This document shows positions 1 through 64,000 of a DNA stretch of 64,000 bases, one piece after another. A model generated the notes under the pieces. The model worked only from the letters and a program-made list of their open reading frames with translations. It ran no database searches and was not told the DNA's origin. The position numbers were made by a program, and so were the translations under genes. The first letter of the stretch is position 1; each line of letters begins with the position of its first letter. The stretch is from Curtobacterium sp. MCBD17_013 (GTDB taxonomy: Bacteria; Actinomycetota; Actinomycetes; Actinomycetales; Microbacteriaceae): positions 1 through 64,000 of the forward strand of contig NZ_QKTU01000012.1 in assembly GCF_003234565.1 (NCBI RefSeq), in the 5' to 3' direction.

Positions 1-106
1 GCCCGGAGGGTGGGACTACCCGGAGGGTCGGAGGGGGGACAACCCCACCACGGGTCCGGGAGCGGGCAGGATGGGGCGCGGGCCCGCCGACCGCGAGGCT
101 CGATCC

Positions 107-1741
107 ATGACCGAAACAGCTCGTATCGACACCGCGGAGACCGTGCCCATGCCCTCCGACCAGCTCCCGTCGGCCGCGTCGGGCGGCGTGCCCGCGTCGG
201 GCGCCGTGCCCGCGTCCGGCAGCGCGCCCGCGTCCGGCAGCGCGCCCGCGTCCGCGCCCGGCCGCATACCGGGGACCCGACTCGGCGACGTCCCCCCGTC
301 CGGCCCGGACGACGGCGCCGTCCCGCCCGGCGGTGGGGGTGGTGGCGACGGCACCCCGCGCCGCTCCTTCTACCGGGACGCCTGGAGGCACGTCCCCCGC
401 GACTTCGGGTACCTCGCGTTCACGGCGCTGCTCCTCGGCACCGTGTACTCCGTGTTCCCCCTCGTGATCCTGCACGGGACCGCCGGGCAGGTGCTCAACC
501 CGATCTCGCTCGTGCTGTTCCTGGCGTCGCTGTTCGTCGCCCGATGGCTCGGCGCGTTCGAGCAGCTCCGGATGAGCTGGGCCGAGCCCGAGCGCTTCCG
601 CCCCGTCGACTGGACGCCGCGGTGGCGACAGAACTGGTTCCTCCGGATCGTGTCGGCGGTGGCGAACCCGCACTACTGGCTGTACCTGCTGCACGCGGTC
701 GTCGTCTACCCGCTCGTCGCGTGCATCACGATCGGCGCCGGCGCAACCCTCGTCGCCGGCGTCGTGGCCCCGGTCGGCGCCGGGTTCGCCGCCATCACCC
801 ACGGGTGGCAGATCAACCAGTACCTCGCCCACCAGGGGATCGGCCAGACCTGGCCCTGGGTGGTCGGCGCGATCGCGTGCGCGGTGTCGGTGACGGCAGC
901 GGTCCTCCTGTTCCCGCTGTGGACCCGCGGCGCGGTGCTCGCGCACTACTGGGTGGACCGAGCACTCCTCGGCGGCTTCCGGTCCGAGGTGCTGCAGCAG
1001 CGCGTCGTCGGGCTGCAGGCGTCGCGGGCCGGTGCCGTCACCGCCGAGGGCCAGGCGCTCCGTCAGATCGAGCGTGACCTGCACGACGGACCGCAGCAGC
1101 GGCTCGTCCGGCTGCGGATGGACCTCGCGGCGGCCGAGCGCGCGTTCGAGCGTGACCCCGAGCGTGCCCGCGGACTCATGGCCGAGGCGTCCGGGCACGC
1201 GAAGGACGCCCTCGACGAGCTCCGTGCGCTGTCCCGGGGGTTCGCGCCGCCGATCCTGCTCGACCGCGGGCTCGTCGCGGCACTCGAGGCGCTCGTGTCC
1301 CGGACGCCCCTGCCCGTCGACCTCGACGTGCGGCTGCCGGACGGGTTCGTGCTGCCGACCGAGATCGAGCGCAACCTGTACTTCACGGTGAGCGAGCTCC
1401 TGACGAACACCACGAAGCACGCGGAGGCGTCCTCCGCCGAGGTCTCGATCACCCTGACGTCCGACCCCGACGGTCAGCCGGTGCTCGAACTCCGGGTCCG
1501 GGACGACGGCCGGGGTGGTGCCGCCGTGCAGGAGGGCCACGGGATCCTCGGGCTCATGGGGCGGATGCGCGCGCTCGACGGCGAGCTGTCGGTGTCGAGC
1601 CCGGCGGGTGGCCCGACCGACGCCGTGGCGCGGATCCCGCTCGGCGCGCTGCGGGGCACGCCGACGACGATGCCGGGAGGCCCGTCCTCGTCCACCACAC
1701 GTCCGGTCGCGCCGGCCGCGGGGCCGACCGCGGCGCCGTGA
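107..1741 (+). CDS. Sensor histidine kinase, NarL/LuxR-type partner (HisKA_3)
   Basis: Membrane sensor kinase of 544 aa. The first ~80 residues are a low-complexity Pro/Ala/Ser/Gly tail with repeats of a PASG type. Several hydrophobic segments follow, resembling the putative sensor domain common in actinobacterial kinases of this class (PF13796-like, from memory). A HisKA_3 box follows, IERDLHDGPQQRLVRLRMDL, with the phospho-acceptor His near residue 326. The C-terminal ATPase has an N box (NTTKHAE) and the glycine motif DDGRGG...GHGILGLMGRM. The ATG at 107 is chosen over the in-frame ATG at 71 because a GAGG lies about 10 nt upstream. The response regulator gene follows at once, so the two should form a phosphorelay. 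The signal sensed cannot be told from sequence. Confidence 0.9.
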   Translation: MTETARIDTAETVPMPSDQLPSAASGGVPASGAVPASGSAPASGSAPASAPGRIPGTRLGDVPPSGPDDGAVPPGGGGGGDGTPRRSFYRDAWRHVPRDFGYLAFTALLLGTVYSVFPLVILHGTAGQVLNPISLVLFLASLFVARWLGAFEQLRMSWAEPERFRPVDWTPRWRQNWFLRIVSAVANPHYWLYLLHAVVVYPLVACITIGAGATLVAGVVAPVGAGFAAITHGWQINQYLAHQGIGQTWPWVVGAIACAVSVTAAVLLFPLWTRGAVLAHYWVDRALLGGFRSEVLQQRVVGLQASRAGAVTAEGQALRQIERDLHDGPQQRLVRLRMDLAAAERAFERDPERARGLMAEASGHAKDALDELRALSRGFAPPILLDRGLVAALEALVSRTPLPVDLDVRLPDGFVLPTEIERNLYFTVSELLTNTTKHAEASSAEVSITLTSDPDGQPVLELRVRDDGRGGAAVQEGHGILGLMGRMRALDGELSVSSPAGGPTDAVARIPLGALRGTPTTMPGGPSSSTTRPVAPAAGPTAAP

Positions 1742-1745
1742 CGGC

Positions 1746-1751
1746 TAGCAT
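1746..1751 (+). promoter_or_regulatory. -10-like TAGCAT before response regulator
   Basis: TAGCAT lies 7 nt before the ATG at 1759, the geometry of a leaderless actinobacterial transcript. It supports the 1759 start and suggests the regulator can be made independently of the kinase. No clear -35 is seen. Confidence 0.4.
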
Positions 1752-1758
1752 CGAGCGC

Positions 1759-2421
1759 ATGACCGACGGCCCGGATGCACCCCGCATCCGGGCCGTCGTC
1801 GTCGACGACGCGGTCCTCCTGCGCGAAGGCCTCACGCGCGTCCTCGACGAGGCCGGGATCGCGGTCGTCGCGCAGTACGGTGACCCGGCGACGTTCCTCG
1901 CGAGCCTGCCGGAGGTCCGCCCGGACGTCGTCGTGATGGACGTCCGCATGCCGCCGAGCTACACGGACGAGGGTGTGCGCGCCGCCGTCGCGGCCCGTCG
2001 CACGGTGCCGGGCATCGGGGTGCTCCTCCTCTCGCAGTACGTCGAGGCGTCGTACGCCGAGGAGCTCCTGGCAGACGGATCGAGCGGGCTCGGCTACCTG
2101 CTCAAGGACCGCGTCACGCGCCTCGACGAGATCGACGACGCGATCCGGCGCATCGCGAGCGGCGGCACGGTGCTCGACCCCGAGGTCGTGACGGAGCTCA
2201 TGGGGCGCCGGCGTGACCCGCTCGCCGCCCTGACACCGCGCGAGCGGGACGTCCTCGCGCTCATGGCCGAGGGGCGCTCGAACGCCGCGATCGCACGCAC
2301 CCTCGTGATCGGGACCGGCGCCGTGGAGAAGCACGTGTCGAACATCTTCGCCAAGCTCGGACTCGAGGACACCGGCGACGACCACCGTCGTGTCCTCGCC
2401 GTCCTCGCGTCCCTGCGATGA
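1759..2421 (+). CDS. LuxR/NarL-family response regulator
   Basis: A 220-aa cytoplasmic DNA-binding regulator, the cognate partner of the preceding kinase. The N-terminal receiver domain has an acidic pair (VVVDDA), the phospho-acceptor Asp near residue 61 (VVMDVRMPP) and the conserved Lys (YLLKDRV). The C-terminal LuxR helix-turn-helix reads LTPRERDVLALMAEGRSNAA and continues to the KHVSNIFAKLGL recognition region. A GTG at 1738 overlapping the kinase stop is an alternative start. The ATG at 1759 is preferred because of the TAGCAT box 7 nt upstream. Targets are unknown; the adjacent exporter is a reasonable guess but nothing proves it. Confidence 0.92.
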   Translation: MTDGPDAPRIRAVVVDDAVLLREGLTRVLDEAGIAVVAQYGDPATFLASLPEVRPDVVVMDVRMPPSYTDEGVRAAVAARRTVPGIGVLLLSQYVEASYAEELLADGSSGLGYLLKDRVTRLDEIDDAIRRIASGGTVLDPEVVTELMGRRRDPLAALTPRERDVLALMAEGRSNAAIARTLVIGTGAVEKHVSNIFAKLGLEDTGDDHRRVLAVLASLR

Positions 2422-2428
2422 GGCACCG

Positions 2429-3343
2429 ATGAGCGCGCCGACCCCGGCCCGGGACGGTGACCGCGCGGCACGTGTCCCGGCGCCCGCGCTCGCCGTCGCC
2501 GCCATGGTGTCGGTGCAACTCGGCGCGGCGATCGCGAAGACCCACTTCGACGTGGTCGGGTCCGTCGGTGCGGCCGTGCTCCGTCTGACGATCGGAGCCG
2601 TCGTGTTCGCCCTCGTGGTGCGGCCGGCGGTGCGGTCGTGGGACCGGGCGCAGTGGCTCGGCGCCCTCGGGCTCGGTCTCGCCCTCGGCGGCATGAACGT
2701 CTGCATCTACGTCGCGTTCGCGAGCATCCCGATCGGCATCGCGGTGACGGTGGAGTTCCTCGGGCCGCTCGCGCTCTCGCTCGTGTACACCCGGCGATGG
2801 CGCGACGTGGTCTGGGCCGCGCTCGCACTCGTCGGCGTCGTGCTGCTCGGTGTCGGCGCGTCCGGTCCCGCCGCGGTCGCGGGGTTCGTGTTCGCCGTCG
2901 TCGCCGCGGTGTGCTGGGCGGCGTACATCGTGCTCAACCGGCACGTCGGTGCGCGGATCCCCGGGGTGGACGGTCTGAGCGTCTCGCTCGTCGTCGCGAT
3001 GCTCGTCGCCCTCCCGGTCGGTGCGGGTGCCGCCGTGCACGGTGTCCGAGCGGATCCGGTGCTGCTGCTCGTGTTCGGCGCCGTGGCCGTGCTGTCGAGC
3101 GTCCTGCCCTACGCCCTCGAGATGCAGGCACTCCGGACGTTGCCCCCGCGGGTGTTCGGGGTGCTCCAGAGTCTCGGGCCGGCCATCGCAGCGCTCGCCG
3201 GGTTCGCGATCGCGGGCGAGGCCCTGTCGGCGCGGGAGCTCGTCGCGCTGGCCTGCGTGACGCTGGCGAGCATCGGCGTCACCGTGAGTGGCCGACGCGC
3301 GCGCGGGAGGAGCACACCGGTACCCGACGCGCCGCCCGCTTGA
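2429..3343 (+). CDS. EamA/DMT-family permease
   Basis: A 304-aa inner-membrane protein with about ten hydrophobic segments in two EamA repeats, matching the drug/metabolite transporter superfamily (RhtA/YdcZ-like exporters of amino acids or metabolites). The motifs GGMNVCIYVAF and VLPYALEMQALRTLPPRVFG are typical of the RhtA-like branch, which exports threonine and homoserine in enterobacteria; substrate here is not known. The ATG at 2429 is 7 nt after the regulator stop and has GATGAGG just upstream, so it is probably in one operon with the two-component genes. The stop codon is followed immediately by the recurring CGGGCCTCCCGG 12-mer. Confidence 0.88.
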   Translation: MSAPTPARDGDRAARVPAPALAVAAMVSVQLGAAIAKTHFDVVGSVGAAVLRLTIGAVVFALVVRPAVRSWDRAQWLGALGLGLALGGMNVCIYVAFASIPIGIAVTVEFLGPLALSLVYTRRWRDVVWAALALVGVVLLGVGASGPAAVAGFVFAVVAAVCWAAYIVLNRHVGARIPGVDGLSVSLVVAMLVALPVGAGAAVHGVRADPVLLLVFGAVAVLSSVLPYALEMQALRTLPPRVFGVLQSLGPAIAALAGFAIAGEALSARELVALACVTLASIGVTVSGRRARGRSTPVPDAPPA

Positions 3344-3371
3344 CGGGCCTCCCGGCCGGCGCCGGGGCCGG

Positions 3372-3527
3372 TCAGTCCTCGGACACGAGGAAGTCCGCGT
3401 ACGTCGGCTCGGTCTGGTCCGGGGCGAGGAGCGACGGGTCGTTGACGCGCTGCTCGACGTAGGCCGCGATGACCTCGGGCGGGGTGAGGACGTGGGACAT
3501 CCAGGAGGGGACGTCGGTCTTCTTCAT
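3372..3527 (-). CDS. Small hypothetical protein (51 aa)
   Basis: A 51-aa acidic protein starting MKKTDVPSWMSHVLTP and ending LVSED. No domain is recognised. The ATG at 3527 has an excellent GGGAGG ribosome site about 8 nt upstream, which decides this start over the longer reading frame from 3557. The reading frame is short but its composition (many D, E, P, low Arg) is unlike the Arg-rich shadow frames around it. It converges with the DMT exporter gene and its function is unknown. Confidence 0.6.
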   Translation of the reverse strand: MKKTDVPSWMSHVLTPPEVIAAYVEQRVNDPSLLAPDQTEPTYADFLVSED

Positions 3528-3704
3528 CTGCCCTCCCGTGGTCGATGCGGCCGGCACTGGTCCGTCCGTCCAATCCTTCGCGCGCTGAAATGTTCAACGA
3601 CGTGCGATTCGCTGAACGATCCTCTGTATGGGCAGGGCTGTCAATGCGGTCGCGTCAGAATGTCCGCTTGACGCAATCCGTGCGTCCGCGGCGTCGTTGC
3701 ATGG

Positions 3705-4031
3705 TCACCATCGGTCGTCCGCCACCCGGCGCGTCCGGCGGTCGTCCTCGCGGAGGGTGCGGTGCTTGACGGCGGATCGCCAGACCCAGGCCTCGGCCGG
3801 ATGACCGAACTGCGCCCACTCCACGAGGACGGCGTCGACGGTCCAGCTGCGGGCGAACGCCTTGACCCGGACGTGGAACGACGGGAACTGGATCCACGCC
3901 CACACCGGGATCGGCGTGACGGCGTGGCAGGGATCGCCGCCCCGGGCGTCCTCCGACAGCGAGAACGCGTCGGGGCGCGGCGACTCGGGGTGCTCCGGTG
4001 GTGACCACCGGTCCTCACGTCGCCGTCCCAT
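3705..4031 (-). CDS. SOS-boxed small hypothetical protein (108 aa)
   Basis: A 108-aa protein of unknown function. The N-terminal ~35 residues are polar and Pro-rich. The middle is a compact Trp/Phe-rich segment (PIPVWAWIQFPSFHVRVKAF, then a WTVDAVLVEWAQFG stretch and AWVWRSAVKHR), and the tail is basic. It has no signal peptide or membrane segment. A perfect LexA box (4039-4056) lies 7 nt upstream of the ATG, so induction by DNA damage is expected. The residue pattern resembles a surface that binds a partner protein or nucleic acid, but that is a guess. I chose this frame over the overlapping 117-aa frame (3655-4008) because the composition is protein-like and the LexA box abuts its start. 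Confidence 0.7.
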   Translation of the reverse strand: MGRRREDRWSPPEHPESPRPDAFSLSEDARGGDPCHAVTPIPVWAWIQFPSFHVRVKAFARSWTVDAVLVEWAQFGHPAEAWVWRSAVKHRTLREDDRRTRRVADDRW

Positions 4032-4038
4032 GCCCCTA

Positions 4039-4056
4039 TTCGAACGTGTGTTCGAA
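4039..4056 (-). promoter_or_regulatory. LexA (SOS) box
   Basis: TTCGAACGTGTGTTCGAA matches the actinobacterial SOS box TCGAAC-N4-GTTCGA perfectly. It lies 7 nt upstream of the minus-strand gene starting at 4031, so bound LexA would block the start region directly. The same core occurs at 56481 and 56893. Confidence 0.85.
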
Positions 4057-4120
4057 CCCGGCGTCAAGTCGAGCGGCGCGTCCCGGCTCGGCTGCGCGTC
4101 CGGTACGCCCTCGGCCGACC

Positions 4121-4474
4121 CTACGTGGCGTCGTAGTCCAGGTCGACGAGGAAACTGAGGTCCTGCACGTCGGTCATCTCGGCGGGCCACTCCGGCCGGC
4201 TCGGTTGCAGGGACATCGTCCCCCGCTCGAGGCGCTCGATGACCTCCTGGTCGAGCGGTTCGTCCGGGCTCTCGAGGACCGGTGTCGAGAAGATCTGGCT
4301 CGCGGGCCCGATGAGCAGGTGGGCGTACGCCCTGCTGCCGCCGTCCGTGACGACCGGGATCTGGACGACGTCGGCGACGCCCGCCACGGCGAGTGCCCGG
4401 GCGTACCGGAGGAGGGCCTTGCACGTGCTGTCGCCGGTCATGACGTACCCCCCGGCGTAGTGGATGCGTCGCAT
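4121..4474 (-). CDS. Conserved small hypothetical protein (117 aa)
   Basis: A 117-aa cytoplasmic protein that begins MRRIHYAGGYVMTGDSTCKA and continues with an alpha/beta pattern (VADVVQIPVVTDGGSRAYAHLLIGPAS). It has an acidic C terminus. From memory, proteins of this look (a Y-x-G-x-x-x-x-TG start, then a beta-rich PAS-like stretch) are widespread in Microbacteriaceae as uncharacterised small proteins; no function is known to me. The start at 4474 is chosen because the N-terminal MRRIHYAGG motif begins there. It is divergent from the DUF7882-type gene at 4570 across a 95-nt gap. Confidence 0.75.
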   Translation of the reverse strand: MRRIHYAGGYVMTGDSTCKALLRYARALAVAGVADVVQIPVVTDGGSRAYAHLLIGPASQIFSTPVLESPDEPLDQEVIERLERGTMSLQPSRPEWPAEMTDVQDLSFLVDLDYDAT

Positions 4475-4569
4475 GATGCCAGCGTGGTCGTTCCGGTCTG
4501 GGTACGCTGACAGGACAGGCGTTGGGCTCCCTGGTGGCAATCCCAGGAGCCGGATCGGAGGCTGGTCCC

Positions 4570-4881
4570 ATGGGCAGGATGATCTACAACAGCTCGTACA
4601 CCGTGGACTTCGAGGACCGCCTGCTCGCGCACCTGCAGATCGTGATCGCGACGAAGCTGCGCCGCGGCGAGTCGTTCATGTTCTCCTGGAAGGACGACCG
4701 CGACGTCGGGAACGGTCGGACCGCGATCTGGCTCGACCGGACCGTGCCCCTCGTCATCCGCTACTCGGGCAGTCGCCCGCCGACCATCAACCGCGAGTGG
4801 GTCGAGGCGTTGGCCCAGGCAGCCGGGTCACCCGGCGGACTGCGCATCGTCCCCGAGCCCTCGGAAGGGACCCCGGCATGA
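4570..4881 (+). CDS. DUF7882-type small protein
   Basis: A 103-aa protein beginning MGRMIYNSSYTVDFEDRLLA and containing VIATKLRRGESFMFSW, IWLDRTVPLVIRYSG and LRIVPEP. This matches the pattern of a Microbacteriaceae family (DUF7882) that databases have often mislabelled as ATP-dependent DNA ligase. No ligase motif (KxDG) is present, and that label should not be applied. The ATG at 4570 has GGAGG about 9 nt upstream. A TACGCT -10-like box at 4503-4508 may be its promoter. It overlaps the next gene by ATGA, so the two products are probably made together. Function is unknown. Confidence 0.82.
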   Translation: MGRMIYNSSYTVDFEDRLLAHLQIVIATKLRRGESFMFSWKDDRDVGNGRTAIWLDRTVPLVIRYSGSRPPTINREWVEALAQAAGSPGGLRIVPEPSEGTPA

Positions 4882-5201
4882 TCCGGACCATCGTCATCTA
4901 CGACGGGATCGAGTACACGATCTCGAAGGAGGGGCCCGACGCGGTGCGGGAGCGGATCCGGACGGCCCTGGCGTCCGACGGCCTCATGTGGCTCGAGGTG
5001 AACCGTGGCGACGGCCGGCCGACCCCGGCCGTGCTGCTCGTGTCCCGGAGTTCGACCATCGCACTCGTCGCCGACCGTGATGCATCGGACGACGGCGATC
5101 CGGTGCGGTACCGGCTCGAGGAGGACGAGCACCTGCTCGGCACGGTGGACGACGTCGGGTCGGGTCACGTGGAGGGGATGACGGGAATCGAACCCGCGTA
5201 G
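4878..5201 (+). CDS. Small hypothetical protein coupled to DUF7882 gene
   Basis: A 107-aa protein, MIRTIVIYDGIEYTISKEGP at the start, with a predicted beta-alpha-beta core and the stretch MWLEVNRGDGRPTPAVLLVS. It starts inside the stop of the DUF7882 gene (ATGA) and should be translationally coupled to it. No family is recognised with certainty; similar short proteins (YDG...Y.....DV...I..AL.......L.VN.GEG...PALLL) are, from memory, frequent in Microbacteriaceae. Oddly, its last ~10 codons (5173-5201) run through the antisense of tRNA-Gly, so the C-terminal MTGIEPA tail is encoded by tRNA sequence. Confidence 0.7.
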   Translation: MIRTIVIYDGIEYTISKEGPDAVRERIRTALASDGLMWLEVNRGDGRPTPAVLLVSRSSTIALVADRDASDDGDPVRYRLEEDEHLLGTVDDVGSGHVEGMTGIEPA

Positions 5202-5243
5202 CCAGTTTGGAAGACTGGGGCTCTACCATTGAGCTACATCCCC
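5170..5243 (-). tRNA. tRNA-Gly (anticodon TCC)
   Basis: On the minus strand the acceptor stem GGGGATG pairs with CATCCCC. The D arm is GCTC...GAGC, the anticodon stem-loop is CCAGTCTTCCAAACTGG with anticodon TCC, and the T arm is GCGGGTTCGATTCCCGT. The discriminator base is T and a CCA end is encoded (5170-5172). The 71-nt body is 5173-5243. Confidence 0.97.
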
Positions 5244-5320
5244 GTGCGACACCGCGGCGCCGCCCTCCGATCGTAGCGGACGGCCGGGTGCCCACGCACA
5301 CCGCGCTTACACTCGGCGGC

Positions 5321-5677
5321 GTGCGGGTACCCCGGATCGCCACCACCAGCCACGATCCGCTCGTGCGGCGTTCGCGCGTGGTCTCCCACATCCTCGTCGC
5401 CGTCGGCGTCGTCGTCCTGTCGTTCGCGCCGTCGGTCGTCGGCGGACGGGTGGGAGAGCCGTTGCACGTGCTCCTGCACGTCGTCCGTCCGATCGTCGCG
5501 GTGGCGCTGTTCGCGGCCGCGGTGCTCGTCCAGGTCGCCGTGGGCGTCCGCTGGCGGCGCCGGCTCCTGCGGGACGCCGCGGACGACGGCCGCCAGGACC
5601 GCAGGACCGGTCGCGGGCAGGACGCCGCCACCGACGGCCGGGAGGACCGGGGCGCGCTGCCACCGCCACCCGCGTGA
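5321..5677 (+). CDS. Small two-TM membrane protein
   Basis: A 118-aa predicted membrane protein. Two hydrophobic segments (SHILVAVGVVVLSFAPSVVG, and a second covering VVRPIVAVALFAAAVLVQVA) are followed by a basic, polar C-terminal tail. No known family is recognised. The GTG at 5321 is chosen because TACACT at 5308-5313 sits 7 nt upstream, fitting a leaderless transcript, and because upstream codons in this frame overlap tRNA-Gly. It lies between two tRNA genes. Role unknown. Confidence 0.6.
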   Translation: MRVPRIATTSHDPLVRRSRVVSHILVAVGVVVLSFAPSVVGGRVGEPLHVLLHVVRPIVAVALFAAAVLVQVAVGVRWRRRLLRDAADDGRQDRRTGRGQDAATDGREDRGALPPPPA

Positions 5678-5739
5678 CGCGGGTGCCCACCGCCTCCACG
5701 GCCGCTGGGAGGGCCGGGAACGCGGCGCTTGCGTGCCGC

Positions 5740-5745
5740 TAGACT
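5740..5745 (+). promoter_or_regulatory. -10-like TAGACT before tRNA-Pro
   Basis: TAGACT about 69 nt upstream of tRNA-Pro. It is the best -10 candidate in the gap 5678-5813 and could also feed the trigger factor gene through the tRNA. Confidence 0.35.
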
Positions 5746-5813
5746 CGTCGGGATCGATCGCGGTCGGGTCCGTCCTGCCCGCGCTCGTTGCACGACCCTG
5801 GCCCGGCAACGAC

Positions 5814-5890
5814 CGGGGCGTAGCTCAGCTTGGTAGAGCGCCCGCTTTGGGAGCGGGAGGTCGCAGGTTCAAATCCTGTCGCCCCGACCA
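5814..5890 (+). tRNA. tRNA-Pro (anticodon TGG)
   Basis: Acceptor stem CGGGGCG pairs with CGCCCCG. The D arm is GCTCAGCTTGGTAGAGC, the anticodon stem-loop CCCGCTTTGGGAGCGGG carries anticodon TGG, and the T arm is GCAGGTTCAAATCCTGT. Discriminator A and an encoded CCA (5888-5890) end the gene. The trigger factor gene starts 35 nt later with no terminator between them. Confidence 0.97.
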
Positions 5891-5925
5891 GGTCACACCA
5901 TCGTCAACCTCAGGAGAACACACCC

Positions 5926-7245
5926 TTGGTCACCAGCACCGTCGACAAGTTGAGCCCCACCCGGGTCAAGCTCACCGTGAACGTGACGCCGGACGAGCTC
6001 AAGCCGAGCATCGACCACGCGTACAAGCACATCGCCGAGCAGATCAACATCCCCGGCTTCCGGAAGGGCAAGGTGCCGCCGGCCATCGTCGACCAGCGCG
6101 TCGGCCGTCCGGAGATCCTGAACCACGCCGTCGGGGACGCCATCGACACCTTCTACCGCCAGGCGGTCGAGGAGAACGAGCTCCGCGTGCTCGGTCGCGC
6201 CGAGGCCGACATCGCCGAGCTCCCGAGCGTCAAGGACTTCTCCGGCGACCTCGTCCTCACGTTCGAGGTCGACGTCCGTCCCGAGTTCGACCTCCCCGAC
6301 TACGAGGGCCTCGAGCTCACGGTCGACGCGGTCGACGTCACCGAGGACGAGATCGAGGAGGAGCTCCAGAACCTCCGCACGCGCTTCGGCACGCTCGTCA
6401 CGGTCGACCGCCCCGCCACCGCGGGCGACTTCGCCCAGCTCGACCTCACCGCGACCATCGGTGACGAAGAAGTCGACTCGGCCACGGGCGTCTCGTACGA
6501 GATCGGCTCCGGCGACCTCATCGAGGGCATCGACGACGCCCTCGAGACCCTGACCGCAGGCGAGTCCACCACCTTCGAGTCGAAGCTCCTCGGCGGCGAC
6601 CACGAGGGCGAGACCGCCCAGATCGCCGTGACGCTCACGGCCGTCAAGGAGCGCGAGCTGCCCGAGGCCGACGACGAGTTCGCGCAGATCGCGAGCCAGT
6701 TCGACACGATCGACGAGCTCAAGGCGGACCTCAAGGAGCAGATCGCCAAGTCGAAGACCTTCGGCCAGGGCGCCGCGGCCCGCGACCAGCTCGTCGAGAA
6801 GCTCCTCGACAGCGTCGAGATCCCGATCTCGCAGCAGCTCATCGACGACGAGGTCCACCGTCACCTCGAGCAGGAGAACCGCCTCGAGGACGACGAGCAC
6901 CGCGCCGAGGTCGCCGAGTCCAGCGAGAAGGCGTTCAAGTCGCAGCTGCTCCTCGACGCCGTCGCCGAGCAGGAGCAGGTCCAGGTCAGCCAGGAGGAGC
7001 TGACCCAGTACCTGATCCAGGCCGCCGCGCAGTACGGCATGGAGCCGGGCGAGTTCATCAAGGTGATCGACCAGAACGGCCAGATCCCCGGCATGGTCGG
7101 CGAGGTCGCCCGTTCCAAGGCGATCGCGACCGTGCTCGCCAAGGCGAAGGTCGTCGACACGAACGGCAACCCGGTCGACCTGTCCGCGTTCACCGCGGGC
7201 GTCGCGCAGGAGCCGGCGACGGACGACGAGGCCGAGGCCGAGTGA
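5926..7245 (+). CDS. tig: Trigger factor, ribosome-associated chaperone/PPIase
   Basis: A 439-aa chaperone that binds ribosomal protein L23 at the exit tunnel and shields nascent chains. The N-terminal ribosome-binding domain carries the signature loop GFRKGKVP. The middle FKBP-like PPIase domain spans roughly residues 150-245 ([16 protein letters not shown] to the [10 protein letters not shown] region), and the rest is the helical chaperone arm ([20 protein letters not shown] and beyond). The protein ends in an acidic Asp/Glu tail. Start is a TTG at 5926, the only start codon correctly placed behind AGGAG (5912-5916); upstream codons overlap tRNA-Pro. It precedes clpP1P2, the usual actinobacterial order. 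A 42-bp perfect palindrome follows. Confidence 0.97.
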
Positions 7246-7320
7246 GCCGAGCTGACTGACCGACCTCGCAGGCTCGGTCGGCGCCGCGCAACGCTGGCGC
7301 GTCGCACATGCGAAGAGTGC

Positions 7321-7362
7321 GCACGGGAGGCCCGGGACCAGCTGGTCCCGGGCCTCCCGTGC
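7321..7362 (+). terminator. Perfect 42-bp palindrome, probable tig terminator
   Basis: The sequence from 7321 to 7362 equals its own reverse complement. The left half is GCACGGGAGGCCCGGGACCA, so the RNA would fold into one long GC-rich hairpin with almost no loop. It lies 75 nt after the tig stop. No U-tract follows, as is common in high-GC actinobacteria. Each arm contains the recurring CGGGAGGCCCG motif. Confidence 0.6.
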
Positions 7363-7378
7363 GTCGTTCCCGGCCCTG

Positions 7379-7396
7379 GTATTGCCGACAGCGAAC
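7379..7396 (+). promoter_or_regulatory. ClgR-like activator site upstream of clpP1
   Basis: TGCCGACAGCGAAC (7383-7396) matches the core of the actinobacterial ClgR consensus CGCYNANRGCGWWS except its first base. ClgR activates clpP1P2 in Streptomyces and Corynebacterium. The site ends about 28 nt before a -10-like TAGGTT at 7424-7429, a suitable position for an activator. No clgR gene is visible in the window. Confidence 0.45.
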
Positions 7397-7423
7397 TCGG
7401 GAGATGCGCCGCGTTGCACCCGA

Positions 7424-7429
7424 TAGGTT
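7424..7429 (+). promoter_or_regulatory. -10-like TAGGTT for clpP1P2
   Basis: TAGGTT lies 34 nt upstream of the clpP1 ATG and downstream of the ClgR-like site. The -35 position is poor (GAGATG), as expected for an activator-dependent promoter. Confidence 0.4.
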
Positions 7430-7462
7430 CGACGACAAGCGACAACTGAACGGGAGCTACAC

Positions 7463-8089
7463 ATGGCCGAAGCGACACTGAACCCCAGTGTTTTTGACCG
7501 TCTTCTGAGGGACCGGATCGTCTGGCTCGGCTCCGAGGTCCGTGACGACAACTCGAACGAGATCGCTGCGAAGCTGCTGCTGCTCGCGGCGGAGGACCCC
7601 GAGAAGGACATCTACCTCTACATCAACTCGCCCGGTGGTTCGATCACCGCCGGCATGGCCATCTACGACACGATGCAGTTCGTCCCGAACGACATCGTCA
7701 CCGTCGGTATCGGGCTCGCCGCCTCGATGGGGCAGTTCCTGCTCTCGTCCGGCACCCCGGGCAAGCGCTACATCACCCCGAACGCCCGCGTGCTCCTGCA
7801 CCAGCCGTCCGGTGGCTTCGGCGGGACCGCCGCCGACATCCAGACCCAGGCCAAGGTCATCCTCGACATGAAGCAGCGCATGGCGGAACTCACCGCCGAG
7901 CAGACCGGCAAGTCGATCGAGCAGATCCTCAAGGACAACGACCGCGACAACTGGTTCACCGCGCAGGAGGCCCTGGAGTACGGCTTCGTCGACCACCTCC
8001 GTGCGATGTCCAGTGAGGTCATCGGTGGCGGCGGGACGGTCGGCGACGGCGAGACCGAGACCCCGGCCGCGGCGCCGTCCGCCGAGTAG
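7463..8089 (+). CDS. clpP1: ATP-dependent Clp protease proteolytic subunit 1
   Basis: A 208-aa serine peptidase of the S14 family. The nucleophile is in [11 protein letters not shown], the catalytic His in [10 protein letters not shown], and the Asp in the later segment before [20 protein letters not shown]. The oxyanion motif YINSPGGS is intact. In actinobacteria ClpP1 and ClpP2 form mixed two-ring barrels that work with ClpX or ClpC1. The ATG at 7463 follows GGGAG. The gene is 27 nt upstream of clpP2 and surely cotranscribed with it. The C-terminal extension after residue ~190 is Gly/Ala/Glu-rich. Confidence 0.97.
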
Positions 8090-8116
8090 CCCACCACCAA
8101 GAAAAGGAAATCGAGA

Positions 8117-8776
8117 ATGCATCTCCCCATGCTCGGTGGCGCGCAGAACGTCCCCGCACCCTCCGACCGCTACATCCTCCCGAGCTTCGAGGAGCGCACC
8201 GCCTACGGCTACAAGCGCCAGGACCCGTACGCCAAGCTCTTCGAGGACCGCATCGTGTTCCTCGGCGTGCAGGTGGACGACGCTTCGGCCGACGACATCA
8301 TGGCCCAGCTGCTCGTGCTCGAGTCGATGGACCCGGACCGCGACATCGTCATGTACATCAACTCGCCCGGTGGCTCGTTCACGGCCATGACGGCGATCTA
8401 CGACACGATGCAGTACATCCGTCCGCAGATCCAGACGGTGTGCCTCGGTCAGGCAGCGTCCGCCGCGTCGGTGCTCCTGGCCGCCGGCACGCCGGGCAAG
8501 CGTCTCGCGCTGCCGAACGCCCGCGTGCTCATCCACCAGCCGGCAACCCAGCAGGGTGGCGGGCAGGCGTCGGACATCGAGATCCAGGCCGCGGAGATCC
8601 TCCGCATGCGCACCTGGCTCGAGGAGACCCTGTCCCGGCACTCGAACCGCACCCCGGAGCAGGTCAACCACGACATCGAGCGCGACAAGATCATGTCCGC
8701 GCAAGAGGCCGTCGAGTACGGGCTCATCGACCAGGTGCTGACCAGCCGCAAGTCGCTGCCGGCGCTCGTCAAGTAG
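8117..8776 (+). CDS. clpP2: ATP-dependent Clp protease proteolytic subunit 2
   Basis: A 219-aa second ClpP subunit. The nucleophile lies in [14 protein letters not shown], the His in [13 protein letters not shown], and the Asp region reads [20 protein letters not shown]. The handle motif [12 protein letters not shown] is conserved. The N-terminal 25-30 residues form the propeptide region typical of ClpP2. AAGGAAA lies about 7 nt before the ATG. It is the last gene of the clpP1P2 operon and is followed by a strong hairpin terminator. Essentiality is known for the mycobacterial pair; here it is inferred. Confidence 0.97.
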
Positions 8777-8789
8777 TCCCGACAGACCG

Positions 8790-8820
8790 AGGGCCCCGAC
8801 CGTTCTGGTCGGGGCCCTCC
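8790..8820 (+). terminator. Terminator of clpP1P2
   Basis: GAGGGCCCCGACC and GGTCGGGGCCCTC form a 13-bp perfect GC-rich stem with a short GTTCT loop, beginning 13 nt after the clpP2 stop. Confidence 0.85.
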
Positions 8821-8849
8821 GTCGTGTCCGGCGGCTTGGTGGCCGCGCG

Positions 8850-9036
8850 CCTGCGCCGCTTGCGCCGCTTGCGCCGCTTGCGCCGCTTGCGCGGCCTGCG
8901 GCCTGCGTCCTGCGGCCTGCGTCCTGCGGCCTGCGTCCTGCGTCCTGCGGCCTGCGTCCTGCGTCCTGCGTCCTGCGTCCTGCGGCTTGCGGCCTGCGGC
9001 CGGCCTGCGGCCGGCCTGCGGCCGGCCTGCGGCCGC
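8850..9036. repeat. Compound tandem short repeats in the clpP2-copC spacer
   Basis: This fills most of the 346-nt gene-free stretch 8777-9122. It starts with about four 9-bp units (TTGCGCCGC), changes to a long run of 7-bp units alternating CTGCGTC and CTGCGGC, and ends with about four 11-bp units (CGGCCTGCGGC). All units share a TGCG core. There is no gene here: long open frames on the minus strand only reflect the 7-bp period. The run is a candidate for slippage and strain-to-strain length variation. Confidence 0.85.
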
Positions 9037-9046
9037 CCACCCTTCC

Positions 9047-9106
9047 GCGAGATCGCAGTCGTTGCCGTTCTGGGTCTCCTCAGAACGGCAACGACTGCGA
9101 TCTCGC
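9047..9106. repeat. 25-bp-arm palindromic element, copy 1
   Basis: An inverted repeat with arms 9048-9072 and 9081-9105, the left arm beginning CGAGATCGCAGTCGTTGCCG, separated by an 8-nt loop. Copy 2 at 17505-17561 has identical arms and a different loop. It lies 16 nt beyond the stop of the minus-strand copC-like gene, so it may act as its terminator or be a REP-like mobile or structural element. Confidence 0.85.
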
Positions 9107-9122
9107 CGGGGGGCGCCTGCGG

Positions 9123-9854
9123 TCAGTCGCGGGCGTCGTCGGCGAGGTCGTCCTCGTCGTCGCGGCCGCGTTCGGCGGTCGCCGGCTCCACGGCGGATCC
9201 GGCAGGGCGGCGGAGGAGCAGCAGCACGACCACGACGAGCGCCACGAGCACGAGCCCGCCCGCGCCGATCCAGATCGCGTCGCCCACGACCCCGCTGGAG
9301 CCGCTGCCCGCGCTGCCCGTGCCGGAGTCCGACGCGGCGGCCGACGAGCCCGGCCCGGACGCGCAGACCGGCGGCCGCGTGCTCCCCGTGGCGGGGCGGA
9401 ACCCGGCCGGGGCATCCCACCGGAACCGGTACTGGTCCGACACCGTGTGGCCGTCGGCACTGACGATCTGCCACTCGATCGTGTACTCGCCCGACCGTCC
9501 GAGCGCCGCCTTCGTCGTCATCGACGGGCCGTCCACGATGAGGCAGCCGTTCTCGTAGTACCGACCGCTCGGTCCGACGATCCGGTAGGCGAAGCCCGAG
9601 TTGGTGTCGCCGATGTCGAGCAGACGGTCGTTCGTCGTGATCTCGAACCGCTTCGGCAGTGAGGTCAGTGTGCCGTTGACGGTCGGCGTCGACGCGATCA
9701 TGTAGTTGTGCGCGGAGGCCGGGGCCGCCAGTCCGAGGACGGCGCCTGCGGTGACCGCCACCGATGCCAGCGCGAGGGCGAGCGCGCGACGCGCCCCGGT
9801 CCTCCCGGCCGGCGACGCCGCACCGGATCCGGTGCGGATGCGGCGGGCGCTCAC
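9123..9854 (-). CDS. CopC-domain copper-binding protein, membrane anchored
   Basis: A 243-aa secreted protein with a CopC-like domain. The signal peptide (ALALASVAVTAGAVLGLAAP) ends at ASAHN, leaving an N-terminal His, the first Cu(II) ligand in CopC proteins. The domain continues with LTSLPKRFEITTNDRLLD and a second His-containing motif VSADGHTVSDQYRFRW. A Ser/Gly-rich linker leads to a C-terminal membrane segment (IWIGAGGLVLVALVVVVLLL) and an acidic tail. The GTG start at 9854 overlaps the ycnI stop (GTGA), so the two are coupled. No fused CopD domain is present. It probably buffers or delivers extracytoplasmic copper. Confidence 0.88.
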   Translation of the reverse strand: MSARRIRTGSGAASPAGRTGARRALALALASVAVTAGAVLGLAAPASAHNYMIASTPTVNGTLTSLPKRFEITTNDRLLDIGDTNSGFAYRIVGPSGRYYENGCLIVDGPSMTTKAALGRSGEYTIEWQIVSADGHTVSDQYRFRWDAPAGFRPATGSTRPPVCASGPGSSAAASDSGTGSAGSGSSGVVGDAIWIGAGGLVLVALVVVVLLLLRRPAGSAVEPATAERGRDDEDDLADDARD

Positions 9855-10618
9855 CGGGGACGCCGCCGGGCCATGGCGGCCGCGCTCACGACGCCCACCG
9901 CGCCGACGACGAGTCCGGCGATGCCGAGGCCCCGAGCGACGAGGTCGGTGTCCCCGCCGGCGGATCCGGTGCCGCTCGTCTCGGTGCCGCTCGCCTCGGT
10001 GCCGCTCGCACTGCCCGTCGCCGCGTCGCTGGCGTGCTCCTGCGCGTGGTCGTCGTCGTCGTCCGCGCCCGGGATCGCCGCGGTCAGGGTGACGGCCGGT
10101 GCGGGGTGCTCGGGCTCGTCCTGGCCGGCCTTCTGCACCTGGTCCCACTCGGTCGATCCGGTGACGCACGTCTGGGTCACGGGGAACGCGACGATCGTGC
10201 CGGGCTTGCCGTCGGGCAGCGAGAGCGAGAGCTGGAAGGTGTCGCGCTCGTCCGCGGCCAGGGGCGTCGTCGCCGTGTACGTGACGCTCGTCACGCGCGT
10301 CCCGGCGTCGGCGGGGTCCTCGTCGTCGCTCGCGGACTGCTTGCTCGTGTAGGGCTCCGTTGCCTTGGTGATCGTCCAGTTGGGGTTCACCGTGGGCGTG
10401 ACGTCGATGACCGACCGCGGAACGTGGAAGGTCAGCGCGGTGGTCGGGGAGCCGTCGCACCCGTGCGGGACCGAGAACGTCAGGGTCGTGTACGAGTCGG
10501 CGGCGGTGTCCGTGGCCGTCGCCTCGACGTGGGCGCTCGCCGCGGCGGCGGTCCCGAGGACGAGAGCGGCCGTGATGCCCACGGTGGCGGCGGTGCCCGC
10601 GACGAGGCGCTTGCGCAT
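9851..10618 (-). CDS. YcnI family copper-associated protein (DUF1775)
   Basis: A 255-aa secreted protein. A signal peptide (RLVAGTAATVGITAALVLG) is cleaved at ASAHVEA, leaving an N-terminal His as in B. subtilis YcnI, where it helps bind copper. The body has the YcnI-domain motifs TTLTFSVPHGCDGSPTTALT and an ITKATEPYT stretch, with a Trp in the NPNWTI segment. A Ser/Thr/Gly linker, a C-terminal membrane segment and a basic end (MARRRPR) anchor it. The ATG at 10618 has a GGACC-type site. It is the first gene of the copper pair, and a 15-bp palindrome lies 16 nt upstream of the start. Confidence 0.9.
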   Translation of the reverse strand: MRKRLVAGTAATVGITAALVLGTAAAASAHVEATATDTAADSYTTLTFSVPHGCDGSPTTALTFHVPRSVIDVTPTVNPNWTITKATEPYTSKQSASDDEDPADAGTRVTSVTYTATTPLAADERDTFQLSLSLPDGKPGTIVAFPVTQTCVTGSTEWDQVQKAGQDEPEHPAPAVTLTAAIPGADDDDDHAQEHASDAATGSASGTEASGTETSGTGSAGGDTDLVARGLGIAGLVVGAVGVVSAAAMARRRPR

Positions 10619-10633
10619 GGAGGTCCTTTCGCT

Positions 10634-10648
10634 TCTACAACTTGTAGA
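10634..10648. promoter_or_regulatory. Palindromic operator upstream of ycnI-copC
   Basis: TCTACAACTTGTAGA is a perfect palindrome around one base, 16 nt upstream of the ycnI ATG. Its TACA...TGTA half-sites resemble sites of CopY/BlaI-type winged-helix repressors. A copper-responsive repressor is therefore plausible, but no such regulator gene is in the window. Confidence 0.55.
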
Positions 10649-10759
10649 GTCCCGACGGCCACCGTAGTCCGAGGCGGTCTTGTGGCACAAACCGGCCGCC
10701 CCGAGCGAACGCGTGGTGGTTTGCGGCACGGTCGCGCCGTCAGTGTCGTCGGATGCGAT

Positions 10760-10765
10760 TAGGCT
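10760..10765 (+). promoter_or_regulatory. -10-like TAGGCT before clpX
   Basis: TAGGCT 60 nt upstream of the clpX ATG, in a TANNNT configuration. No convincing -35 is seen. Confidence 0.35.
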
Positions 10766-10824
10766 CAACTCCACGACGACCTCGTGTGCCAGCCACCGGT
10801 GCGCGACGACCAAGGAGGCCTCGC

Positions 10825-12105
<1,281 letters not shown>

Positions 12106-12157
12106 CGCCGCTGCAACGCGGTCGGCGGACGTCCCGCTGGCCCGTTGACCACGACCG

Positions 12158-12209
12158 TGCCGTTCGAACACCGCGATCCCGGTGTTCGAACGGCATCGCG
12201 GTGTTCGAA
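12158..12209. terminator. Bidirectional terminator with two competing hairpins
   Basis: TGCCGTTCGAACACCG (12158-12173) pairs perfectly with 12180-12195, giving a 16-bp stem and 6-nt loop. A second copy of the right half (12195-12209) can instead pair with 12163-12177 in a 15-bp stem. It lies between the convergent clpX and M3 peptidase genes and probably ends both transcripts. Confidence 0.8.
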
Positions 12210-12242
12210 GCCCGGCGGCGCCTCGGCGCGACGTCGGCCGGC

Positions 12243-14267
12243 CTACTCGAGCCCGCGGCGGCGCAGCAGGGGACCGACCTCGGCGTCGCGGCCCCGGAAC
12301 TCGCGGTAGGCCTCGAGCGGGTCGCGGGAGCCTCCGACACCGAGGACGATCGAGGCGAACCGGCGTCCGGCCTCGCGTGACAGGCCGCCGTGCTCCCGGA
12401 ACCACTCCACGGTGTCCGCGTCGAGCACCTCGCTCCAGATGTAGCCGTAGTAGCCCGCGTCGTACCCGCCCGAGAACGTGTGGGCGAAGTACGTCGACGA
12501 GTAGCGCGTGGGGACCGCGGGGACGGCGATGCCGGCGGCCTCGAGGGCGTCCTGCTCGAACGCCTCCACGTCGGTCACCGCCGCGGCCTCCGCGGAGCTG
12601 AGGCGGTGCCAGGCCTGGTCGAGCATCGCGGCAGCGAGGTACTCGGTCGTGGCGAAGCCCTCGTTGAACCCCTCGGAGTCGCTGAGGCCGAGTACGAGTT
12701 CCGCGGGCATGGGCTCGCCGGTCTCGTGGTGTCGGGCGTAGTTCACCAGGACCTCGGGCCAGTTGAGCCACATCTCGTTGACCTGGCTCGGGAACTCGAC
12801 GAAGTCGCGCTCGACGCTCGTGCCCGAGAACCGCGGGTACGTCGTCCGCGCGATGAGGCCGTGCAGCGCGTGCCCGAACTCGTGGAACAGCGTGGTGACC
12901 TCGTCCTGGGTCAGGAGTGTGGGGGACCCGGCGGCGGGCTTCGGCACGTTGAGGTTGTTGACGACGACGGGCAGGGTGCCGATCAGGGCCGACTGCTCGA
13001 CGATCGGGTTCATCCACGCACCGCCGCGCTTGCCGTCGCGCGTGTACAGGTCGAGCAGGTAGAGGCCGACCGACGCGCCCTGTTCGTCCGTGACCTCGAA
13101 CACCCGGACCTCGTCGTTGTAGCCGTGCAGGTCGGGCCGCTCGGCGAACGACAGGCCGTACAGGGCGTTCGCCGCGTGGAACACGCCGTCGTGCAGCACG
13201 CGCTGCGCCTCGAAGTACGCGCGCATCGCGGTCGCGTCGACCGCGAACTGCTGGGCGCGGAGGATCTCGGTCGCGTACGCCCAGTCGTGCGCCTCGACCT
13301 CGTGGCCGAGCACCCGCGCACGGACCTCGCGCTCGTCCCGGGCGTTCGCGGCCGCGGCGGGCGCGAGCGACGTCAGGAGGCCGTCCACCGCCTCCGGCGT
13401 CCCTGCGGTCTCGTCGGCGGTCACGGCGGCGGCGTGGTTCGGGAACCCGAGGAGTTCCGCGCGCTCGGCACGGAGCCGGACGATGCGGAGCACGAGGTCC
13501 CGGTTGTCCCAGTCGTTGCCCCGCCGACCCCGCTGCAGCGAGGCGTCCATGATGCGGGCCCGGACCGCTCGGTCCGTCAGCGTCGCCAGGTAGGGGTGCC
13601 CGGTGAACAGCGGCAGGGTGATGAGCCAGCCGTCCAGGCCGCGCGCCTCGGCGGCCCCGCGGGTCGCGGACCGGGCACCGTCGTCGAGGCCGTCGAGCTC
13701 CGCCTCGTCGGTGATGTGCACGGCGAGGTCGTTCGTGTCGTCGAGCAGGTTGCGCTCGAACCGTGTCGTGAGCGTCGAGAGCTCCTGGTTCAGCGCGGTC
13801 AGGCGCTCCTTGCCGGCGGCGTCGAGCCCCGCACCGGCCAGGGTCATCTCGGTGTGGGTCCGCTCCACCAGGCGGAGGTCCTCGCCGGTCAGGCCGAGGT
13901 CCTCGCGGGCGTCGTGCACGGCGGCGACCCGCTCGTACAGCCGACTGTCGAGGGTGATCGCGTCGCGGTGGGCGGCCAGCAGCGGCGAGATCTCGGCCTC
14001 GAGGTCGTGGATCTCGGCGGTCGAGTCCGCCGAGGCGACGGTGAAGAAGGCCATGGACACGCGCGCCAGGAGCTGCCCGGACCGCTCGAGGGCGACGAGC
14101 GTGTTGTCGAACGTCGGGGACTCCGGGTCCGTCGCGATCGCCTCGACCTCTGCACGCTGCTCGCGCATGCCCTGGTCGAACGCGGGGCGGTAGTGCTCGA
14201 GCCGGACCTCGGTGAACGGGGGGAGCGCGTACGGGAGGCTGCTCGGGGCGTCGAAGGGCGTGGCCAT
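12243..14267 (-). CDS. M3-family metallopeptidase (oligopeptidase A / Dcp type)
   Basis: A 674-aa zinc peptidase that degrades short peptides, probably in the cytoplasm since no signal peptide is present. The zinc motif HEFGH is seen in TTLFHEFGHALHGL near residue 460, with the third-ligand Glu expected in the following helix. Other M3 hallmarks are GKRGGAWMNP, the FSGTSVERDFVEFPSQ block and YSSTYFAHTFSGGYDAGYYG. Length fits peptidyl-dipeptidase Dcp (about 680 aa). The ATG at 14267 is preferred over the GTG at 14276 three codons upstream. It is transcribed alone, convergent with clpX. Confidence 0.93.
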   Translation of the reverse strand: MATPFDAPSSLPYALPPFTEVRLEHYRPAFDQGMREQRAEVEAIATDPESPTFDNTLVALERSGQLLARVSMAFFTVASADSTAEIHDLEAEISPLLAAHRDAITLDSRLYERVAAVHDAREDLGLTGEDLRLVERTHTEMTLAGAGLDAAGKERLTALNQELSTLTTRFERNLLDDTNDLAVHITDEAELDGLDDGARSATRGAAEARGLDGWLITLPLFTGHPYLATLTDRAVRARIMDASLQRGRRGNDWDNRDLVLRIVRLRAERAELLGFPNHAAAVTADETAGTPEAVDGLLTSLAPAAAANARDEREVRARVLGHEVEAHDWAYATEILRAQQFAVDATAMRAYFEAQRVLHDGVFHAANALYGLSFAERPDLHGYNDEVRVFEVTDEQGASVGLYLLDLYTRDGKRGGAWMNPIVEQSALIGTLPVVVNNLNVPKPAAGSPTLLTQDEVTTLFHEFGHALHGLIARTTYPRFSGTSVERDFVEFPSQVNEMWLNWPEVLVNYARHHETGEPMPAELVLGLSDSEGFNEGFATTEYLAAAMLDQAWHRLSSAEAAAVTDVEAFEQDALEAAGIAVPAVPTRYSSTYFAHTFSGGYDAGYYGYIWSEVLDADTVEWFREHGGLSREAGRRFASIVLGVGGSRDPLEAYREFRGRDAEVGPLLRRRGLE

Positions 14268-14325
14268 GTCCACCACCCTAGGACCGGGGGTGCGGGGACG
14301 CCCGGGGGCGGGCCTCCCGGCCGGT

Positions 14326-15964
<1,639 letters not shown>

Positions 15965-16191
15965 GCCCGGCGCAGCACCAGCCCGCTCCTCTCGCACCCC
16001 GCCCTCCGATCCGGCAGGGCGGTGGCCGCAGGGCGATGCCCCGCTCCACTCCGGAGCGGGGCACCGCCGTGTCCGGCGCTCGCGGCCCGCGAACGGCCGT
16101 CGCTGGGAACGACGGCCACCCGGAGGGCGTACCAGTGGACCGTCAGGAGACGGGGACGTCCCGCTCCACCGAGCGCACCGGGAGGCGCACC

Positions 16192-17178
16192 ATGGGCAAG
16201 CGGAACCGCACGATCGTGATCACGGGGGCGTCCAGCGGCATCGGTCGGGCCACGGCGCTCCGGTTCGCCCGCGCCGGTGACGCGGTCGTCCTCGCCGCCC
16301 GTCGTCCCGCCGCCCTGGAGGCCGTGGCCGCCGAGTGCCGTGCGCTCGGTGGCGACGCGCTCGCCGTGCCGACCGACACGAGCGACGAGACCGCCGTGCT
16401 CCGCCTGGCAGCGGAGGCCGTCCGCCGGTTCGGACGCATCGACGTGTGGATCAACGACGCCGCCATCTCGTCGTTCTCGCCGTTCCTGCAGATGCCGATG
16501 GACGAGTTCCGCCGCGTGATGGACGTCAACGTCATGGGGTACGTGTACGGCGCACGCGCGGCCCTCGAGGTCATGGAGCGGCAGGGGCGTGGCGTGCTCG
16601 TCAACGTGTCGTCCATCGTGGGCGAGGTCCCGCAGCCGTACACCGCGCCCTACGGCATGTCGAAGGCGGCGGTCCGTGCACTCGGCGTGAGCCTCCGGTC
16701 CGAGCTCATGCTCCGCGGCAAGAAGCGCATCCACGTCGTCACGGTCCTGCCGCCCACCGTGGACACGCCGTTCTTCCGGCACAGCGCGAACCACACCGGC
16801 CGCAAGATCGTCGCGCTGCCGCCGGTCTACGGTGTCGACAAGGTCGCGCGCGCGGTCGTCCGCGCGGCCGACGCGCCCGGCAAGGCGACCGAGATCGCGA
16901 TCGGAGGTGCCGGCAAGGCGTTCGTGCAGCAGCACCGCATGACCCCGGCCGCGGTCGAGGCGCAGATGGCGATCCAGACCGACAAGACGCACCTGTCTCG
17001 CCACGAGCACGTCCCCGACAACCAGGGCACGATCTTCACCCCGTCGTCCGACCCGCGGGACGCGACGGCGGATGGCGGGTGGCACGGCGGACGGCGCACC
17101 GCGAGCCGCAACGTGATGGGCTGGGCGCTCGTCGGCGCGATCGCGGTGTTCGTCGGACGGCGTCTCCGCGCGCGCTGA
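16192..17178 (+). CDS. SDR-family oxidoreductase with C-terminal membrane anchor
   Basis: A 328-aa short-chain dehydrogenase. The NAD(P)-binding motif is TGASSGIG, the active-site motif is YGMSKAAV with a Ser in VNVSSIVGE, and a NDAA motif (WINDAAIS) is present where most SDRs have NNAG. The protein is ~70 residues longer than a classical SDR and ends in a hydrophobic segment (MGWALVGAIAVFVG) plus RRLRAR, suggesting membrane attachment. GGGAGG precedes the ATG at 16192. It stands alone after a 227-nt gap in which I see nothing specific. Substrate unknown. Confidence 0.9.
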   Translation: MGKRNRTIVITGASSGIGRATALRFARAGDAVVLAARRPAALEAVAAECRALGGDALAVPTDTSDETAVLRLAAEAVRRFGRIDVWINDAAISSFSPFLQMPMDEFRRVMDVNVMGYVYGARAALEVMERQGRGVLVNVSSIVGEVPQPYTAPYGMSKAAVRALGVSLRSELMLRGKKRIHVVTVLPPTVDTPFFRHSANHTGRKIVALPPVYGVDKVARAVVRAADAPGKATEIAIGGAGKAFVQQHRMTPAAVEAQMAIQTDKTHLSRHEHVPDNQGTIFTPSSDPRDATADGGWHGGRRTASRNVMGWALVGAIAVFVGRRLRAR

Positions 17179-17230
17179 CCAGCCCCGCCTGGCTGCCTGC
17201 CCGGCGCGGCCGAGACCGGGCTGGGTCCGC

Positions 17231-17476
17231 TCAGGGCTCGTCGTCGTGGGGCGGCGTCGTCACGGCCTGCCCGAGCGGGTCGAGGTGGATCCGCGTCCCG
17301 TCGTCGAGCTCGGCGATCGGTCGGCGCTCGAGCCACGTCAGGGTCCAGCGCCACGTCGAGGCGTCGACCCCCTCGTCGGCGAGTTCCTCCTCGACCGTCC
17401 GGACCGCGACGAGCATCGCCTCCGGCAGGGCGGTCGGTGGCTCCTGCCCGACGCTCCATCGTGTGCCCAGCTGCAT
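17231..17476 (-). CDS. Small hypothetical protein (81 aa)
   Basis: An 81-aa acidic protein with the core EELADEGVDASTWRWTLTWL followed by IHLDPLGQAVTTPP. It has no signal peptide or membrane segment, and the family is not recognised. The ATG at 17476 follows a good GGAGG site 7 nt away. It lies downstream of valS on the same strand, separated by palindromic element copy 2, which may end the valS transcript or allow partial read-through. Confidence 0.65.
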   Translation of the reverse strand: MQLGTRWSVGQEPPTALPEAMLVAVRTVEEELADEGVDASTWRWTLTWLERRPIAELDDGTRIHLDPLGQAVTTPPHDDEP

Positions 17477-17504
17477 GGTGCCTCCAGTCCGTCCCAGTCC
17501 GATC

Positions 17505-17561
17505 CGAGATCGCAGTCGTTGCCGTTCTGATCGAACCAGAACGGCAACGACTGCGATCTCG
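17505..17561. repeat. 25-bp-arm palindromic element, copy 2
   Basis: Arms 17505-17529 and 17537-17561 are identical to those of copy 1 (9048-9105), with a 7-nt ATCGAAC loop in place of GGTCTCCT. It starts 10 nt beyond the valS stop codon, as copy 1 starts 16 nt beyond the copC stop, so both follow a minus-strand gene. Confidence 0.85.
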
Positions 17562-17571
17562 CGGAGGGGGG

Positions 17572-20166
17572 TCAGCCCGCGGGCTGCTCCTCGAGCTCGA
17601 TCTCGACGACGCTGAGCTCCGCGCCCTCCGCGAACGCCAGGTTCCGGATCCGCCCGACCGCGGCGAGGTCCGGCGCGGCCTGCTCGATGAGCGCCCGCAC
17701 CGGCTCGGGAGCCGCGACGACCGCCCGCGTGACGGGCGTCTTCTGCGACGCCTTCGCCGCCGTCTTCGCCCCGCGGATGCCGATGAGCGCCTGCCCGACG
17801 GCCTCGAGCAGCCCGGACTCGTCGGCGTCGACCGGCAGGTCGGCCGGGGTCGGCCAGGAGGCCCGGTGCACCGATCCGTCGTGCGTCCAGGCCCACACTT
17901 CCTCCGTTGCGAACGGGAGGAACGGTGCGAGCAGGCGGGTCAGCACGTCCATCGCGGCGCGGAGCGCGAGCACCGCCGAGGCCTGCGTCTCGTGGGTGGC
18001 CTCGTCGGCGGTGCCGTACGCGCGCTCCTTGACGAGCTCGAGGTAGTCGTCGCAGAACGTCCAGAAGAACCGCTCGGTGACCTCGAGCGCGCGGGCGTGG
18101 TCGTACTGCTCGAACGCGGTCGTGGCCTGCTCGACGACCGAGCGGAGCGCGGCGAGCATGTCCACGTCGAGCGCCTCGGTGACGCTGTGCGCACCGACGG
18201 GCAGCTCGAAGCCGTGCACGAACTTCGCGGCGTTGAGCACCTTGATCGCCAGGCGTCGACCGACCTTGATCTGCTTGGGGTTCTGCGGGTCGAACGCCGC
18301 GTCGGTGCCGAGACGCGAGGACGCCGCCCAGTACCGGACCGCGTCGGCGCCGTGCTGCTCGAGCATGTCGATGGGCGTGACGACGTTGCCCTTCGACTTC
18401 GACATCTTCTTGCGGTCCGGGTCGACGATGAACCCCGAGATCGAGGCGTTCGCCCACGGGGCGACGCCGTCCTCGAGCTGGGCCCGGAGCGCGGTCGTGA
18501 ACAGCCAGGTCCGGATGATGTCCTGGCCCTGCGGACGGACGTCGTACGGGTAGACGATCCCGAACAGGTCGGGGTCCCGCTCCCACCCGCCGGCGAGCTG
18601 CGGGGTCAGGGACGACGTCGCCCACGTGTCCATGACGTCGACCTCGCCGATGAACCCGCCGGGGACGCCGCGCTGGTCGGCGGAGTAGCCGGGAGCCGGG
18701 TCGGACGACGGGTCCACGGGGAGCTGGTCCTCGGTCGGGGTGATCACCTGGTCGAACACGGGGTTGCCGTCGGCGTCGAGCGGGTACCAGACGGGGAGCG
18801 GCACACCGAAGAACCGCTGCCGCGACACGAGCCAGTCGCCGGACAGGCCGTTCACCCAGTTCTCGTACCGGACGCGCATGAAGTCCGGGTGGAACGCGAT
18901 CTGCTGACCGCGCTCGACGAGGGTGTCCTTGAGCTGCTGGTCGCGCGACCCGTTGACGATGTACCACTGCCGCGTCGACACGATCTCGAGCGGCTTGTCG
19001 CCCTTCTCGAAGAACTTGACCGGGTGCGTGATCTTCTTGACGTCGCCGATGAGCTCGCCCGATTCGGTGAGCGCGTCGACGACGACCTGCTTGGCGCTGA
19101 ACACGGTCTTGCCGGCCATCTCGGCGTACACGGCCAGGCCGCGCTCCGAGGTGATGACGTCGGGCGCCTGTGACACGATGCGGCCGTCGAACCCGATCAC
19201 CGAGCGGTTCGGCAGCTGCAGCTCGCGCCACCAGACGACATCCGTCGTGTCGCCGAAGGTGCAGATCATCGCGATGCCGGCGCCCTTGTCCTGCTGTGCC
19301 AGGTGGTGTGCGAGCACCGGGACCTCGACGTCGAACAGCGGGGAGCGCACGGTCGTCCCGAACAGGTCCTGGAACCGTTCGTCGTCCGGGTGTGCGACGA
19401 GTGCGACGCACGCGGGGAGCAGCTCCGGCCGGGTCGTCTGGATCACGACGTCGCCGCTGCCGTCGGTCTTGTGGAACGCGATGCCGTGGTACGCGCCGGG
19501 CTGGTCCCGGTCCTCCAGTTCGGCCTGCGCGACCGCCGTGCGGAACGTGACGTCCCACAGGGTCGGTGCGTCCGCCTGGTAGGCCTCGCCGCGGGCGAGG
19601 TTCCGCAGGAACGCCTTCTGCGCGATCGCCTGCGATTCGTCGCCGATCGTCCGGTACGACTGCGTCCAGTCCACCGACAGGCCGAGGGTGCGCCACACGT
19701 GCTCGAACTGCTGCTCGTCCTCGACGGTCAGGCGCTCGCACAGCTCGATGAAGTTGCGGCGTGAGATCGGGACCTGGTCGGCGGCCTTGGTGCTCTTGCC
19801 GTCGCCGCCCTCGAACGGTGGCGTGAAGGACGCGTCGTAGGGGAGCGACGGGTCGCAGCGGACGCCGTAGTAGTTCTGCACGCGGCGTTCCGTCGGCAGG
19901 CCGTTGTCGTCCCAGCCCATCGGGTAGAACACGCGCTTGCCGCGCATGCGCTCGAACCGCGCCTTGACGTCGGTGTGGGTGTAGCTGAACACGTGCCCGA
20001 TGTGCAGCGAGCCGGACGCCGTGGGCGGCGGGGTGTCGATCGAGTAGACGTCGGCGCGGGTCGCACCATCGCGGTCGAACCGGTAGATGCCGTCGGTCTC
20101 CCACTGCGGGCCCCAGACCTGCTCGAGGCCGTCCACCGAGGGCTTGTCGGGCATGGGCTTGGTCAT
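17572..20166 (-). CDS. valS: Valine--tRNA ligase
   Basis: An 864-aa class I aminoacyl-tRNA synthetase that charges tRNA-Val and edits threonine. The HIGH motif is in GSLHIGHVFSYTHTD and the KMSKS motif in RKKMSKSKGNVVTP. The editing domain lies between (IQTTRPELLPACVALVAHPD). The valine-specific block DVMDTWATSSLTPQLA and the anticodon-binding domain after residue ~620 are present. The ATG at 20166 has GGAAGG 8-10 nt upstream. Length fits the shorter actinobacterial ValS form; the C-terminal coiled coil seems reduced. No T-box is seen upstream, unlike ileS. Confidence 0.97.
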   Translation of the reverse strand: MTKPMPDKPSVDGLEQVWGPQWETDGIYRFDRDGATRADVYSIDTPPPTASGSLHIGHVFSYTHTDVKARFERMRGKRVFYPMGWDDNGLPTERRVQNYYGVRCDPSLPYDASFTPPFEGGDGKSTKAADQVPISRRNFIELCERLTVEDEQQFEHVWRTLGLSVDWTQSYRTIGDESQAIAQKAFLRNLARGEAYQADAPTLWDVTFRTAVAQAELEDRDQPGAYHGIAFHKTDGSGDVVIQTTRPELLPACVALVAHPDDERFQDLFGTTVRSPLFDVEVPVLAHHLAQQDKGAGIAMICTFGDTTDVVWWRELQLPNRSVIGFDGRIVSQAPDVITSERGLAVYAEMAGKTVFSAKQVVVDALTESGELIGDVKKITHPVKFFEKGDKPLEIVSTRQWYIVNGSRDQQLKDTLVERGQQIAFHPDFMRVRYENWVNGLSGDWLVSRQRFFGVPLPVWYPLDADGNPVFDQVITPTEDQLPVDPSSDPAPGYSADQRGVPGGFIGEVDVMDTWATSSLTPQLAGGWERDPDLFGIVYPYDVRPQGQDIIRTWLFTTALRAQLEDGVAPWANASISGFIVDPDRKKMSKSKGNVVTPIDMLEQHGADAVRYWAASSRLGTDAAFDPQNPKQIKVGRRLAIKVLNAAKFVHGFELPVGAHSVTEALDVDMLAALRSVVEQATTAFEQYDHARALEVTERFFWTFCDDYLELVKERAYGTADEATHETQASAVLALRAAMDVLTRLLAPFLPFATEEVWAWTHDGSVHRASWPTPADLPVDADESGLLEAVGQALIGIRGAKTAAKASQKTPVTRAVVAAPEPVRALIEQAAPDLAAVGRIRNLAFAEGAELSVVEIELEEQPAG

Positions 20167-20400
20167 GGCTGCACCTTCCGGTCGATGTGTGCGGCACCGA
20201 GTCCGTGATGAGGTGCCTGAGTGTTCCGCGCGCTGCGGGTCGGGACAAGGGTACCGGGGCCGGGAGGGTCGGACCAGTCGCCGCCACACGGCGACCACGA
20301 CAGGCGAGGCGCACACCCTGAGCGGTGAGGACGCGCACGGGCCCACCGATACGGCACTCTGGTACGTGACATTCCACGACGCCCGGAAGGACCAGGACCA

Positions 20401-21975
20401 GTGACCGCGCCATCGAACGACACCACGACGTCCCGACCGCGCCGCAGGGGAGCGCCGGACCTCGTCCGGTCCGCTCGGCGCCGCCTGACCGCGGACGACG
20501 TGACGGTCGTCGACGGTCCGCTGCTCAAGCGCGCGGTCACGGCGGCGGCGCTGGGCAACGCGATGGAGTGGTTCGACTTCGGCGTCTTCGCCTACCTCGC
20601 CACGACGATCGGGCAGGTGTTCTTCCCGTCGGCGGACCCGACGGCCAGCACGATCTCGGCGTTCGCGACGTTCACCGCCGCGTTCCTGGTCCGACCGCTC
20701 GGCGGCGTGGTGTTCGGTCCGCTCGGGGACCGGATCGGGCGACAGCGGGTGCTCGCGCTGACGATGGTGCTCATGGCGGCCGGGACCTTCGCCATCGGGC
20801 TGGTGCCCGGGTACGACCGGATCGGGCTGTGGGGTGCGGTCCTCCTCTTGCTCGCCCGGCTGTTGCAGGGGTTCTCGACGGGCGGTGAGTACGGCGGGGC
20901 GGCGACGTTCATCGCCGAGTACGCACCGGACCGGCGCCGTGGCGCCCTCGGCGCCTGGCTCGAGTTCGGGACGCTCGGCGGGTACGTGCTCGGCGCCGGG
21001 CTCGTGACGGCCCTCCAGGCGACGCTGTCGGACGACGCGCTGCTCGCGTGGGGGTGGCGGGTCCCGTTCCTCGTGGCGGGTCCGCTCGGGGTCATCGGGC
21101 TGTACCTGCGTCTCCGGCTCGAGGAGACGCCCGCGTTCCAACGACAGCAGGCCGCGCTCGCTGAACGCGAGGCGGAACGGACCCCGGTCGTGCGCCTGCT
21201 CGCCGAACACTGGCGGCCGCTGCTCGTGTGCATCGGGCTGGTGCTCGTGTTCAACGTCACCGACTACATGCTGTTGTCCTACATGCCGACCTACCTGACC
21301 GAGACGCTCGGCAGCGACGCCACCGACGGCCTCGTGCTCGTCATCGTCGTGATGGTCGTCATGATGGCGGTGATCGGGCTCGGCGGCCGGCTGTCCGATC
21401 GGTTCGGACGGCGCCCCGTGCTCTTCGCGGGCTGCATCGGCTTCATCGTCCTGTCGTGGCCGGCCCTCGCCCTCGTGCAGACCGCGGACCCGTGGCTCGG
21501 GTTCTGCGGACTGCTGCTCATGGGACTCGTGCTCGTGACGTTCACGTCGACCATGCCGTCGACGCTGCCCGCGCTGTTCCCGACCGCCGTCCGCTACGGC
21601 GCGCTCGCGATCGCGTTCAACGTCTCGGTGTCGTTGTTCGGCGGGACGACACCACTGGCGACCGAGGCGCTCGTCGCGGCCGCGCACGACGCCGGCCTGC
21701 CGTGGGCGGACGACGTGCCCGCGCTGTACCTCGTCGTCGCCGCGGTGATCGGGCTGGTCGCGGTGGCCTGCACCACCGAGACCGCACAGGAGCCGCTGCT
21801 CGGCTCGGGGCCCACCGTGACCACCGAGGCCGAGGCGTCCGCGGTCATCGAGCAGTACGCCGACCCGACGAGCGCGTTCTCGCGCACGAGCTGGGCGCGA
21901 GACTTCGCCACGAGTCAGATCCCGGTGGTGGGGGAGCAGGACGCCCCACGCGATCGCCCTCCGTCCGTTCGGTAG
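20401..21975 (+). CDS. MFS transporter, metabolite:H+ symporter (ProP-like)
   Basis: A 524-aa inner-membrane protein with 12 predicted membrane helices. The N-terminal GNAMEWFDFGVFAYLA and the loop RPLGGVVFGPLGDRIGRQRV are diagnostic for the MHS family, which includes the ProP osmoprotectant/proton symporter. The LLQGFSTGGEYGGAATFIAE motif is also intact. The N-terminal 40 residues are polar and basic. The C-terminal tail past residue 470 is long and polar; ProP itself ends in a coiled coil, which I cannot confirm here. The start is a GTG at 20401. A compatible solute such as proline or betaine is likely but not proven. Confidence 0.88.
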   Translation: MTAPSNDTTTSRPRRRGAPDLVRSARRRLTADDVTVVDGPLLKRAVTAAALGNAMEWFDFGVFAYLATTIGQVFFPSADPTASTISAFATFTAAFLVRPLGGVVFGPLGDRIGRQRVLALTMVLMAAGTFAIGLVPGYDRIGLWGAVLLLLARLLQGFSTGGEYGGAATFIAEYAPDRRRGALGAWLEFGTLGGYVLGAGLVTALQATLSDDALLAWGWRVPFLVAGPLGVIGLYLRLRLEETPAFQRQQAALAEREAERTPVVRLLAEHWRPLLVCIGLVLVFNVTDYMLLSYMPTYLTETLGSDATDGLVLVIVVMVVMMAVIGLGGRLSDRFGRRPVLFAGCIGFIVLSWPALALVQTADPWLGFCGLLLMGLVLVTFTSTMPSTLPALFPTAVRYGALAIAFNVSVSLFGGTTPLATEALVAAAHDAGLPWADDVPALYLVVAAVIGLVAVACTTETAQEPLLGSGPTVTTEAEASAVIEQYADPTSAFSRTSWARDFATSQIPVVGEQDAPRDRPPSVR

Positions 21976-22029
21976 GGTCGACGCACGCTGCCGAGCGGGC
22001 GGCGCGACAGCGACGCGCGGAGGTCGGAT

Positions 22030-22941
22030 GTGCTGACCGTGGTCCTCGGGCTGCTCGGCGCCATGACCTACGGGGTGTCCGACTTCCTCGGCGGGGTCGG
22101 GTCGCGGACGGCGCGGCCGATCGTGGTCACGGCCATCGCCGCGGTCGTCGGCATCGTGCCGCTCGTGGCGGCCGTGCCCCTGCTGCACGCCCGGTTCACC
22201 GGCCACGCGCTCCTGTGGGGGTCCGTCGCCGGGATCGCGGGCTCGGTCGGCGTCCTGCTGCTCTACGCCGCGCTCGCGATCGGGCCGATGAGCGTGCTCT
22301 CGCCGGTCACGTCCGTGTTCGCGGCGGTCGTGCCCGTCGTCGTCGGTGTCGTCGCGGGGGTTCGACTCGGGCCGGTGGCGATCGCCGCGATCATCGCCGC
22401 CGTCGTGGCCGTCGTGCTCGTCGCCACCTCGTCGAACGGGTCCTCGACGCCGCTGACCCTCCGCGGCCTCGGGATCGCCGCCGTGTCGGGATGCGGGTTC
22501 GGGGTCCTGGTCATCGCCTACGCCCGGACCGACGCAGCGGACGGGATCGCGCCACTCGTCGTCGCCCGGGTGATCCAGGCGATCGTCATGTGGACGGGCG
22601 TGCTCGTCGTCGTCGCACGATCGCGACGCGCTGCCGCTGCTGCGCCCGCCGGAGCTGAGGGTGCGCCGGATCGCGCACCGCTCCTCCCGGTCCACCGGCG
22701 GTTCTGGGTCGTCGTGGTCGCGTGCGGGTGCTTCGACGCGTCCGCGAACGTGTTCATCCAGGCCGCACTGCACGTGTCCGACGACCCGGCGGCGCTGCCC
22801 GTGGTCAGCGTGCTGGACGCGCTCTACCCGATCGGGACGATCCTCCTGGCCGCGATCGTGCTGCGGGAGCGGCTGTCGCGCGTGCAGGTCGCGGGCTTGG
22901 TGCTCGGGTTCGCGGCGAGTGCGACGCTGGCACTCGCGTGA
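22030..22941 (+). CDS. EamA/DMT-family permease
   Basis: A 303-aa membrane protein with ten hydrophobic segments in two EamA repeats. The first half starts MLTVVLGLLGAMTYGVSDFL and ends in a block ending with VVLVATSS. The second half has a long charged loop (RSRRAAAAAPAGAEGAPDRA) before FWVVVVACGCFDASANVF. The GTG at 22030 follows GGAGG and is preferred. A TAGGGT -10-like box at 21973-21978 may drive it. It is a second DMT transporter in the window and not a close copy of the one at 2429. Substrate unknown. Confidence 0.85.
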   Translation: MLTVVLGLLGAMTYGVSDFLGGVGSRTARPIVVTAIAAVVGIVPLVAAVPLLHARFTGHALLWGSVAGIAGSVGVLLLYAALAIGPMSVLSPVTSVFAAVVPVVVGVVAGVRLGPVAIAAIIAAVVAVVLVATSSNGSSTPLTLRGLGIAAVSGCGFGVLVIAYARTDAADGIAPLVVARVIQAIVMWTGVLVVVARSRRAAAAAPAGAEGAPDRAPLLPVHRRFWVVVVACGCFDASANVFIQAALHVSDDPAALPVVSVLDALYPIGTILLAAIVLRERLSRVQVAGLVLGFAASATLALA

Positions 22942-22950
22942 GGTCCGCCG

Positions 22951-23793
22951 TCAGGCAGGCTGCGTCTGCTCGCCAGTGCCTGCGGGCGTGAGCCGGTCGC
23001 GCAGGAACTGCACCGCGCGGTCGCGGGCCGCGAGTGCGGGATGCCCGGGGACCTCCCGGACCTCGTTGGTGAGCACGGAGTGGGCGTGCGGGCCGAAACC
23101 GCCGCTGTTGCCGGGGGACGAGTCGAGCTCGATGACCTCGAAGGCGTCCCCGAGCCGACGCTTGAGTGTCTCGAACCGGGCGCGGGGCACGCTGCCGTCC
23201 TCGCTGAACCGCAGGCCGAGTGCACACACCTCGCCCGCGGCGGCACGCGCGGCGATGCGGTCGAACTCGGCCGTCGAGACGGGCCCCGGCGCGAGCTTGC
23301 GCGCGCGGCCGAGGGGGAACGGGACCGCGGGCTGACTGAGGACCGATGCCCTGACCGTGTCGTCGATCGCCGCCGCCAGCGCGAAGCCTCCGGTGAAGCA
23401 CATGCCGATCACGCCGACACCCTTTCCCGGTGTCCGAGCCGCGAGGTCCGCGGCGACGGCGCGCAGGAAGTCGGTCACCGGTCGATGCGCGTTCACCGCG
23501 AAGGCGCGGAACTCCGCCGAGACGCACAGTTTGGCGACCACGCCGAGGGTGGAGGCGGGCGTCGCTGACCGACCCGGCTCACCGAAGGGCGATGGGACGA
23601 CGACGGTGAAGCCGCTGTCGACCAGGTGCTCCGCGAGCCCGAGGACCTCGGGCGTGATCCCCGGGATCTCCGGGATGAGGACGACGCCGGGGCCGGTGCC
23701 CTTCTCGAAGCAGTCGTACGTCAGACCACCACCCGTGAACGGTGAGCGCGTCCATCCGGTGAGGTCGGATCGAGGGGCGGTGCTGGCGGGCAT
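22951..23793 (-). CDS. Dienelactone hydrolase family protein
   Basis: A 280-aa alpha/beta hydrolase of the dienelactone hydrolase family. The nucleophile is a Cys in VGVIGMCFTGGFALAAA. The family start GPGVVLIPEIPGITPEVLGL and the VVVPSPFG loop are clear, and the His is in FGPHAHSVLT. The Asp cannot be placed with confidence. These enzymes hydrolyse lactones or small esters; some act on unknown substrates. GGAGTC precedes the ATG at 23793. It converges with the DMT gene, 9 nt apart. Confidence 0.9.
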   Translation of the reverse strand: MPASTAPRSDLTGWTRSPFTGGGLTYDCFEKGTGPGVVLIPEIPGITPEVLGLAEHLVDSGFTVVVPSPFGEPGRSATPASTLGVVAKLCVSAEFRAFAVNAHRPVTDFLRAVAADLAARTPGKGVGVIGMCFTGGFALAAAIDDTVRASVLSQPAVPFPLGRARKLAPGPVSTAEFDRIAARAAAGEVCALGLRFSEDGSVPRARFETLKRRLGDAFEVIELDSSPGNSGGFGPHAHSVLTNEVREVPGHPALAARDRAVQFLRDRLTPAGTGEQTQPA

Positions 23794-23955
23794 GGCGACT
23801 CCTTCGTCGGTGGATGCAGCCTAGGGGACGGCGCCCGTTGGAGCCCGTGCGGCCATCACCGCTGCCGGCGTCGGACGACAGCGCGGATCCCGAAGAGCAG
23901 GCGTCTCATGCTCGGACTTCGTCCCCACGCCCGGCGCGCATGCTCGTGCGCCGCA

Positions 23956-24360
23956 TCACGGTACCGGCGTCGCCCGGAGCAGCTCCGTCGAGAAGCCGAA
24001 GGCCGTGTGCAGGACCCCACGCAGGGTCAGGCGATACCGGTGTCCGACGTCGAGGCTGCGCGCGAGCGCGGTCGCCTTCGTGAGCGACTGCCCTGCTGCC
24101 GAAGGATCGATGTCGATCGTGCCGCCGCAGTCGGTGCCCACGTCCCATGCTGCGCCGCCACTCCGCAACGGTGCGGGGTCGACTGCCGTGATCGTGCACG
24201 TCTGCGTCGTGTGGCGCTGACCGAGCTCGTGACTGGTGATCCCGAGCGCCGGGAGACCGATGGCGAGGACGACGAGGACCGACCCGAGCGAGGCGATGCC
24301 GATCTTCTGGCTCCGTGGTACGTACGGGCTGCGGAAGAAGCTCGTCCATCGCCGCTCCAT
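23956..24360 (-). CDS. Hypothetical single-pass membrane protein
   Basis: A 134-aa protein with a basic N terminus, one membrane segment (IGIASLGSVLVVLAIGLPAL) and an extracytoplasmic domain with two Cys (TTQTCTITAV and GTDCGGTI) that could form a disulfide. The rest is beta-rich (LDVGHRYRLTLRGVLH). No family is recognised. Its ATG directly follows the stop of the 118-aa gene upstream (TGAATG), so they form an operon. Function unknown. Confidence 0.75.
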   Translation of the reverse strand: MERRWTSFFRSPYVPRSQKIGIASLGSVLVVLAIGLPALGITSHELGQRHTTQTCTITAVDPAPLRSGGAAWDVGTDCGGTIDIDPSAAGQSLTKATALARSLDVGHRYRLTLRGVLHTAFGFSTELLRATPVP

Positions 24361-24717
24361 TCAGGCCACCGGGGAGGAGCCGGGGAAGGACCGCGACTGC
24401 TCGGGGAGCTCCGGGTGGGACGCGTTGCGGAAGTAGTGGACGGCGAACTGCGGCCCGAGCGCTCGCTGGAGCCGGGCAGCGACGTCGAAACCGGCGGCGA
24501 CGAACTCGACGTCCCGGGGATGCATCGGGTCGTCGGCAGCTCCGTCGACCCCGCGAGCCCATCCGGAGACGACGCGCTGCAGGTCGAGGGGGATCGGGAG
24601 TTCCCACGGCTCCAGGTACTGCCCGGACCGGACATCGAGGATCGGCTCCACGCCGACGCTGGCGACGAGGACGATGTGCCGTGGCTCGTCGTGCGCGGCA
24701 TCGACAGCGCTCAACAT
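24361..24717 (-). CDS. Hypothetical protein (118 aa)
   Basis: A 118-aa cytoplasmic protein with IVLVASVGVEPILDVRSGQY, LPIPLDLQRVVSGWARGVDG and DVAARLQRALGPQFAVHYFR. It has a regular alpha/beta pattern and no signal or membrane segment. No family is recognised. Start at 24717 is the first Met after the reading frame becomes protein-like, with GAGG about 10 nt upstream. It is the first of a two-gene operon with the membrane protein at 23956-24360. Confidence 0.72.
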   Translation of the reverse strand: MLSAVDAAHDEPRHIVLVASVGVEPILDVRSGQYLEPWELPIPLDLQRVVSGWARGVDGAADDPMHPRDVEFVAAGFDVAARLQRALGPQFAVHYFRNASHPELPEQSRSFPGSSPVA

Positions 24718-24758
24718 GGAGTCATCCTCGCATGTCGACCGCGAGCGCCGACGCCTGA

Positions 24759-24893
24759 TCAGCGCGCTCGCCGGAGCCGATGGCGCACGACGATCAGCCC
24801 CAGCGTCGCCGCGGCGGCGGGCAGCGTGAACGTGATGCCGGCCCCGGTCGTGATCATCGCCCTCCGCTGCGCGTCGACGTCCGAACCAACCAC
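24759..24893 (-). CDS. Possible small membrane peptide (44 aa)
   Basis: A 44-codon frame starting at a GTG, reading through AMITTGAGITFTLPAAAATL, one membrane-spanning segment, and ending with a basic tail VVRHRLRRAR and TGA. It sits in an otherwise empty gap between the 118-aa gene and the esterase. No clear ribosome site is visible and the frame stays open further upstream without a start codon, so it may be a decayed or misjudged gene. Confidence 0.3.
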   Translation of the reverse strand: MVGSDVDAQRRAMITTGAGITFTLPAAAATLGLIVVRHRLRRAR

Positions 24894-24942
24894 GATCCGC
24901 TCGTGCCGGATCAGTCGCCCACTCCGGGCGCCGGCCCGCCAC

Positions 24943-25848
24943 TCACCCGGCGTGCCGGGAGGCCCGACTCCCGTCCTCCGCGCGGCGTCCGCCGATGCCG
25001 AAGAACGCCGCGGCCGCGGCCGCCACGGACAAGTCGTGACCGGTGCGCCCGAGGACGAAGGGCGCCCGCTTCGGCCCGGGGACCGTGTGCCCGCCCCGGT
25101 GGACCGTGACCAGGCGGACGGGCATGCGCCCGTCCTCCCGGTGGTCGACCTGCTCCATCCACGTCGATCCGTGCCCGTCGGAGGGGATCCGGTCCACGAC
25201 CCCCGGCGTGCTGATGCCGTTGCGCCGGGCGAAGTACGCGGCCGTGTCGCGTGCCGACAGGGCGCTGCCGCCGACCTTGAAGAAGCGCTGTGCCCACGGC
25301 TTCATCGCGCCACCGGCGTAGGGCGCGATCGGGTCGGCCGTGCCGTGCACGAGCAGGATCGGGAGCGGCGTCGTGGCAGGTGTCTCGGTGGGGAGCAGGA
25401 AATCGTCGCGCGTGGGCATCGTCGCGGCGACGACCGTGACGCCGGCCAGCAGTTCCGGTACCTCGTGCACCAGGCGCATGGCCATCTGGCCGCCGTTCGA
25501 GTAGCCGATGACGAACACCCGGTCCGGGTCGATGCCGTGGGTCGCCCCGAGGTCCCGGATCACGGCGCGGACGAACCCGACGTCGTCGATCCCCTCGAGT
25601 CGCGCCGGGAATCCGCTCTGCCGTCGGGCGTCGTTCCAGTTCCCGCGGTACCCGTCGAGGTACACGACCACGGCCGTGCCGCTCGCCGCGAACGCGTCGT
25701 ACATGCCGCCCGTGAAGGCGCGGTGCTTCGCGCCGGTCTGCTTCGACCCGTGCAGGACGAGGACGAGGTCTCGGGCCTGCTGGGCCTCCGGATCGCCCAC
25801 GATCGTCATCGTCCGCTGCCTGCCGTCCACGTCGATGGTGCTGCGCAT
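24943..25848 (-). CDS. PHB-depolymerase-like esterase (LpqC type)
   Basis: A 301-aa alpha/beta hydrolase of the polyhydroxybutyrate depolymerase / feruloyl esterase group. The oxyanion region is LVLVLHGSKQTG. The catalytic Ser is in VFVIGYSNGGQMAMRLVH, the Asp in LLVHGTADPIAPYAGG, and the His in TVHRGGHTVPG. No signal peptide is present, unlike many secreted relatives. GAGGAGG precedes the ATG at 25848. It is divergent from a MerR regulator, and a promoter with a 19-bp spacer points at it, so MerR probably controls it. Confidence 0.9.
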   Translation of the reverse strand: MRSTIDVDGRQRTMTIVGDPEAQQARDLVLVLHGSKQTGAKHRAFTGGMYDAFAASGTAVVVYLDGYRGNWNDARRQSGFPARLEGIDDVGFVRAVIRDLGATHGIDPDRVFVIGYSNGGQMAMRLVHEVPELLAGVTVVAATMPTRDDFLLPTETPATTPLPILLVHGTADPIAPYAGGAMKPWAQRFFKVGGSALSARDTAAYFARRNGISTPGVVDRIPSDGHGSTWMEQVDHREDGRMPVRLVTVHRGGHTVPGPKRAPFVLGRTGHDLSVAAAAAAFFGIGGRRAEDGSRASRHAG

Positions 25849-25896
25849 GCCCGTCCTCCTCGTGCTCGTGTGCCGTGCTGTGCGCGGTCGGGACCG

Positions 25897-25927
25897 ACGC
25901 TAGAGTCTGACGTCGTGTCAAGGTCAA
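25897..25927 (-). promoter_or_regulatory. MerR-type promoter with 19-bp spacer
   Basis: On the minus strand TTGACC (25927-25922) and TAGCGT (25902-25897) are separated by 19 bp instead of 17. That over-long spacer is the hallmark of promoters that MerR-family proteins activate by DNA distortion. It points toward the esterase gene. Confidence 0.55.
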
Positions 25928-25945
25928 GCGAGGTGGGGGCGGCGG

Positions 25946-26290
25946 ATGAACATCGGTGAGCTGAGTGCACGGTCCGGCGTCAGCGCCCGCTCGTTGCGGT
26001 ACTACGAGCAGCAGGGACTCCTCAGCGCTCGCCGCAGCCCGAACGGCTACCGGACGTACACCGACGACGCCGTCGAGAAGGCGCGGGTCATCCGGACGAT
26101 GTTCGAGATCGGGTTCTCGCGCGAGGACGTCCGGGCGGTCATCCCCTGCGCGACCGGGCGGCACGACACGGTCGACCGCCGCGCCGTCCGGGGCACGGTC
26201 GAGCGGATGCGCGACGACATGTCCGAGCGGATCGACGAGCTCGTCAGGACGCGTGCGGCGTTGACGGAGTTCCTCGAGCGCGGGGTGTGA
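25946..26290 (+). CDS. MerR-family transcriptional regulator
   Basis: A 114-aa regulator. The MerR helix-turn-helix and wing are intact: MNIGELSARSGVSARSLRYY, then EQQGLLSARRSPNGYRTYTD. A dimerisation helix rich in Arg and Glu follows (RMRDDMSERIDELVRTRAAL). The effector domain is short, with a single Cys (VIPCATG), so it is not a classic multi-Cys metal sensor. GAGG is seen upstream of the ATG at 25946. It is divergent from the esterase across a 97-nt gap holding the 19-bp-spacer promoter. Confidence 0.9.
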   Translation: MNIGELSARSGVSARSLRYYEQQGLLSARRSPNGYRTYTDDAVEKARVIRTMFEIGFSREDVRAVIPCATGRHDTVDRRAVRGTVERMRDDMSERIDELVRTRAALTEFLERGV

Positions 26291-26393
26291 CCGCGCGGCG
26301 TGCGACCGCGGGAAGCGACTGCGGGAAGTGACAACGTGGAGAGCGACAGCGCGGGCGCGAGATGCGCGCCGGTCCTGACCGCTGACGCCCGAC

Positions 26394-28205
26394 CTACCCC
26401 GCCGCCAGCCGCTCCGCCGCCGCCAGGAGCCGCGCCGTGACCGGGTGCGCCGGCCGCCCGAACACCCGATCGGCCGGCCCGGCCTCGACCACCCGCCCGG
26501 CGTCGAGCACCAGCACGTCGTCGCTCATCCGCCGCACCGCCGCCACGTCGTGCGAGACGAAGAGCATCGCCGTCCCGGTCTCGCGCTGCAGCCGCTCGAG
26601 CAGCGCGAGCACCGCGTCCTGCACGGTGGCGTCGAGCGCGGTGACGGGTTCGTCGAGGAGCAGCAGGTCCGGTCCGGTCGCCAGGGCCCGGGCGATCGCG
26701 AGCCGCTGCCGTTGCCCGCCGGACAGGGTGCGGGGACCGCGGGGCCGGAGCGCGGGGTCGAGGTCGACCCGGCGGAGGGCGGCGTCCACGGCGTCGGCGA
26801 CGGCACCGGCGGCACGTCGAGCGCGTCCCGCGGTGAGTGCGTCGACGAGCACCCGCTCGACGCTCCATCGCTCGTCGAACGTCGACCCGGGGTCCTGCAC
26901 GACGGCGGCGATCCGGTGACGACGTGCCCGCCGCGCGGCTTCCGGGAGGGGCGCCCAGGCCGCGCCGTCGAGTCGCACCCGTCCGGCGGCCGGGTCCGTC
27001 AGCCCGAGGAGCACCCGGGCGAGTGTCGTCTTGCCCGACCCGGATGCGCCGACGACCCCGCGCGTCCGGCCCCGAGCCAGCGCCAGATCGACGTGCTCGA
27101 GCACGCTCCGTCCGTCGTACCGAGCGCCGAGGTCCTCGCCGACGAGCACCGGCTCAGGGGCGGCTGACGAGGCCGGAGGCACGGCGTGCCCGGCAGGACC
27201 GGCGCCGACCGCGGGACCGGCGCCGACCGCGGGACCGGCGCCGACCGCGGGACCGGCGCCGACCGCGGGACCGGCAGGCACCGCGGGATCGGCCGTCGCT
27301 GCAGGCGGGGCCGCCATCGCGGAACCGGCGGTCCCACCGACCGGATCGGCAACCTCGGAACCCCAGCGCACCGCGACCCGCGCGTGCTCGGCCGCGGCGA
27401 CGAGCGCCCGCGTCACGGGATGGCGGGGCGTCCGCAGGACGGAGGCGGTGCGCCCGCTCTCCACGATCCTCCCGTCCGTCATGACGGCGACGCGGTCGGC
27501 CCAGCCCGCGACGAGGCCCATGTCGTGCGTGATGAGGAGGAGTCCGGCGCCGGTGTCCCGGACCTGCCGCAGGGTCTCCATGACCGTCACGGCGATCCCC
27601 GCGTCGAGTGCGGTGGTCGGCTCGTCGGCGATCACGAGTGTGGGACCACCGACGATCGCGGCCGCGATGAGCGCCCGCTGCCGCATCCCGCCGGACAGGG
27701 TGTCGGCGCGCCGTCCGTCGCGGGCGAGCGCGGGGTCGAGACCGACCCGGTCGAGCGTGGCGGCGACCCGGTCCAGCCGCTCGCGCGCAGTGAGTCCGGT
27801 GTGGAGGCGGAGGGCGTCGGCGACCTCGCGGCCGACGGGGCGGAGCGGGTCGAGCGCGCCGAGGGCCTCCTGGCCGACGTACCCGACGCGATGGCCGCGG
27901 ATCCGGCGCCACCGTCGCTCCGACGCGGTCCGCAGGTCCGCGCCGTCGAGCTCGAGCCGCCCCGCGGTGACGCGGGCGCCGGGTGTCGAGAGCCCGAGGA
28001 GTGCCCGCGCCGTCACCGACTTGCCCGACCCGGACGGGCCGACGAGCGCGACGCACTCGCCGGGCGCGATGCGGAGGTCCACGCCGCTGACGACGGTCCG
28101 GCCGTCGATCGCCACGGCGAGGTCGGTGACGTCGAGGACCGGGAGGCCCGCGTCCGGCGTGTCCACGGACGCACCGCCGGCGACGGGTGACCCGCCCGCG
28201 CTCAC
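26394..28205 (-). CDS. ABC transporter ATP-binding protein, fused DppD-DppF type
   Basis: A 603-aa cytoplasmic protein with two complete ABC ATPase domains, powering the peptide/nickel-type importer encoded upstream. Domain 1 has Walker A GPSGSGKS, signature LSGGMRQRALIAA and Walker B LVIADEPTTALD. Domain 2 has GASGSGKT, LSGGQRQRLAIARA and LLLLDEPVTALD. The linker contains four in-frame copies of an 18-bp repeat (PAVGAG-type). The GTG at 28205 overlaps the stop of the permease gene (GTGA). It is the last gene of the four-gene operon. Confidence 0.93.
   Translation of the reverse strand: MSAGGSPVAGGASVDTPDAGLPVLDVTDLAVAIDGRTVVSGVDLRIAPGECVALVGPSGSGKSVTARALLGLSTPGARVTAGRLELDGADLRTASERRWRRIRGHRVGYVGQEALGALDPLRPVGREVADALRLHTGLTARERLDRVAATLDRVGLDPALARDGRRADTLSGGMRQRALIAAAIVGGPTLVIADEPTTALDAGIAVTVMETLRQVRDTGAGLLLITHDMGLVAGWADRVAVMTDGRIVESGRTASVLRTPRHPVTRALVAAAEHARVAVRWGSEVADPVGGTAGSAMAAPPAATADPAVPAGPAVGAGPAVGAGPAVGAGPAVGAGPAGHAVPPASSAAPEPVLVGEDLGARYDGRSVLEHVDLALARGRTRGVVGASGSGKTTLARVLLGLTDPAAGRVRLDGAAWAPLPEAARRARRHRIAAVVQDPGSTFDERWSVERVLVDALTAGRARRAAGAVADAVDAALRRVDLDPALRPRGPRTLSGGQRQRLAIARALATGPDLLLLDEPVTALDATVQDAVLALLERLQRETGTAMLFVSHDVAAVRRMSDDVLVLDAGRVVEAGPADRVFGRPAHPVTARLLAAAERLAAG
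27196..27267. repeat. Four 18-bp tandem repeats in the ABC linker
   Basis: GGACCGGCGCCGACCGCG repeated four times without change. Since 18 is a multiple of 3 the frame is kept, giving a flexible Pro/Ala/Val/Gly linker between the two ATPase domains. Length can vary by slippage. Confidence 0.9.
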
Positions 28206-29101
28206 CGCGGTACCCAGAGTCCGCGGAGGCGACGCCCGAGGACGGTGACCGCGGCCGCGGTGACGACGATCGCGAGCCCCGGGAAGGCGCTCGTCCACGG
28301 GGCGGTGTCGAGGTAGGTCCGGCCGTCGGCGAGCATCGCGCCCCACTCCGGCGCCGGCGGCGGGGTCCCGAGGCCGAGGTAGCTCAGGGCCGACGCCCAC
28401 ACGACCGCCTGCCCGACGCCGAGGGTGCCGACGGCGACGATCGGCCACAGCGCGGTCGGCAGCACGTGGTGCACGACGATCCACGTCGGGCGACGACCGA
28501 GCAGCACGGCGGTCTCGGCCACGGAGGACGCCCGCGCGGTGCGGACGAGCCCCCGGACGATGCGCCCGTACCCGGGGGCGGTGGCGAACCCGACGGCGAT
28601 CGTCGCGGGGACCGCACCCGGCCCGGTCACGGTGATGACGACGAGCGCGACGAGCAGGATCGGCAAGGCGAACCCGACCTCGAGCACCCGTCCGACCACG
28701 GCGTCGGCGATCCGGCCGCCGAGCCCCGCGACGAGCCCGAGGAGGACCCCGGCGACGCCGCCGACGAGTGTCGCGACGACGCCGACGGTCAGCGAGGCGC
28801 GGGTTCCGGCGACCACGCGCGCGAGGACGTCGCGGCCCGACTCGTCGGTGCCGAACGGATGGAGCGGGGACGGCGCGAGCAACGCCTGCGCAGGGTGCAC
28901 CGCCAGCGGGTGGGCGCCGCCGAGTGCGGCCGGCCAGACGGCGGCGAGGACGGCGAGGAGCACCACGACGGCGGCGACGCTCCCGGACGGTCCGAGGGCG
29001 CGGACCGTGCGTCGCCATGCGGTGCCCGGCGCGCCGACGGTCGCGGGGACGGCATCGTCCACGTCGGCCGCCGGGAGGCCCGGGTCGACGATCCCGGTCA
29101 C
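28202..29101 (-). CDS. ABC transporter permease (DppC type)
   Basis: A 299-aa inner-membrane permease of the peptide/nickel family. The family N-terminal motif is HPFGTDESGRDVLARVVAGT, followed by TRASLTVGVVATLVGG. The EAA loop that contacts the ATPase reads SVAETAVLLGRRPTWIVVHH. About six membrane helices are visible. The GTG at 29101 overlaps the upstream permease stop (GTGA). Its partner is the DppB-type permease at 29098-30219. Substrate (peptide, nickel or other) not determined. Confidence 0.92.
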   Translation of the reverse strand: MTGIVDPGLPAADVDDAVPATVGAPGTAWRRTVRALGPSGSVAAVVVLLAVLAAVWPAALGGAHPLAVHPAQALLAPSPLHPFGTDESGRDVLARVVAGTRASLTVGVVATLVGGVAGVLLGLVAGLGGRIADAVVGRVLEVGFALPILLVALVVITVTGPGAVPATIAVGFATAPGYGRIVRGLVRTARASSVAETAVLLGRRPTWIVVHHVLPTALWPIVAVGTLGVGQAVVWASALSYLGLGTPPPAPEWGAMLADGRTYLDTAPWTSAFPGLAIVVTAAAVTVLGRRLRGLWVPR

Positions 29102-30219
29102 GGAGCGGCCCGCCCCGTGGTCGGCCGGGGAGCACCCGGGCGGGGCCGGCGAGTGCGTCGGACGGACGAGCCGGTCGGTGCCGTGCGGGTCACCCGCGGG
29201 TCGACGACGCGTTCGACGAGGTCCGCGACCGCGAGCACCACGACGTACGCGAGGGCGGACACGAGCGCGATCCCGGCGACCAGGGGCATGTCCCGCTCGG
29301 TCACGGCGCCGACGAGACTCCGTCCGATGCCGGGGAGTGCGAACACGGACTCGACGACGACCGCGCCGGACACGAGCGACCCGAAGGCCCAGGCGCTCAG
29401 GGCGATCCCCGGCAACGCCGCGTGCCGCAGCAGGTGCCGGGAGAACAGGCCGACGGGGGACTCGCCTCGCGCTCGCGCCGCGAGGGCGAACGCGGACCGC
29501 TCGGCGTCGAGCACACCGTCGCGGATCGTCTGCGCCAGGTAGCCGGCCACGGGGACCGCGACCGTGACGGCCGGGAGCACCCATCCGCCGACCGTGCCGT
29601 CGCTCACCGCGGGGGCCCATCCGAGCCCGGTCGCGAACACGACGATGAGCACGCTGCCGAGCCAGAAGTGCGGCGTCACGCTCGCCGCGACCGCGATCCC
29701 CGACGTCAGGGCGGCGGCGATCCGCCCACGACGGGTCGACCACCACGCGGCGACGACGGCCAACGCCCACGCGACGACGAGTCCGGCGAGCGCGAGCGTC
29801 AGGGTGACCGGGAGCTCCTGGGCGAGCAGGGCGGCGACCGGTGTGTGGAAGGTGTACGAGTCGCCGAGCCGCACGGTCGCCAGCCGTCCGAGGAACACCG
29901 CGTACTGCACGACGACGGGGCGGTCGAGCCCGTACTCGGCGCGGACGTGCGCGACCGCGGCGGCCGAGGCCTGCGATCCGGGCCCGCCGAGGATCGCCTG
30001 CGCGGGGTCGCCGGGGATCGCACGGATCGCGACGAACACGATCGTCGCCACGGCCCAGAGGACGACGACCGCCCCGACGACCCGGCGCGCCAGCCAGGCC
30101 GCGGCGGTGCCGAGCCGGACCCGGGGAACGGGGGTGGGCCTCCCGGCCGGAGCGGGCGGACCGGCCGGTCCGACCGGAGCGGCCGGACCGGTCGCGCCGT
30201 CCGTCAGTGGTCGATCCAC
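29098..30219 (-). CDS. ABC transporter permease (DppB type)
   Basis: A 373-aa permease. A Pro/Gly-rich N-terminal tail of ~35 residues precedes the first membrane helix (VVGAVVVLWAVATIVFVAIR), then the family motif RAIPGDPAQAILG. The EAA-loop region reads RSAFALAARARGESPVGLFS, and the C-terminal half has VVVESVFALPGIGRSLVGA. The C terminus carries an extra basic tail. The GTG at 30219 lies inside the 3' end of the binding-protein gene (16-nt overlap), so translation is coupled; a later start is possible because the N-terminal tail is low-complexity. Confidence 0.9.
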   Translation of the reverse strand: MDRPLTDGATGPAAPVGPAGPPAPAGRPTPVPRVRLGTAAAWLARRVVGAVVVLWAVATIVFVAIRAIPGDPAQAILGGPGSQASAAAVAHVRAEYGLDRPVVVQYAVFLGRLATVRLGDSYTFHTPVAALLAQELPVTLTLALAGLVVAWALAVVAAWWSTRRGRIAAALTSGIAVAASVTPHFWLGSVLIVVFATGLGWAPAVSDGTVGGWVLPAVTVAVPVAGYLAQTIRDGVLDAERSAFALAARARGESPVGLFSRHLLRHAALPGIALSAWAFGSLVSGAVVVESVFALPGIGRSLVGAVTERDMPLVAGIALVSALAYVVVLAVADLVERVVDPRVTRTAPTGSSVRRTRRPRPGAPRPTTGRAAP

Positions 30220-31904
30220 GCGGTCCCGAAGTCCGGGGTGCTCACCGACGTGGTCGTGATGCCGTGGACGCTCGACCGGTACAGGAACTGGTTCTGCTGG
30301 TCGTACAGCGGCAGCACGGTGCGGCTCGTGAGGATCCGGTGCTGCGCCTCGGCGTAGAGCGTGGACCGCGTGGTCGGGTCCGTCGTGCGGGCGGCCTGTT
30401 CGAGCTCGGCGTCGAGCTGGGGCTCGGACAGCTGCGCGAGGTTCGCGAAGTACCCGGACGGCGCGGGCGTGATGCTCGCGCTGTCGTACAGGATCCGGAG
30501 CACGTCCGGGCCGACCTTCGTGTACGGGGCACTCACGACGTCGTAGTGGTTGGCGGCGAGTGCGGCGTACCAGCTGGACAGGTCGAGCTGCTCGATGCGG
30601 ACGTCGAAGCCGACGGCCTTCTCCGACGCCTGGATCTGCTGGAAGAGGCTGCGCTCGGCCGGGATCGACTGGTTCGTCGACACCGGGAACGTGACGGTGA
30701 GCCGCTGGCCGTCCTTCGTGCGGACGCCGTCCGACCCGACCTTCCAGCCGTCCGCGTCGAGCAGGCGCTTCGCGGTCGCGGGCGAGGAGCTGAACAGCCG
30801 CTTGTCGCTCACGGCGAGCGGCTCGACGCTCGACAGGACGGAGTACGACCGCTTCGCCGTGCCGAGGAACAGGGACCGGATGCCCGGATCGATCTGCGCG
30901 CCGGCGATGAACGCCTTGCGCACCTGCTCGTCCCGGAACACCCCGTGGCCGGAGTTGAGCTCGAGCCGGTTCGAGGCGCCGGGCCGCGGGGCGTCGAGGT
31001 CACGGATGCTCCCCGTCGAGCTCGCCGCGTGCAGCTGGTCGGGCTGGGCGTTGTCGATGACGTCGACCTGGCCGGACTTCAGCGCCGCGTAGCGCGAGGT
31101 CGAGTCGGGCAGGAACCGCCAGGTGATCCCGGACAGCCGGGGCTTCGTGCTCGAGTTCCCGAGCGGCGTGAAGTGCGTGTTCCGGGTGAGGCTGACGTGG
31201 TCGCCGTGCACCCACTTCGTCACCACGAACGGACCCGTCCCCACCGGGCTGGCGCAGTTGGTCGCCTGCGAGCGGGCCAGCGCCGTCGGCGACTCGATCC
31301 CCACCCACGGCTGCGACAGCGACTCGAGCAGGGCGCTGTCCGGGCGGCTGAGGCGCAGCGTCACCGTGTGGGCGTCGGTCGCGGTCGCCGTCGCGATCGC
31401 GCCGAGGGCCAGGTACCCGGTGCTCGATGCCGTCGCCGGGTCCTGCACGTGCTCGATGTTCCGGACGACGGCGGCCGCGTCGAACGGCGTCCCGTCGCTG
31501 AACGTGACGCCCTCGCGCAGGTGGAAGGTCCAGGTGCGGCCGTCGCTGCTCGTGGTCCAGCTCGTCGCGAGGGCGGGCTGCGCCTTCCGGTCGCTGCCCA
31601 TGGTGACGAGCTCCTCGATGTACTGCGACGCGAGGAGCGCCTGCGGGTAGTTGCCACCGACGTGCGGATCGAGGCAGGTCGGTTCGGCGTCGCCGGACGC
31701 GTACACGAGCGTCCCGCCGTGCGTGGGCGTGCTGCTGGCGCTCGGGCTCCCGCCGGAACACGCGGCGACTGCCAGGAGGACCGCGGTCGCGCCCGCCACG
31801 GTCGTCGCGGTGCGCGCGACGCGCTTCGAGCGGGTGCGGATCAGCGGGGGAGCGACCGCGGTGCGAACGGCGGAGGCGAGTTTGTGTACCGAGTCCAAGA
31901 ACAT
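30204..31904 (-). CDS. ABC transporter substrate-binding lipoprotein (family 5)
   Basis: A 566-aa extracytoplasmic binding protein. A lipobox LLAVAACSGG follows a long N region with a Lys/Arg stretch, so it is lipid-anchored. SBP family 5 motifs are visible: GTLVYASGDAEPTCLDPHVG, WTFHLREGVTFSDGTPFDAA, and YPQALLASQYIEELV. The ATG at 31904 is 10 nt downstream of a minus-strand TAGACT (31919-31914), so the transcript is nearly leaderless. It is the first gene of the importer operon and divergent from a TetR regulator. Confidence 0.93.
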   Translation of the reverse strand: MFLDSVHKLASAVRTAVAPPLIRTRSKRVARTATTVAGATAVLLAVAACSGGSPSASSTPTHGGTLVYASGDAEPTCLDPHVGGNYPQALLASQYIEELVTMGSDRKAQPALATSWTTSSDGRTWTFHLREGVTFSDGTPFDAAAVVRNIEHVQDPATASSTGYLALGAIATATATDAHTVTLRLSRPDSALLESLSQPWVGIESPTALARSQATNCASPVGTGPFVVTKWVHGDHVSLTRNTHFTPLGNSSTKPRLSGITWRFLPDSTSRYAALKSGQVDVIDNAQPDQLHAASSTGSIRDLDAPRPGASNRLELNSGHGVFRDEQVRKAFIAGAQIDPGIRSLFLGTAKRSYSVLSSVEPLAVSDKRLFSSSPATAKRLLDADGWKVGSDGVRTKDGQRLTVTFPVSTNQSIPAERSLFQQIQASEKAVGFDVRIEQLDLSSWYAALAANHYDVVSAPYTKVGPDVLRILYDSASITPAPSGYFANLAQLSEPQLDAELEQAARTTDPTTRSTLYAEAQHRILTSRTVLPLYDQQNQFLYRSSVHGITTTSVSTPDFGTAWIDH

Positions 31905-31913
31905 GTCCGGGTG

Positions 31914-31919
31914 AGTCTA
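31914..31919 (-). promoter_or_regulatory. -10-like TAGACT for the importer operon
   Basis: TAGACT on the minus strand, 9 nt before the binding-protein ATG. The 30-nt gap to the divergent TetR gene means both promoters overlap. Confidence 0.45.
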
Positions 31920-31934
31920 GCGGTTGAATGGGGC

Positions 31935-32552
31935 ATGGCCGATCCGGAGGACCCACAGGCGGAGCGTGTGCGCCGAGCCGGCCGCCCGCGGCGCTCCTCG
32001 GCAGTGGTGCTCGCCGACGCCGCCGCCGAGCTCTTCCTCGAGCAGGGGTACGCCGGCACGACGGTCGACCACATCGCGCAGCGCGCCGGGGTGAGTCGCG
32101 CCACGTTCTTCAACTACTTCACCGCGAAGTCCGACGTCATGTGGCTGGAACTCGACGAGGCCGTGCGCGAGATCCCCGCGCTCCTCCGCGTGTCCGAGGA
32201 GCGCTCGCCGGTCCGGGCCGTCGAGGACGCCCTGCTCGCCGCGGCCCGGCGGCACGACCCCCAGCGGGTGCCGTGGTCGATCGCCCAGGCCGAGGTCATG
32301 CGGATCGGCCCCGAGCTGGTGCAGAGCGCCGCGGCCCGGATCATGGGGCAGCACAGTGCGGTCGCCGCGTTCGTCGCCGACCGCACGGGCGAGCGTCCGA
32401 GCGGGTTGTGGCCGCAGACGGTCAGCGGCGCGATGCTCGGCGCGGCGGCCGCGGCGTTCGGGGTGTGGGTCGCCGACGGGGTCGGGCGTGGACCCCTCGT
32501 CGAGTACGTGGCCGCGGCGCTGACCCCCGTCGCCGCGGGACTCGACGCGTAG
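31935..32552 (+). CDS. TetR-family regulator
   Basis: A 205-aa regulator with an N-terminal TetR domain, SSAVVLADAAAELFLEQGYA followed by HIAQRAGVSRATFFNYFTAK. The C-terminal domain has no recognised ligand motif. The start at 31935 gives the usual short polar lead (MADPEDPQAERVRRAGRPRR) before the domain. It lies divergent from the peptide-type importer with only 30 nt between, so it probably controls that operon. Confidence 0.88.
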   Translation: MADPEDPQAERVRRAGRPRRSSAVVLADAAAELFLEQGYAGTTVDHIAQRAGVSRATFFNYFTAKSDVMWLELDEAVREIPALLRVSEERSPVRAVEDALLAAARRHDPQRVPWSIAQAEVMRIGPELVQSAAARIMGQHSAVAAFVADRTGERPSGLWPQTVSGAMLGAAAAAFGVWVADGVGRGPLVEYVAAALTPVAAGLDA

Positions 32553-32619
32553 CACGCCCGCTGGACCCGTCCGGCGTCCCCTCGGGATCGTCCGGTGCTC
32601 CCTCGCCCCAGGTCGGCGC

Positions 32620-33714
32620 TCAGACGGCCACGGCGACCGGTCGTCGGTGCCGACGCGCGAGCCCCGCGCCCGCCCAGCGGTCCCCGGCGACCGCGAGCGC
32701 GAGGAGCGTCACGGCGGCCACCGCGAACGGTACCGGTCCGGTGTGCGGGAACCCCCACTGCACGAGCAACGGCCAGTGGAACACGTACAGCCCGTACGAG
32801 ATCGACGCCAGGAACGCGGACGGCGCCGCGACGCGGGCGAGGCCCCGGCCGAGCGCAGCGGCGAGGGCGGGCCGTGCCCGCAGCGTCGGAGCCACGACCG
32901 CGACGAGCGTCACCAGGGCCGTGGCCACACCGAAGTGCCGGACCATGAGCAGGGGGTAGGCCGCGAATCCGCCCCCGGTACCCGAGCGGAGCGTCGTGCC
33001 CACGGCGAGCGCCGTGAGTGCCGTGAGCCAGAGCAGCTCCGGGGCGAGCGCGCGCGGACCGACCCGGTCCTGGAGGAACGCACGCGCCATCGCCGCGCCG
33101 GCCCACCACACGAGCAGGTACGCGAGCACGAGCACGGCGTGCCCGGGGTGCACCGTGTAGGCCGCGAACGCCGCGAGCGACACCGCGCCGACGAGGTGGG
33201 GGGTCAGTCGCGGCCACCGGTGCAGTGCCGACGCGAGGAGCGGGAACACCAGGTAGAACGCGATCTCGTACGACAGCGACCACAGGGCGAGGTTGTGGAA
33301 CGGCGGGTCGACGATGACCCCCGGCTTCAGCGCCCCGTTGTCCTGCAGCGCCACGAGGGTGCCGAGGACCTGCCCGGGGTGGAACTCGGCCACGAGGTCG
33401 CGGTCCGCCGCCGCGACCCCGATCGACAGCACCAGTGCGAGCACGAGCGGCGGGTAGATCCGACGGAGACGCCGGAACAGGTACGCGCCGACCCCGCCGC
33501 GCCGGTCGAACTCGTTGGCGTACACGACGAATCCGCTGAGCAGGAAGAAGACCATGACGGCCTCCTGCCCGAACGCGAACACGTCGCGCAGGACCACGGG
33601 TCCGCCGTAGGCGTTGACCGACACGAGGTGGTGGGCGACGACCTCGAGCGCCGCGAGTCCGCGCACCGCGTCGAGGAACACCCGCAGGCCGCGGGGGAGT
33701 GCCGGTCGCGCCAT
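32620..33714 (-). CDS. OafA-type membrane acyltransferase (acyltransferase 3)
   Basis: A 364-aa multi-pass protein of the acyltransferase-3 family, which O-acylates cell-surface glycans or lipids. The start motif RGLRVFLDAVRGLAALEVVA with HHLVS contains the family's His, and VMVFFLLSGFVVYANEF and FRRLRRIYPPLVLAL are hallmark segments. Ten or so membrane helices are visible. The C-terminal SGNH domain found in some relatives is absent. GGGAGG precedes the ATG at 33714. It is downstream of the cation transporter on the same strand; the acceptor is unknown. Confidence 0.92.
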   Translation of the reverse strand: MARPALPRGLRVFLDAVRGLAALEVVAHHLVSVNAYGGPVVLRDVFAFGQEAVMVFFLLSGFVVYANEFDRRGGVGAYLFRRLRRIYPPLVLALVLSIGVAAADRDLVAEFHPGQVLGTLVALQDNGALKPGVIVDPPFHNLALWSLSYEIAFYLVFPLLASALHRWPRLTPHLVGAVSLAAFAAYTVHPGHAVLVLAYLLVWWAGAAMARAFLQDRVGPRALAPELLWLTALTALAVGTTLRSGTGGGFAAYPLLMVRHFGVATALVTLVAVVAPTLRARPALAAALGRGLARVAAPSAFLASISYGLYVFHWPLLVQWGFPHTGPVPFAVAAVTLLALAVAGDRWAGAGLARRHRRPVAVAV

Positions 33715-33800
33715 CGGGACCTCCCGTCCGTCGACGCTGATGGTCCTCGGGGGCCGGTGGGGCGGTTCCCAGCACCCCTGGGACGGTCGTGGAGGCCCGG

Positions 33801-34877
33801 TCAGGCGCGGAGGGTGCGCCCGTCGCCCGTGGCGACCTCCTCGAGGGTGCCGTCCTCGACGATCTCCGGCACGTCGCCGTCGTTGTCCGGCACCAGGCTC
33901 GCGTCGCCCGGCTGCGAGAGCGTGAGCACGGCCTCCTCGATGTAGGGGCTCGACTCGAGCTGTTCCTCGACCGCACGCAGCCGGAGCGCGACCTGCTCCT
34001 CGCGCTCGTTGCCCGCCATGTCGATCGCCGCGACGAGGTACACCCGGCTCGGCCCGACGAACTCGAGGTGCAGGTACGTCACACGCTCCACCTCGGGCTT
34101 GCGGAGGATCTCCGCGAGCACGGCGTCCTCGAGCTCGGGCGACGTCGACTCCCCGATGAGGAACCGCCGGTTCCGGTCGATGAGCACCACCGCGACCACG
34201 CCGAGCAGCACCCCGACGGCGATCGAGCCGAGCGCGTCCCACACGGCCGACCCGGTCAGCTGGTGCAGGAGCAGGCCGAGGAACGCGAGGACGAGACCGA
34301 CGAGTGCCGCCGAGTCCTCGGCGAACACCGCGCGGAGCGTCGGGTTCGAGGACTGGAGCACGTGCCGGAGGATCGGCACCCGGCGTCGGGTCGCCGCGCC
34401 GTGGGCCTGCCGGAACGCCTGCAGGAAGCTCGTGCCCTCGAGGCACGCGGAGACCGCGAGCACGATGTAGCCGATGAGGACGTCACGCGGCGGTTCGTCC
34501 GAGGTCAGCTCGCTGATCCCGTGGTAGATCGACACGATCGCGCCGGCCGTGAACAGCCCGAACGCCGCGAACATCGACCAGATGTAGGTCTCGCGGCCGT
34601 AGCCGAGCGGGTGGTCGGCGTCGCGCTGCTTGGCGCCCCGGCGCTCGGCGATGAGCAGGAAGATCTCGTTGCCGGTGTCCGCCCACGAGTGCGCCGCTTC
34701 GGCGACCATCGACGCCGAACCGGTCAACAACGACGCGAACGTCTTGGCGAGGGCCACGAGCAGGTTCGCGGCGAAGGCGATGACGACCGTGAGCAGGCTC
34801 TCGGGCTTCGGGGCGCCCGAGGCCGCCGCGTCCGGGTGGTTCGTGCTCTTGCGGTCCTCGGTCGCGTCGCTCACCAT
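33801..34877 (-). CDS. Cation diffusion facilitator (CDF) family transporter
   Basis: A 358-aa inner-membrane metal/H+ antiporter. The transmembrane domain has the metal-site motif HSWADTGNE (HxxxD) and, later, a second Asp in [13 protein letters not shown], with no His four residues before it. That D-type pattern is typical of the Mn/Fe-leaning and broad-specificity groups rather than of strict Zn transporters. The C-terminal cytoplasmic domain (from about [20 protein letters not shown]) is followed by an acidic tail. The ATG at 34877 is preceded by a GGGGG-type site. The metal is not determined. Confidence 0.9.
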
Positions 34878-34912
34878 GCCCCCAGTCTGCTCCGCGGGCG
34901 GTACGATCGTCC

Positions 34913-35182
34913 CAGCGGCGTCGATCCGGCCATCACCGGGGAGCCTTCGGAAGAACACCATCCGTCCTCCGCGAGCGTCCCCGGGCGCGAGCGGGAGTCG
35001 GGCGGCCACTAGAACCGAACGGGTCGGGTCCGTCACAGCCTGAGCAACGAGCGGTGGTCCGCGCGACGGGAGCAGTGCCTCCCGGCCGTGGCCGCAAGCG
35101 AGGTGGTACCGCGCCGCCGGGTCGAGTCGACCGGGTGGCGTCCTCGTCGACAGCACGCACACGACCACTCGCCGAGGACCAG
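34913..35182 (+). promoter_or_regulatory. T-box riboswitch (Ile, translational, ultrashort stem I)
   Basis: The leader of ileS. The canonical T-box antiterminator/antisequestrator bulge is present (GCGAGGTGGTACCGCG near 35097-35112). A very short stem I, CCGG/CCGG around a loop CCATCA, exposes the specifier ATC (Ile), and the conserved GGAGCCTTCGGAAGAAC follows. GTCCTCG (35140-35146) is complementary to CGAGGAC (35173-35179), the ileS ribosome site. Uncharged tRNA-Ile would therefore free that site. This is the actinobacterial class II form that controls translation rather than termination. Confidence 0.9.
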
Positions 35183-38100
35183 ATGCGCTACCCCTTGAAC
35201 GACCCGGACGCCGCCGGCGTCACCCCGTCCCCCTCGTTCCCCGAGGTCGAGCGCGGCGTCCTCGCCTTCTGGCAGCGCGACGACACGTTCCGGGCGTCGG
35301 TCGAGCAGCGGCAGGGCTGCGACGAGTGGGTGTTCTACGACGGCCCGCCGTTCGCGAACGGACTCCCGCACTACGGGCACCTGCTCACCGGCTACGCCAA
35401 GGACGTCTTCCCGCGGTTCCAGACGATGCGCGGCAAGCAGGTGCACCGCCGCTTCGGGTGGGACACCCACGGACTGCCGGCCGAACTCGAGGCCATGCGC
35501 CAGCTCGGCATCACCGAGAAGCACGAGATCGACGACATGGGCATCGACGTGTTCAACGCGGCGGCGCGTCGGTCAGTGCTCCAGTACACCGACGAGTGGC
35601 GCGACTACGTCACCCGCCAGGCACGCTGGGTCGACTTCGACGACGACTACAAGACGCTCGACGTCACGTTCATGGAGAGCGTGCTGTGGGCGTTCAGGTC
35701 CCTCTGGGACAAGGGCCTGGCGTACGAGGGCTTCCGCGTGCTGCCCTACTGCTGGAACGACCAGACGCCGCTGTCGAACCACGAGCTCCGGATGGACGAC
35801 GACGTCTACCAGCAGCGCCAGGACCAGTCGGTGACCGTCGCGTTCCCGTTCACCGGCGCCCGCGCCGAGGAGCTCGGGCTCTCGGGCGTCCGCGCGCTCG
35901 CGTGGACGACGACGCCGTGGACCCTGCCGACGAACGCGGCGCTCGCCGTGGGCCCCGCCATCGAGTACGTGGTCGTGCCGGCCGGTCCGGACGGCGCGGC
36001 CGACGGGACCGCGGCAGGCACCGCGTCGTTCCTGCTCGCCGGCGACACGCTCGCCGCGTACGCCAAGGACCTCGGCTACGGCTCCGCCGAGGAGGCCCGT
36101 GCCGCGGTCACCCGCACCGTCACCGGTGCCGAGCTCGACGGCGTCGCGTACGAGCGGCTGTGGGACTTCTACGTCGACGTCGAGGGCATGGAGAACGCCT
36201 GGCAGGTGCTCGTCGCCGAGTACGTCGCCACGGGCGAGGGCACGGGCATCGTGCACCAGGCACCGGCCTACGGCGAGGACGACCAGGCCGTCTGCTCGGC
36301 GGCGGGCATCCCGACGATCCTCTCCCTCGACGACGGCGGGCTGTTCCTGCCGCAGGTGGACCTCGTCGCGGGCCAGCTGTGGTCCGACGCGAACAAGCCG
36401 CTGACGCAGGAGCTCCGCGCGATGGGTCGCCTGCTCCGGGTCGCCTCGTACGAGCACAGCTACCCGCACTGCTGGCGCTGCCGGAACCCGCTCATCTACA
36501 AGGCCGTGTCGAGCTGGTTCATCCGGGTCACCGATTTCCGGGACCGCATGGGCGAGCTCAACGAGCAGATCACCTGGGTGCCCGAGAACGTCAAGGACGG
36601 CCAGTTCGGCAAGTGGGTCGAGGGCGCTCGTGACTGGTCGATCTCGCGCAACCGGTACTGGGGTTCGCCGATCCCGGTGTGGAAGAGCGACGACCCCGCG
36701 TACCCGCGCGTCGACGTGTACGGATCCCTCGCCGACCTCGAACGCGACTTCGGGCGCCTGCCCCTGAACGACGCCGGCGAGCCGGACCTGCACCGCCCGT
36801 TCATCGACGAGCTGACGAGGCCGAACCCCGACGACCCGACCGGCCGCTCCACGATGCGCCGGATCACCGACGTGTTCGACGTCTGGTTCGACTCCGGGTC
36901 GATGCCGTACGCCCAGGTGCACTACCCCTTCGAGAACCGCGAGTGGTTCGACACCCACAACCCGGCCGACTTCATCGTCGAGTACATCGGACAGACGCGC
37001 GGCTGGTTCTACGTCATGCACGCGCTGGCGACGGCCCTGTTCGACCGTCCGGCGTTCTCGAACGTCATCAGCCACGGCATCGTGCTCGGGTCCGACGGCC
37101 AGAAGATGTCGAAGAGCCGGCGGAACTACCCCGACGTCAACGAGGTCTTCGACCGCGACGGCGCCGACGCCATGCGGTGGTTCCTCATGTCGTCCTCCGT
37201 GATCCGCGGTGGGAACCTCGTCGTCACCGAAGAGGGGATCCGCCAGGGCGTCCGCGAGTTCCTGCTGCCCCTCTGGTCGACGTACTACTTCTTCACCCTC
37301 TACGCGAACGCGTCGGGGGACGACGGGTACCACGCCACCTGGCGCACCGACTCGACGGACGTGCTCGACCGGTACCTGCTCGCGCGCACCCGGCAGCTCG
37401 TGCTCGACGTCACGGCGCACCTCGAGGCCCTCGACACCCCGCTGGCCACCCTCGCGGTCCGCGACTTCGCCGACGTCCTCACGAACTGGTACGTCCGGCG
37501 GTCCCGTGACAAGTTCTGGGCGGGTGCCGGGTCCTCGGACGCTGCCCGCGATGCCTTCGACACGCTGTACACGGTCCTCGAGACCCTGACGCGCGTCGCT
37601 GCGCCGCTCGCGCCGCTCGTCGCGGACGAGGTCTGGAGGGGCCTCACCGGTGGGCGCAGCGTCCACCTCGAGGACTGGCCGGACGCCGAGGCGTTCCCCG
37701 CCGACGACGCCCTCGTCGCCGCGATGGACCGCGTCCGCGACGTCGCGTCGAAGGGCCTCGCGCTCCGCAAGGCGACCGGCAAGCGGGTCCGTCTGCCGCT
37801 CGCGACCCTGACCGTCGTCACCGCGGATCCCGCCGGGCTCGAGCCGTTCGCCGACATCCTCCGCGACGAGCTGAACGTCAAGCGCGTCGTGCTCGAGCAG
37901 CAGGCCGAGCAGTCGCTGGCGCAGTACGGCATCGAGCGGAAGCTCACGGTGAACGCCCGTGCCGCGGGTCCCCGCATCGGCAAGCTCGTGCAGCAGGTGA
38001 TCCCGGCGGCCAAGCGCGGTGACTGGACCGCCACCGCCGACGGCGTCACGGTCGGCGGTGTCGACCTGGTCGAGGGGGAGTACACGCTCGACCTCACCGT

Positions 38101-38449
38101 GGCCGACCCGACGAGCGCGGTGGCGTTCCTCGAGGGCAGTGGCTTCGTCGTGCTCGACACCGTGACGACCCCGGAGCTGGAGGCCGAGGGCCTGGCCCGC
38201 GACGTCGTGCGTGCGGTGCAGCAGGCGCGTCGGGACGCCGGGCTCGACGTCAGCGACCGCATCGTCCTGCGCCTCGAGGCCGACGAGGCTGCGAGCAGCG
38301 CGATCGAGGCGCACCATGGACTCATCGCGCAGGAGACCTTGAGCAGCCGGCTCGAGCAGGTCGTCTCCGCGCTGGACGACGACGACCCCGGCGTCGAGCA
38401 CGTCGGCGACGGCGCGCTCGTCCGGGTGGAGGTGACCCGCGTTGGCTGA
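35183..38449 (+). CDS. ileS: Isoleucine--tRNA ligase
   Basis: A 1088-aa class I synthetase that charges tRNA-Ile and edits valine. The HIGH motif appears as HYGH in [17 protein letters not shown], and KMSKS in [17 protein letters not shown]. The editing domain has [19 protein letters not shown]. The length and HYGH motif fit the eukaryote-like, mupirocin-resistant type 2 IleS, which is normal in actinobacteria. The ATG at 35183 is 3 nt after the GAGGACC ribosome site, which is sequestered by the T-box leader. It overlaps folC by 8 nt. Confidence 0.97.
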
Positions 38450-39950
38450 GATCGGCAACGGTACGAACCCCTACGGCGACGACGACGCGTACGACGAGGA
38501 CGGCGAGCCCGTCGCCGGGACTCCACGTCCGGTGACGGCGGGCGTCCCCGTGCCGCACGGGCCCGAGGACGACGGCGTCGCCCAGGTCGAGTCGGAGCTG
38601 TACGCCCGCATCGGGGAACAAGCCCCCGAGCGTCGGCTGGCCGCGACCCGGCGTGCCGTCGAGCTGCTCGGCGACCCGCAGCACGCGTTCCCGGTCATCC
38701 ACATCACCGGCACGAACGGCAAGACGTCGACCGCCCGGATGATCGAGAGCATCGTGCGCGCGCACGGGCTCCGCACCGGACTCATGACGAGCCCGCACCT
38801 CGTGTCCATCCGAGAGCGCATCGTCATCGACGGCGAGCCCATCCGGCCCGAGTCGTTCGTCGAGAACTGGCGCGACATCCAGCCGTACCTGACCATGACC
38901 GACGACGAGCTCCGCGCCGCCGGACAGCAGCCGCTCACGTTCTTCGAGGCGCTCACGGTCCTCGCGATCGCGTGCTTCGCGGACGCGCCGGTCGACGTCG
39001 CCGTGATCGAGGTCGGCATGGGCGGGGAATGGGACTCCACGAACGTGGTCGACGGCCAGGTGGCGGTGTTCACCCCGATCGCGATCGACCACGCCAAGCA
39101 TCTCGGCAACACCGTGGCCGAGATCGCCCGGACCAAGGCCGGGATCATCAAGCCCTCGGCGGCGGTCGTCAGCGCGCGGCAGACGCCGGAGGCCCTGGGG
39201 GAGCTCGAGCGTGCGGCGGCCCTGAGCGAGGCGACGCTCGCCGTCGAGGCGACCTCCGGCCCGAACGGCGGCTTCCGTGTGCTGTCGGACACCCCGGCCG
39301 TCGGCGGTCAGCTCGTCAGCGTCCAGGGCGTCGCCGGACGGTACGACGACCTGTTCGTGCCGCTCTTCGGTGCCCACCAGGCCGAGAACGCCGCGGTGGC
39401 GATCGCCGCCGTCGAGTCGTTCCTCGGTCGCGGATCGCAGCCCCTCGACGAGGACGTCCTCAGCGAGGGCCTCGCGGCAGCGACGTCGCCCGGCCGTCTC
39501 CAGCCGATCGCCCAGCAGCCGACCGTGGTCGTCGACGCCGCACACAACCCGCACGGCGCCCGGGCCCTGGCCGAGGCCCTGCCCGTCGCGTTCCCGTCCG
39601 ACCACGTGGTCGGCGTCCTCGGCGTCCTCGCGGACAAGGACGCCCGCGGCATCGTCCGCGCGCTCAAGGGCGTCGTGGCCACGTTCGTCGTCACGCAACC
39701 GCCCGGTCCCAGGGCCCTCGACGCCGACGCGTTCGCCGCGATCGTCGTCGACGAGGTCGGCCCGGATCGGGTGGTCGTCGAGCCCGACGTCGAGGCCGCC
39801 CTGGCCGAGGCACGGACCCTCGCCGAGGACGCCGACGCCGAGGCGGACCTGGCCGAGGGGGAGCCGGGCGCCATGGTCCTCGTCGCGGGCTCCATCGTGC
39901 TGATCGGTCGGGTCATGGACCTGGTCCACGGCGAAGGCGAGTCGGCATGA
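38442..39950 (+). CDS. folC: Folylpolyglutamate synthase / dihydrofolate synthase
   Basis: A 502-aa cytosolic enzyme that adds glutamate to dihydropteroate and to reduced folates. The ATP-binding P-loop is [14 protein letters not shown]. FolC/Mur motifs [34 protein letters not shown] and [13 protein letters not shown] are present. The N-terminal ~45 residues are an acidic extension beyond the usual start. The start codon is a TTG at 38442, behind GGAGG and overlapping the ileS stop. It overlaps the next gene by ATGA. Confidence 0.95.
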
Positions 39951-40390
39951 CGGACGCTCCCCGGACCTCCCCGCCGGCCCGCGGCACACGGATGCGGCGT
40001 CCCCGCCCCCCGCGCGGCGCCCGCGAGAGCCTGCTGTCGATCGTCCTCGTGCTCGAGGCCGTGGTGTTCTTCTTCCCGATGCTCGTCGTGTTCGGCAAAC
40101 ACGAACTCCCGCCGGCCGCGGCGTTCGGCGGCGGTCTCGGCTTCATGGTCGTGCTCGCCATCGCCTCCCGGCTGACCGGTCGCCCCGCCGGTGTAGGGTT
40201 CGGATGGCTGCTGCAGGCGGCCATCATCGCCACCGGCTTCGTGGAACCGTTCATGTTCGTCGTGGGCGCCATGTTCCTGGCGTTCTGGATCTACTGCTTC
40301 GTCAAGGGTGGTCAGCTCGACCGGACGAATGCGGCCCGCGCGGCGGCCCTCGGCGAGGACCCCGCACCGGGCACCGACGCCGGCGCCTGA
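39947..40390 (+). CDS. DUF4233 membrane protein
   Basis: A 147-aa protein with four predicted membrane helices (including ESLLSIVLVLEAVVFFFPML and VVLAIASRLTG). The FGKHELPPAAAFGGGLGFMV motif and the position between folC and ndk are typical of the actinobacterial DUF4233 family. Function unknown. The ATG overlaps the folC stop (ATGA), so the two are translationally coupled. C-terminal residues form a short polar tail. Confidence 0.9.
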   Translation: MTDAPRTSPPARGTRMRRPRPPRGARESLLSIVLVLEAVVFFFPMLVVFGKHELPPAAAFGGGLGFMVVLAIASRLTGRPAGVGFGWLLQAAIIATGFVEPFMFVVGAMFLAFWIYCFVKGGQLDRTNAARAAALGEDPAPGTDAGA

Positions 40391-40442
40391 CCGTCGCCGC
40401 CGCACACCGACCACATCCACCCCCGAACCCAGGGAGCAATGC

Positions 40443-40862
40443 GTGTCCGACCTCGAAGAGACCCTCGTCCTCGTCAAGCCCGACGGCGTCGCCCGCCAGT
40501 TGACCGGGGAGATCCTCCGCCGCATCGAGGCGAAGGGCTACGAGATCGTCGACCTGAAGATGCTGACGGCGTCCCGCGACCTGCTCAGCGCCCACTACGA
40601 GGAGCACCAGGGCAAGCCGTTCTTCGAGCCCCTCGTCGAGTTCATGGAGTCCGGGCCGATCGTCGCCGTCCGCGTCGCGGGCAACGGCGTGATCGCCGGC
40701 TTCCGCTCGCTCGCGGGCACCACCGATCCGACCTCGGCCGCGCCGGGCACGATCCGCGGCGACCTCGGGCGCGACTGGGGTCTCAAGGTGCAGCAGAACC
40801 TCGTGCACGGCAGCGACTCGCCCGAGTCCGCCGCGCGCGAGCTCGGTCTCTGGTTCGCCTGA
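40443..40862 (+). CDS. ndk: Nucleoside-diphosphate kinase
   Basis: A 139-aa enzyme that balances NTP and dNTP pools. The N-terminal ETLVLVKPDGVARQL, the RSLAGTTDPTSAAPGTIRGD loop and the active-site His in NLVHGSDSPESAARE are conserved. The GTG at 40443 follows AGGGAG (40431-40436) with good spacing. It is the last gene of the ileS-folC-DUF4233-ndk group and a clean terminator follows. Confidence 0.96.
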   Translation: MSDLEETLVLVKPDGVARQLTGEILRRIEAKGYEIVDLKMLTASRDLLSAHYEEHQGKPFFEPLVEFMESGPIVAVRVAGNGVIAGFRSLAGTTDPTSAAPGTIRGDLGRDWGLKVQQNLVHGSDSPESAARELGLWFA

Positions 40863-40882
40863 CCCGCTGTTCCGCGTCTTCC

Positions 40883-40918
40883 CGACAGGCCCGTCGTCGT
40901 CCGACAACGGGCCTGTCG
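40883..40918 (+). terminator. Terminator of ndk
   Basis: CGACAGGCCCGT (40883-40894) pairs with ACGGGCCTGTCG (40907-40918), a perfect 12-bp stem with a 12-nt loop, 20 nt after the ndk stop. Confidence 0.8.
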
Positions 40919-41064
40919 CCGTATCCGCGGGCATGCGATGCGCGGGCATCTGACGACGTCACCCCTGTCGTCCGACACCCGCGCCGGCGAGACGAGCACC
41001 CGCACCGGGCGTGACCGGGAGGCCCGACACCACCCGGGGGAGGGAGCGGACACCCGAGGCGGAA

Positions 41065-41102
41065 CGACGACGGGCCGCCCCCATCGGGACGGCCCGTCGT
41101 CG
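41065..41102 (-). terminator. Second hairpin downstream of the DsbA-like gene
   Basis: CGACGACGGGCCG (41065-41077) pairs with 41090-41102, a 13-bp perfect stem with a 12-nt loop. It is 45 nt beyond the stop of the minus-strand gene and backs up the hairpin at 41111. Confidence 0.75.
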
Positions 41103-41110
41103 CACGGCTG

Positions 41111-41143
41111 ACGGTCGCCGCGGGGCTGGCCCGCGGCGACCGT
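41111..41143 (-). terminator. Hairpin terminator of the DsbA-like gene
   Basis: ACGGTCGCCGCGGG pairs perfectly with CCCGCGGCGACCGT across a 5-nt loop, starting 4 nt past the stop codon of the minus-strand gene. Confidence 0.8.
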
Positions 41144-41147
41144 GCGA

Positions 41148-42068
41148 TCAGCCCGCCGAGGGCGTGGCGGTCGGCGTCGCGGTCGAGCTGCCCGAGGAAC
41201 CCACGGCCTGCTCGGCGACCTGCTCCACGAACGACGAGAAGGCCGACGTGTCGGTCAGCGACCCGGTGTACTGCTGCCCGTTGACGAGGACGAGCGGGGT
41301 GCCGGTGAGCTTCTTGACGTCGGAGTTCGGGATCTTGTCGTTGAGCGTCCGGTTCGTGACGTCGGCGACCCACCCCTTGAACGTGCCGTTGTGGATGCAG
41401 CTCGGGATGTTCTCGTTCGTCGCGCCAGCGGCCTTGACGAGGCTGACGATCTGGTCGTCGGTCAGACCCTTGGTCTGCTCGCTCGGTTGCTTCTTGTAGA
41501 AGCGCTGGTTCACGGCGAGGAACTTGTTCGGCTCGTAGTTCGCGACACAGGCGGCAGCGTTGGTGGCGCGGGTCGAGTACTTGGTTCCGAGGGAGCTCGC
41601 GTCGAGCAGCGCGAACGGATGGAGCTCGAGCGTGGCGTACCCGGCGGTGACCCACTGCTTGATCTGCGTCATGTTCGTCGTCTCGAACTGGTTGCAGTAC
41701 GGGCACATGTAGTCCTCGTAGACCACGATGTTGATCGTGTCCTTGTGGGCTGCCGTCTTGGTGGCCGTCGGCTCCGCGCCGGCCTTCGTCGCACCCGTGG
41801 TGACCGCGGTGATCGACTTGCCGTTGCCGTGCAGCAGGATGCCGTCGCTCGCCATGTTCTTGGGGCCGGGGCCCGCGGGCTGGATCGAGTTGACGACGAC
41901 GAGCACGACGATCGCGGCGACGGCGAGGACCACGACGGCGATCCCGCTCTGCAGGAACAGCCGGTTGCGGCGTCTGCGCTGTTGTTCTCGCTCGCGCATC
42001 GCCCGCGCGTGCTCGCGGGCTGCTTCGCGCCGTGCCTTCTTGGAGGAGTTGTCGCCTGCGGTGCTCAT
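41148..42068 (-). CDS. DsbA-like thioredoxin-domain protein, membrane anchored
   Basis: A 306-aa protein with a basic coiled N terminus (KKARREAAREHARAMREREQ), a membrane helix (LFLQSGIAVVVLAVAAIVVL) and an extracytoplasmic thioredoxin-fold domain of the DsbA/MdbA type. The active site is CPYC in INIVVYEDYMCPYCNQFETT. The cis-Pro loop is TGTPLVLVNG. A second Cys pair (AAACVANYE and NIPSCIHN) could be structural. The C terminus is Ser/Thr/Pro-rich. With the VKOR gene upstream it would form an oxidative folding pair. No strong ribosome site is seen for the ATG at 42068. Confidence 0.92.
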   Translation of the reverse strand: MSTAGDNSSKKARREAAREHARAMREREQQRRRRNRLFLQSGIAVVVLAVAAIVVLVVVNSIQPAGPGPKNMASDGILLHGNGKSITAVTTGATKAGAEPTATKTAAHKDTINIVVYEDYMCPYCNQFETTNMTQIKQWVTAGYATLELHPFALLDASSLGTKYSTRATNAAACVANYEPNKFLAVNQRFYKKQPSEQTKGLTDDQIVSLVKAAGATNENIPSCIHNGTFKGWVADVTNRTLNDKIPNSDVKKLTGTPLVLVNGQQYTGSLTDTSAFSSFVEQVAEQAVGSSGSSTATPTATPSAG

Positions 42069-42211
42069 CGGCAACAACCGTAACGGGTGCTGGAGGGGGT
42101 CGAGCGCGGCTCGGCTGACAAACCTCCCAGAAGTGCGTGACGCGTCATCGACGCCGGTGCGCGGGGCGTCGACATCAGGCCGGTGTCGCGGTGCGGACCG
42201 GTCGTACGCGA

Positions 42212-42850
42212 TCAGAAGAGGATGGCCCGCAGCGTCGGGAACATGATGAGGATCACGAGGACGATCACGACGTAGTTGACGAGCACGATGAGCCAGGAGA
42301 ACGGGAGGACCGCCTGGCCGATCCGACGTCCGCGTTCGCCGAGGTTCCCCCGCGCCAGGTTCCAGCACGTGAACACCCAGAACATCGGGATCGTCATGGA
42401 CCAGACGAGCATGCACCAGGGGCAGAGCGCACCGATCGACCACACCGTCTGCGTGAAGAGCCACGTCACGAACACCCACGCCAGGAACACCCCGGCGTTG
42501 AACGCCACCCAGAACCAGCGGGCCGCGACGACGCCGGCCAACAGCATCACCGCGACGGCGATCGGTGCCACGAACCCCGAGACGCCGAGGATCGGGTTCG
42601 GGAACCCGAACAGATGTGCCTGGTGGCTCGCCATGACGTTCGAGCAGCTGATGAAGGGGTTGACGTCGCATCCCAGTGCCTGCTTGGGGTGTTCCAGCAG
42701 TTGGTACTCGTCGACGACGAGCCGGAAGGCGCCGTACAACCCGCCCGCCCCGGTGACGAGGAGGAACACGGCCATGGCCACGGGTGGACGACGGAGGGCT
42801 TCGCGGGACGTCACGAGCGCCATCATCGCATGCACGTTCGGCGTTCCCAT
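42212..42850 (-). CDS. VKOR-family disulfide oxidoreductase
   Basis: A 212-aa integral membrane protein of the vitamin K epoxide reductase family, the actinobacterial counterpart of DsbB. The two redox pairs are seen: the loop Cys pair in ALGCDVNPFISCSNVMASHQ and the CxxC pair in SIGALCPWCMLVWS. Five membrane helices are visible. It should reoxidise the adjacent DsbA-like protein with quinone. The start at 42850 (MGTPNVHAMM) is chosen over Met codons at 42826 and 42823; none has a strong ribosome site. It is divergent from rne. Confidence 0.93.
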   Translation of the reverse strand: MGTPNVHAMMALVTSREALRRPPVAMAVFLLVTGAGGLYGAFRLVVDEYQLLEHPKQALGCDVNPFISCSNVMASHQAHLFGFPNPILGVSGFVAPIAVAVMLLAGVVAARWFWVAFNAGVFLAWVFVTWLFTQTVWSIGALCPWCMLVWSMTIPMFWVFTCWNLARGNLGERGRRIGQAVLPFSWLIVLVNYVVIVLVILIMFPTLRAILF

Positions 42851-42862
42851 GGGCGGGCGTGC

Positions 42863-42868
42863 GATAAT
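42863..42868 (+). promoter_or_regulatory. -10-like GATAAT and long leader of rne
   Basis: GATAAT is the most TATAAT-like box in the 234-nt gap between VKOR and rne. It would give a leader of roughly 210 nt, rich in inverted repeats around GGTCGACGGTCCCGTACCGTCG-like sequence. RNase E genes often autoregulate through such leaders. Confidence 0.4.
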
Positions 42869-43084
42869 CGATGGGTCGACGGTCCCGTACCGTCGATGAC
42901 GAAGAGCTTTCCGGGCCCGGTGCCCGGACAACGAAGCGCCGTGAGAGGGCGCGCGCGACCGTGGTGCTGCCCCGTACGGAGCGGCACCGGCCGCTTGGAG
43001 CGAGCGCGGGGGCGTAGTCGCCGCCCGCCGAGGATTCCCGCCGGTCACATGCTGACCAGGCCGGGCTGAGGAGTGCACCAGTCG

Positions 43085-46000
43085 ATGGTGGAGCAGAACG
43101 ACAACAACAACGAAGACGGTACGAAGCGCCGCGGGCGCCTGTTCGGCAGCCGCCGGGCACGGTCCCACGGACCGGACGACCACGTCGCCGACCGGGAGGC
43201 CCGGGCGACGCCCGTCACGCCGCCCGCGTCCGACGCGGAGGACCCCGGGGAGCTCTCGGCACCGGTGGCGTCGATCGACGCCCCGGACGCCGCGCGCGTC
43301 GTCGTCGACGAGGGCGACTCGGTGACCTCCGTGGTCGACGAGGCCGCGTCGGTGACGACGGTGGTCGACGAGGCCGCGCAGGTGACGACGGTGATCGACG
43401 AGGTCGAGTCGGTGACGACGATGGTCGACGCGGTCACGGTCGTGACGGCGACGGAGGCGGTGCCCCTCGACCTCGCTGAGGACACGGCAGCCGACCTCGC
43501 CCCGGAGGCGACGGGGTCGGGTGTCACCGATCTGCCGGATGCGGAGCCCACCGGCGCCGGGCAGCCGGAGGCCGAGCCGTCGACGGCGGAGGAGTCCGCG
43601 GCCGAACCCGCCCCGACGTACCCGGTCGCGACGAGCACGACGAGCCTCATCTTCCATGCGCCCGTGCTGCCGGACCTGCCCGAGCGGTTCCAGCCGGACG
43701 ACGAGCCGGACCGCGACCGTGACCGTGACCGTGACCGCGACCTCGTCGAGTCGCCGAGCACCCGCCGTCGATCGCGTCGTCGCGGGGCCGCCGCGCAGGA
43801 CGACCAGCAGGCCGACGACTCGGGCGTGCAGCAGCAGCGGCAGCCCAAGCAGAAGCGTGAGCCGGAGCTCATCACCGAGCCGCAGCGCATCAAGGGGTCG
43901 ACGCGGCTCGAGGCGAAGAAGCAGCGTCGCCGTGACGGCCGTGACGCCGGTCGCCGCCGTCAGGTCATCACCGAGGACGAGTTCCTCGCCCGCCGCGAGA
44001 GCGTCGACCGCCAGATGATCGTCCGCTCGCAGGCGGACCGCATCGAGATCGGCGTGCTCGAGGACGGCGTCCTCGCGGAGCACTACGTCACGAAGAACCA
44101 CAACGTCTCGCTCATCGGGAACGTCTACCTCGGCAAGGTGCAGAACGTGTTGCCGAGCATGGAGGCCGCGTTCGTGGACATCGGCCGCGGGCGGAACGCG
44201 GTGCTGTACTCGGGCGAGGTCGACTGGGACTCCGTCGAGACGGGCAACCAGCCCCGCCGCATCGAGCTCGCGCTCAAGCCCGGCGACAAGGTCCTCGTGC
44301 AGGTGACGAAGGACCCGGTCGGCCACAAGGGCGCCCGCCTGACGAGCCAGATCTCACTCCCGGGGCGCTACCTGGTCTACGTGCCGAACGGCTCGATGAA
44401 CGGGATCTCGCGCAAGCTGCCCGACACCGAGCGCGCGCGCCTCAAGAAGATCCTCAAGGAGGTCCTGCCGGAGCACGCGGGTGTCATCGTGCGCACCGCG
44501 GCCGAGGGAGCGACCGAGGAGCAGCTCACGCGCGACGTCACCCGGCTCACGAGCCAGTGGGAGGCGATCCAGAACAAGGTGCAGAACGGCCAGGCGCCGG
44601 TGCTGCTCCACAGCGAGCCCGACCTCCTCGTCAAGATCGTGCGCGACGTCTTCAACGAGGACTTCTCGAAGCTGATCATCGACGGTGATGCCGCCCGCGC
44701 CGTCATCGACGAGTACCTCTCGGCGGTGGCGCCGGACCTCAAGGACCGCGTCGAGCTCTACGAGGGCCCCGACTCGTTCGAGGAGCACCGGCTCAACGAG
44801 CAGATCGAGAAGGCCCTGGACCGCAAGGTCTGGCTGCCGTCCGGCGGCTCACTGGTGATCGACCGTACCGAGGCGATGACCGTGGTCGACGTCAACACGG
44901 GCAAGTTCGTCGGGTCCGGGGGCAACCTCGAGGAGACCGTCACGAAGAACAACCTCGAGGCGGCCGAGGAGATCGTGCGTCAGCTCCGACTGCGCGACAT
45001 CGGCGGCATCATCGTGGTCGACTTCATCGACATGGTGCTCGAGTCCAACCGCGACCTCGTGCTCCGCCGTCTCGTCGAGTGCCTGAGCCGTGACCGGACG
45101 AAGCACCAGGTCGCCGAGGTCACCTCGCTCGGCCTCGTGCAGATGACCCGCAAGAAGATCGGCGTCGGCCTGCAGGAGTCGTTCGCCGAGGTGAACGCCA
45201 AGGTCAACGACAACACGAACGAGTCCTCGCCGAAGGGTGGCCGGAGCGGTCGCAAGGGCCGGGGCAACGGCGGTGGCCAGGGCAACGGCAACGGCAACGG
45301 CAGCGGCAACGGCAACGGCCAGCAGTCGTCGCAGCAGGCGCACCAGATCACCGAGGACGTCAAGAACGCGCTCTCGCGGATCGCCGCATCGACCATCCCG
45401 CACGACGACGCCGCTGCGACGGCTGCGAGCGGCACCGCGCCGACGAGCGCGAGCCAGCTCGAGGAGGCTCTGGACAGCGCCAGCGGAGCCACACCGGGTG
45501 AGGCCGACGCCGGTACGGGGACGACGCGATCGCAGCGCCGCTCCCGTCGCGGGGACCGGAACGAGCGCGGCGATCGGAACGACCGTTCCGACCGGAACGA
45601 GCGTGCCGACCGGGACGAGCGTGCCGACGGGGAGGGGCGCACCGAGCGCACCGAGCACGCTCCGTCCGCCGACGCGACCGTGGAGCAGCCGACCGAGGTG
45701 ACACGGCAGCAGCCCGCAGCGCCGCACGAACCGGCGACGCCCGAACCGGTGTCGGCGACCCGTGAGCCGGCGTCGACGGGGTCTCGTCGGGTGAGCACGA
45801 CGGCGACCGTGTCCCCGACCGAGTCCGTCGCGATCCTCGACATCCCGCTCTCCGCGGCGCCGGTCCGACAGCCCCGGCCGGTGAGCACCGAGGCAGCCGA
45901 GTCCCTCCTGGACTCCGTCCTCCAGGCGCTCCCCGAGCCGAAGCAGCCCGGCCAGGGGCGCAACCGGTCCCGCAGGGTGACGTCGGGGAGCATCAGCGCA

Positions 46001-46087
46001 CCCGCGACGACCAGCGGCGCAACCGACGCCGGCGGTGCTGACGACGCGGGCGACCCCGACGGCGGGCCGGTCATCCTCGGGCGGTGA
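43085..46087 (+). CDS. rne: Ribonuclease E/G family endoribonuclease
   Basis: A 1000-aa endonuclease for rRNA maturation and mRNA decay. The N-terminal ~300 residues are acidic and disordered, with four 10-aa repeats (VTTVVDEAAS type) near residues 80-119. The catalytic half has the S1-like region SLIGNVYLGKVQNVLPSMEA, the metal-binding Asp residues in EAMTVVDVNTGKFVGSG and IIVVDFIDM, and LVQMTRKKIG. The C-terminal ~280 residues are low-complexity (Gly/Asn runs, RNERGDRNDRSDRNERADRD type). This is the actinobacterial layout with the catalytic core in the middle. The ATG at 43085 is preferred over GTG 43073, behind TGAGGAG. Confidence 0.95.
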   Translation: MVEQNDNNNEDGTKRRGRLFGSRRARSHGPDDHVADREARATPVTPPASDAEDPGELSAPVASIDAPDAARVVVDEGDSVTSVVDEAASVTTVVDEAAQVTTVIDEVESVTTMVDAVTVVTATEAVPLDLAEDTAADLAPEATGSGVTDLPDAEPTGAGQPEAEPSTAEESAAEPAPTYPVATSTTSLIFHAPVLPDLPERFQPDDEPDRDRDRDRDRDLVESPSTRRRSRRRGAAAQDDQQADDSGVQQQRQPKQKREPELITEPQRIKGSTRLEAKKQRRRDGRDAGRRRQVITEDEFLARRESVDRQMIVRSQADRIEIGVLEDGVLAEHYVTKNHNVSLIGNVYLGKVQNVLPSMEAAFVDIGRGRNAVLYSGEVDWDSVETGNQPRRIELALKPGDKVLVQVTKDPVGHKGARLTSQISLPGRYLVYVPNGSMNGISRKLPDTERARLKKILKEVLPEHAGVIVRTAAEGATEEQLTRDVTRLTSQWEAIQNKVQNGQAPVLLHSEPDLLVKIVRDVFNEDFSKLIIDGDAARAVIDEYLSAVAPDLKDRVELYEGPDSFEEHRLNEQIEKALDRKVWLPSGGSLVIDRTEAMTVVDVNTGKFVGSGGNLEETVTKNNLEAAEEIVRQLRLRDIGGIIVVDFIDMVLESNRDLVLRRLVECLSRDRTKHQVAEVTSLGLVQMTRKKIGVGLQESFAEVNAKVNDNTNESSPKGGRSGRKGRGNGGGQGNGNGNGSGNGNGQQSSQQAHQITEDVKNALSRIAASTIPHDDAAATAASGTAPTSASQLEEALDSASGATPGEADAGTGTTRSQRRSRRGDRNERGDRNDRSDRNERADRDERADGEGRTERTEHAPSADATVEQPTEVTRQQPAAPHEPATPEPVSATREPASTGSRRVSTTATVSPTESVAILDIPLSAAPVRQPRPVSTEAAESLLDSVLQALPEPKQPGQGRNRSRRVTSGSISAPATTSGATDAGGADDAGDPDGGPVILGR

Positions 46088-46140
46088 CCGCAGCGCGGGA
46101 CTGAGCCCGGGCCTCCCGGCAGACGGCCGACGCGGCCGAC

Positions 46141-46183
46141 GACGAACGCGACCTCCCCCCGACGGGGCGGGGTCGCGTTCGTC
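46141..46183 (+). terminator. Terminator of rne
   Basis: GACGAACGCGACC (46141-46153) pairs with GGTCGCGTTCGTC (46171-46183). It lies 53 nt after the rne stop. A copy of the CGGGCCTCCCGG 12-mer (46108-46119) lies between. Confidence 0.8.
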
Positions 46184-46262
46184 GTTCCGCGGTAGCGTTT
46201 CCTGACCGTCGACCGGTGCCGCGTGCCGCGGCCGCCCACCGCCACCGCAGAGGAGAGCCCGC

Positions 46263-47375
46263 GTGTCCGATCCGACCGACGACCACCAGCAGCCGGTCGG
46301 GGGAGCGCCCGGGTTCCCGAGAGACGGCCGTGCCCCGTCGCAGGGTGACCACCACCGGATGCCGGGCGCGGCCGGCCCCGCGCCGTCGTGGTCGTCCGTC
46401 CCGGGTCCGTCGGTTCCGGGTCCGTCGGTTCCGGGTCCCTCGGTTCCGCGGGTGCCCGGCCCCGGCATCGGGCTCCCGGGCGCCGTCCCCGCATGGCGGA
46501 GGAGCAGCCCCACGAGTGTGTTCGCTCGGGAGCGCTCGGGAGCTGGCGTCGCCGCCGCGGCGCTCGCCATCGCGGTGGTCGCGGCGGTCCTGCTCGTGTC
46601 GTCCCTGTCCGAGTTCCTCGGCACCCTGTCCTACGCGGGTGCCATGGACTTCGGCGATGAGGGCTTCACCGGCACGCCGCTCGGGTACTTCCTCGTCACC
46701 TGGCTGCTCGACCCGCTGGCGTTCTACGTCGTCGCGTTCGTCGTCCTCGCGTTCCTGACCCCGGTGACGCGACGGAGTCCACTGCCGACGATCGTGCTCC
46801 GGGCGATCGTCGCCGGGGCGGCGGGGACCGTGGGCATCATGGTCGTCGGCGTGTTCGAGGGCTTCGTCCACGCGGTGAGCGAGCTCGACTGGACCTACCT
46901 GCTCACCGACATCCTGACGGACCCCCTGTCCCGCGGCGTCGAGTACACGGCGCTCACCATCACGGCCTGCACGCTCGTCTGGTTGTGGTCAGGACGTCCA
47001 GGGCGACGAGGCCGCACCGGCCGTCCGGGGATGCCGGGCATGGTCCCGCCGGCCGACGCCGTGCCGGTGGCCACGATCCCGCCGCAGGCGCCGGCCTGGC
47101 AGGCGGCTGCTCCGCGCCCGGGTGCGTCGCAGCCGGGAGGCGCGTGGCCGACGGGCGCAGCGCAGCCGGGAGGCGCGTGGCCGACGGGTGCAGCGCAGCC
47201 GGGAGGCGCGTGGCCGACGGGCGCAGCGCAGCCGGGAGGCGCGTGGCCGACGGGCGCAGCGCAGCCGGGAGGCGCGTGGACAGCCGATGCGTCCCGGTCG
47301 GGAACCCCGTGGCCGACGGGGACGTCGGCTCCCGACGAGTGGCGTGCGACCGACGAGGTCGACCGGGACCGCTGA
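46263..47375 (+). CDS. Pro-rich multi-pass membrane protein with tandem repeats
   Basis: A 370-aa protein of unknown function. The N-terminal ~80 residues are Pro/Gly/Ser-rich with three VPGPS repeats. Four hydrophobic segments follow (among them AAALAIAVVAAVLLVSSLSE and VLRAIVAGAAGTVGIMVVGV). The C-terminal third has an 11-aa repeat (QPGGAWPTGAA type) four to five times and then a polar end. The GTG at 46263 has GGAGAG about 10 nt upstream. A TAGCGT box at 46193 may be its promoter. No family is recognised. The repeats suggest a surface-exposed or partner-binding tail. Confidence 0.8.
   Translation: MSDPTDDHQQPVGGAPGFPRDGRAPSQGDHHRMPGAAGPAPSWSSVPGPSVPGPSVPGPSVPRVPGPGIGLPGAVPAWRRSSPTSVFARERSGAGVAAAALAIAVVAAVLLVSSLSEFLGTLSYAGAMDFGDEGFTGTPLGYFLVTWLLDPLAFYVVAFVVLAFLTPVTRRSPLPTIVLRAIVAGAAGTVGIMVVGVFEGFVHAVSELDWTYLLTDILTDPLSRGVEYTALTITACTLVWLWSGRPGRRGRTGRPGMPGMVPPADAVPVATIPPQAPAWQAAAPRPGASQPGGAWPTGAAQPGGAWPTGAAQPGGAWPTGAAQPGGAWPTGAAQPGGAWTADASRSGTPWPTGTSAPDEWRATDEVDRDR
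47128..47277. repeat. 33-bp tandem repeats (QPGGAWPTGAA units)
   Basis: Near-identical 33-bp units starting GCAGCCGGGAGGCGCGTGGC occur four times, plus a partial fifth. Copies differ at only one base or so (CGGGCGCAG versus CGGGTGCAG), which implies recent expansion or gene conversion. The repeats stay in frame. Confidence 0.9.
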
Positions 47376-47393
47376 GGCGCCCTGGGCAGCGGG

Positions 47394-47669
47394 TCAGTGC
47401 CCGGAGCGCTTGTCGCGCTGCGGGACCCGGAGTCCGCTCGCGATGAGCCGGAGGACGAGTTCCCGGCCGGACACGGCGAGGGCCCCGAGCGCGACGAGTT
47501 CGTCGTGCCGGGCCGCGGGGACGTCGTAGTGGTCGTGGTCGAACGCGCGGCGGGGCAGGCCGGCGCGGGCCGCGAAGGCGTGGAGCTCGTCGTAGGACTC
47601 GTCGCTCACCAGGTGCGACCAGACCGTGTCGTGCGCGGGCCAGACGGGAGGGTCGATGAGCACGGTCAC
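47394..47669 (-). CDS. DUF4031 family protein
   Basis: A 91-aa protein of the DUF4031 family: [20 protein letters not shown] at the start, a central [20 protein letters not shown], then [20 protein letters not shown]. This family is common in actinobacteria with no known function; the conserved Asp/His residues suggest a metal site, which is my inference. The GTG at 47669 gives the usual family start; upstream codons are Arg-rich and unlike the family. It is divergent from rplU across 153 nt. Confidence 0.85.
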
Positions 47670-47721
47670 CCGGAGGAGCCTACGGCGTGGCGCGCGTTTG
47701 ACCGGACCGGGAGCCATCGAG

Positions 47722-47727
47722 TACCCT
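47722..47727 (+). promoter_or_regulatory. -10-like TACCCT for rplU-rpmA
   Basis: TACCCT about 95 nt upstream of the rplU GTG in the DUF4031-rplU gap. Ribosomal protein genes often have leaders of this length. No clear -35 is seen. Confidence 0.35.
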
Positions 47728-47822
47728 TGGTTGTTGGTGTCCGCGAGGCCTCATGCCCGCGTCGACCGCGTCGGCGACGGCACCGCAGACTTCCCTCCAG
47801 CAGAGTACGTAAGGAATTCCAC

Positions 47823-48131
47823 GTGGTTTACGCAGTTGTGCGCGCCGGCGGCCGTCAGGAAAAGGTCGAGGTCGGCACCGTCCTGAACATCGACCGCATC
47901 AAGGGCGACGAGAACGGCACCATCCAGCTCGCGCCGGTGCTCCTCGTGGACGGCGACAAGGTCACCTCCGCGGCGAGTGACCTCGCCGGCGTGACGGTCA
48001 CGGCCGAGGTCCTGAACGACCTCCGTGGCCCGAAGATCGTCATCCAGAAGTTCAAGAACAAGACCGGGTACAAGAAGCGTCAGGGCCACCGCTCGGAGCT
48101 CACCCGCGTCAAGATCACCAAGATCGCGTAA
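47823..48131 (+). CDS. rplU: 50S ribosomal protein L21
   Basis: A 102-aa ribosomal protein: [20 protein letters not shown] at the start, the core [11 protein letters not shown] and the C-terminal signature [20 protein letters not shown]. Length fits L21 (about 100 aa). The GTG at 47823 has AAGGA about 8 nt upstream; codons before it are excluded. It is followed by rpmA after 12 nt, then obg, the standard bacterial order. Confidence 0.98.
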
Positions 48132-48143
48132 GGCGGAAGAACA

Positions 48144-48395
48144 ATGGCACACAAGAAGGGTGCGAGTTCCACTCGCAACGGTCGTGACTCGAACGCGCAG
48201 CGCCTCGGCGTGAAGCGCTTCGGCGGACAGGTCGTCAACGCGGGCGAGATCATCCTCCGCCAGCGTGGCACCCACTTCCACCCGGGCGCCAACGTCGGCC
48301 GTGGCGGCGACGACACGCTCTTCGCGCTCACCGCGGGCGCCGTCGAGTTCGGCACCAAGGGCGGCCGCAAGGTCGTCAACATCGTCAACGCCTGA
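48144..48395 (+). CDS. rpmA: 50S ribosomal protein L27
   Basis: An 83-aa protein with the complete L27 pattern: [20 protein letters not shown], then [20 protein letters not shown] and [17 protein letters not shown]. The start MAHKKG is the mature N terminus that reaches the peptidyl transferase centre; there is no Firmicutes-type cleaved extension. GGAAGAAC lies just upstream of the ATG. Confidence 0.98.
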
Positions 48396-48417
48396 TCGCA
48401 CGACGACACACTCCACG

Positions 48418-48454
48418 AGAAGGGCGGGCCGAGTGCCCGCCCTTCTTCGCTTTC
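48418..48454 (+). terminator. Terminator of rplU-rpmA
   Basis: AAGGGCGGGC (48420-48429) pairs with GCCCGCCCTT (48435-48444) with a 5-nt loop, then a pyrimidine-rich TCTTCGCTTTCC tail. It is the most classical intrinsic terminator in the window. Obg begins 57 nt later. Confidence 0.85.
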
Positions 48455-48511
48455 CCGCCGGGTGCGGCGCCCTCGGTCCGGCGCCCCTGGCACCAGCTCC
48501 GTGAGGACACC

Positions 48512-50035
48512 ATGGCCACCTTCGTCGACCACGTCACCCTGCACCTGACCGCGGGCAACGGCGGCAACGGCTGCGTCTCGGTCCGCCGCGAGAAGTTCAA
48601 GCCCCTCGCCGGGCCCGACGGCGGCAACGGCGGGAACGGCGGGGACATCGTCCTCGTCAGCGACCCGCAGGTCACGACCCTGCTCGGGTACCACCGGTCG
48701 CCCCACCGCTCCAGCCGGAACGGACAGCCCGGCATGGGCGACATGCGCAGCGGCACGAGCGGCGAGGAGCTCGACCTCCCGGTGCCCGTCGGCACCGTCG
48801 TGTACGACGAGCGTGGCGAGCAGATCGCCGACATGGACCGCCCGGGGATGCGCGTCGTCGTCGCGCAGGGCGGCCAGGGTGGCCTCGGCAACGCCGCCCT
48901 CGCCACACCGAAGCGCAAGGCCCCCGGGTTCGCGCTCCTCGGGACGCTCGGCGAGACCGGGGACGTCCGGCTCGAACTCAAGACCGTGGCCGACGTCGCC
49001 CTGGTCGGGTTCCCGTCCGCGGGCAAGTCGAGCCTGATCGCCGCGATCTCCGCCGCCAAGCCGAAGATCGCCGACTACCCCTTCACGACGCTCACCCCGA
49101 ACCTCGGCGTCGTCGAGTCGGGATCGGTCCGGTTCACCGTCGCCGACGTCCCCGGCCTCATCGAGGGGGCGTCGGAGGGTCGCGGACTCGGCCTCGAGTT
49201 CCTCCGGCACGTCGAGCGGTGCAGCGCCCTGCTGCACGTGATCGACTGTGCGACGCTCGACCCCGGCCGTGACCCGATCAGCGACCTCGACGTCATCCTC
49301 CGCGAACTCGAGCGGTACCCCGTGCCGGCCGGTCAGACACCGCTGCTCGAGCGTCCCCAGCTCGTCGCCCTCAACAAGATCGACGTCCCCGACGCCCGCG
49401 AGCTCGCCGAGTTCGTGCGGCCGGAGCTCGAGTCGCGGGGCTACCGCGTGTTCGAGATCTCGACCGCGTCGCACGCTGGACTCCGTGAGCTGACCTTCGC
49501 CCTCGCGGACATCGTCGAGCAGGCCCGGGTCACGCAGGCCACCCAGCCCGAGCCCGAGCGGATCGTGCTCCGTCCCCGGGCGGTCGACCAGACCGAGTAC
49601 ACCGTCCGCGCCGAGGGTGGCGAGGAGCACCGGTTCTACCGGATCCGCGGGGCGAAGCCCGAGCGCTGGGTGCAGCAGACGGACTTCGACAACGAGGAAG
49701 CCATCGGCTACCTGGCGGACCGACTCGCCAAGCTCGGCGTCGAGGACGACCTCTTCAAGGCCGGCGCGGTGGCCGGTTCGACCGTCGTGATCGGCGGGGA
49801 CGGCGGCATGGTCTTCGACTGGGAGCCGACACTCACCTCGACCGCCGAGCTCATCACGAGCGCACGCGGCACGGACTCCCGCCTCGACCTCAACCCCCGC
49901 CCGACCCGCGGTCAGCGCCGTGCGGAGTACTTCGAGCGCATGGACGCCAAGGCCGAGGCGCGCGCCGAGCTCGAGCGCGAGCGCGTCGCCGGACTCTGGG
50001 CGGACGACGACGACACCGAGCCGGACGCCGACTGA
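48512..50035 (+). CDS. obgE: GTPase Obg (ObgE/CgtA)
   Basis: A 507-aa essential GTPase linked to 50S assembly and stress. The glycine-rich Obg fold is residues ~1-160 ([33 protein letters not shown]). The G domain has P-loop GFPSAGKSS, switch [19 protein letters not shown] and NKID. The extra C-terminal OCT domain ([20 protein letters not shown] onward) is present, as in actinobacteria. A charged tail ends the protein. It follows rpmA after a terminator, with its own GAGGACACC ribosome site. Confidence 0.97.
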
Positions 50036-50099
50036 CCGACCACGCCCGCCCCGAGCACCTGGCAGGACCACGACCCGACACGACAGGAGTGCCGCAGCG

Positions 50100-50921
50100 A
50101 TGACCGACAGCACGACCACGCGCGCGGAGCCGACGCCCGTCCGGACCCGTGCCGACGTCCCGACCGCGCGCCGGATCGTCGTCAAGGTCGGCTCGTCCTC
50201 GATCAGCGGGGAGAACGCCGGGCAGATCGAACCCCTCGTCGACGCCCTCGCCGCCGCGCACGGCCGGGGCACCGAGGTCGTGCTCGTATCGTCGGGGGCG
50301 ATCGCGACCGGGTTCCCGTACCTGGCGCTCGACGCCCGCCCCGACGACCTCGCGACGCAGCAGGCCGCCGCGGCCGTCGGGCAGAACGTCCTGGTGTACC
50401 GGTACCAGCGGAGCCTGCGCCGGTACGAGATCGTCGCCGGTCAGGTGCTCCTGACCGCCGGGGACCTGCAGAACCCCACGCACCGGGTCAACGCGCAGCG
50501 GGCGATGGACCGCCTGCTCGCGCTCCGGATCCTGCCGATCGTCAACGAGAACGACACCGTCGCCACGCACGAGATCCGGTTCGGGGACAACGACCGGTTG
50601 GCCGCCCTCGTCGCGCGGTTGCTCCGTGCCGACGTCCTCGTCCTCCTCTCGGACGTCGACGCGCTCTACACGAAGCCGCCGGAGCAGCCCGGCGCCGAGC
50701 GGATCGCGGAGGTCCCGTTCGGTGACGACCTCGCCGGCGTCACGTTCGGTTCGGTCGGCGTCGCAGGCGTGGGGACGGGGGGCGCGGGGACGAAGGTCGC
50801 GGCCGCCCGCCTCGCGGCCGAGGCCGGCACGAGCGTCCTCGTCACCGCGACCGCGCTCGTCGACCGCGCGCTCACGGGTGACGCGATCGGGACCTGGTTC
50901 GCCGCCGGACCGCAGGCGTAG
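50100..50921 (+). CDS. proB: Glutamate 5-kinase
   Basis: A 273-aa kinase for the first step of proline synthesis. Amino-acid-kinase motifs are VVKVGSSSISGE, VLVSSGAIATGF, VNENDTVATHEIRFGDND and VLLSDVDALYT. The protein ends with the kinase fold, so the C-terminal PUA domain found in E. coli ProB is absent. The N-terminal 20 residues are a Thr-rich extension. AGGAG precedes the ATG at 50100. proA follows 51 nt after. Confidence 0.96.
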   Translation: MTDSTTTRAEPTPVRTRADVPTARRIVVKVGSSSISGENAGQIEPLVDALAAAHGRGTEVVLVSSGAIATGFPYLALDARPDDLATQQAAAAVGQNVLVYRYQRSLRRYEIVAGQVLLTAGDLQNPTHRVNAQRAMDRLLALRILPIVNENDTVATHEIRFGDNDRLAALVARLLRADVLVLLSDVDALYTKPPEQPGAERIAEVPFGDDLAGVTFGSVGVAGVGTGGAGTKVAAARLAAEAGTSVLVTATALVDRALTGDAIGTWFAAGPQA

Positions 50922-50960
50922 CGCGGGTCGGTGGCACCGCCTCCCGTCGGTCGCCCCGTC

Positions 50961-50966
50961 TACAAT
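50961..50966 (+). promoter_or_regulatory. Leaderless -10 TACAAT for proA
   Basis: TACAAT ends 6 nt before the proA ATG, which predicts a transcript starting on the ATG. It is the strongest leaderless signal in the window, and shows proA can be expressed apart from proB. Confidence 0.6.
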
Positions 50967-50972
50967 CCGGGT

Positions 50973-52238
50973 ATGGCAACCACCGCCGTCCACCCCACGC
51001 TCGTCGACAAGCTCGTCGCTGCGCGCGCGGCCTCACCGGCCCTCGTGACGGCGACCGCTGACGTCAAGAACGCCGCGCTCGGCGCGATCGCGGCGGCCGT
51101 GCGGTCGGCCACTGACGAGATCGTCGCGGCCAACGCCCGCGACCTCGAAGCGGGGGAGCAGGGCGGGCTCGCGCCGGGCCTCCTGGACCGCCTGCGGCTG
51201 GACCCCACGCGGATCGAGGCGCTGGCGTCCGCCGTCGAGCACGTCGCCACGCTGACCGACCCCGTCGGGCAGACCGTGCGCGGCTCGACCCTGCCGAACG
51301 GACTCCAGCTGACCGAGGTCCGCGTGCCGTTCGGGGTCGTCGGGGCGATCTACGAGGCACGGCCGAACGTCACCGTGGACATCGCCAGCCTCGCGCTCAA
51401 GAGCGGCAACGCGGTCGTGCTCCGCGGCGGCTCGGCGGCCGCCCGGACGAACGCCGTGCTCGTCGAGCGCATCCAGGACGCCGTGGCGACGGTGGGGCTG
51501 CCCGGCGCGCTCGTGCAGACCATCGACGAGTTCGGCCGCGACGGCGCGACGGAGCTCATGCGGGCGCGGGGGCTGGTCGACGTCCTCGTGCCTCGCGGCA
51601 GCGCCGGTCTCATCCAGACCGTCGTCACGGAGTCGCAGGTCCCGGTGATCGAGACCGGTGCGGGCGTCGTCCACGTGTTCCTGGACGCGTCGGCCCCCGA
51701 GGACTGGTCGGTCGACATCGTGCTCAACAGCAAGGTGCAGCGTCCGAGCGTCTGCAACGCCCTCGAGACGCTGCTCGTGCACCAGGACGCCGCACCGCGC
51801 CTCCTGCCCGTGGTGGCGGCGCGCCTCCTGGAGGCGGGGGTCACCCTGCGCGGTGACGACGCGACCCGCGCGCTCGTCCCGCAGGCGGTCCCCGTGACCG
51901 AGGAGGACTGGGGCACTGAATCGATGGCGCTCGACCTGTCCGTCCGGGTCGTGCCCGACCTCGACGCCGCGATCGCGCACATCGGCCGGTGGTCCACCCA
52001 GCACACGGAGTCGATCGTCACGAACGACCTCCGCAACGCGGACCGGTTCCTCGCCGAGGTCGATTCCGCAGTCGTCATGGTGAACGCCTCCACGCGGTTC
52101 ACCGACGGCGGTGAGTTCGGGTTCGGGGCCGAGGTCGGGATCTCGACGCAGAAGCTGCACGCGCGAGGGCCGATGGGGCTGCCGGAGCTCACGAGCACGA
52201 AGTGGATCGTGCGCGGACACGGTCAGGTGCGCGGCTAG
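50973..52238 (+). CDS. proA: Gamma-glutamyl phosphate reductase
   Basis: A 421-aa NADPH-dependent enzyme making glutamate semialdehyde for proline. The catalytic Cys lies in [17 protein letters not shown]. Other signatures are [29 protein letters not shown] and [20 protein letters not shown]. The ATG at 50973 is preferred over the GTG at 50931 because TACAAT lies 6 nt upstream. Length fits the family (about 420 aa). It is followed by a small membrane-protein gene and nadD. Confidence 0.97.
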
Positions 52239-52241
52239 ACT
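52236..52241 (+). promoter_or_regulatory. -10-like TAGACT after proA
   Basis: TAGACT overlaps the proA stop and lies 45 nt before the small membrane-protein gene. It may drive that gene, nadD and the disordered-protein gene. Confidence 0.4.
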
Positions 52242-52286
52242 GGGGCGCGGCCACCGCCACACCCCATCGGAATGATCGGAGCGCCC

Positions 52287-52493
52287 ATGATCCACCTGCT
52301 GCTCGCTGCCGGAGAACCCACCACGGCCGAGGTGCCCCGGTTCATCTTCCCGCTCGGTGCGGCCGCGGTGTTCACGTTCCTCGGGTTCGTGACCTGGAGC
52401 TTCCGCGACGTCGCCTACCGGCACAGCCACAAGTTCGACGCCACCCGGACCGACGAGACCGGCGTCGACGAGTTCGGCCACACGAAGATCTGA
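52287..52493 (+). CDS. Small single-pass membrane protein (68 aa)
   Basis: A 68-aa protein: [20 protein letters not shown], one membrane segment ([19 protein letters not shown]), then a polar tail [19 protein letters not shown]. From memory, similar short proteins occur between proA and nadD in Microbacteriaceae, with no known function. GGAGCG precedes the ATG at 52287. The gap to nadD is 11 nt, so it is probably in the same transcript. Confidence 0.75.
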
Positions 52494-52504
52494 CCCGCCG
52501 CCCG

Positions 52505-53104
52505 ATGCTCGAGAGCACCGGTCGGCCGCGCATCGGTGTGATGGGCGGCACGTTCGACCCGATCCACCATGGTCACCTCGTGGCAGCGAGCGAGGTCGCG
52601 TCCTCGTTCGGTCTCGACGAGGTCGTGTTCGTCCCGACCGGCCAGCCCTACATGAAGTCCGACGTGTCGGACGCGGAGCACCGGTACCTCATGACGGTGA
52701 TCGCCACCGCGTCCAACCCGATGTTCACGGTGAGCCGTGTCGACATCGACCGCCCCGGCCCCACGTACACGATCGACACCCTCCGTGACCTCCGCGACCA
52801 ACGACCGGACGCCCAGTTCGTGTTCATCTCGGGCGCCGACGCCGTGGCCCAGATCCTCGACTGGAAGGACCACTCCGAACTCTGGGACCTCGCCCACTTC
52901 GTTGCTGTGACTCGGCCGGGACATGACCTGACCGTCACCGGATTGCCGGAGCGGGACGTAAGCTTGCTCGAGGTACCGGCACTGGCGATCTCGTCGACCG
53001 ACTGCCGAAGCCGCGTGGGCCGAGGACATCCCGTGTGGTACTTGGTCCCGGACGGCGTCGTCCAGTACATCACCAAGCACCATCTGTATCGGAGCGTCGC
53101 ATGA
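52505..53104 (+). CDS. nadD: Nicotinate-nucleotide adenylyltransferase
   Basis: A 199-aa enzyme of NAD synthesis. The nucleotidyltransferase motif is [20 protein letters not shown], and the second motif is [15 protein letters not shown], with the usual ISST. Length matches bacterial NadD. The ATG at 52505 is used, although the ribosome site is weak; later ATG codons would remove part of the GGTFDP motif. It overlaps the next gene by ATGA. Confidence 0.95.
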
Positions 53105-54708
53105 GTTCGTCCGACTCGCAGCCGCCCCTCACGCGGCGTCAGGCCCGAGAGCGCGAGCGTGCCGCCGAGACCGGTGCTCAGCCCGTGACGCCGGAGGCCG
53201 CCGTGGCCGCCGGCGTTCCCGCATCCGTCGCGTCTGCGGCCGATGGCCCGCGCAGCGTCGCGGTACCCTCGGCACCGCCCGCCGCCCCGACCGACCTGCC
53301 GCGCCGGCGTCCGGGTTCGCACGTCGCTCCCGCCGCGTCGGCACCAGCACAGGCCGCCGCGGTGCCGGTGCGGGGTGGTGTCGCCGATCAGGGCGCCGCG
53401 GAGCCCACGCAGCGCGCAGCCGTCCAACCGTCCCGCGCCGCTGACGCCGCCCCGCCCGCATCGGCCACCGAGATCGTCCCCGGCACCGGCATGACGCGGC
53501 GTCAGCTCCGCGCCCTGCGTGAGGCCGAGCAGCACCGTGACCAGGCACCCGTCCCGCTCCGGACGCCGTCACCCCAGTCGTCCGACCGCACCGTGGCGGA
53601 CGTCCTCGGCGACGTCGCCGCGCTCGAGGGCCAGCGCATCGCCGCGGAGCACGACGAGCCCGCGCCGGACGCCGCGATCCTCCACCAGGCGACCGAGGCG
53701 GACGGTTCGCCCGACGCCATCGAGCCGCTCTCGGACGCCGTCGCCCACAGCGACGAGCCGCGGGTGCACCGGTCGACCTGGGCGCCGCCGGCACCGGAGC
53801 CCGACGCCCCGCTCCCCGAGGCCGAGCCGATCGTCGACATCGTCCCGGCCGGGGACGCCGGTGCGGTGCATGACGACGAGGCTGCGGGTGGTGACGACGC
53901 TGCCCGTGGCGACCGCGCTGAGCGTGGTGCCGGTGACGTCCCGGATGCCCGTGACGCCGGGGCAACGCGCCCGCGGTCCGCGTCCGGTGCCGCCGAGGGC
54001 ATCGACGCGAGCACCGACGACGTGCTCGATCCGGCCCTCCCGGCGGCCTCGACGCCGAACGTGTTCCCCCTCGACCTCTCGGACGTGGCCGGATCGCCCG
54101 CCGCGCCCACCGCGGCCGACGCTCGTACGGAAGAACGGCGTCCGGCGTCACCCGCTTCGGCGGGTCGGGCCCGTCCCGCTGCCGCGCGTGGAGGAGCGAC
54201 CCCGGAGCCGCCGGCCACGACCGGCACCATCGCGACGCCGACGGGCCACTGGTCCCGCCAGGCCGAGGCCGCGGACGAGCACCTGCACGATCCCCAGACC
54301 GGGCAGTCGCGGGCGACGCAGACGCAGACGAACGCGCTGATCCTGCCGAACTCGGCGCTCAGCGACGTCACGGGTGCCCTCAACGCCACGGGCGAGGTCA
54401 TCATCACCGGGTCGATCGACCTGCCGAAGACCCTCGCCGCCACCGGGGCGCACACCCCGCACATCGACGGCGTCGAGGTCGATCGACTGCTCGAGCAGCA
54501 CGACGCCGAGACCGCGACGAACGACGCGGTCCCCGTCCGGGCGAGCCGCGCGGTGTCGAGCCACACGTCGACCCGTGCGGTCGTGCTCGCCGCGGCGAAG
54601 CCGAAGCAGTCGCGGATGCCGACCGTGCTCGCGTACTCCGCGGCGAGCGTCGGGGTGGCCGGGGTCATCGCCGTCGTCGTGGCGATGTTCTCGCTCGGCG
54701 TCTTCTGA
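53101..54708 (+). CDS. Large disordered single-pass membrane protein (535 aa)
   Basis: A 535-aa protein. Two copies of a TRRQxR motif ([14 protein letters not shown] at residue ~11; [14 protein letters not shown] at ~131) are followed by a long, low-complexity Ala/Pro/Asp/Glu region. Further on is a more ordered segment ([20 protein letters not shown] and [18 protein letters not shown]), and a C-terminal membrane helix ([20 protein letters not shown]). That orientation suggests a cytoplasmic body with a C-terminal anchor. It starts inside the nadD stop (ATGA). Not recognised; an envelope-associated or division-linked role is speculative. Confidence 0.85.
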
Positions 54709-54786
54709 GCCGGGCCACCGGCGGGCGTTCGCTCTCCGCGGGAGCCGAGTCGGGCCTCCAGGCTGGTCCGTGTCGGAGGTGTCGCT

Positions 54787-54792
54787 TATGAT
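54787..54792 (+). promoter_or_regulatory. -10 TATGAT for rsfS
   Basis: TATGAT, a near-consensus -10, lies 45 nt upstream of the rsfS GTG. It gives rsfS its own promoter after the long disordered-protein gene. Confidence 0.5.
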
Positions 54793-54837
54793 CGACGGCA
54801 TCGACGCCCACCCGGCGTCGAACGACCGAAGGAATCC

Positions 54838-55206
54838 GTGACCGCTTCCCCCCGAGCCCTCGAACTCACCCAGATCGCTGCCGCCGCGGCGGACGACAAG
54901 CAGGCCGAGGACCTCGTCGCCCTCGACGTGACGGGTCCGCTCCCACTGACCGACGTGTTCCTCCTGGCGAGTGGCCGGAACGAGCGCAACGTCCTCGCCA
55001 TCGCGGACGAGGTCGAGGACCGCATGCTCCAGGCCGGTGCCAAGCCGCTCCGGCGCGAGGGGCGGAGCGAGGGTCGATGGGTCCTCCTGGACTTCGGCGA
55101 CGTCGTCGTGCACGTCTTCCACGACGAGGACCGCCAGTACTACTCGCTCGAGCGCCTGTGGTCCGACTGCCCGAGCATCCCGCTCGAGGTCCCCGTCACC
55201 CACTGA
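54838..55206 (+). CDS. rsfS: Ribosome silencing factor RsfS (Iojap family)
   Basis: A 122-aa protein that binds L14 and blocks subunit joining in starvation. Family motifs are ALDVTGPLPLTDVFLLASGR, the middle REGRSEGRWVLLDFGDVVVH and the C-terminal FHDEDRQYYSLERLWSD. Length is typical. The GTG at 54838 has GAAGGAAT just upstream. The nadD-rsfS arrangement is common; here one long disordered-protein gene separates them. Confidence 0.96.
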   Translation: MTASPRALELTQIAAAAADDKQAEDLVALDVTGPLPLTDVFLLASGRNERNVLAIADEVEDRMLQAGAKPLRREGRSEGRWVLLDFGDVVVHVFHDEDRQYYSLERLWSDCPSIPLEVPVTH

Positions 55207-55275
55207 CCGTGGTCGGGCGGCCCTCGCAGATGGTGTACGCTTGACTGGTTGCTTCCGCACGGGGGCAACCGACCT

Positions 55276-55351
55276 GGGTCTGTGGCGCAGCTGGTAGCGC
55301 ACCTGCATGGCATGCAGGGGGTCAGGGGTTCGAGTCCCCTCAGATCCACCA
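55276..55351 (+). tRNA. tRNA-Ala (anticodon GGC)
   Basis: Acceptor GGGTCTG pairs with CAGATCC (one G-U). The D arm is GCGC...GCGC, the anticodon stem-loop CCTGCATGGCATGCAGG carries anticodon GGC, and the T arm is AGGGGTTCGAGTCCCCT. Discriminator A and an encoded CCA (55349-55351) complete it. A TACGCT -10-like box lies 35 nt upstream. Confidence 0.97.
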
Positions 55352-55353
55352 TC

Positions 55354-55389
55354 ACGACGAAGGCCCCGCTCCGGTGGGGCCTTCGTCGT
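55354..55389 (+). terminator. Terminator of tRNA-Ala
   Basis: ACGACGAAGGCCCC (55354-55367) pairs with GGGGCCTTCGTCGT (55376-55389), a 14-bp perfect stem 3 nt after the tRNA CCA. Confidence 0.85.
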
Positions 55390-55442
55390 CGAGCGGGCCG
55401 TCGCTGGTCGCGATCTCGGCCGGCGGTTCGGCGGGACACCGA

Positions 55443-55448
55443 TAGCCT
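55443..55448 (+). promoter_or_regulatory. Leaderless -10 TAGCCT for the epimerase gene
   Basis: TAGCCT ends 7 nt before the ATG at 55456, another leaderless-type arrangement. Confidence 0.45.
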
Positions 55449-55455
55449 GGTCGGC

Positions 55456-56415
55456 ATGAGCGCATCGCCGCGCACCGCGGACACCTCCAGTCAGCCCCTG
55501 TCGGGGACCGAATGCTCGATCAGCGCGGGGCCGTACACGGCCACGATCGCGTCGATCGGGGCGACGCTCCGGAGCCTCCGGTACGACGGCCGTGACGTCG
55601 TCGTGCCGTTCGACGCGGACGAGGTCCGTCCGGTGTTCCGCGGCGCCGTGCTCGCGCCGTGGCCCAACCGCGTCGTGGACGGCCGGTACTCGTTCGCGGG
55701 GCAGGACCACCTGCTCGCCCTGTCCGAGCCGGAGCGTGGCCACGCGTTGCACGGCCTCGTCGCGTGGGCCGACTTCGCCGTGGCTGAACGGGCCGACGAC
55801 CGGGTGGTCCTCACCACCACCATCCCCGCGCAGCTCGGGTACCCGTTCCGGGTCGAGGTCGCGGTCACCCACCAGGTCGACGAGCAGGGCCTGCACACGA
55901 CGATCACGGGGACGAACACCGGCCCCGACGCGGCGCCCTGGGGGACCGGGCCGCACCCGTACCTCGTCGCAGGCCCCGGGCACGTCGACGACTGGACCCT
56001 GCACCTGCCGGCGCAGCAGGTGCTCGAGGTGACGCCGGACCGACTGGTCCCGACGGCGTTGTCCCCGGTGGCGGACGTCGACGACGGTGTGTTCGACCTC
56101 CGGGTGCCGGAGCGGATCGGCTCGCGGTTCATCGACCATGCCTTCACCGGGTTCGACCGTGACGCGGACGGCACGGCGACCGTGCGGGTGACCGCCGCCG
56201 ACGGCTCTGGCGTGCGGATGACCTTCGGCCCGGAGTGCCCCTGGGTGCAGGTGCACACCGCGGACCACGTCGTGCCCGAGTACCACCGTGTCGGCCTGGC
56301 GGTCGAACCGATGACCTGCGCCCCGGATGCGTTCAATGCCGGAGCCGAGCGGGGCCTCCTGGTCGTCGAACCGGGGGAGTCGGCCACGGCCTCCTGGACG
56401 ATCACCGCGGTCTGA
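55456..56415 (+). CDS. Aldose 1-epimerase (mutarotase) family protein
   Basis: A 319-aa enzyme that interconverts sugar anomers. The galactose-mutarotase fold is visible with the two active-site His: one in ERGHALHGLVAW, one in GTGPHPYLVAG. The catalytic Glu appears in VEPMTCAPDAFN. The stretch NRVVDGRYSFAGQDHLL is typical. Length fits. The ATG at 55456 has a TAGCCT box 7 nt upstream. It is a single gene between tRNA-Ala and the SOS-boxed gene at 56519. Confidence 0.93.
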   Translation: MSASPRTADTSSQPLSGTECSISAGPYTATIASIGATLRSLRYDGRDVVVPFDADEVRPVFRGAVLAPWPNRVVDGRYSFAGQDHLLALSEPERGHALHGLVAWADFAVAERADDRVVLTTTIPAQLGYPFRVEVAVTHQVDEQGLHTTITGTNTGPDAAPWGTGPHPYLVAGPGHVDDWTLHLPAQQVLEVTPDRLVPTALSPVADVDDGVFDLRVPERIGSRFIDHAFTGFDRDADGTATVRVTAADGSGVRMTFGPECPWVQVHTADHVVPEYHRVGLAVEPMTCAPDAFNAGAERGLLVVEPGESATASWTITAV

Positions 56416-56480
56416 CCGGGCGCGGAGGCGCCACGGCGACTCCGTTGGCGTGTCGTGGACGAGCGACGTACACTGCCGAT

Positions 56481-56496
56481 TCGAACATGTGTTCGA
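56481..56496 (+). promoter_or_regulatory. LexA (SOS) box
   Basis: TCGAACATGTGTTCGA fits TCGAAC-N4-GTTCGA perfectly. It is 22 nt upstream of the small gene at 56519 and shares its core with the boxes at 4039 and 56893. Confidence 0.9.
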
Positions 56497-56518
56497 TGAT
56501 CGGGAGGCGGTGGTCGCG

Positions 56519-56821
56519 GTGCCGGTGCGCGAGGCGCGAGTGGTGCGGGTGGGCACGACGGCGGCTGGCGTGCCCCGAGATCTCCTGTGGGACGGTGTCC
56601 GCTACCACGTGACCGACCGGCCGACCCGGTGGCGGGGCCGCCCGGACGAGTGGGACTTCGGACCGGGCGGCGGGGATGACGGTGCCCGCGATGCCCGGAA
56701 CGACGGGCTTCCCGCGCTGTGGCGGTTCCAGGCCACGCCGCTCGACGCCGACGCGCCGAGCGTCGTCGTCGACGTCATCGGGACCGGTGGGGGCTGGGTG
56801 CTCCTCGGCGTCGTCCGGTAG
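56519..56821 (+). CDS. SOS-boxed small protein, possibly DUF6504-like
   Basis: A 100-aa protein: PVREARVVRVGTTAAGVPRD, then LLWDGVRYHVTDRPTRWRGR, a Trp in DEWDFGPGG, and ALWRFQATP and GTGGGWVLLGVV toward the end. Its look (basic start, L-W-x-G-x-x-Y-x-V, Trp-rich) resembles, from memory, DUF6504 proteins that accompany dnaE2/imuB in actinobacteria. The assignment is tentative. A GTG at 56519 is preferred, 11 nt after GGGAGG; GTG codons at 56510 and 56525 are alternatives. A perfect LexA box lies just upstream, so it is expected to be damage-inducible with the mutagenesis cassette. Confidence 0.75.
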   Translation: MPVREARVVRVGTTAAGVPRDLLWDGVRYHVTDRPTRWRGRPDEWDFGPGGGDDGARDARNDGLPALWRFQATPLDADAPSVVVDVIGTGGGWVLLGVVR

Positions 56822-56883
56822 CGGGGCCGTGTCCACCGTCGTGCCGACGACGATCCGGCGTCCACAGCGGATGTCGGACCCGG

Positions 56884-56912
56884 TTGACATGATCGAACAC
56901 ATGTTCGAACAT
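56884..56912 (+). promoter_or_regulatory. SOS promoter of imuA'-imuB-dnaE2 with LexA box
   Basis: A perfect LexA box TCGAACACATGTTCGA is at 56893-56908. TTGACA (56884-56889) is a consensus -35. With a 17-bp spacer the -10 is GAACAT (56907-56912), and +1 falls near the ATG at 56919. LexA would therefore sit across the spacer and block RNA polymerase, and the transcript would be leaderless. Confidence 0.85.
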
Positions 56913-56918
56913 GGGGCG

Positions 56919-57758
56919 ATGCAGACGGCGGCGGCTCTCCTCGGAGAGCGGGGCGATCGGACACCGGCACCCGGTGCCCATGGTGCACGCGCGGTCCGAC
57001 AACCGGACCACGTGGCCGAGGCGCGGGCGGCGCTGGAGCGCATCACGAGCCTCCGCTCCCGGATCGCGGACATGGAGGACACGCGGATCGACACCGGTGC
57101 GCTCCCGACGTCGCCTGCGCTCGCGCCGCTCCTACCGGGTGGCGCACTCCGGTCGGGGGCGGCCTACAGCGTGCACGAGTCGGTGCTGCTGGCGATGACC
57201 ATGCTCCAGGCGGCGTCGGCGTCCGGCGCATGGTGCGCCGTGGTCGGTGTGCCGTCCTTCGGGGTCGAGGCCGCCGCGGCCTCCGGGATCGACCTGGAGC
57301 GGCTCGTGCTCGTGCCCGACCCGGGCGACCAGTGGCTGACGGTCACCGCGGCGCTGGCCGACGTCGCGACGATCGTGCTGACCCGACCGCTCGGGCGCGT
57401 CACCCCGGGCGACGTCGCTCGCCTCGGGGCACGGCTCCGGCAGCGGGGTGCCGCCCTCGTCGCGCTCGGCAGCTGGCCCGGTGCCGAGGCCTCGCTCCGG
57501 GTCACCGACTCCTCGTGGCAGGGCATCGGACGCGGGTTCGGGTACCTGTCGGAACGGCGGGCAACGGTCGTGGCGACCACTCGGGCCGGCGCTGGACGCC
57601 CACGCAGCGCCGAACTCCTGCTCCCCGCAGCGGACGGGACGGTCCAGCCGTCGGTGTCGGCGACCGCGAGCGGTGATCCGACCGGCACCCGGTCCCCGGT
57701 GGTCGTCACGACGGCCGGCGGAGACCGGGGAGCGCGTCCCGTGGCGGTGGCGTCGTGA
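56919..57758 (+). CDS. imuA': ImuA-like mutasome protein (ImuA')
   Basis: A 279-aa RecA-related accessory protein for DnaE2 mutagenesis. It resembles RecA/SulA-fold proteins in AAYSVHESVLLAMTMLQAAS and CAVVGVPSFGVEAAAASGID; the P-loop is degenerate. The block VPDPGDQWLTVTAALADVAT is typical of actinobacterial ImuA'. In mycobacteria ImuA' is needed for damage-induced mutagenesis with ImuB and DnaE2. The ATG at 56919 is chosen because the predicted transcript starts there; ATG codons at 56871, 56889 and 56901 overlap the promoter and LexA box. It overlaps imuB by GTGA. Confidence 0.88.
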   Translation: MQTAAALLGERGDRTPAPGAHGARAVRQPDHVAEARAALERITSLRSRIADMEDTRIDTGALPTSPALAPLLPGGALRSGAAYSVHESVLLAMTMLQAASASGAWCAVVGVPSFGVEAAAASGIDLERLVLVPDPGDQWLTVTAALADVATIVLTRPLGRVTPGDVARLGARLRQRGAALVALGSWPGAEASLRVTDSSWQGIGRGFGYLSERRATVVATTRAGAGRPRSAELLLPAADGTVQPSVSATASGDPTGTRSPVVVTTAGGDRGARPVAVAS

Positions 57759-59368
57759 CCGGTGGAACGGTGGCCCTCGGGGCGGGGAGTCCGCCCGTCG
57801 AGGCCCCGCCCACCCGCACGATGGTCCTGTGGTGCCCGGACTGGCCCGTCCTCGCCGCTGCGGTGGCGTCCGGGGCGGACCCCGAGCGGCCGATCGCCCT
57901 CGTGGCCAAGGGGCTCGTGTACGCCTGTTCCGCGGCCGCTCGTCACGAGGGCGTCCTCCGCGGGCTGCGCATCCGCGAGGCCCAGGCCCGGTGCACGACG
58001 CTCGTGGTCCAGCAGTACGACGAGGCCCTCGACCACCGGGCGTTCGAGCCCGTCATCCGTGCGGTCGAGGGTGCCGTGCCCGGCGTGCACGTCCTGCGTC
58101 CGGGGACGCTCGCGATCCGCTCCCGGGGGCCGGCCCGCTACTACGGCGGGGAGCACCCGGCAGCGCTGACGCTCGCGGGCATCGCGGCCGACCACGGGGC
58201 GCCGGGCGTGCGGGTCGGCATCGCGGACACCCCGTTCGCGGCGGAGCAGGCGGCACGTGCCCGGACACGCGATGTCGAGCGGGTCCGCATCGTCCCCGAG
58301 GGTGCGTCGGCGGACTTCCTGGCACCGCTGCCGTTGTCGGTCCTCGGTCGCGACGACCTCGCGATGGTGCTCGGGCGGCTCGGGATCACGACGCTCGGTG
58401 CGTTCGCGCAGCTCACGGACGAGCAGGTGCGGGACCGGTTCGGGCCGGAGGGTGCGTTCCTGCACCGGCTCGCCGGAGGCCGTGACCCACGTGCGGTCAC
58501 CGCCCGCGACGTCCCACCGGACCTGACCGTCGACGCCGCGTTCGAACCCCCGCTCGACCGTGCCGACCAGGTGGCGTTCGCGTTCCGTCGGTCCGCCGAC
58601 ACCTTCGCCGAGCGGCTCCGTGCGGCGGAGCTCGTGGCCACGACGATCCGCATCGAGATCACCGACGACCGTGGCGTCTGCCTCGACCGCACCTGGGCCC
58701 ATCCGCGGTGGTTCGACCCCGCCGACGTCGTCGACCGCGTGCGGTGGCAGCTGCAGGGCGGTACGGACCCCACCGGGCTCGAGGCCCCCGTCGCCCACGT
58801 CCGGCTCGAGGCCGAGGCGGTCGACGCGGTCACGAACCACGAGCGTGGACTCTGGGGTTCCGGGCCGGACGAGCGGGTGCACCACGGCCTCGCCCGGATC
58901 CAGGGCATGGTCGGACACGACGGGGTCGTCACGGCACGCATCGCCGGCGGTCGGACCCTGGCGGAGCGCACGCTGTTCGTGCCGTGGGGGGACACCCCGG
59001 CAGGGGGCGAGCGCGCGGTCGCGGTCGCCCGTGCACGCCCGTGGCCCGGTCGGTTGCCCGGGCCCGCACCCGCGACGGTCCTCGACCGTCCTCGGCCCGT
59101 GGACGTCGTCGCCGCCGACGGCACCCCGGTCGACGTCGACGGGCGCAGCATCCTGACCGGTGAGCCGGACCGGTTCCGCGCCGAGGGGGACCGGGGCGGA
59201 CGCTTCAGTGCGGTGGTCGCATGGGCGGGGCCATGGCCGCTCGTCGTGCGCTGGTGGGAGGCCGGGGGTCGCCGTCTGCACCGGATGCAGCTCGTCGACG
59301 CCGAGGGGCGCGCATGGACCGTCGTCCTGGCGGATGGCCGGTGGTGGGCCGAGGCGGTGGCGACCTGA
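57755..59368 (+). CDS. imuB: ImuB, catalytically degenerate Y-family polymerase
   Basis: A 537-aa Y-family polymerase homologue, the scaffold of the mutasome. The start MVLWCPDWPVLAA replaces the catalytic DMDAFFA motif of active Y-family enzymes, as known for ImuB. The little-finger half follows (VTNHERGLWGSGPDERVHHG). The C-terminal ~100 residues carry the RWWEAGGRRLHRMQLVD stretch. I could not find a clear QLxLF clamp-binding motif by eye. The GTG at 57755 overlaps the imuA' stop (GTGA), and the dnaE2 ATG shares a base with its stop (TGATG). Confidence 0.93.
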   Translation: MTGGTVALGAGSPPVEAPPTRTMVLWCPDWPVLAAAVASGADPERPIALVAKGLVYACSAAARHEGVLRGLRIREAQARCTTLVVQQYDEALDHRAFEPVIRAVEGAVPGVHVLRPGTLAIRSRGPARYYGGEHPAALTLAGIAADHGAPGVRVGIADTPFAAEQAARARTRDVERVRIVPEGASADFLAPLPLSVLGRDDLAMVLGRLGITTLGAFAQLTDEQVRDRFGPEGAFLHRLAGGRDPRAVTARDVPPDLTVDAAFEPPLDRADQVAFAFRRSADTFAERLRAAELVATTIRIEITDDRGVCLDRTWAHPRWFDPADVVDRVRWQLQGGTDPTGLEAPVAHVRLEAEAVDAVTNHERGLWGSGPDERVHHGLARIQGMVGHDGVVTARIAGGRTLAERTLFVPWGDTPAGGERAVAVARARPWPGRLPGPAPATVLDRPRPVDVVAADGTPVDVDGRSILTGEPDRFRAEGDRGGRFSAVVAWAGPWPLVVRWWEAGGRRLHRMQLVDAEGRAWTVVLADGRWWAEAVAT

Positions 59369-62300
59369 TGGGGTACAACAACCCACCGATCCCGTGGTCG
59401 GAGTTCGAGCGTGCGCTGTCGGACAAGCGCAGTCCCGGGGCAGCGCCTCCCGGTGACGGCGGTGACAGCCCGGCGTGGTCGCGCAAACGCGTCCCGTACA
59501 CACCGGCGCCGGCCTCGATCGTGGACGACGGCCTGACGGTGCCGTACGCGGAGCTGCACGCGCACTCGACCTTCAGCTTCCTCGACGGTGCGAGCCCACC
59601 GGAGCACCTGTTCGAGGAAGCCGCACGCCTGCACCTGCACGGCCTCGCACTCACCGACCACGACGGCCTCTACGGGGCGGCGCGGATGGCCGAGGTCGCC
59701 GAGACCCACTCCGACATCCGGACGGTGTACGGCGCGGAACTCTCCCTCGGCCTGTCCGAACCGCAGAACGGCGTCGCCGACCCCGAGGGCACACATCTGC
59801 TCGTCCTCGCACGCGGGCAAGCGGGCTACCACCGACTGGCCGCCGCCATGACGAGCGCACACCTGTCGCCCGGTGCGGAGAAGGGCCGGCCCCGGTACGA
59901 CCTCGACGACCTCGCAGAGCGGGCCGGTGACGCCTGGCACGTGCTCACGGGGTGCCGCAAGGGGACCGTCCGCGCCGCCCTCGAGACCGGGGGTGAGGAC
60001 GCCGCCGAGCGGGCACTGCGGGACCTGCTCGACCGGTTCGGGCGCGAGCACGTCACCGTCGAGCTCATCGACCAGGGCGACCCGATGGACACGGCCCGCA
60101 ACGACCTCCTGGCCGGACTGGCCGGGCGGTTCCGGTTGCCCGTCGTGGCCACCGGGAACGTGCACTACGCCACCCCGGACCGGTTCCGGGTCGCCACGGC
60201 GCTCGCGGCTGTCCGGGCACGCCGCAGCCTCGACGAACTCGACGGCTGGCTCCCCGCCGCCGACACGGCGCACCTGCGGTCCGGGGCCGAGATGAGCCGT
60301 CGGTTCGCCCGGTACCCCGGCGCCGTGGCGCGGAGTGTGGAGCTCGCCGACGACCTGTCGTTCCGGTTGCGGAGTGCCGCGCCGGGCCTCCCGGACCTCG
60401 ACGTGCCCGACGGGCACACGCCCATGTCGTGGCTCCGCGACCTCGTCTGGCAGGGCGCCCGGCGGTTCTACCCGGGCTCGGCCGACGGGGTCGACCCGGT
60501 CAAGCGTGACCGCATCGAGCGTGAGCTGCACGTGATACAGGAGAAGGACTTCCCCGGGTACTTCTTGATCGTGCGGGATCTCGTGCAGTACGCGCGCAGT
60601 CGGGGGATCCTCTGCCAGGGCCGTGGGTCCGCCGCGAACTCGGCGGTCTGCTACCTGCTCGAGATCACGGCGGTCGACTCGATCCGGTACGGGCTGCCGT
60701 TCGAACGGTTCCTCTCGAGCATGCGCGACGAAGAGCCCGACATCGACGTCGACTTCGACTCCGACCGCCGCGAAGAAGTCATCCAGTACGTCTACGCCAA
60801 GTACGGCCGGTTCAACGCGGCGCAGGTCGCGAACGTGATCACCTACCGTCCGAAGGCCGCGGTGCGCGACATGGCGAAGGCGCTCGGGCACAGCCCGGGA
60901 CAGCAGGACGCCTGGTCCAAGCAGGTGGAACGGTGGGGGTCGGTCACCGAGAGCACGGAGCACGACATCCCGGACGAGGTCGTCGGACTCGCGCGCGAGG
61001 TCCTCGGGTTCCCCCGGCACCTCGGCATCCACTCGGGCGGCATGGTGCTCACCGACCGACCCGTCGGCGAGGTCGTCCCCATCGAGCACGCCCGCATGGA
61101 CGGCCGGACGGTCCTGCAGTGGGACAAGGACGACTGCGCCTTCATGGGGCTCGTCAAGTTCGACATGCTCGGCCTCGGCATGCTCGCGGCGCTGCAGTAC
61201 GCGTTCGACCTCGCGGCCGACCACTGCGGTGAGCGCTGGGACATGCACGACATGCCGAAAGAGGAGCAGGGCGTCTACGACCAGCTGTGCCGGGCCGACA
61301 CCGTCGGGGTGTTCCAGGTCGAGTCCCGGGCGCAGATGGGCACCCTGCCCCGGTTGTTACCGCGGCGGTTCTACGACCTCGTGATCGAGGTCGCGCTCGT
61401 GCGTCCCGGTCCGATCCAGGGCGGCGCCGTCCACCCCTACATCCGGCGGCGGACCGGGGAGGAGCCGATCACCTACCTGCATCCGGCACTCGAACCGGTG
61501 CTCGAGCGCACCCTCGGGGTGCCGCTGTTCCAGGAGCAGCTGATGCAGATGGCGATGACCGTGGGCGGGTGCTCGGGCGAGGACGCCGACCAGCTCCGCC
61601 GCGCCATGGGGTCGAAGCGGGGGCTGGTCCGGATCGAGGCGCTCCGCGACAAGCTCTACCGCGGCATGGCCTCGAACGGCATCGAGGGCGAGGACGCCGA
61701 CGCCATCTACGCCAAGATCCAGGCGTTCGCGAACTTCGGCTTCGCGGAGAGCCACTCGATCAGCTTCGCGCTCATCGTCTACGCGAGTGCATGGATGCGG
61801 TTGCACTACCCGGGCGCGTTCCTGGCGGCACTGCTCCGGGCGCAGCCGATGGGGTTCTACTCGCCGCAGTCGCTCGTCGCGGACGCCCGACGCCACGGAG
61901 TGCAGGTGCGGCGCCCGGACATCCTGCGGTCGGGGGTCGACGCCACGCTCGAGGTCCTCGATCCCGACGCACCGCTCGGCGACGACGGACTGCCGCCACG
62001 GACCGGTTCGGACACCTGCCTGGCCCAGGAACAGGAGCCCGTCCGGCCGTTCGACCGGAGCACACCGTTCGACACGGACGACCACCGACGCGACGGTGCC
62101 TTCGCGGTCCGTCTCGGCCTGGTCGAGGTCACGTCCCTCGGCCGACGCAGTGCGGAGCGGATCGTCGCGGAGCGCGAGGCGAACGGCCCGTTCCGGGACA
62201 TGTCCGACCTGGCTCGGCGGGTGGGGCTGACCACGGCGCAGCTCGAGGCGCTCGCTGCGGCGGACGCGTTCGCGTCGTTCGACATCGACCGTCGCAGCGG

Positions 62301-62805
62301 CATGTGGTCGGCGGCGCAGGCTGCGGCGGAACGCCCGGACCAGCTCCCCGACACGCAGGTGGTCGTGCAGCCGCCGCTGTTCGGGCAGCTCACCGACGGT
62401 GACGCCTTGATCGCGGACATCTGGTCGACGGGGCTGTCACCGGACGACCACCCGATCCGGCACGTGCGGCGGGATCTCGCCCGGCGGCGCGTGCTCAGCG
62501 TCGCGGAGCTCATGACGGCCGAGACCGGGCGGCGGATCGAGGTCGGCGGGGTCGTGACGCATCGACAGCGTCCCGCCACGGCGTCCGGGATCACCTTCAT
62601 GAACGTCGAGGACGAGACCGGCCTCGTGAACGTGATCTGCAGCGTCGGCGTGTGGACACGGTTCCGTCGGGTCGCCCGCGAGGCACCGGCGCTCGTCGTG
62701 CGGGGGATCCTCGAGCGGTCACCCGACGGTGTGGTGAACGTCGTCGCGGACCACATGGAACGGTTGCCGCTCGCGGTCCGGACGCGCTCCCGCGACTTCC
62801 ACTGA
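59368..62805 (+). CDS. dnaE2: Error-prone DNA polymerase DnaE2
   Basis: An 1145-aa C-family polymerase that carries out translesion synthesis during SOS. The PHP domain starts YAELHAHSTFSFLDGASPPE. The catalytic Asp motif is EPDIDVDFDSDRREEVIQYV, and GRGSAANSAVCYLLEITAVD is another polymerase-core mark. The C-terminal OB domain includes GITFMNVEDETGLVNVI. It lacks the tau-binding tail of DnaE1, as expected for DnaE2. It is the last gene of the cassette. The N-terminal ~50 residues are polar and poorly conserved. Confidence 0.97.
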   Translation: MGYNNPPIPWSEFERALSDKRSPGAAPPGDGGDSPAWSRKRVPYTPAPASIVDDGLTVPYAELHAHSTFSFLDGASPPEHLFEEAARLHLHGLALTDHDGLYGAARMAEVAETHSDIRTVYGAELSLGLSEPQNGVADPEGTHLLVLARGQAGYHRLAAAMTSAHLSPGAEKGRPRYDLDDLAERAGDAWHVLTGCRKGTVRAALETGGEDAAERALRDLLDRFGREHVTVELIDQGDPMDTARNDLLAGLAGRFRLPVVATGNVHYATPDRFRVATALAAVRARRSLDELDGWLPAADTAHLRSGAEMSRRFARYPGAVARSVELADDLSFRLRSAAPGLPDLDVPDGHTPMSWLRDLVWQGARRFYPGSADGVDPVKRDRIERELHVIQEKDFPGYFLIVRDLVQYARSRGILCQGRGSAANSAVCYLLEITAVDSIRYGLPFERFLSSMRDEEPDIDVDFDSDRREEVIQYVYAKYGRFNAAQVANVITYRPKAAVRDMAKALGHSPGQQDAWSKQVERWGSVTESTEHDIPDEVVGLAREVLGFPRHLGIHSGGMVLTDRPVGEVVPIEHARMDGRTVLQWDKDDCAFMGLVKFDMLGLGMLAALQYAFDLAADHCGERWDMHDMPKEEQGVYDQLCRADTVGVFQVESRAQMGTLPRLLPRRFYDLVIEVALVRPGPIQGGAVHPYIRRRTGEEPITYLHPALEPVLERTLGVPLFQEQLMQMAMTVGGCSGEDADQLRRAMGSKRGLVRIEALRDKLYRGMASNGIEGEDADAIYAKIQAFANFGFAESHSISFALIVYASAWMRLHYPGAFLAALLRAQPMGFYSPQSLVADARRHGVQVRRPDILRSGVDATLEVLDPDAPLGDDGLPPRTGSDTCLAQEQEPVRPFDRSTPFDTDDHRRDGAFAVRLGLVEVTSLGRRSAERIVAEREANGPFRDMSDLARRVGLTTAQLEALAAADAFASFDIDRRSGMWSAAQAAAERPDQLPDTQVVVQPPLFGQLTDGDALIADIWSTGLSPDDHPIRHVRRDLARRRVLSVAELMTAETGRRIEVGGVVTHRQRPATASGITFMNVEDETGLVNVICSVGVWTRFRRVAREAPALVVRGILERSPDGVVNVVADHMERLPLAVRTRSRDFH

Positions 62806-62843
62806 CCGGGCGGCGAGCAGGGGGAGGGGCGAGCCGGGCGGGG

Positions 62844-64000
62844 TCAGACCGCGGGGACCCGCACCGTCACCTCGAGGCCGCCGGACCGGACGTTGCGGAG
62901 GCTCGCCGTGCCTCCTGCGCGCTCGGCGATGGCGCGGACGATCGCGAGTCCGAGGCCCGAGCCGCCGGGCGAGGGATGCACGGACCGTCGGGCGGCGTCG
63001 GGGCGGGTGAAGCGGTCGAACGCGACGGGGACGAACGCGTCCGGGACGCCTGGCCCGTCGTCGGTGACCTGGAGCACGCCCTGCCCTGCCTCCGCGCGCC
63101 AGGTGACGACGATGCCGCCCCCGGGTTCGAGCGCGGCGACGGCGTTGCCCGCGATGTTCGTGACGAGCTGCGCCATGCCGCTCGTGTCGAGCCGGTAGCG
63201 CGGTTCGACGGTGCCGCCGCCGATGCCCGGCCCGGACCCGCCGACGGCGATCGGGGGTTCGAGCTCGAAGTCGACGGTGATGTCCTTGGCGCCCGCGATG
63301 AGCCGGACGCGGTCGACGGCGGACATGACCTCGTCGCCGAGGTCCGTCCAGCTCGTCGTGCGCGCCACCTCGTCGGCCTGGGCCTCGGTCTCCTCGACGC
63401 GGGACAGCGTGAGCAGGTCGTTCGCGAGCCGGGACAGCCGCGCGACGTTCTGCTTGGCGCGGTCGATGTGTCCCGCGAGCGCGTCGGCGTCGCCGGTGTC
63501 GAGCGACGCGAGGTCGAGCTGCGTCGTCAGGATCGCCAGCGGGGTCCGGAGTTCGTGGCTCGCGTCCGAGACCATCTGCCGTTCCCGTTCCGTGGCCTGC
63601 CGGGTCCGGGCGAGGAACGCGTTGAGCGTCGTCGCGAGCGAGGACAGCTCGTCCTGCGCGGGGCCGACGGGGAGCTCGGCCCGGTCGGTGGTGCCCCGGA
63701 GCCGTTCGGCCTCGCGGCGCATCTGGGCGACGGGCCGGAGCGCCACGGTCGCCAGGATCCACGACGCGATCCCGAACGCCACGAGGATCACGAGCCCGAG
63801 CACGCCGAGCGTCTCGGTGAGGTCGTCCACGACGATGCGCTCGGACTGCGCGTTGCGGGCGGCGACGACCGTCCACCGGCCGGCGTCGTTCGTGACGTGC
63901 TCGACGACGACGCGGTACTCCGAGCGGTCGACGGTGATCGACGAGGTCCGGGCGCTCGCGGTGGACAGGGATCGGATCTCGTGTTCGAAGCTCCGTGGCA
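62844..64000 (-). CDS. Sensor histidine kinase, 5' end outside window
   Basis: A partial gene (the frame stays open to position 64000 on the minus strand), at least 385 aa. An extracytoplasmic part is seen first (SFEHEIRSLSTASARTSSIT onward), then a membrane helix (LGLVILVAFGIASWILATVA), a HAMP-like stretch (LRPVAQMRREAERLRG), the HisKA box SDASHELRTPLAIL and a HATPase domain with DDGPGVPDAF and GGSGLGLAIVRAIAERAGG. It is a classic EnvZ/PhoR-type kinase; its response regulator should lie just beyond the window. The gene is convergent with dnaE2, 38 nt apart. Confidence 0.92.
   Translation of the reverse strand, partial: PRSFEHEIRSLSTASARTSSITVDRSEYRVVVEHVTNDAGRWTVVAARNAQSERIVVDDLTETLGVLGLVILVAFGIASWILATVALRPVAQMRREAERLRGTTDRAELPVGPAQDELSSLATTLNAFLARTRQATERERQMVSDASHELRTPLAILTTQLDLASLDTGDADALAGHIDRAKQNVARLSRLANDLLTLSRVEETEAQADEVARTTSWTDLGDEVMSAVDRVRLIAGAKDITVDFELEPPIAVGGSGPGIGGGTVEPRYRLDTSGMAQLVTNIAGNAVAALEPGGGIVVTWRAEAGQGVLQVTDDGPGVPDAFVPVAFDRFTRPDAARRSVHPSPGGSGLGLAIVRAIAERAGGTASLRNVRSGGLEVTVRVPAV

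Follow-up and report, generated by a model that had tools for sequence, protein, structure and literature searches.

Our analysis revealed that the 108-aa gene at 3705–4031 of the window (the whole 64,000-nt stretch of DNA analysed here) belongs to an unnamed, unclassified and widely conserved protein family, a large part of which carries putative SOS boxes. Control of this gene by LexA and the SOS response is strongly supported, as well as sequence allows. We propose that the gene may be repressed by LexA and encode an accessory subunit for mutasomes of the ImuB-C/DnaE2 type, acting in the manner of YolD/YqjX or UmuD′, a mutasome role that we infer and to which we give slightly less than an even chance. 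The gene and the elements preceding it are the following:

3705–4031, minus strand: gene under study, 108 aa (ATG at 4031–4029), with a predicted SH3/Tudor-like barrel at about residues 35–90, a low-confidence basic N-terminal arm and a C-terminal helix
4038–4043, minus strand: putative −10 element TCGAAT, which overlaps the box and lies 6 nt from the start codon (read from the sequence)
4040–4055, no strand assigned: perfect LexA-type box TCGAACGTGTGTTCGA, TCGAAC-N4-GTTCGA (pattern search of the window and assembly)
4062–4067, minus strand: putative −35 element TTGACG, followed by an 18-nt spacer occupied by the box (read from the sequence)

The 108-aa ORF is a real gene under purifying selection at the protein level, because its dN/dS is ~0.2–0.3 (pS, 0.38–0.50; pN, 0.10–0.16) in the comparison with six other Curtobacterium genomes. 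A seventh Curtobacterium genome, from the same species (G238, locus L117), contains an identical coding sequence of 108 codons, yet its box spacer reads AGAC instead of ACAC on the coding strand. The first-pass annotation had described the gene as an orphan, which is wrong: homologue searches placed it in a sizeable family, and the family profile detected a close orthologue (E < 1e-26) in 60 of 66 Curtobacterium genomes and at least some family member in all 66. The enrichment in Trp and Phe noticed earlier in the middle third of the protein was borne out (W44, W46, W63, W72, F49, F52 and F59).

An EamA-type gene adjoins the 108-aa gene in 30 of the 30 Curtobacterium loci (some of which are duplicates), and a 61-aa ORF without a family match (3372–3557, minus strand; 51 aa if started from an inner ATG) is kept between the two in 29 of them. 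In the window, the gene for a DUF7882 protein (4522–4881, plus strand) is divergent from an unassigned 139-aa ORF (4121–4540, minus strand), and no counterpart of either turned up in the other family loci searched. The presence of clpP1 at a distance of ~3.4 kb had raised the idea of a ClpP adaptor, which was dropped because clpP is present in the flank of only 3 (L210, L226 and L238) of the 27 named Curtobacterium-type loci. The EamA, clpP, tig, recA and radical-SAM genes were identified by eye.

The perfect SOS box reported by the first-pass annotation before this uncharacterized gene was confirmed at 4040–4055; it is indeed close to the ATG, at a distance of 8 nt rather than 7 nt. Five perfect TCGAAC-N4-GTTCGA sites are present in the assembly (3,385,998 bases), and the reversed pattern yielded none. 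With one mismatch allowed, 65 sites were found versus 3 for the reversed pattern, which indicates that composition matters and that this control underestimates chance; the window contains 22 sites at ≤2 mismatches, versus 4.08 in dinucleotide shuffles. The other four perfect sites are located ~0.2 kb upstream of recA (C5:37600), at a radical-SAM gene and, in two cases, in the imuA′-imuB-dnaE2 region. The box of the radical-SAM gene, which we take to be Rv2578c-like, lies 8 nt before its ATG (G000:C23:109070–109085, locus L062), in the same geometry as that of the 108-aa gene. In S. venezuelae, too, LexA targets a radical-SAM gene (PMC9380542).

Loss of the box in orthologues had been named beforehand as an observation that would speak against SOS control, an argument that fails because a perfect box is kept in 34 of the 34 distinct Curtobacterium chromosomal orthologues examined (one of them, L238, is an unclassified Microbacteriaceae record). 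These boxes all lie within −150 to +15 of the start, where, judging from the remainder of these loci, 0.000 perfect and 0.6 two-mismatch sites would be expected. Each of the 30 best-scoring Curtobacterium loci has a perfect box, with a gap of 8 nt in 29 and an alternative ATG directly at the box in the remaining one. The DNA upstream of the box has diverged (mean majority base of 0.547 from 80 to 30 nt before the box); only the flanks of this alignment are informative, because the sequences were selected for having the box. In addition, TTGAC[GT] is present ahead of TCGAAT in all but one of the 41 distinct Curtobacterium promoters (40 of 41); the spacer is 17 nt (31 promoters), 18 nt (9) or 16 nt (1) long and contains most of the box. 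The start codon follows the −10 element after 6 nt in 39 of the 41 and after 7 nt in the other two; the pattern used required [AT]T after the box, and the −10 element in this count is thus partly imposed by the search. A transcription start ~7 nt after the −10 element would fall on the start codon, and a leaderless transcript is therefore the natural reading; the mRNA of the 108-aa gene is probably leaderless.

That the box is a chance palindrome and the gene is not under SOS control is hardly credible. We rejected this explanation on the basis of the five perfect sites in the assembly and the conservation of the box in all 34 orthologues, and both the promoter geometry and the diverged flanks also argue against it. 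The earlier claim that the protein is an unrecognized SOS effector can be maintained as far as SOS control is concerned, as judged from the Curtobacterium orthologues and from 61 of 98 other members (≤2 mismatches) outside a subgroup that tends to lack the box. An RNA-seq analysis of Curtobacterium aetherium L6-1 under UV-C has been published (PMC12029717; BioProject PRJNA734343, genome CP076544.1).

The family spans chromosomes, plasmids and viral contigs of Micrococcales. Members were detected in 55 of 199 Microbacteriaceae genomes with the profile (43 of 199 with a single-sequence query), in 49 of 396 order-level genomes and, phylum-wide, in 2 of 296 genomes, both of which are Microbacteriaceae. 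Because the whole-genome searches scored part of the candidates (12 of ~70 per genome at the order level and 24 of ~100 for DUF6504-like genes), these presence counts are lower bounds, and the co-occurrence tests given below are rough. Hosts named among the best 80 of 102 relatives include Mycetocola, Microbacterium, Herbiconiux, Leifsonia, Agromyces, Naasia, Cryobacterium, Salinibacterium, Cellulomonas and Georgenia. The family consensus is MG-x-N-[RK]-R-Y ... P-x-S-L-[ST]-x-x-E ... P-x-PV-x-AWVRF ... A-x-AWT-x-RAV-x-VEW ... AWVWASAV. In Cryobacterium (L185, L186, L188 and L201), the family domain is fused to an additional C-terminal domain of ~100 aa, for which the two fusions scanned gave no credible Pfam match.

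A 38-row alignment of the family gave no convincing match to Pfam, NCBIfam or PHROGs, all matches being weak (E 0.024 or worse) and confined to single members, and a sequence search of the PDB returned 0 matches. A PADLOC PDC-S05 match in one of the 38 members (E 0.0045) was treated as chance. Phage records contained no Herbiconiux-type or Arthrobacter-type member; there were three weak phage matches (E 0.5–1), representing a distant relative that ends in AWLPKAAV and is without a box. Title and abstract searches returned no publication that names the family, none on LexA and the SOS response in Microbacteriaceae and none on DUF6504, and the parts of PMC10421592 that were covered describe no further mutasome subunits.

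Putative SOS boxes are also frequent outside the Curtobacterium orthologues. Among 125 other distinct members, the box near the start is perfect in 17, has ≤1 mismatch in 52 and ≤2 mismatches in 71, whereas 0.04, 0.36 and 2.5, respectively, are expected. The loci in these counts are the best-scoring ones and thus non-random, duplicates were dropped and members with <150 nt of upstream sequence were left out; the 125 include a Curtobacterium paralogue pair. Thirteen plasmid members were read and counted separately, and 10 of them are boxed at ≤2 mismatches. No box with ≤2 mismatches is present between −150 and +15 in 54 of the 125, an absence that a position behind a boxed DUF6504-like gene explains for only some of them. 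In a subgroup with the signature P-L/V-T-x-x-P, the box was found in 10 of 27 members (0.5 expected), and this lower frequency suggests that SOS control has been lost or was never gained in part of the family.

Two queries retrieved 22 and 29 records with plasmid copies, and seven IMG/VR viral contigs contain a member, five of which are boxed at ≤2 mismatches (best-scoring loci). The 13 plasmid neighbourhoods contain genes for ParA, SSB and ArdC-like proteins as well as restriction genes. As for the plasmid paralogues in Curtobacterium, L077, L242 and L246 have no box, L075 has a two-mismatch box and L243 has a perfect one. Paralogue pairs occur in this genus in tandem (L035) and in divergent orientation (L075), with one copy of each pair much diverged. 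The plasmid and viral records, together with the divergent pair on plasmid pC1c and the tandem pair on contig G105:C11, would fit a mobile-element gene, that is, a factor for the fitness of plasmids or viruses or for anti-defence that follows the timing of the host SOS response and was fixed once on the Curtobacterium chromosome. However, the synteny with the EamA neighbour on the Curtobacterium chromosomes and the purifying selection indicate a host function, and we regard this explanation as quite unlikely. Because plasmids can carry parts of SOS polymerases too, it is also compatible with the proposed mutasome role.

AlphaFold2 predicted four strands in the window protein (residues 35–48, 53–63, 67–74 and 77–84) at pLDDT 88–95 and a C-terminal helix at pLDDT 68–71, with a mean pLDDT of 58–59 for residues 1–20. 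The same barrel was predicted in a Mycetocola member at pLDDT 92–97, with residues 1–21 below 50. The top fold matches were Tudor domains (TDRD3 and SGF29), closely followed by PWWP, integrase C-terminal and SH3 domains; the best Z was 6.3 over ~50 residues, with unrelated myosin and ribosomal rows among the matches, and no Foldseek match in the PDB passed E 0.001 with either model. The nearest viral model was a protein of Arthrobacter phage Seahorse (E 0.004, TM 0.58), whose gene has no box. These models fit an SH3/Tudor-like barrel with a disordered arm as the predicted fold of the family and indicate no specific relation.

Two other explanations draw on this fold. ZapC, an FtsZ partner, was the top Foldseek match, although non-significant (E 0.29), and the protein is small, SOS-boxed and lineage-specific, as would be expected of a cell-division checkpoint protein of the SOS response, soluble and functionally analogous to SulA, YneA, SidA or DivS. 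Such a role is very unlikely: ZapC dropped to ranks 7 and 20 with the second model, the linkage to DUF6504-like genes described below would be left unexplained, and the known actinobacterial and alphaproteobacterial division inhibitors are mostly membrane proteins, whereas no long hydrophobic segment was recognized by eye in the 108-aa protein. Alternatively, the protein may be an SOS-induced nucleic-acid- or nucleoprotein-binding factor that acts apart from the mutasome, with the Tudor-like barrel, its conserved Trp residues and the basic tails serving at stalled forks to bind DNA, RNA or a protein involved in repair. The basic termini, the invariant W82 and W84 and the matches to Tudor, PWWP and retroviral integrase C-terminal domains (Z ~5–6) are consistent with this, as is the location of plasmid members near ssb, ParA and ArdC-like ssDNA-binding genes and of one near a DNA ligase gene. 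However, the fold scores are weak, and binding by itself does not explain the recurrent linkage to DUF6504-like genes; we consider this role unlikely, though by no means far-fetched.

The argument for a mutasome accessory subunit starts from the other end of the window. The boxes that had been reported ~53 kb away at imuA′-imuB-dnaE2 were found as described, with perfect sites at 56481 and 56893, 52–53 kb distant. The region contains the following features:

56481–56496, no strand assigned: perfect box ahead of the DUF6504-like gene (pattern search)
56510–56821, plus strand: DUF6504-like gene, related to the C-terminal domain of ImuB (in-house HMM 6e-20 and profile A5 E 7.7e-21, both of which include its own sequence)
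56893–56908, no strand assigned: perfect box at the imuA′ start (pattern search)
56889–57758, plus strand: putative imuA′, with a start anywhere within 56889–56919 and no Pfam match
57755–59368, plus strand: imuB, IMS domain (Pfam IMS 2.9e-9)
59221–62805, plus strand: putative dnaE2 ORF, with the true start probably after imuB; similar to the C-family polymerases of L287–L289 and L293

We take the ORFs at 56889–57758 and 59221–62805 to be imuA′ and dnaE2, respectively, from their positions. The DUF6504-like gene, which sits between an aldose-epimerase-like gene (identified by eye) and imuA′, has no Pfam match on its own and gave tblastn values of 8e-6 to 1e-3 against four DUF6504 loci. A DUF6504 domain at the end of the ImuB of the window was not confirmed, as neither Pfam nor the in-house HMM matched there.

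An in-house DUF6504-like HMM yielded 17 domain matches in the 256 family loci (1.75 Mb), corresponding to 16 ORFs at 12 distinct loci. None of the 17 is more than 351 nt away from a family member, and the arrangement is tandem (in either order) at nine loci and divergent around a box at three. Among the 199 Microbacteriaceae genomes, six pairs of a family member and a DUF6504-like gene, 9–310 nt apart, were found in five genomes (5 of the 55 that bear a member) versus 0.03 expected (Poisson P 8e-13, which assumes independent positions and the mean genome size). Three genome-wide pairs add to the twelve loci, giving at least 15 loci, a minority of all members; most family members have no DUF6504-like neighbour. 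In Schumannella, a divergent pair shares a perfect box. In another genome (G041) with a tandem pair, a perfect box precedes the DUF6504-like gene and accounts for the seemingly distant box there. On the Paenarthrobacter plasmid pADNL1, a DNA-ligase gene precedes the member by 210 nt, and the member overlaps a small gene whose DUF6504 match is weak (E 0.007). The presence of the family is not correlated with that of DUF6504-like genes in the 199 genomes (36 of 55 versus 76 of 144, P 0.11, a rough value), and the family has no profile similarity to DUF6504 (0.4%).

The DUF6504-like genes are in turn connected with both SOS control and mutasome polymerases. Of 48 distinct genes, 38 are boxed at ≤2 mismatches (1.4 expected), and 7 of 87 matches in ImuB-bearing genomes have imuB at a distance of ≤5 kb (0.25 expected). 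Four Arthrobacter-like genomes in which no ImuB was detected have a DUF6504-like gene immediately upstream of one for a C-family polymerase; the polymerases beside DUF6504-like genes (L287–L289 and L293), two of which were assigned by Pfam, are 26–28% identical to the window DnaE2, and from the gene arrangement those of the four genomes are probably the published DnaE2B. DUF6504 also matches the C-terminus (residues 504–579) of Rhizobium sullae ImuB, with 24.9 bits against a cut-off of 24.2. Stand-alone ImuB-C has been described as a mutasome subunit and predicted DnaE2 partner, which in Arthrobacter alpinus is linked only to DnaE2 (PMC6511836; PMC12926913). Some reduced Microbacteriaceae genomes of 1.1–1.4 Mb, for example G010, G081, G092, G154 and G157, contain a DUF6504-like gene with a perfect box, and no ImuB was detected in them.

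The first-pass annotation had considered the protein a possible accessory to the mutasome on the ground of the shared box, and the adjacency to DUF6504-like genes now lends this idea indirect genomic support. A direct link was not found: similarity to imuA′, imuB or dnaE2 was absent from the 256 family loci (flanks mostly of 1.5 to 10 kb), in a search that could miss Y-family polymerases other than ImuB, and the 13 plasmid neighbourhoods contain no annotated polymerase. In 54 genomes, imuB and the members are always >10 kb apart; the smallest distance is 11.3 kb, and that in the window genome is 53.7 kb. These distances are based on an ImuB list for the genomes with a member or a DUF6504-like match. 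ImuB was detected in 54 of the 55 member-bearing Microbacteriaceae genomes versus 86 of the 144 without a member, a correlation that is confounded because reduced genomes are without both (of the 20 ImuB-less genomes listed, 12 are <2.3 Mb). The sole ImuB-less genome with a member in this sample (G193) carries boxless copies. In the order-level sample, 35 of the 49 member-bearing genomes have a detected ImuB and 14 do not. These ImuB-less genomes with members, and the lack of mutasome genes in the family loci, favour the binding factor that acts apart from the mutasome. On a Rathayibacter festucae plasmid, a weak, below-cut-off match to the archaeo-eukaryotic primase PF22548 (E 8e-4) was seen just upstream of the member (L080:500–2443).

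Taken together, the chain from the family to DUF6504/ImuB-C and from there to DnaE2/ImuAB, all with LexA-type boxes, and the small predicted barrel with its floppy arm lead us to the reading as a mutasome accessory subunit. In an undamaged cell, LexA bound at 4040–4055 would fill the promoter spacer and cover the −10 element, thereby blocking RNA polymerase. RecA-driven cleavage of LexA would free the promoter, and the induced gene would give a presumably leaderless mRNA for a small soluble protein in which a disordered basic arm and a basic tail flank an SH3/Tudor-like barrel, the fold and arm being model predictions. The barrel may then make physical contact with an ImuB-C-like (DUF6504) subunit or a partner polymerase, with the arm positioning the polymerase; in this genome, the candidate partners in such mutagenesis would be the DUF6504-like protein (56510–56821) and ImuA′-ImuB-DnaE2.

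More tentatively, Micrococcales may possess an unrecognized class of mutasome small subunits of their own, LexA-controlled SH3/Tudor barrels with an N-terminal arm and no sequence relation to UmuD′, YolD or ImuB-C, which would pair with ImuB-C, tune DnaE2- or PolY-type mutagenesis and be carried by plasmids and viruses to alter host mutability. SOS mutasomes drive damage-induced mutation in Actinobacteria, and the list of their parts is still open. If the protein is such a subunit, the family would be a widely spread, mobile mutagenesis factor that has so far been overlooked because its members are short, unclassified and encoded away from the polymerases. If it is not, it would still represent an unclassified, widely conserved SOS gene family.

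Among known systems, YolD/YqjX (PF08863), the UmuD analogues of Firmicutes, are the closest in several respects. The R-x-N-R-W-x-P-P-E-H start of the Curtobacterium members presumably resembles the YolD arm. Both are small SOS proteins with a predicted SH3-type barrel and an unstructured N-terminal arm (PMC6511836; PMC12926913), and YolD/YqjX and UmuD′ have SH3-barrel cores in common (PMC6511836). LexA control of YolD/YqjX is retained even when they are encoded apart from the polymerase, as in S. aureus, where yolD is separate from uvrX and LexA sites are present at both (PMC6511836). In the present family, the barrel is predicted with high confidence (its best Z, 6.3, being to Tudor) and the N-terminal arm is predicted to be disordered. 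Unlike YolD/YqjX, the family is found almost only in Micrococcales-type genomes and has no mutasome gene in the 256 loci; no Y-family polymerase gene is annotated beside it in the 13 plasmid neighbourhoods. Membership in YolD was rejected, as none of the 38 members gave a Pfam YolD match at E up to 1.

Stand-alone ImuB-C/DUF6504 proteins (PF20114) are likewise small and LexA-boxed and are encoded by the adjacent gene in at least 15 loci, but they are neighbours of the family rather than members of it and have no sequence or profile relation to it; with neither a Pfam match nor profile similarity, assignment of the family to DUF6504 was rejected. The ImuA′-ImuB-DnaE2 mutasome has the same LexA-type box in the same genome and is linked to the family through DUF6504-like genes, whereas the family gene is encoded elsewhere, 53.7 kb away in the window. 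A 2026 survey distinguishes 11 polymerase module types, none of which includes this family in the parts covered (PMC12926913). The C-terminal Tudor domain (DUF3553) of DinB1/DinX provides a precedent for a Tudor/SH3-like module tied to an actinobacterial translesion polymerase (PMC12926913; PMC6511836), in contrast to which the present protein is free-standing and has no Pfam match. Finally, a LexA-regulated operon on an S. venezuelae plasmid, described as ‘hypothetical + DNA polymerase IV’, is similar by description, comprising a plasmid-borne small SOS gene with a box from 14 nt before the start codon (PMC9380542).
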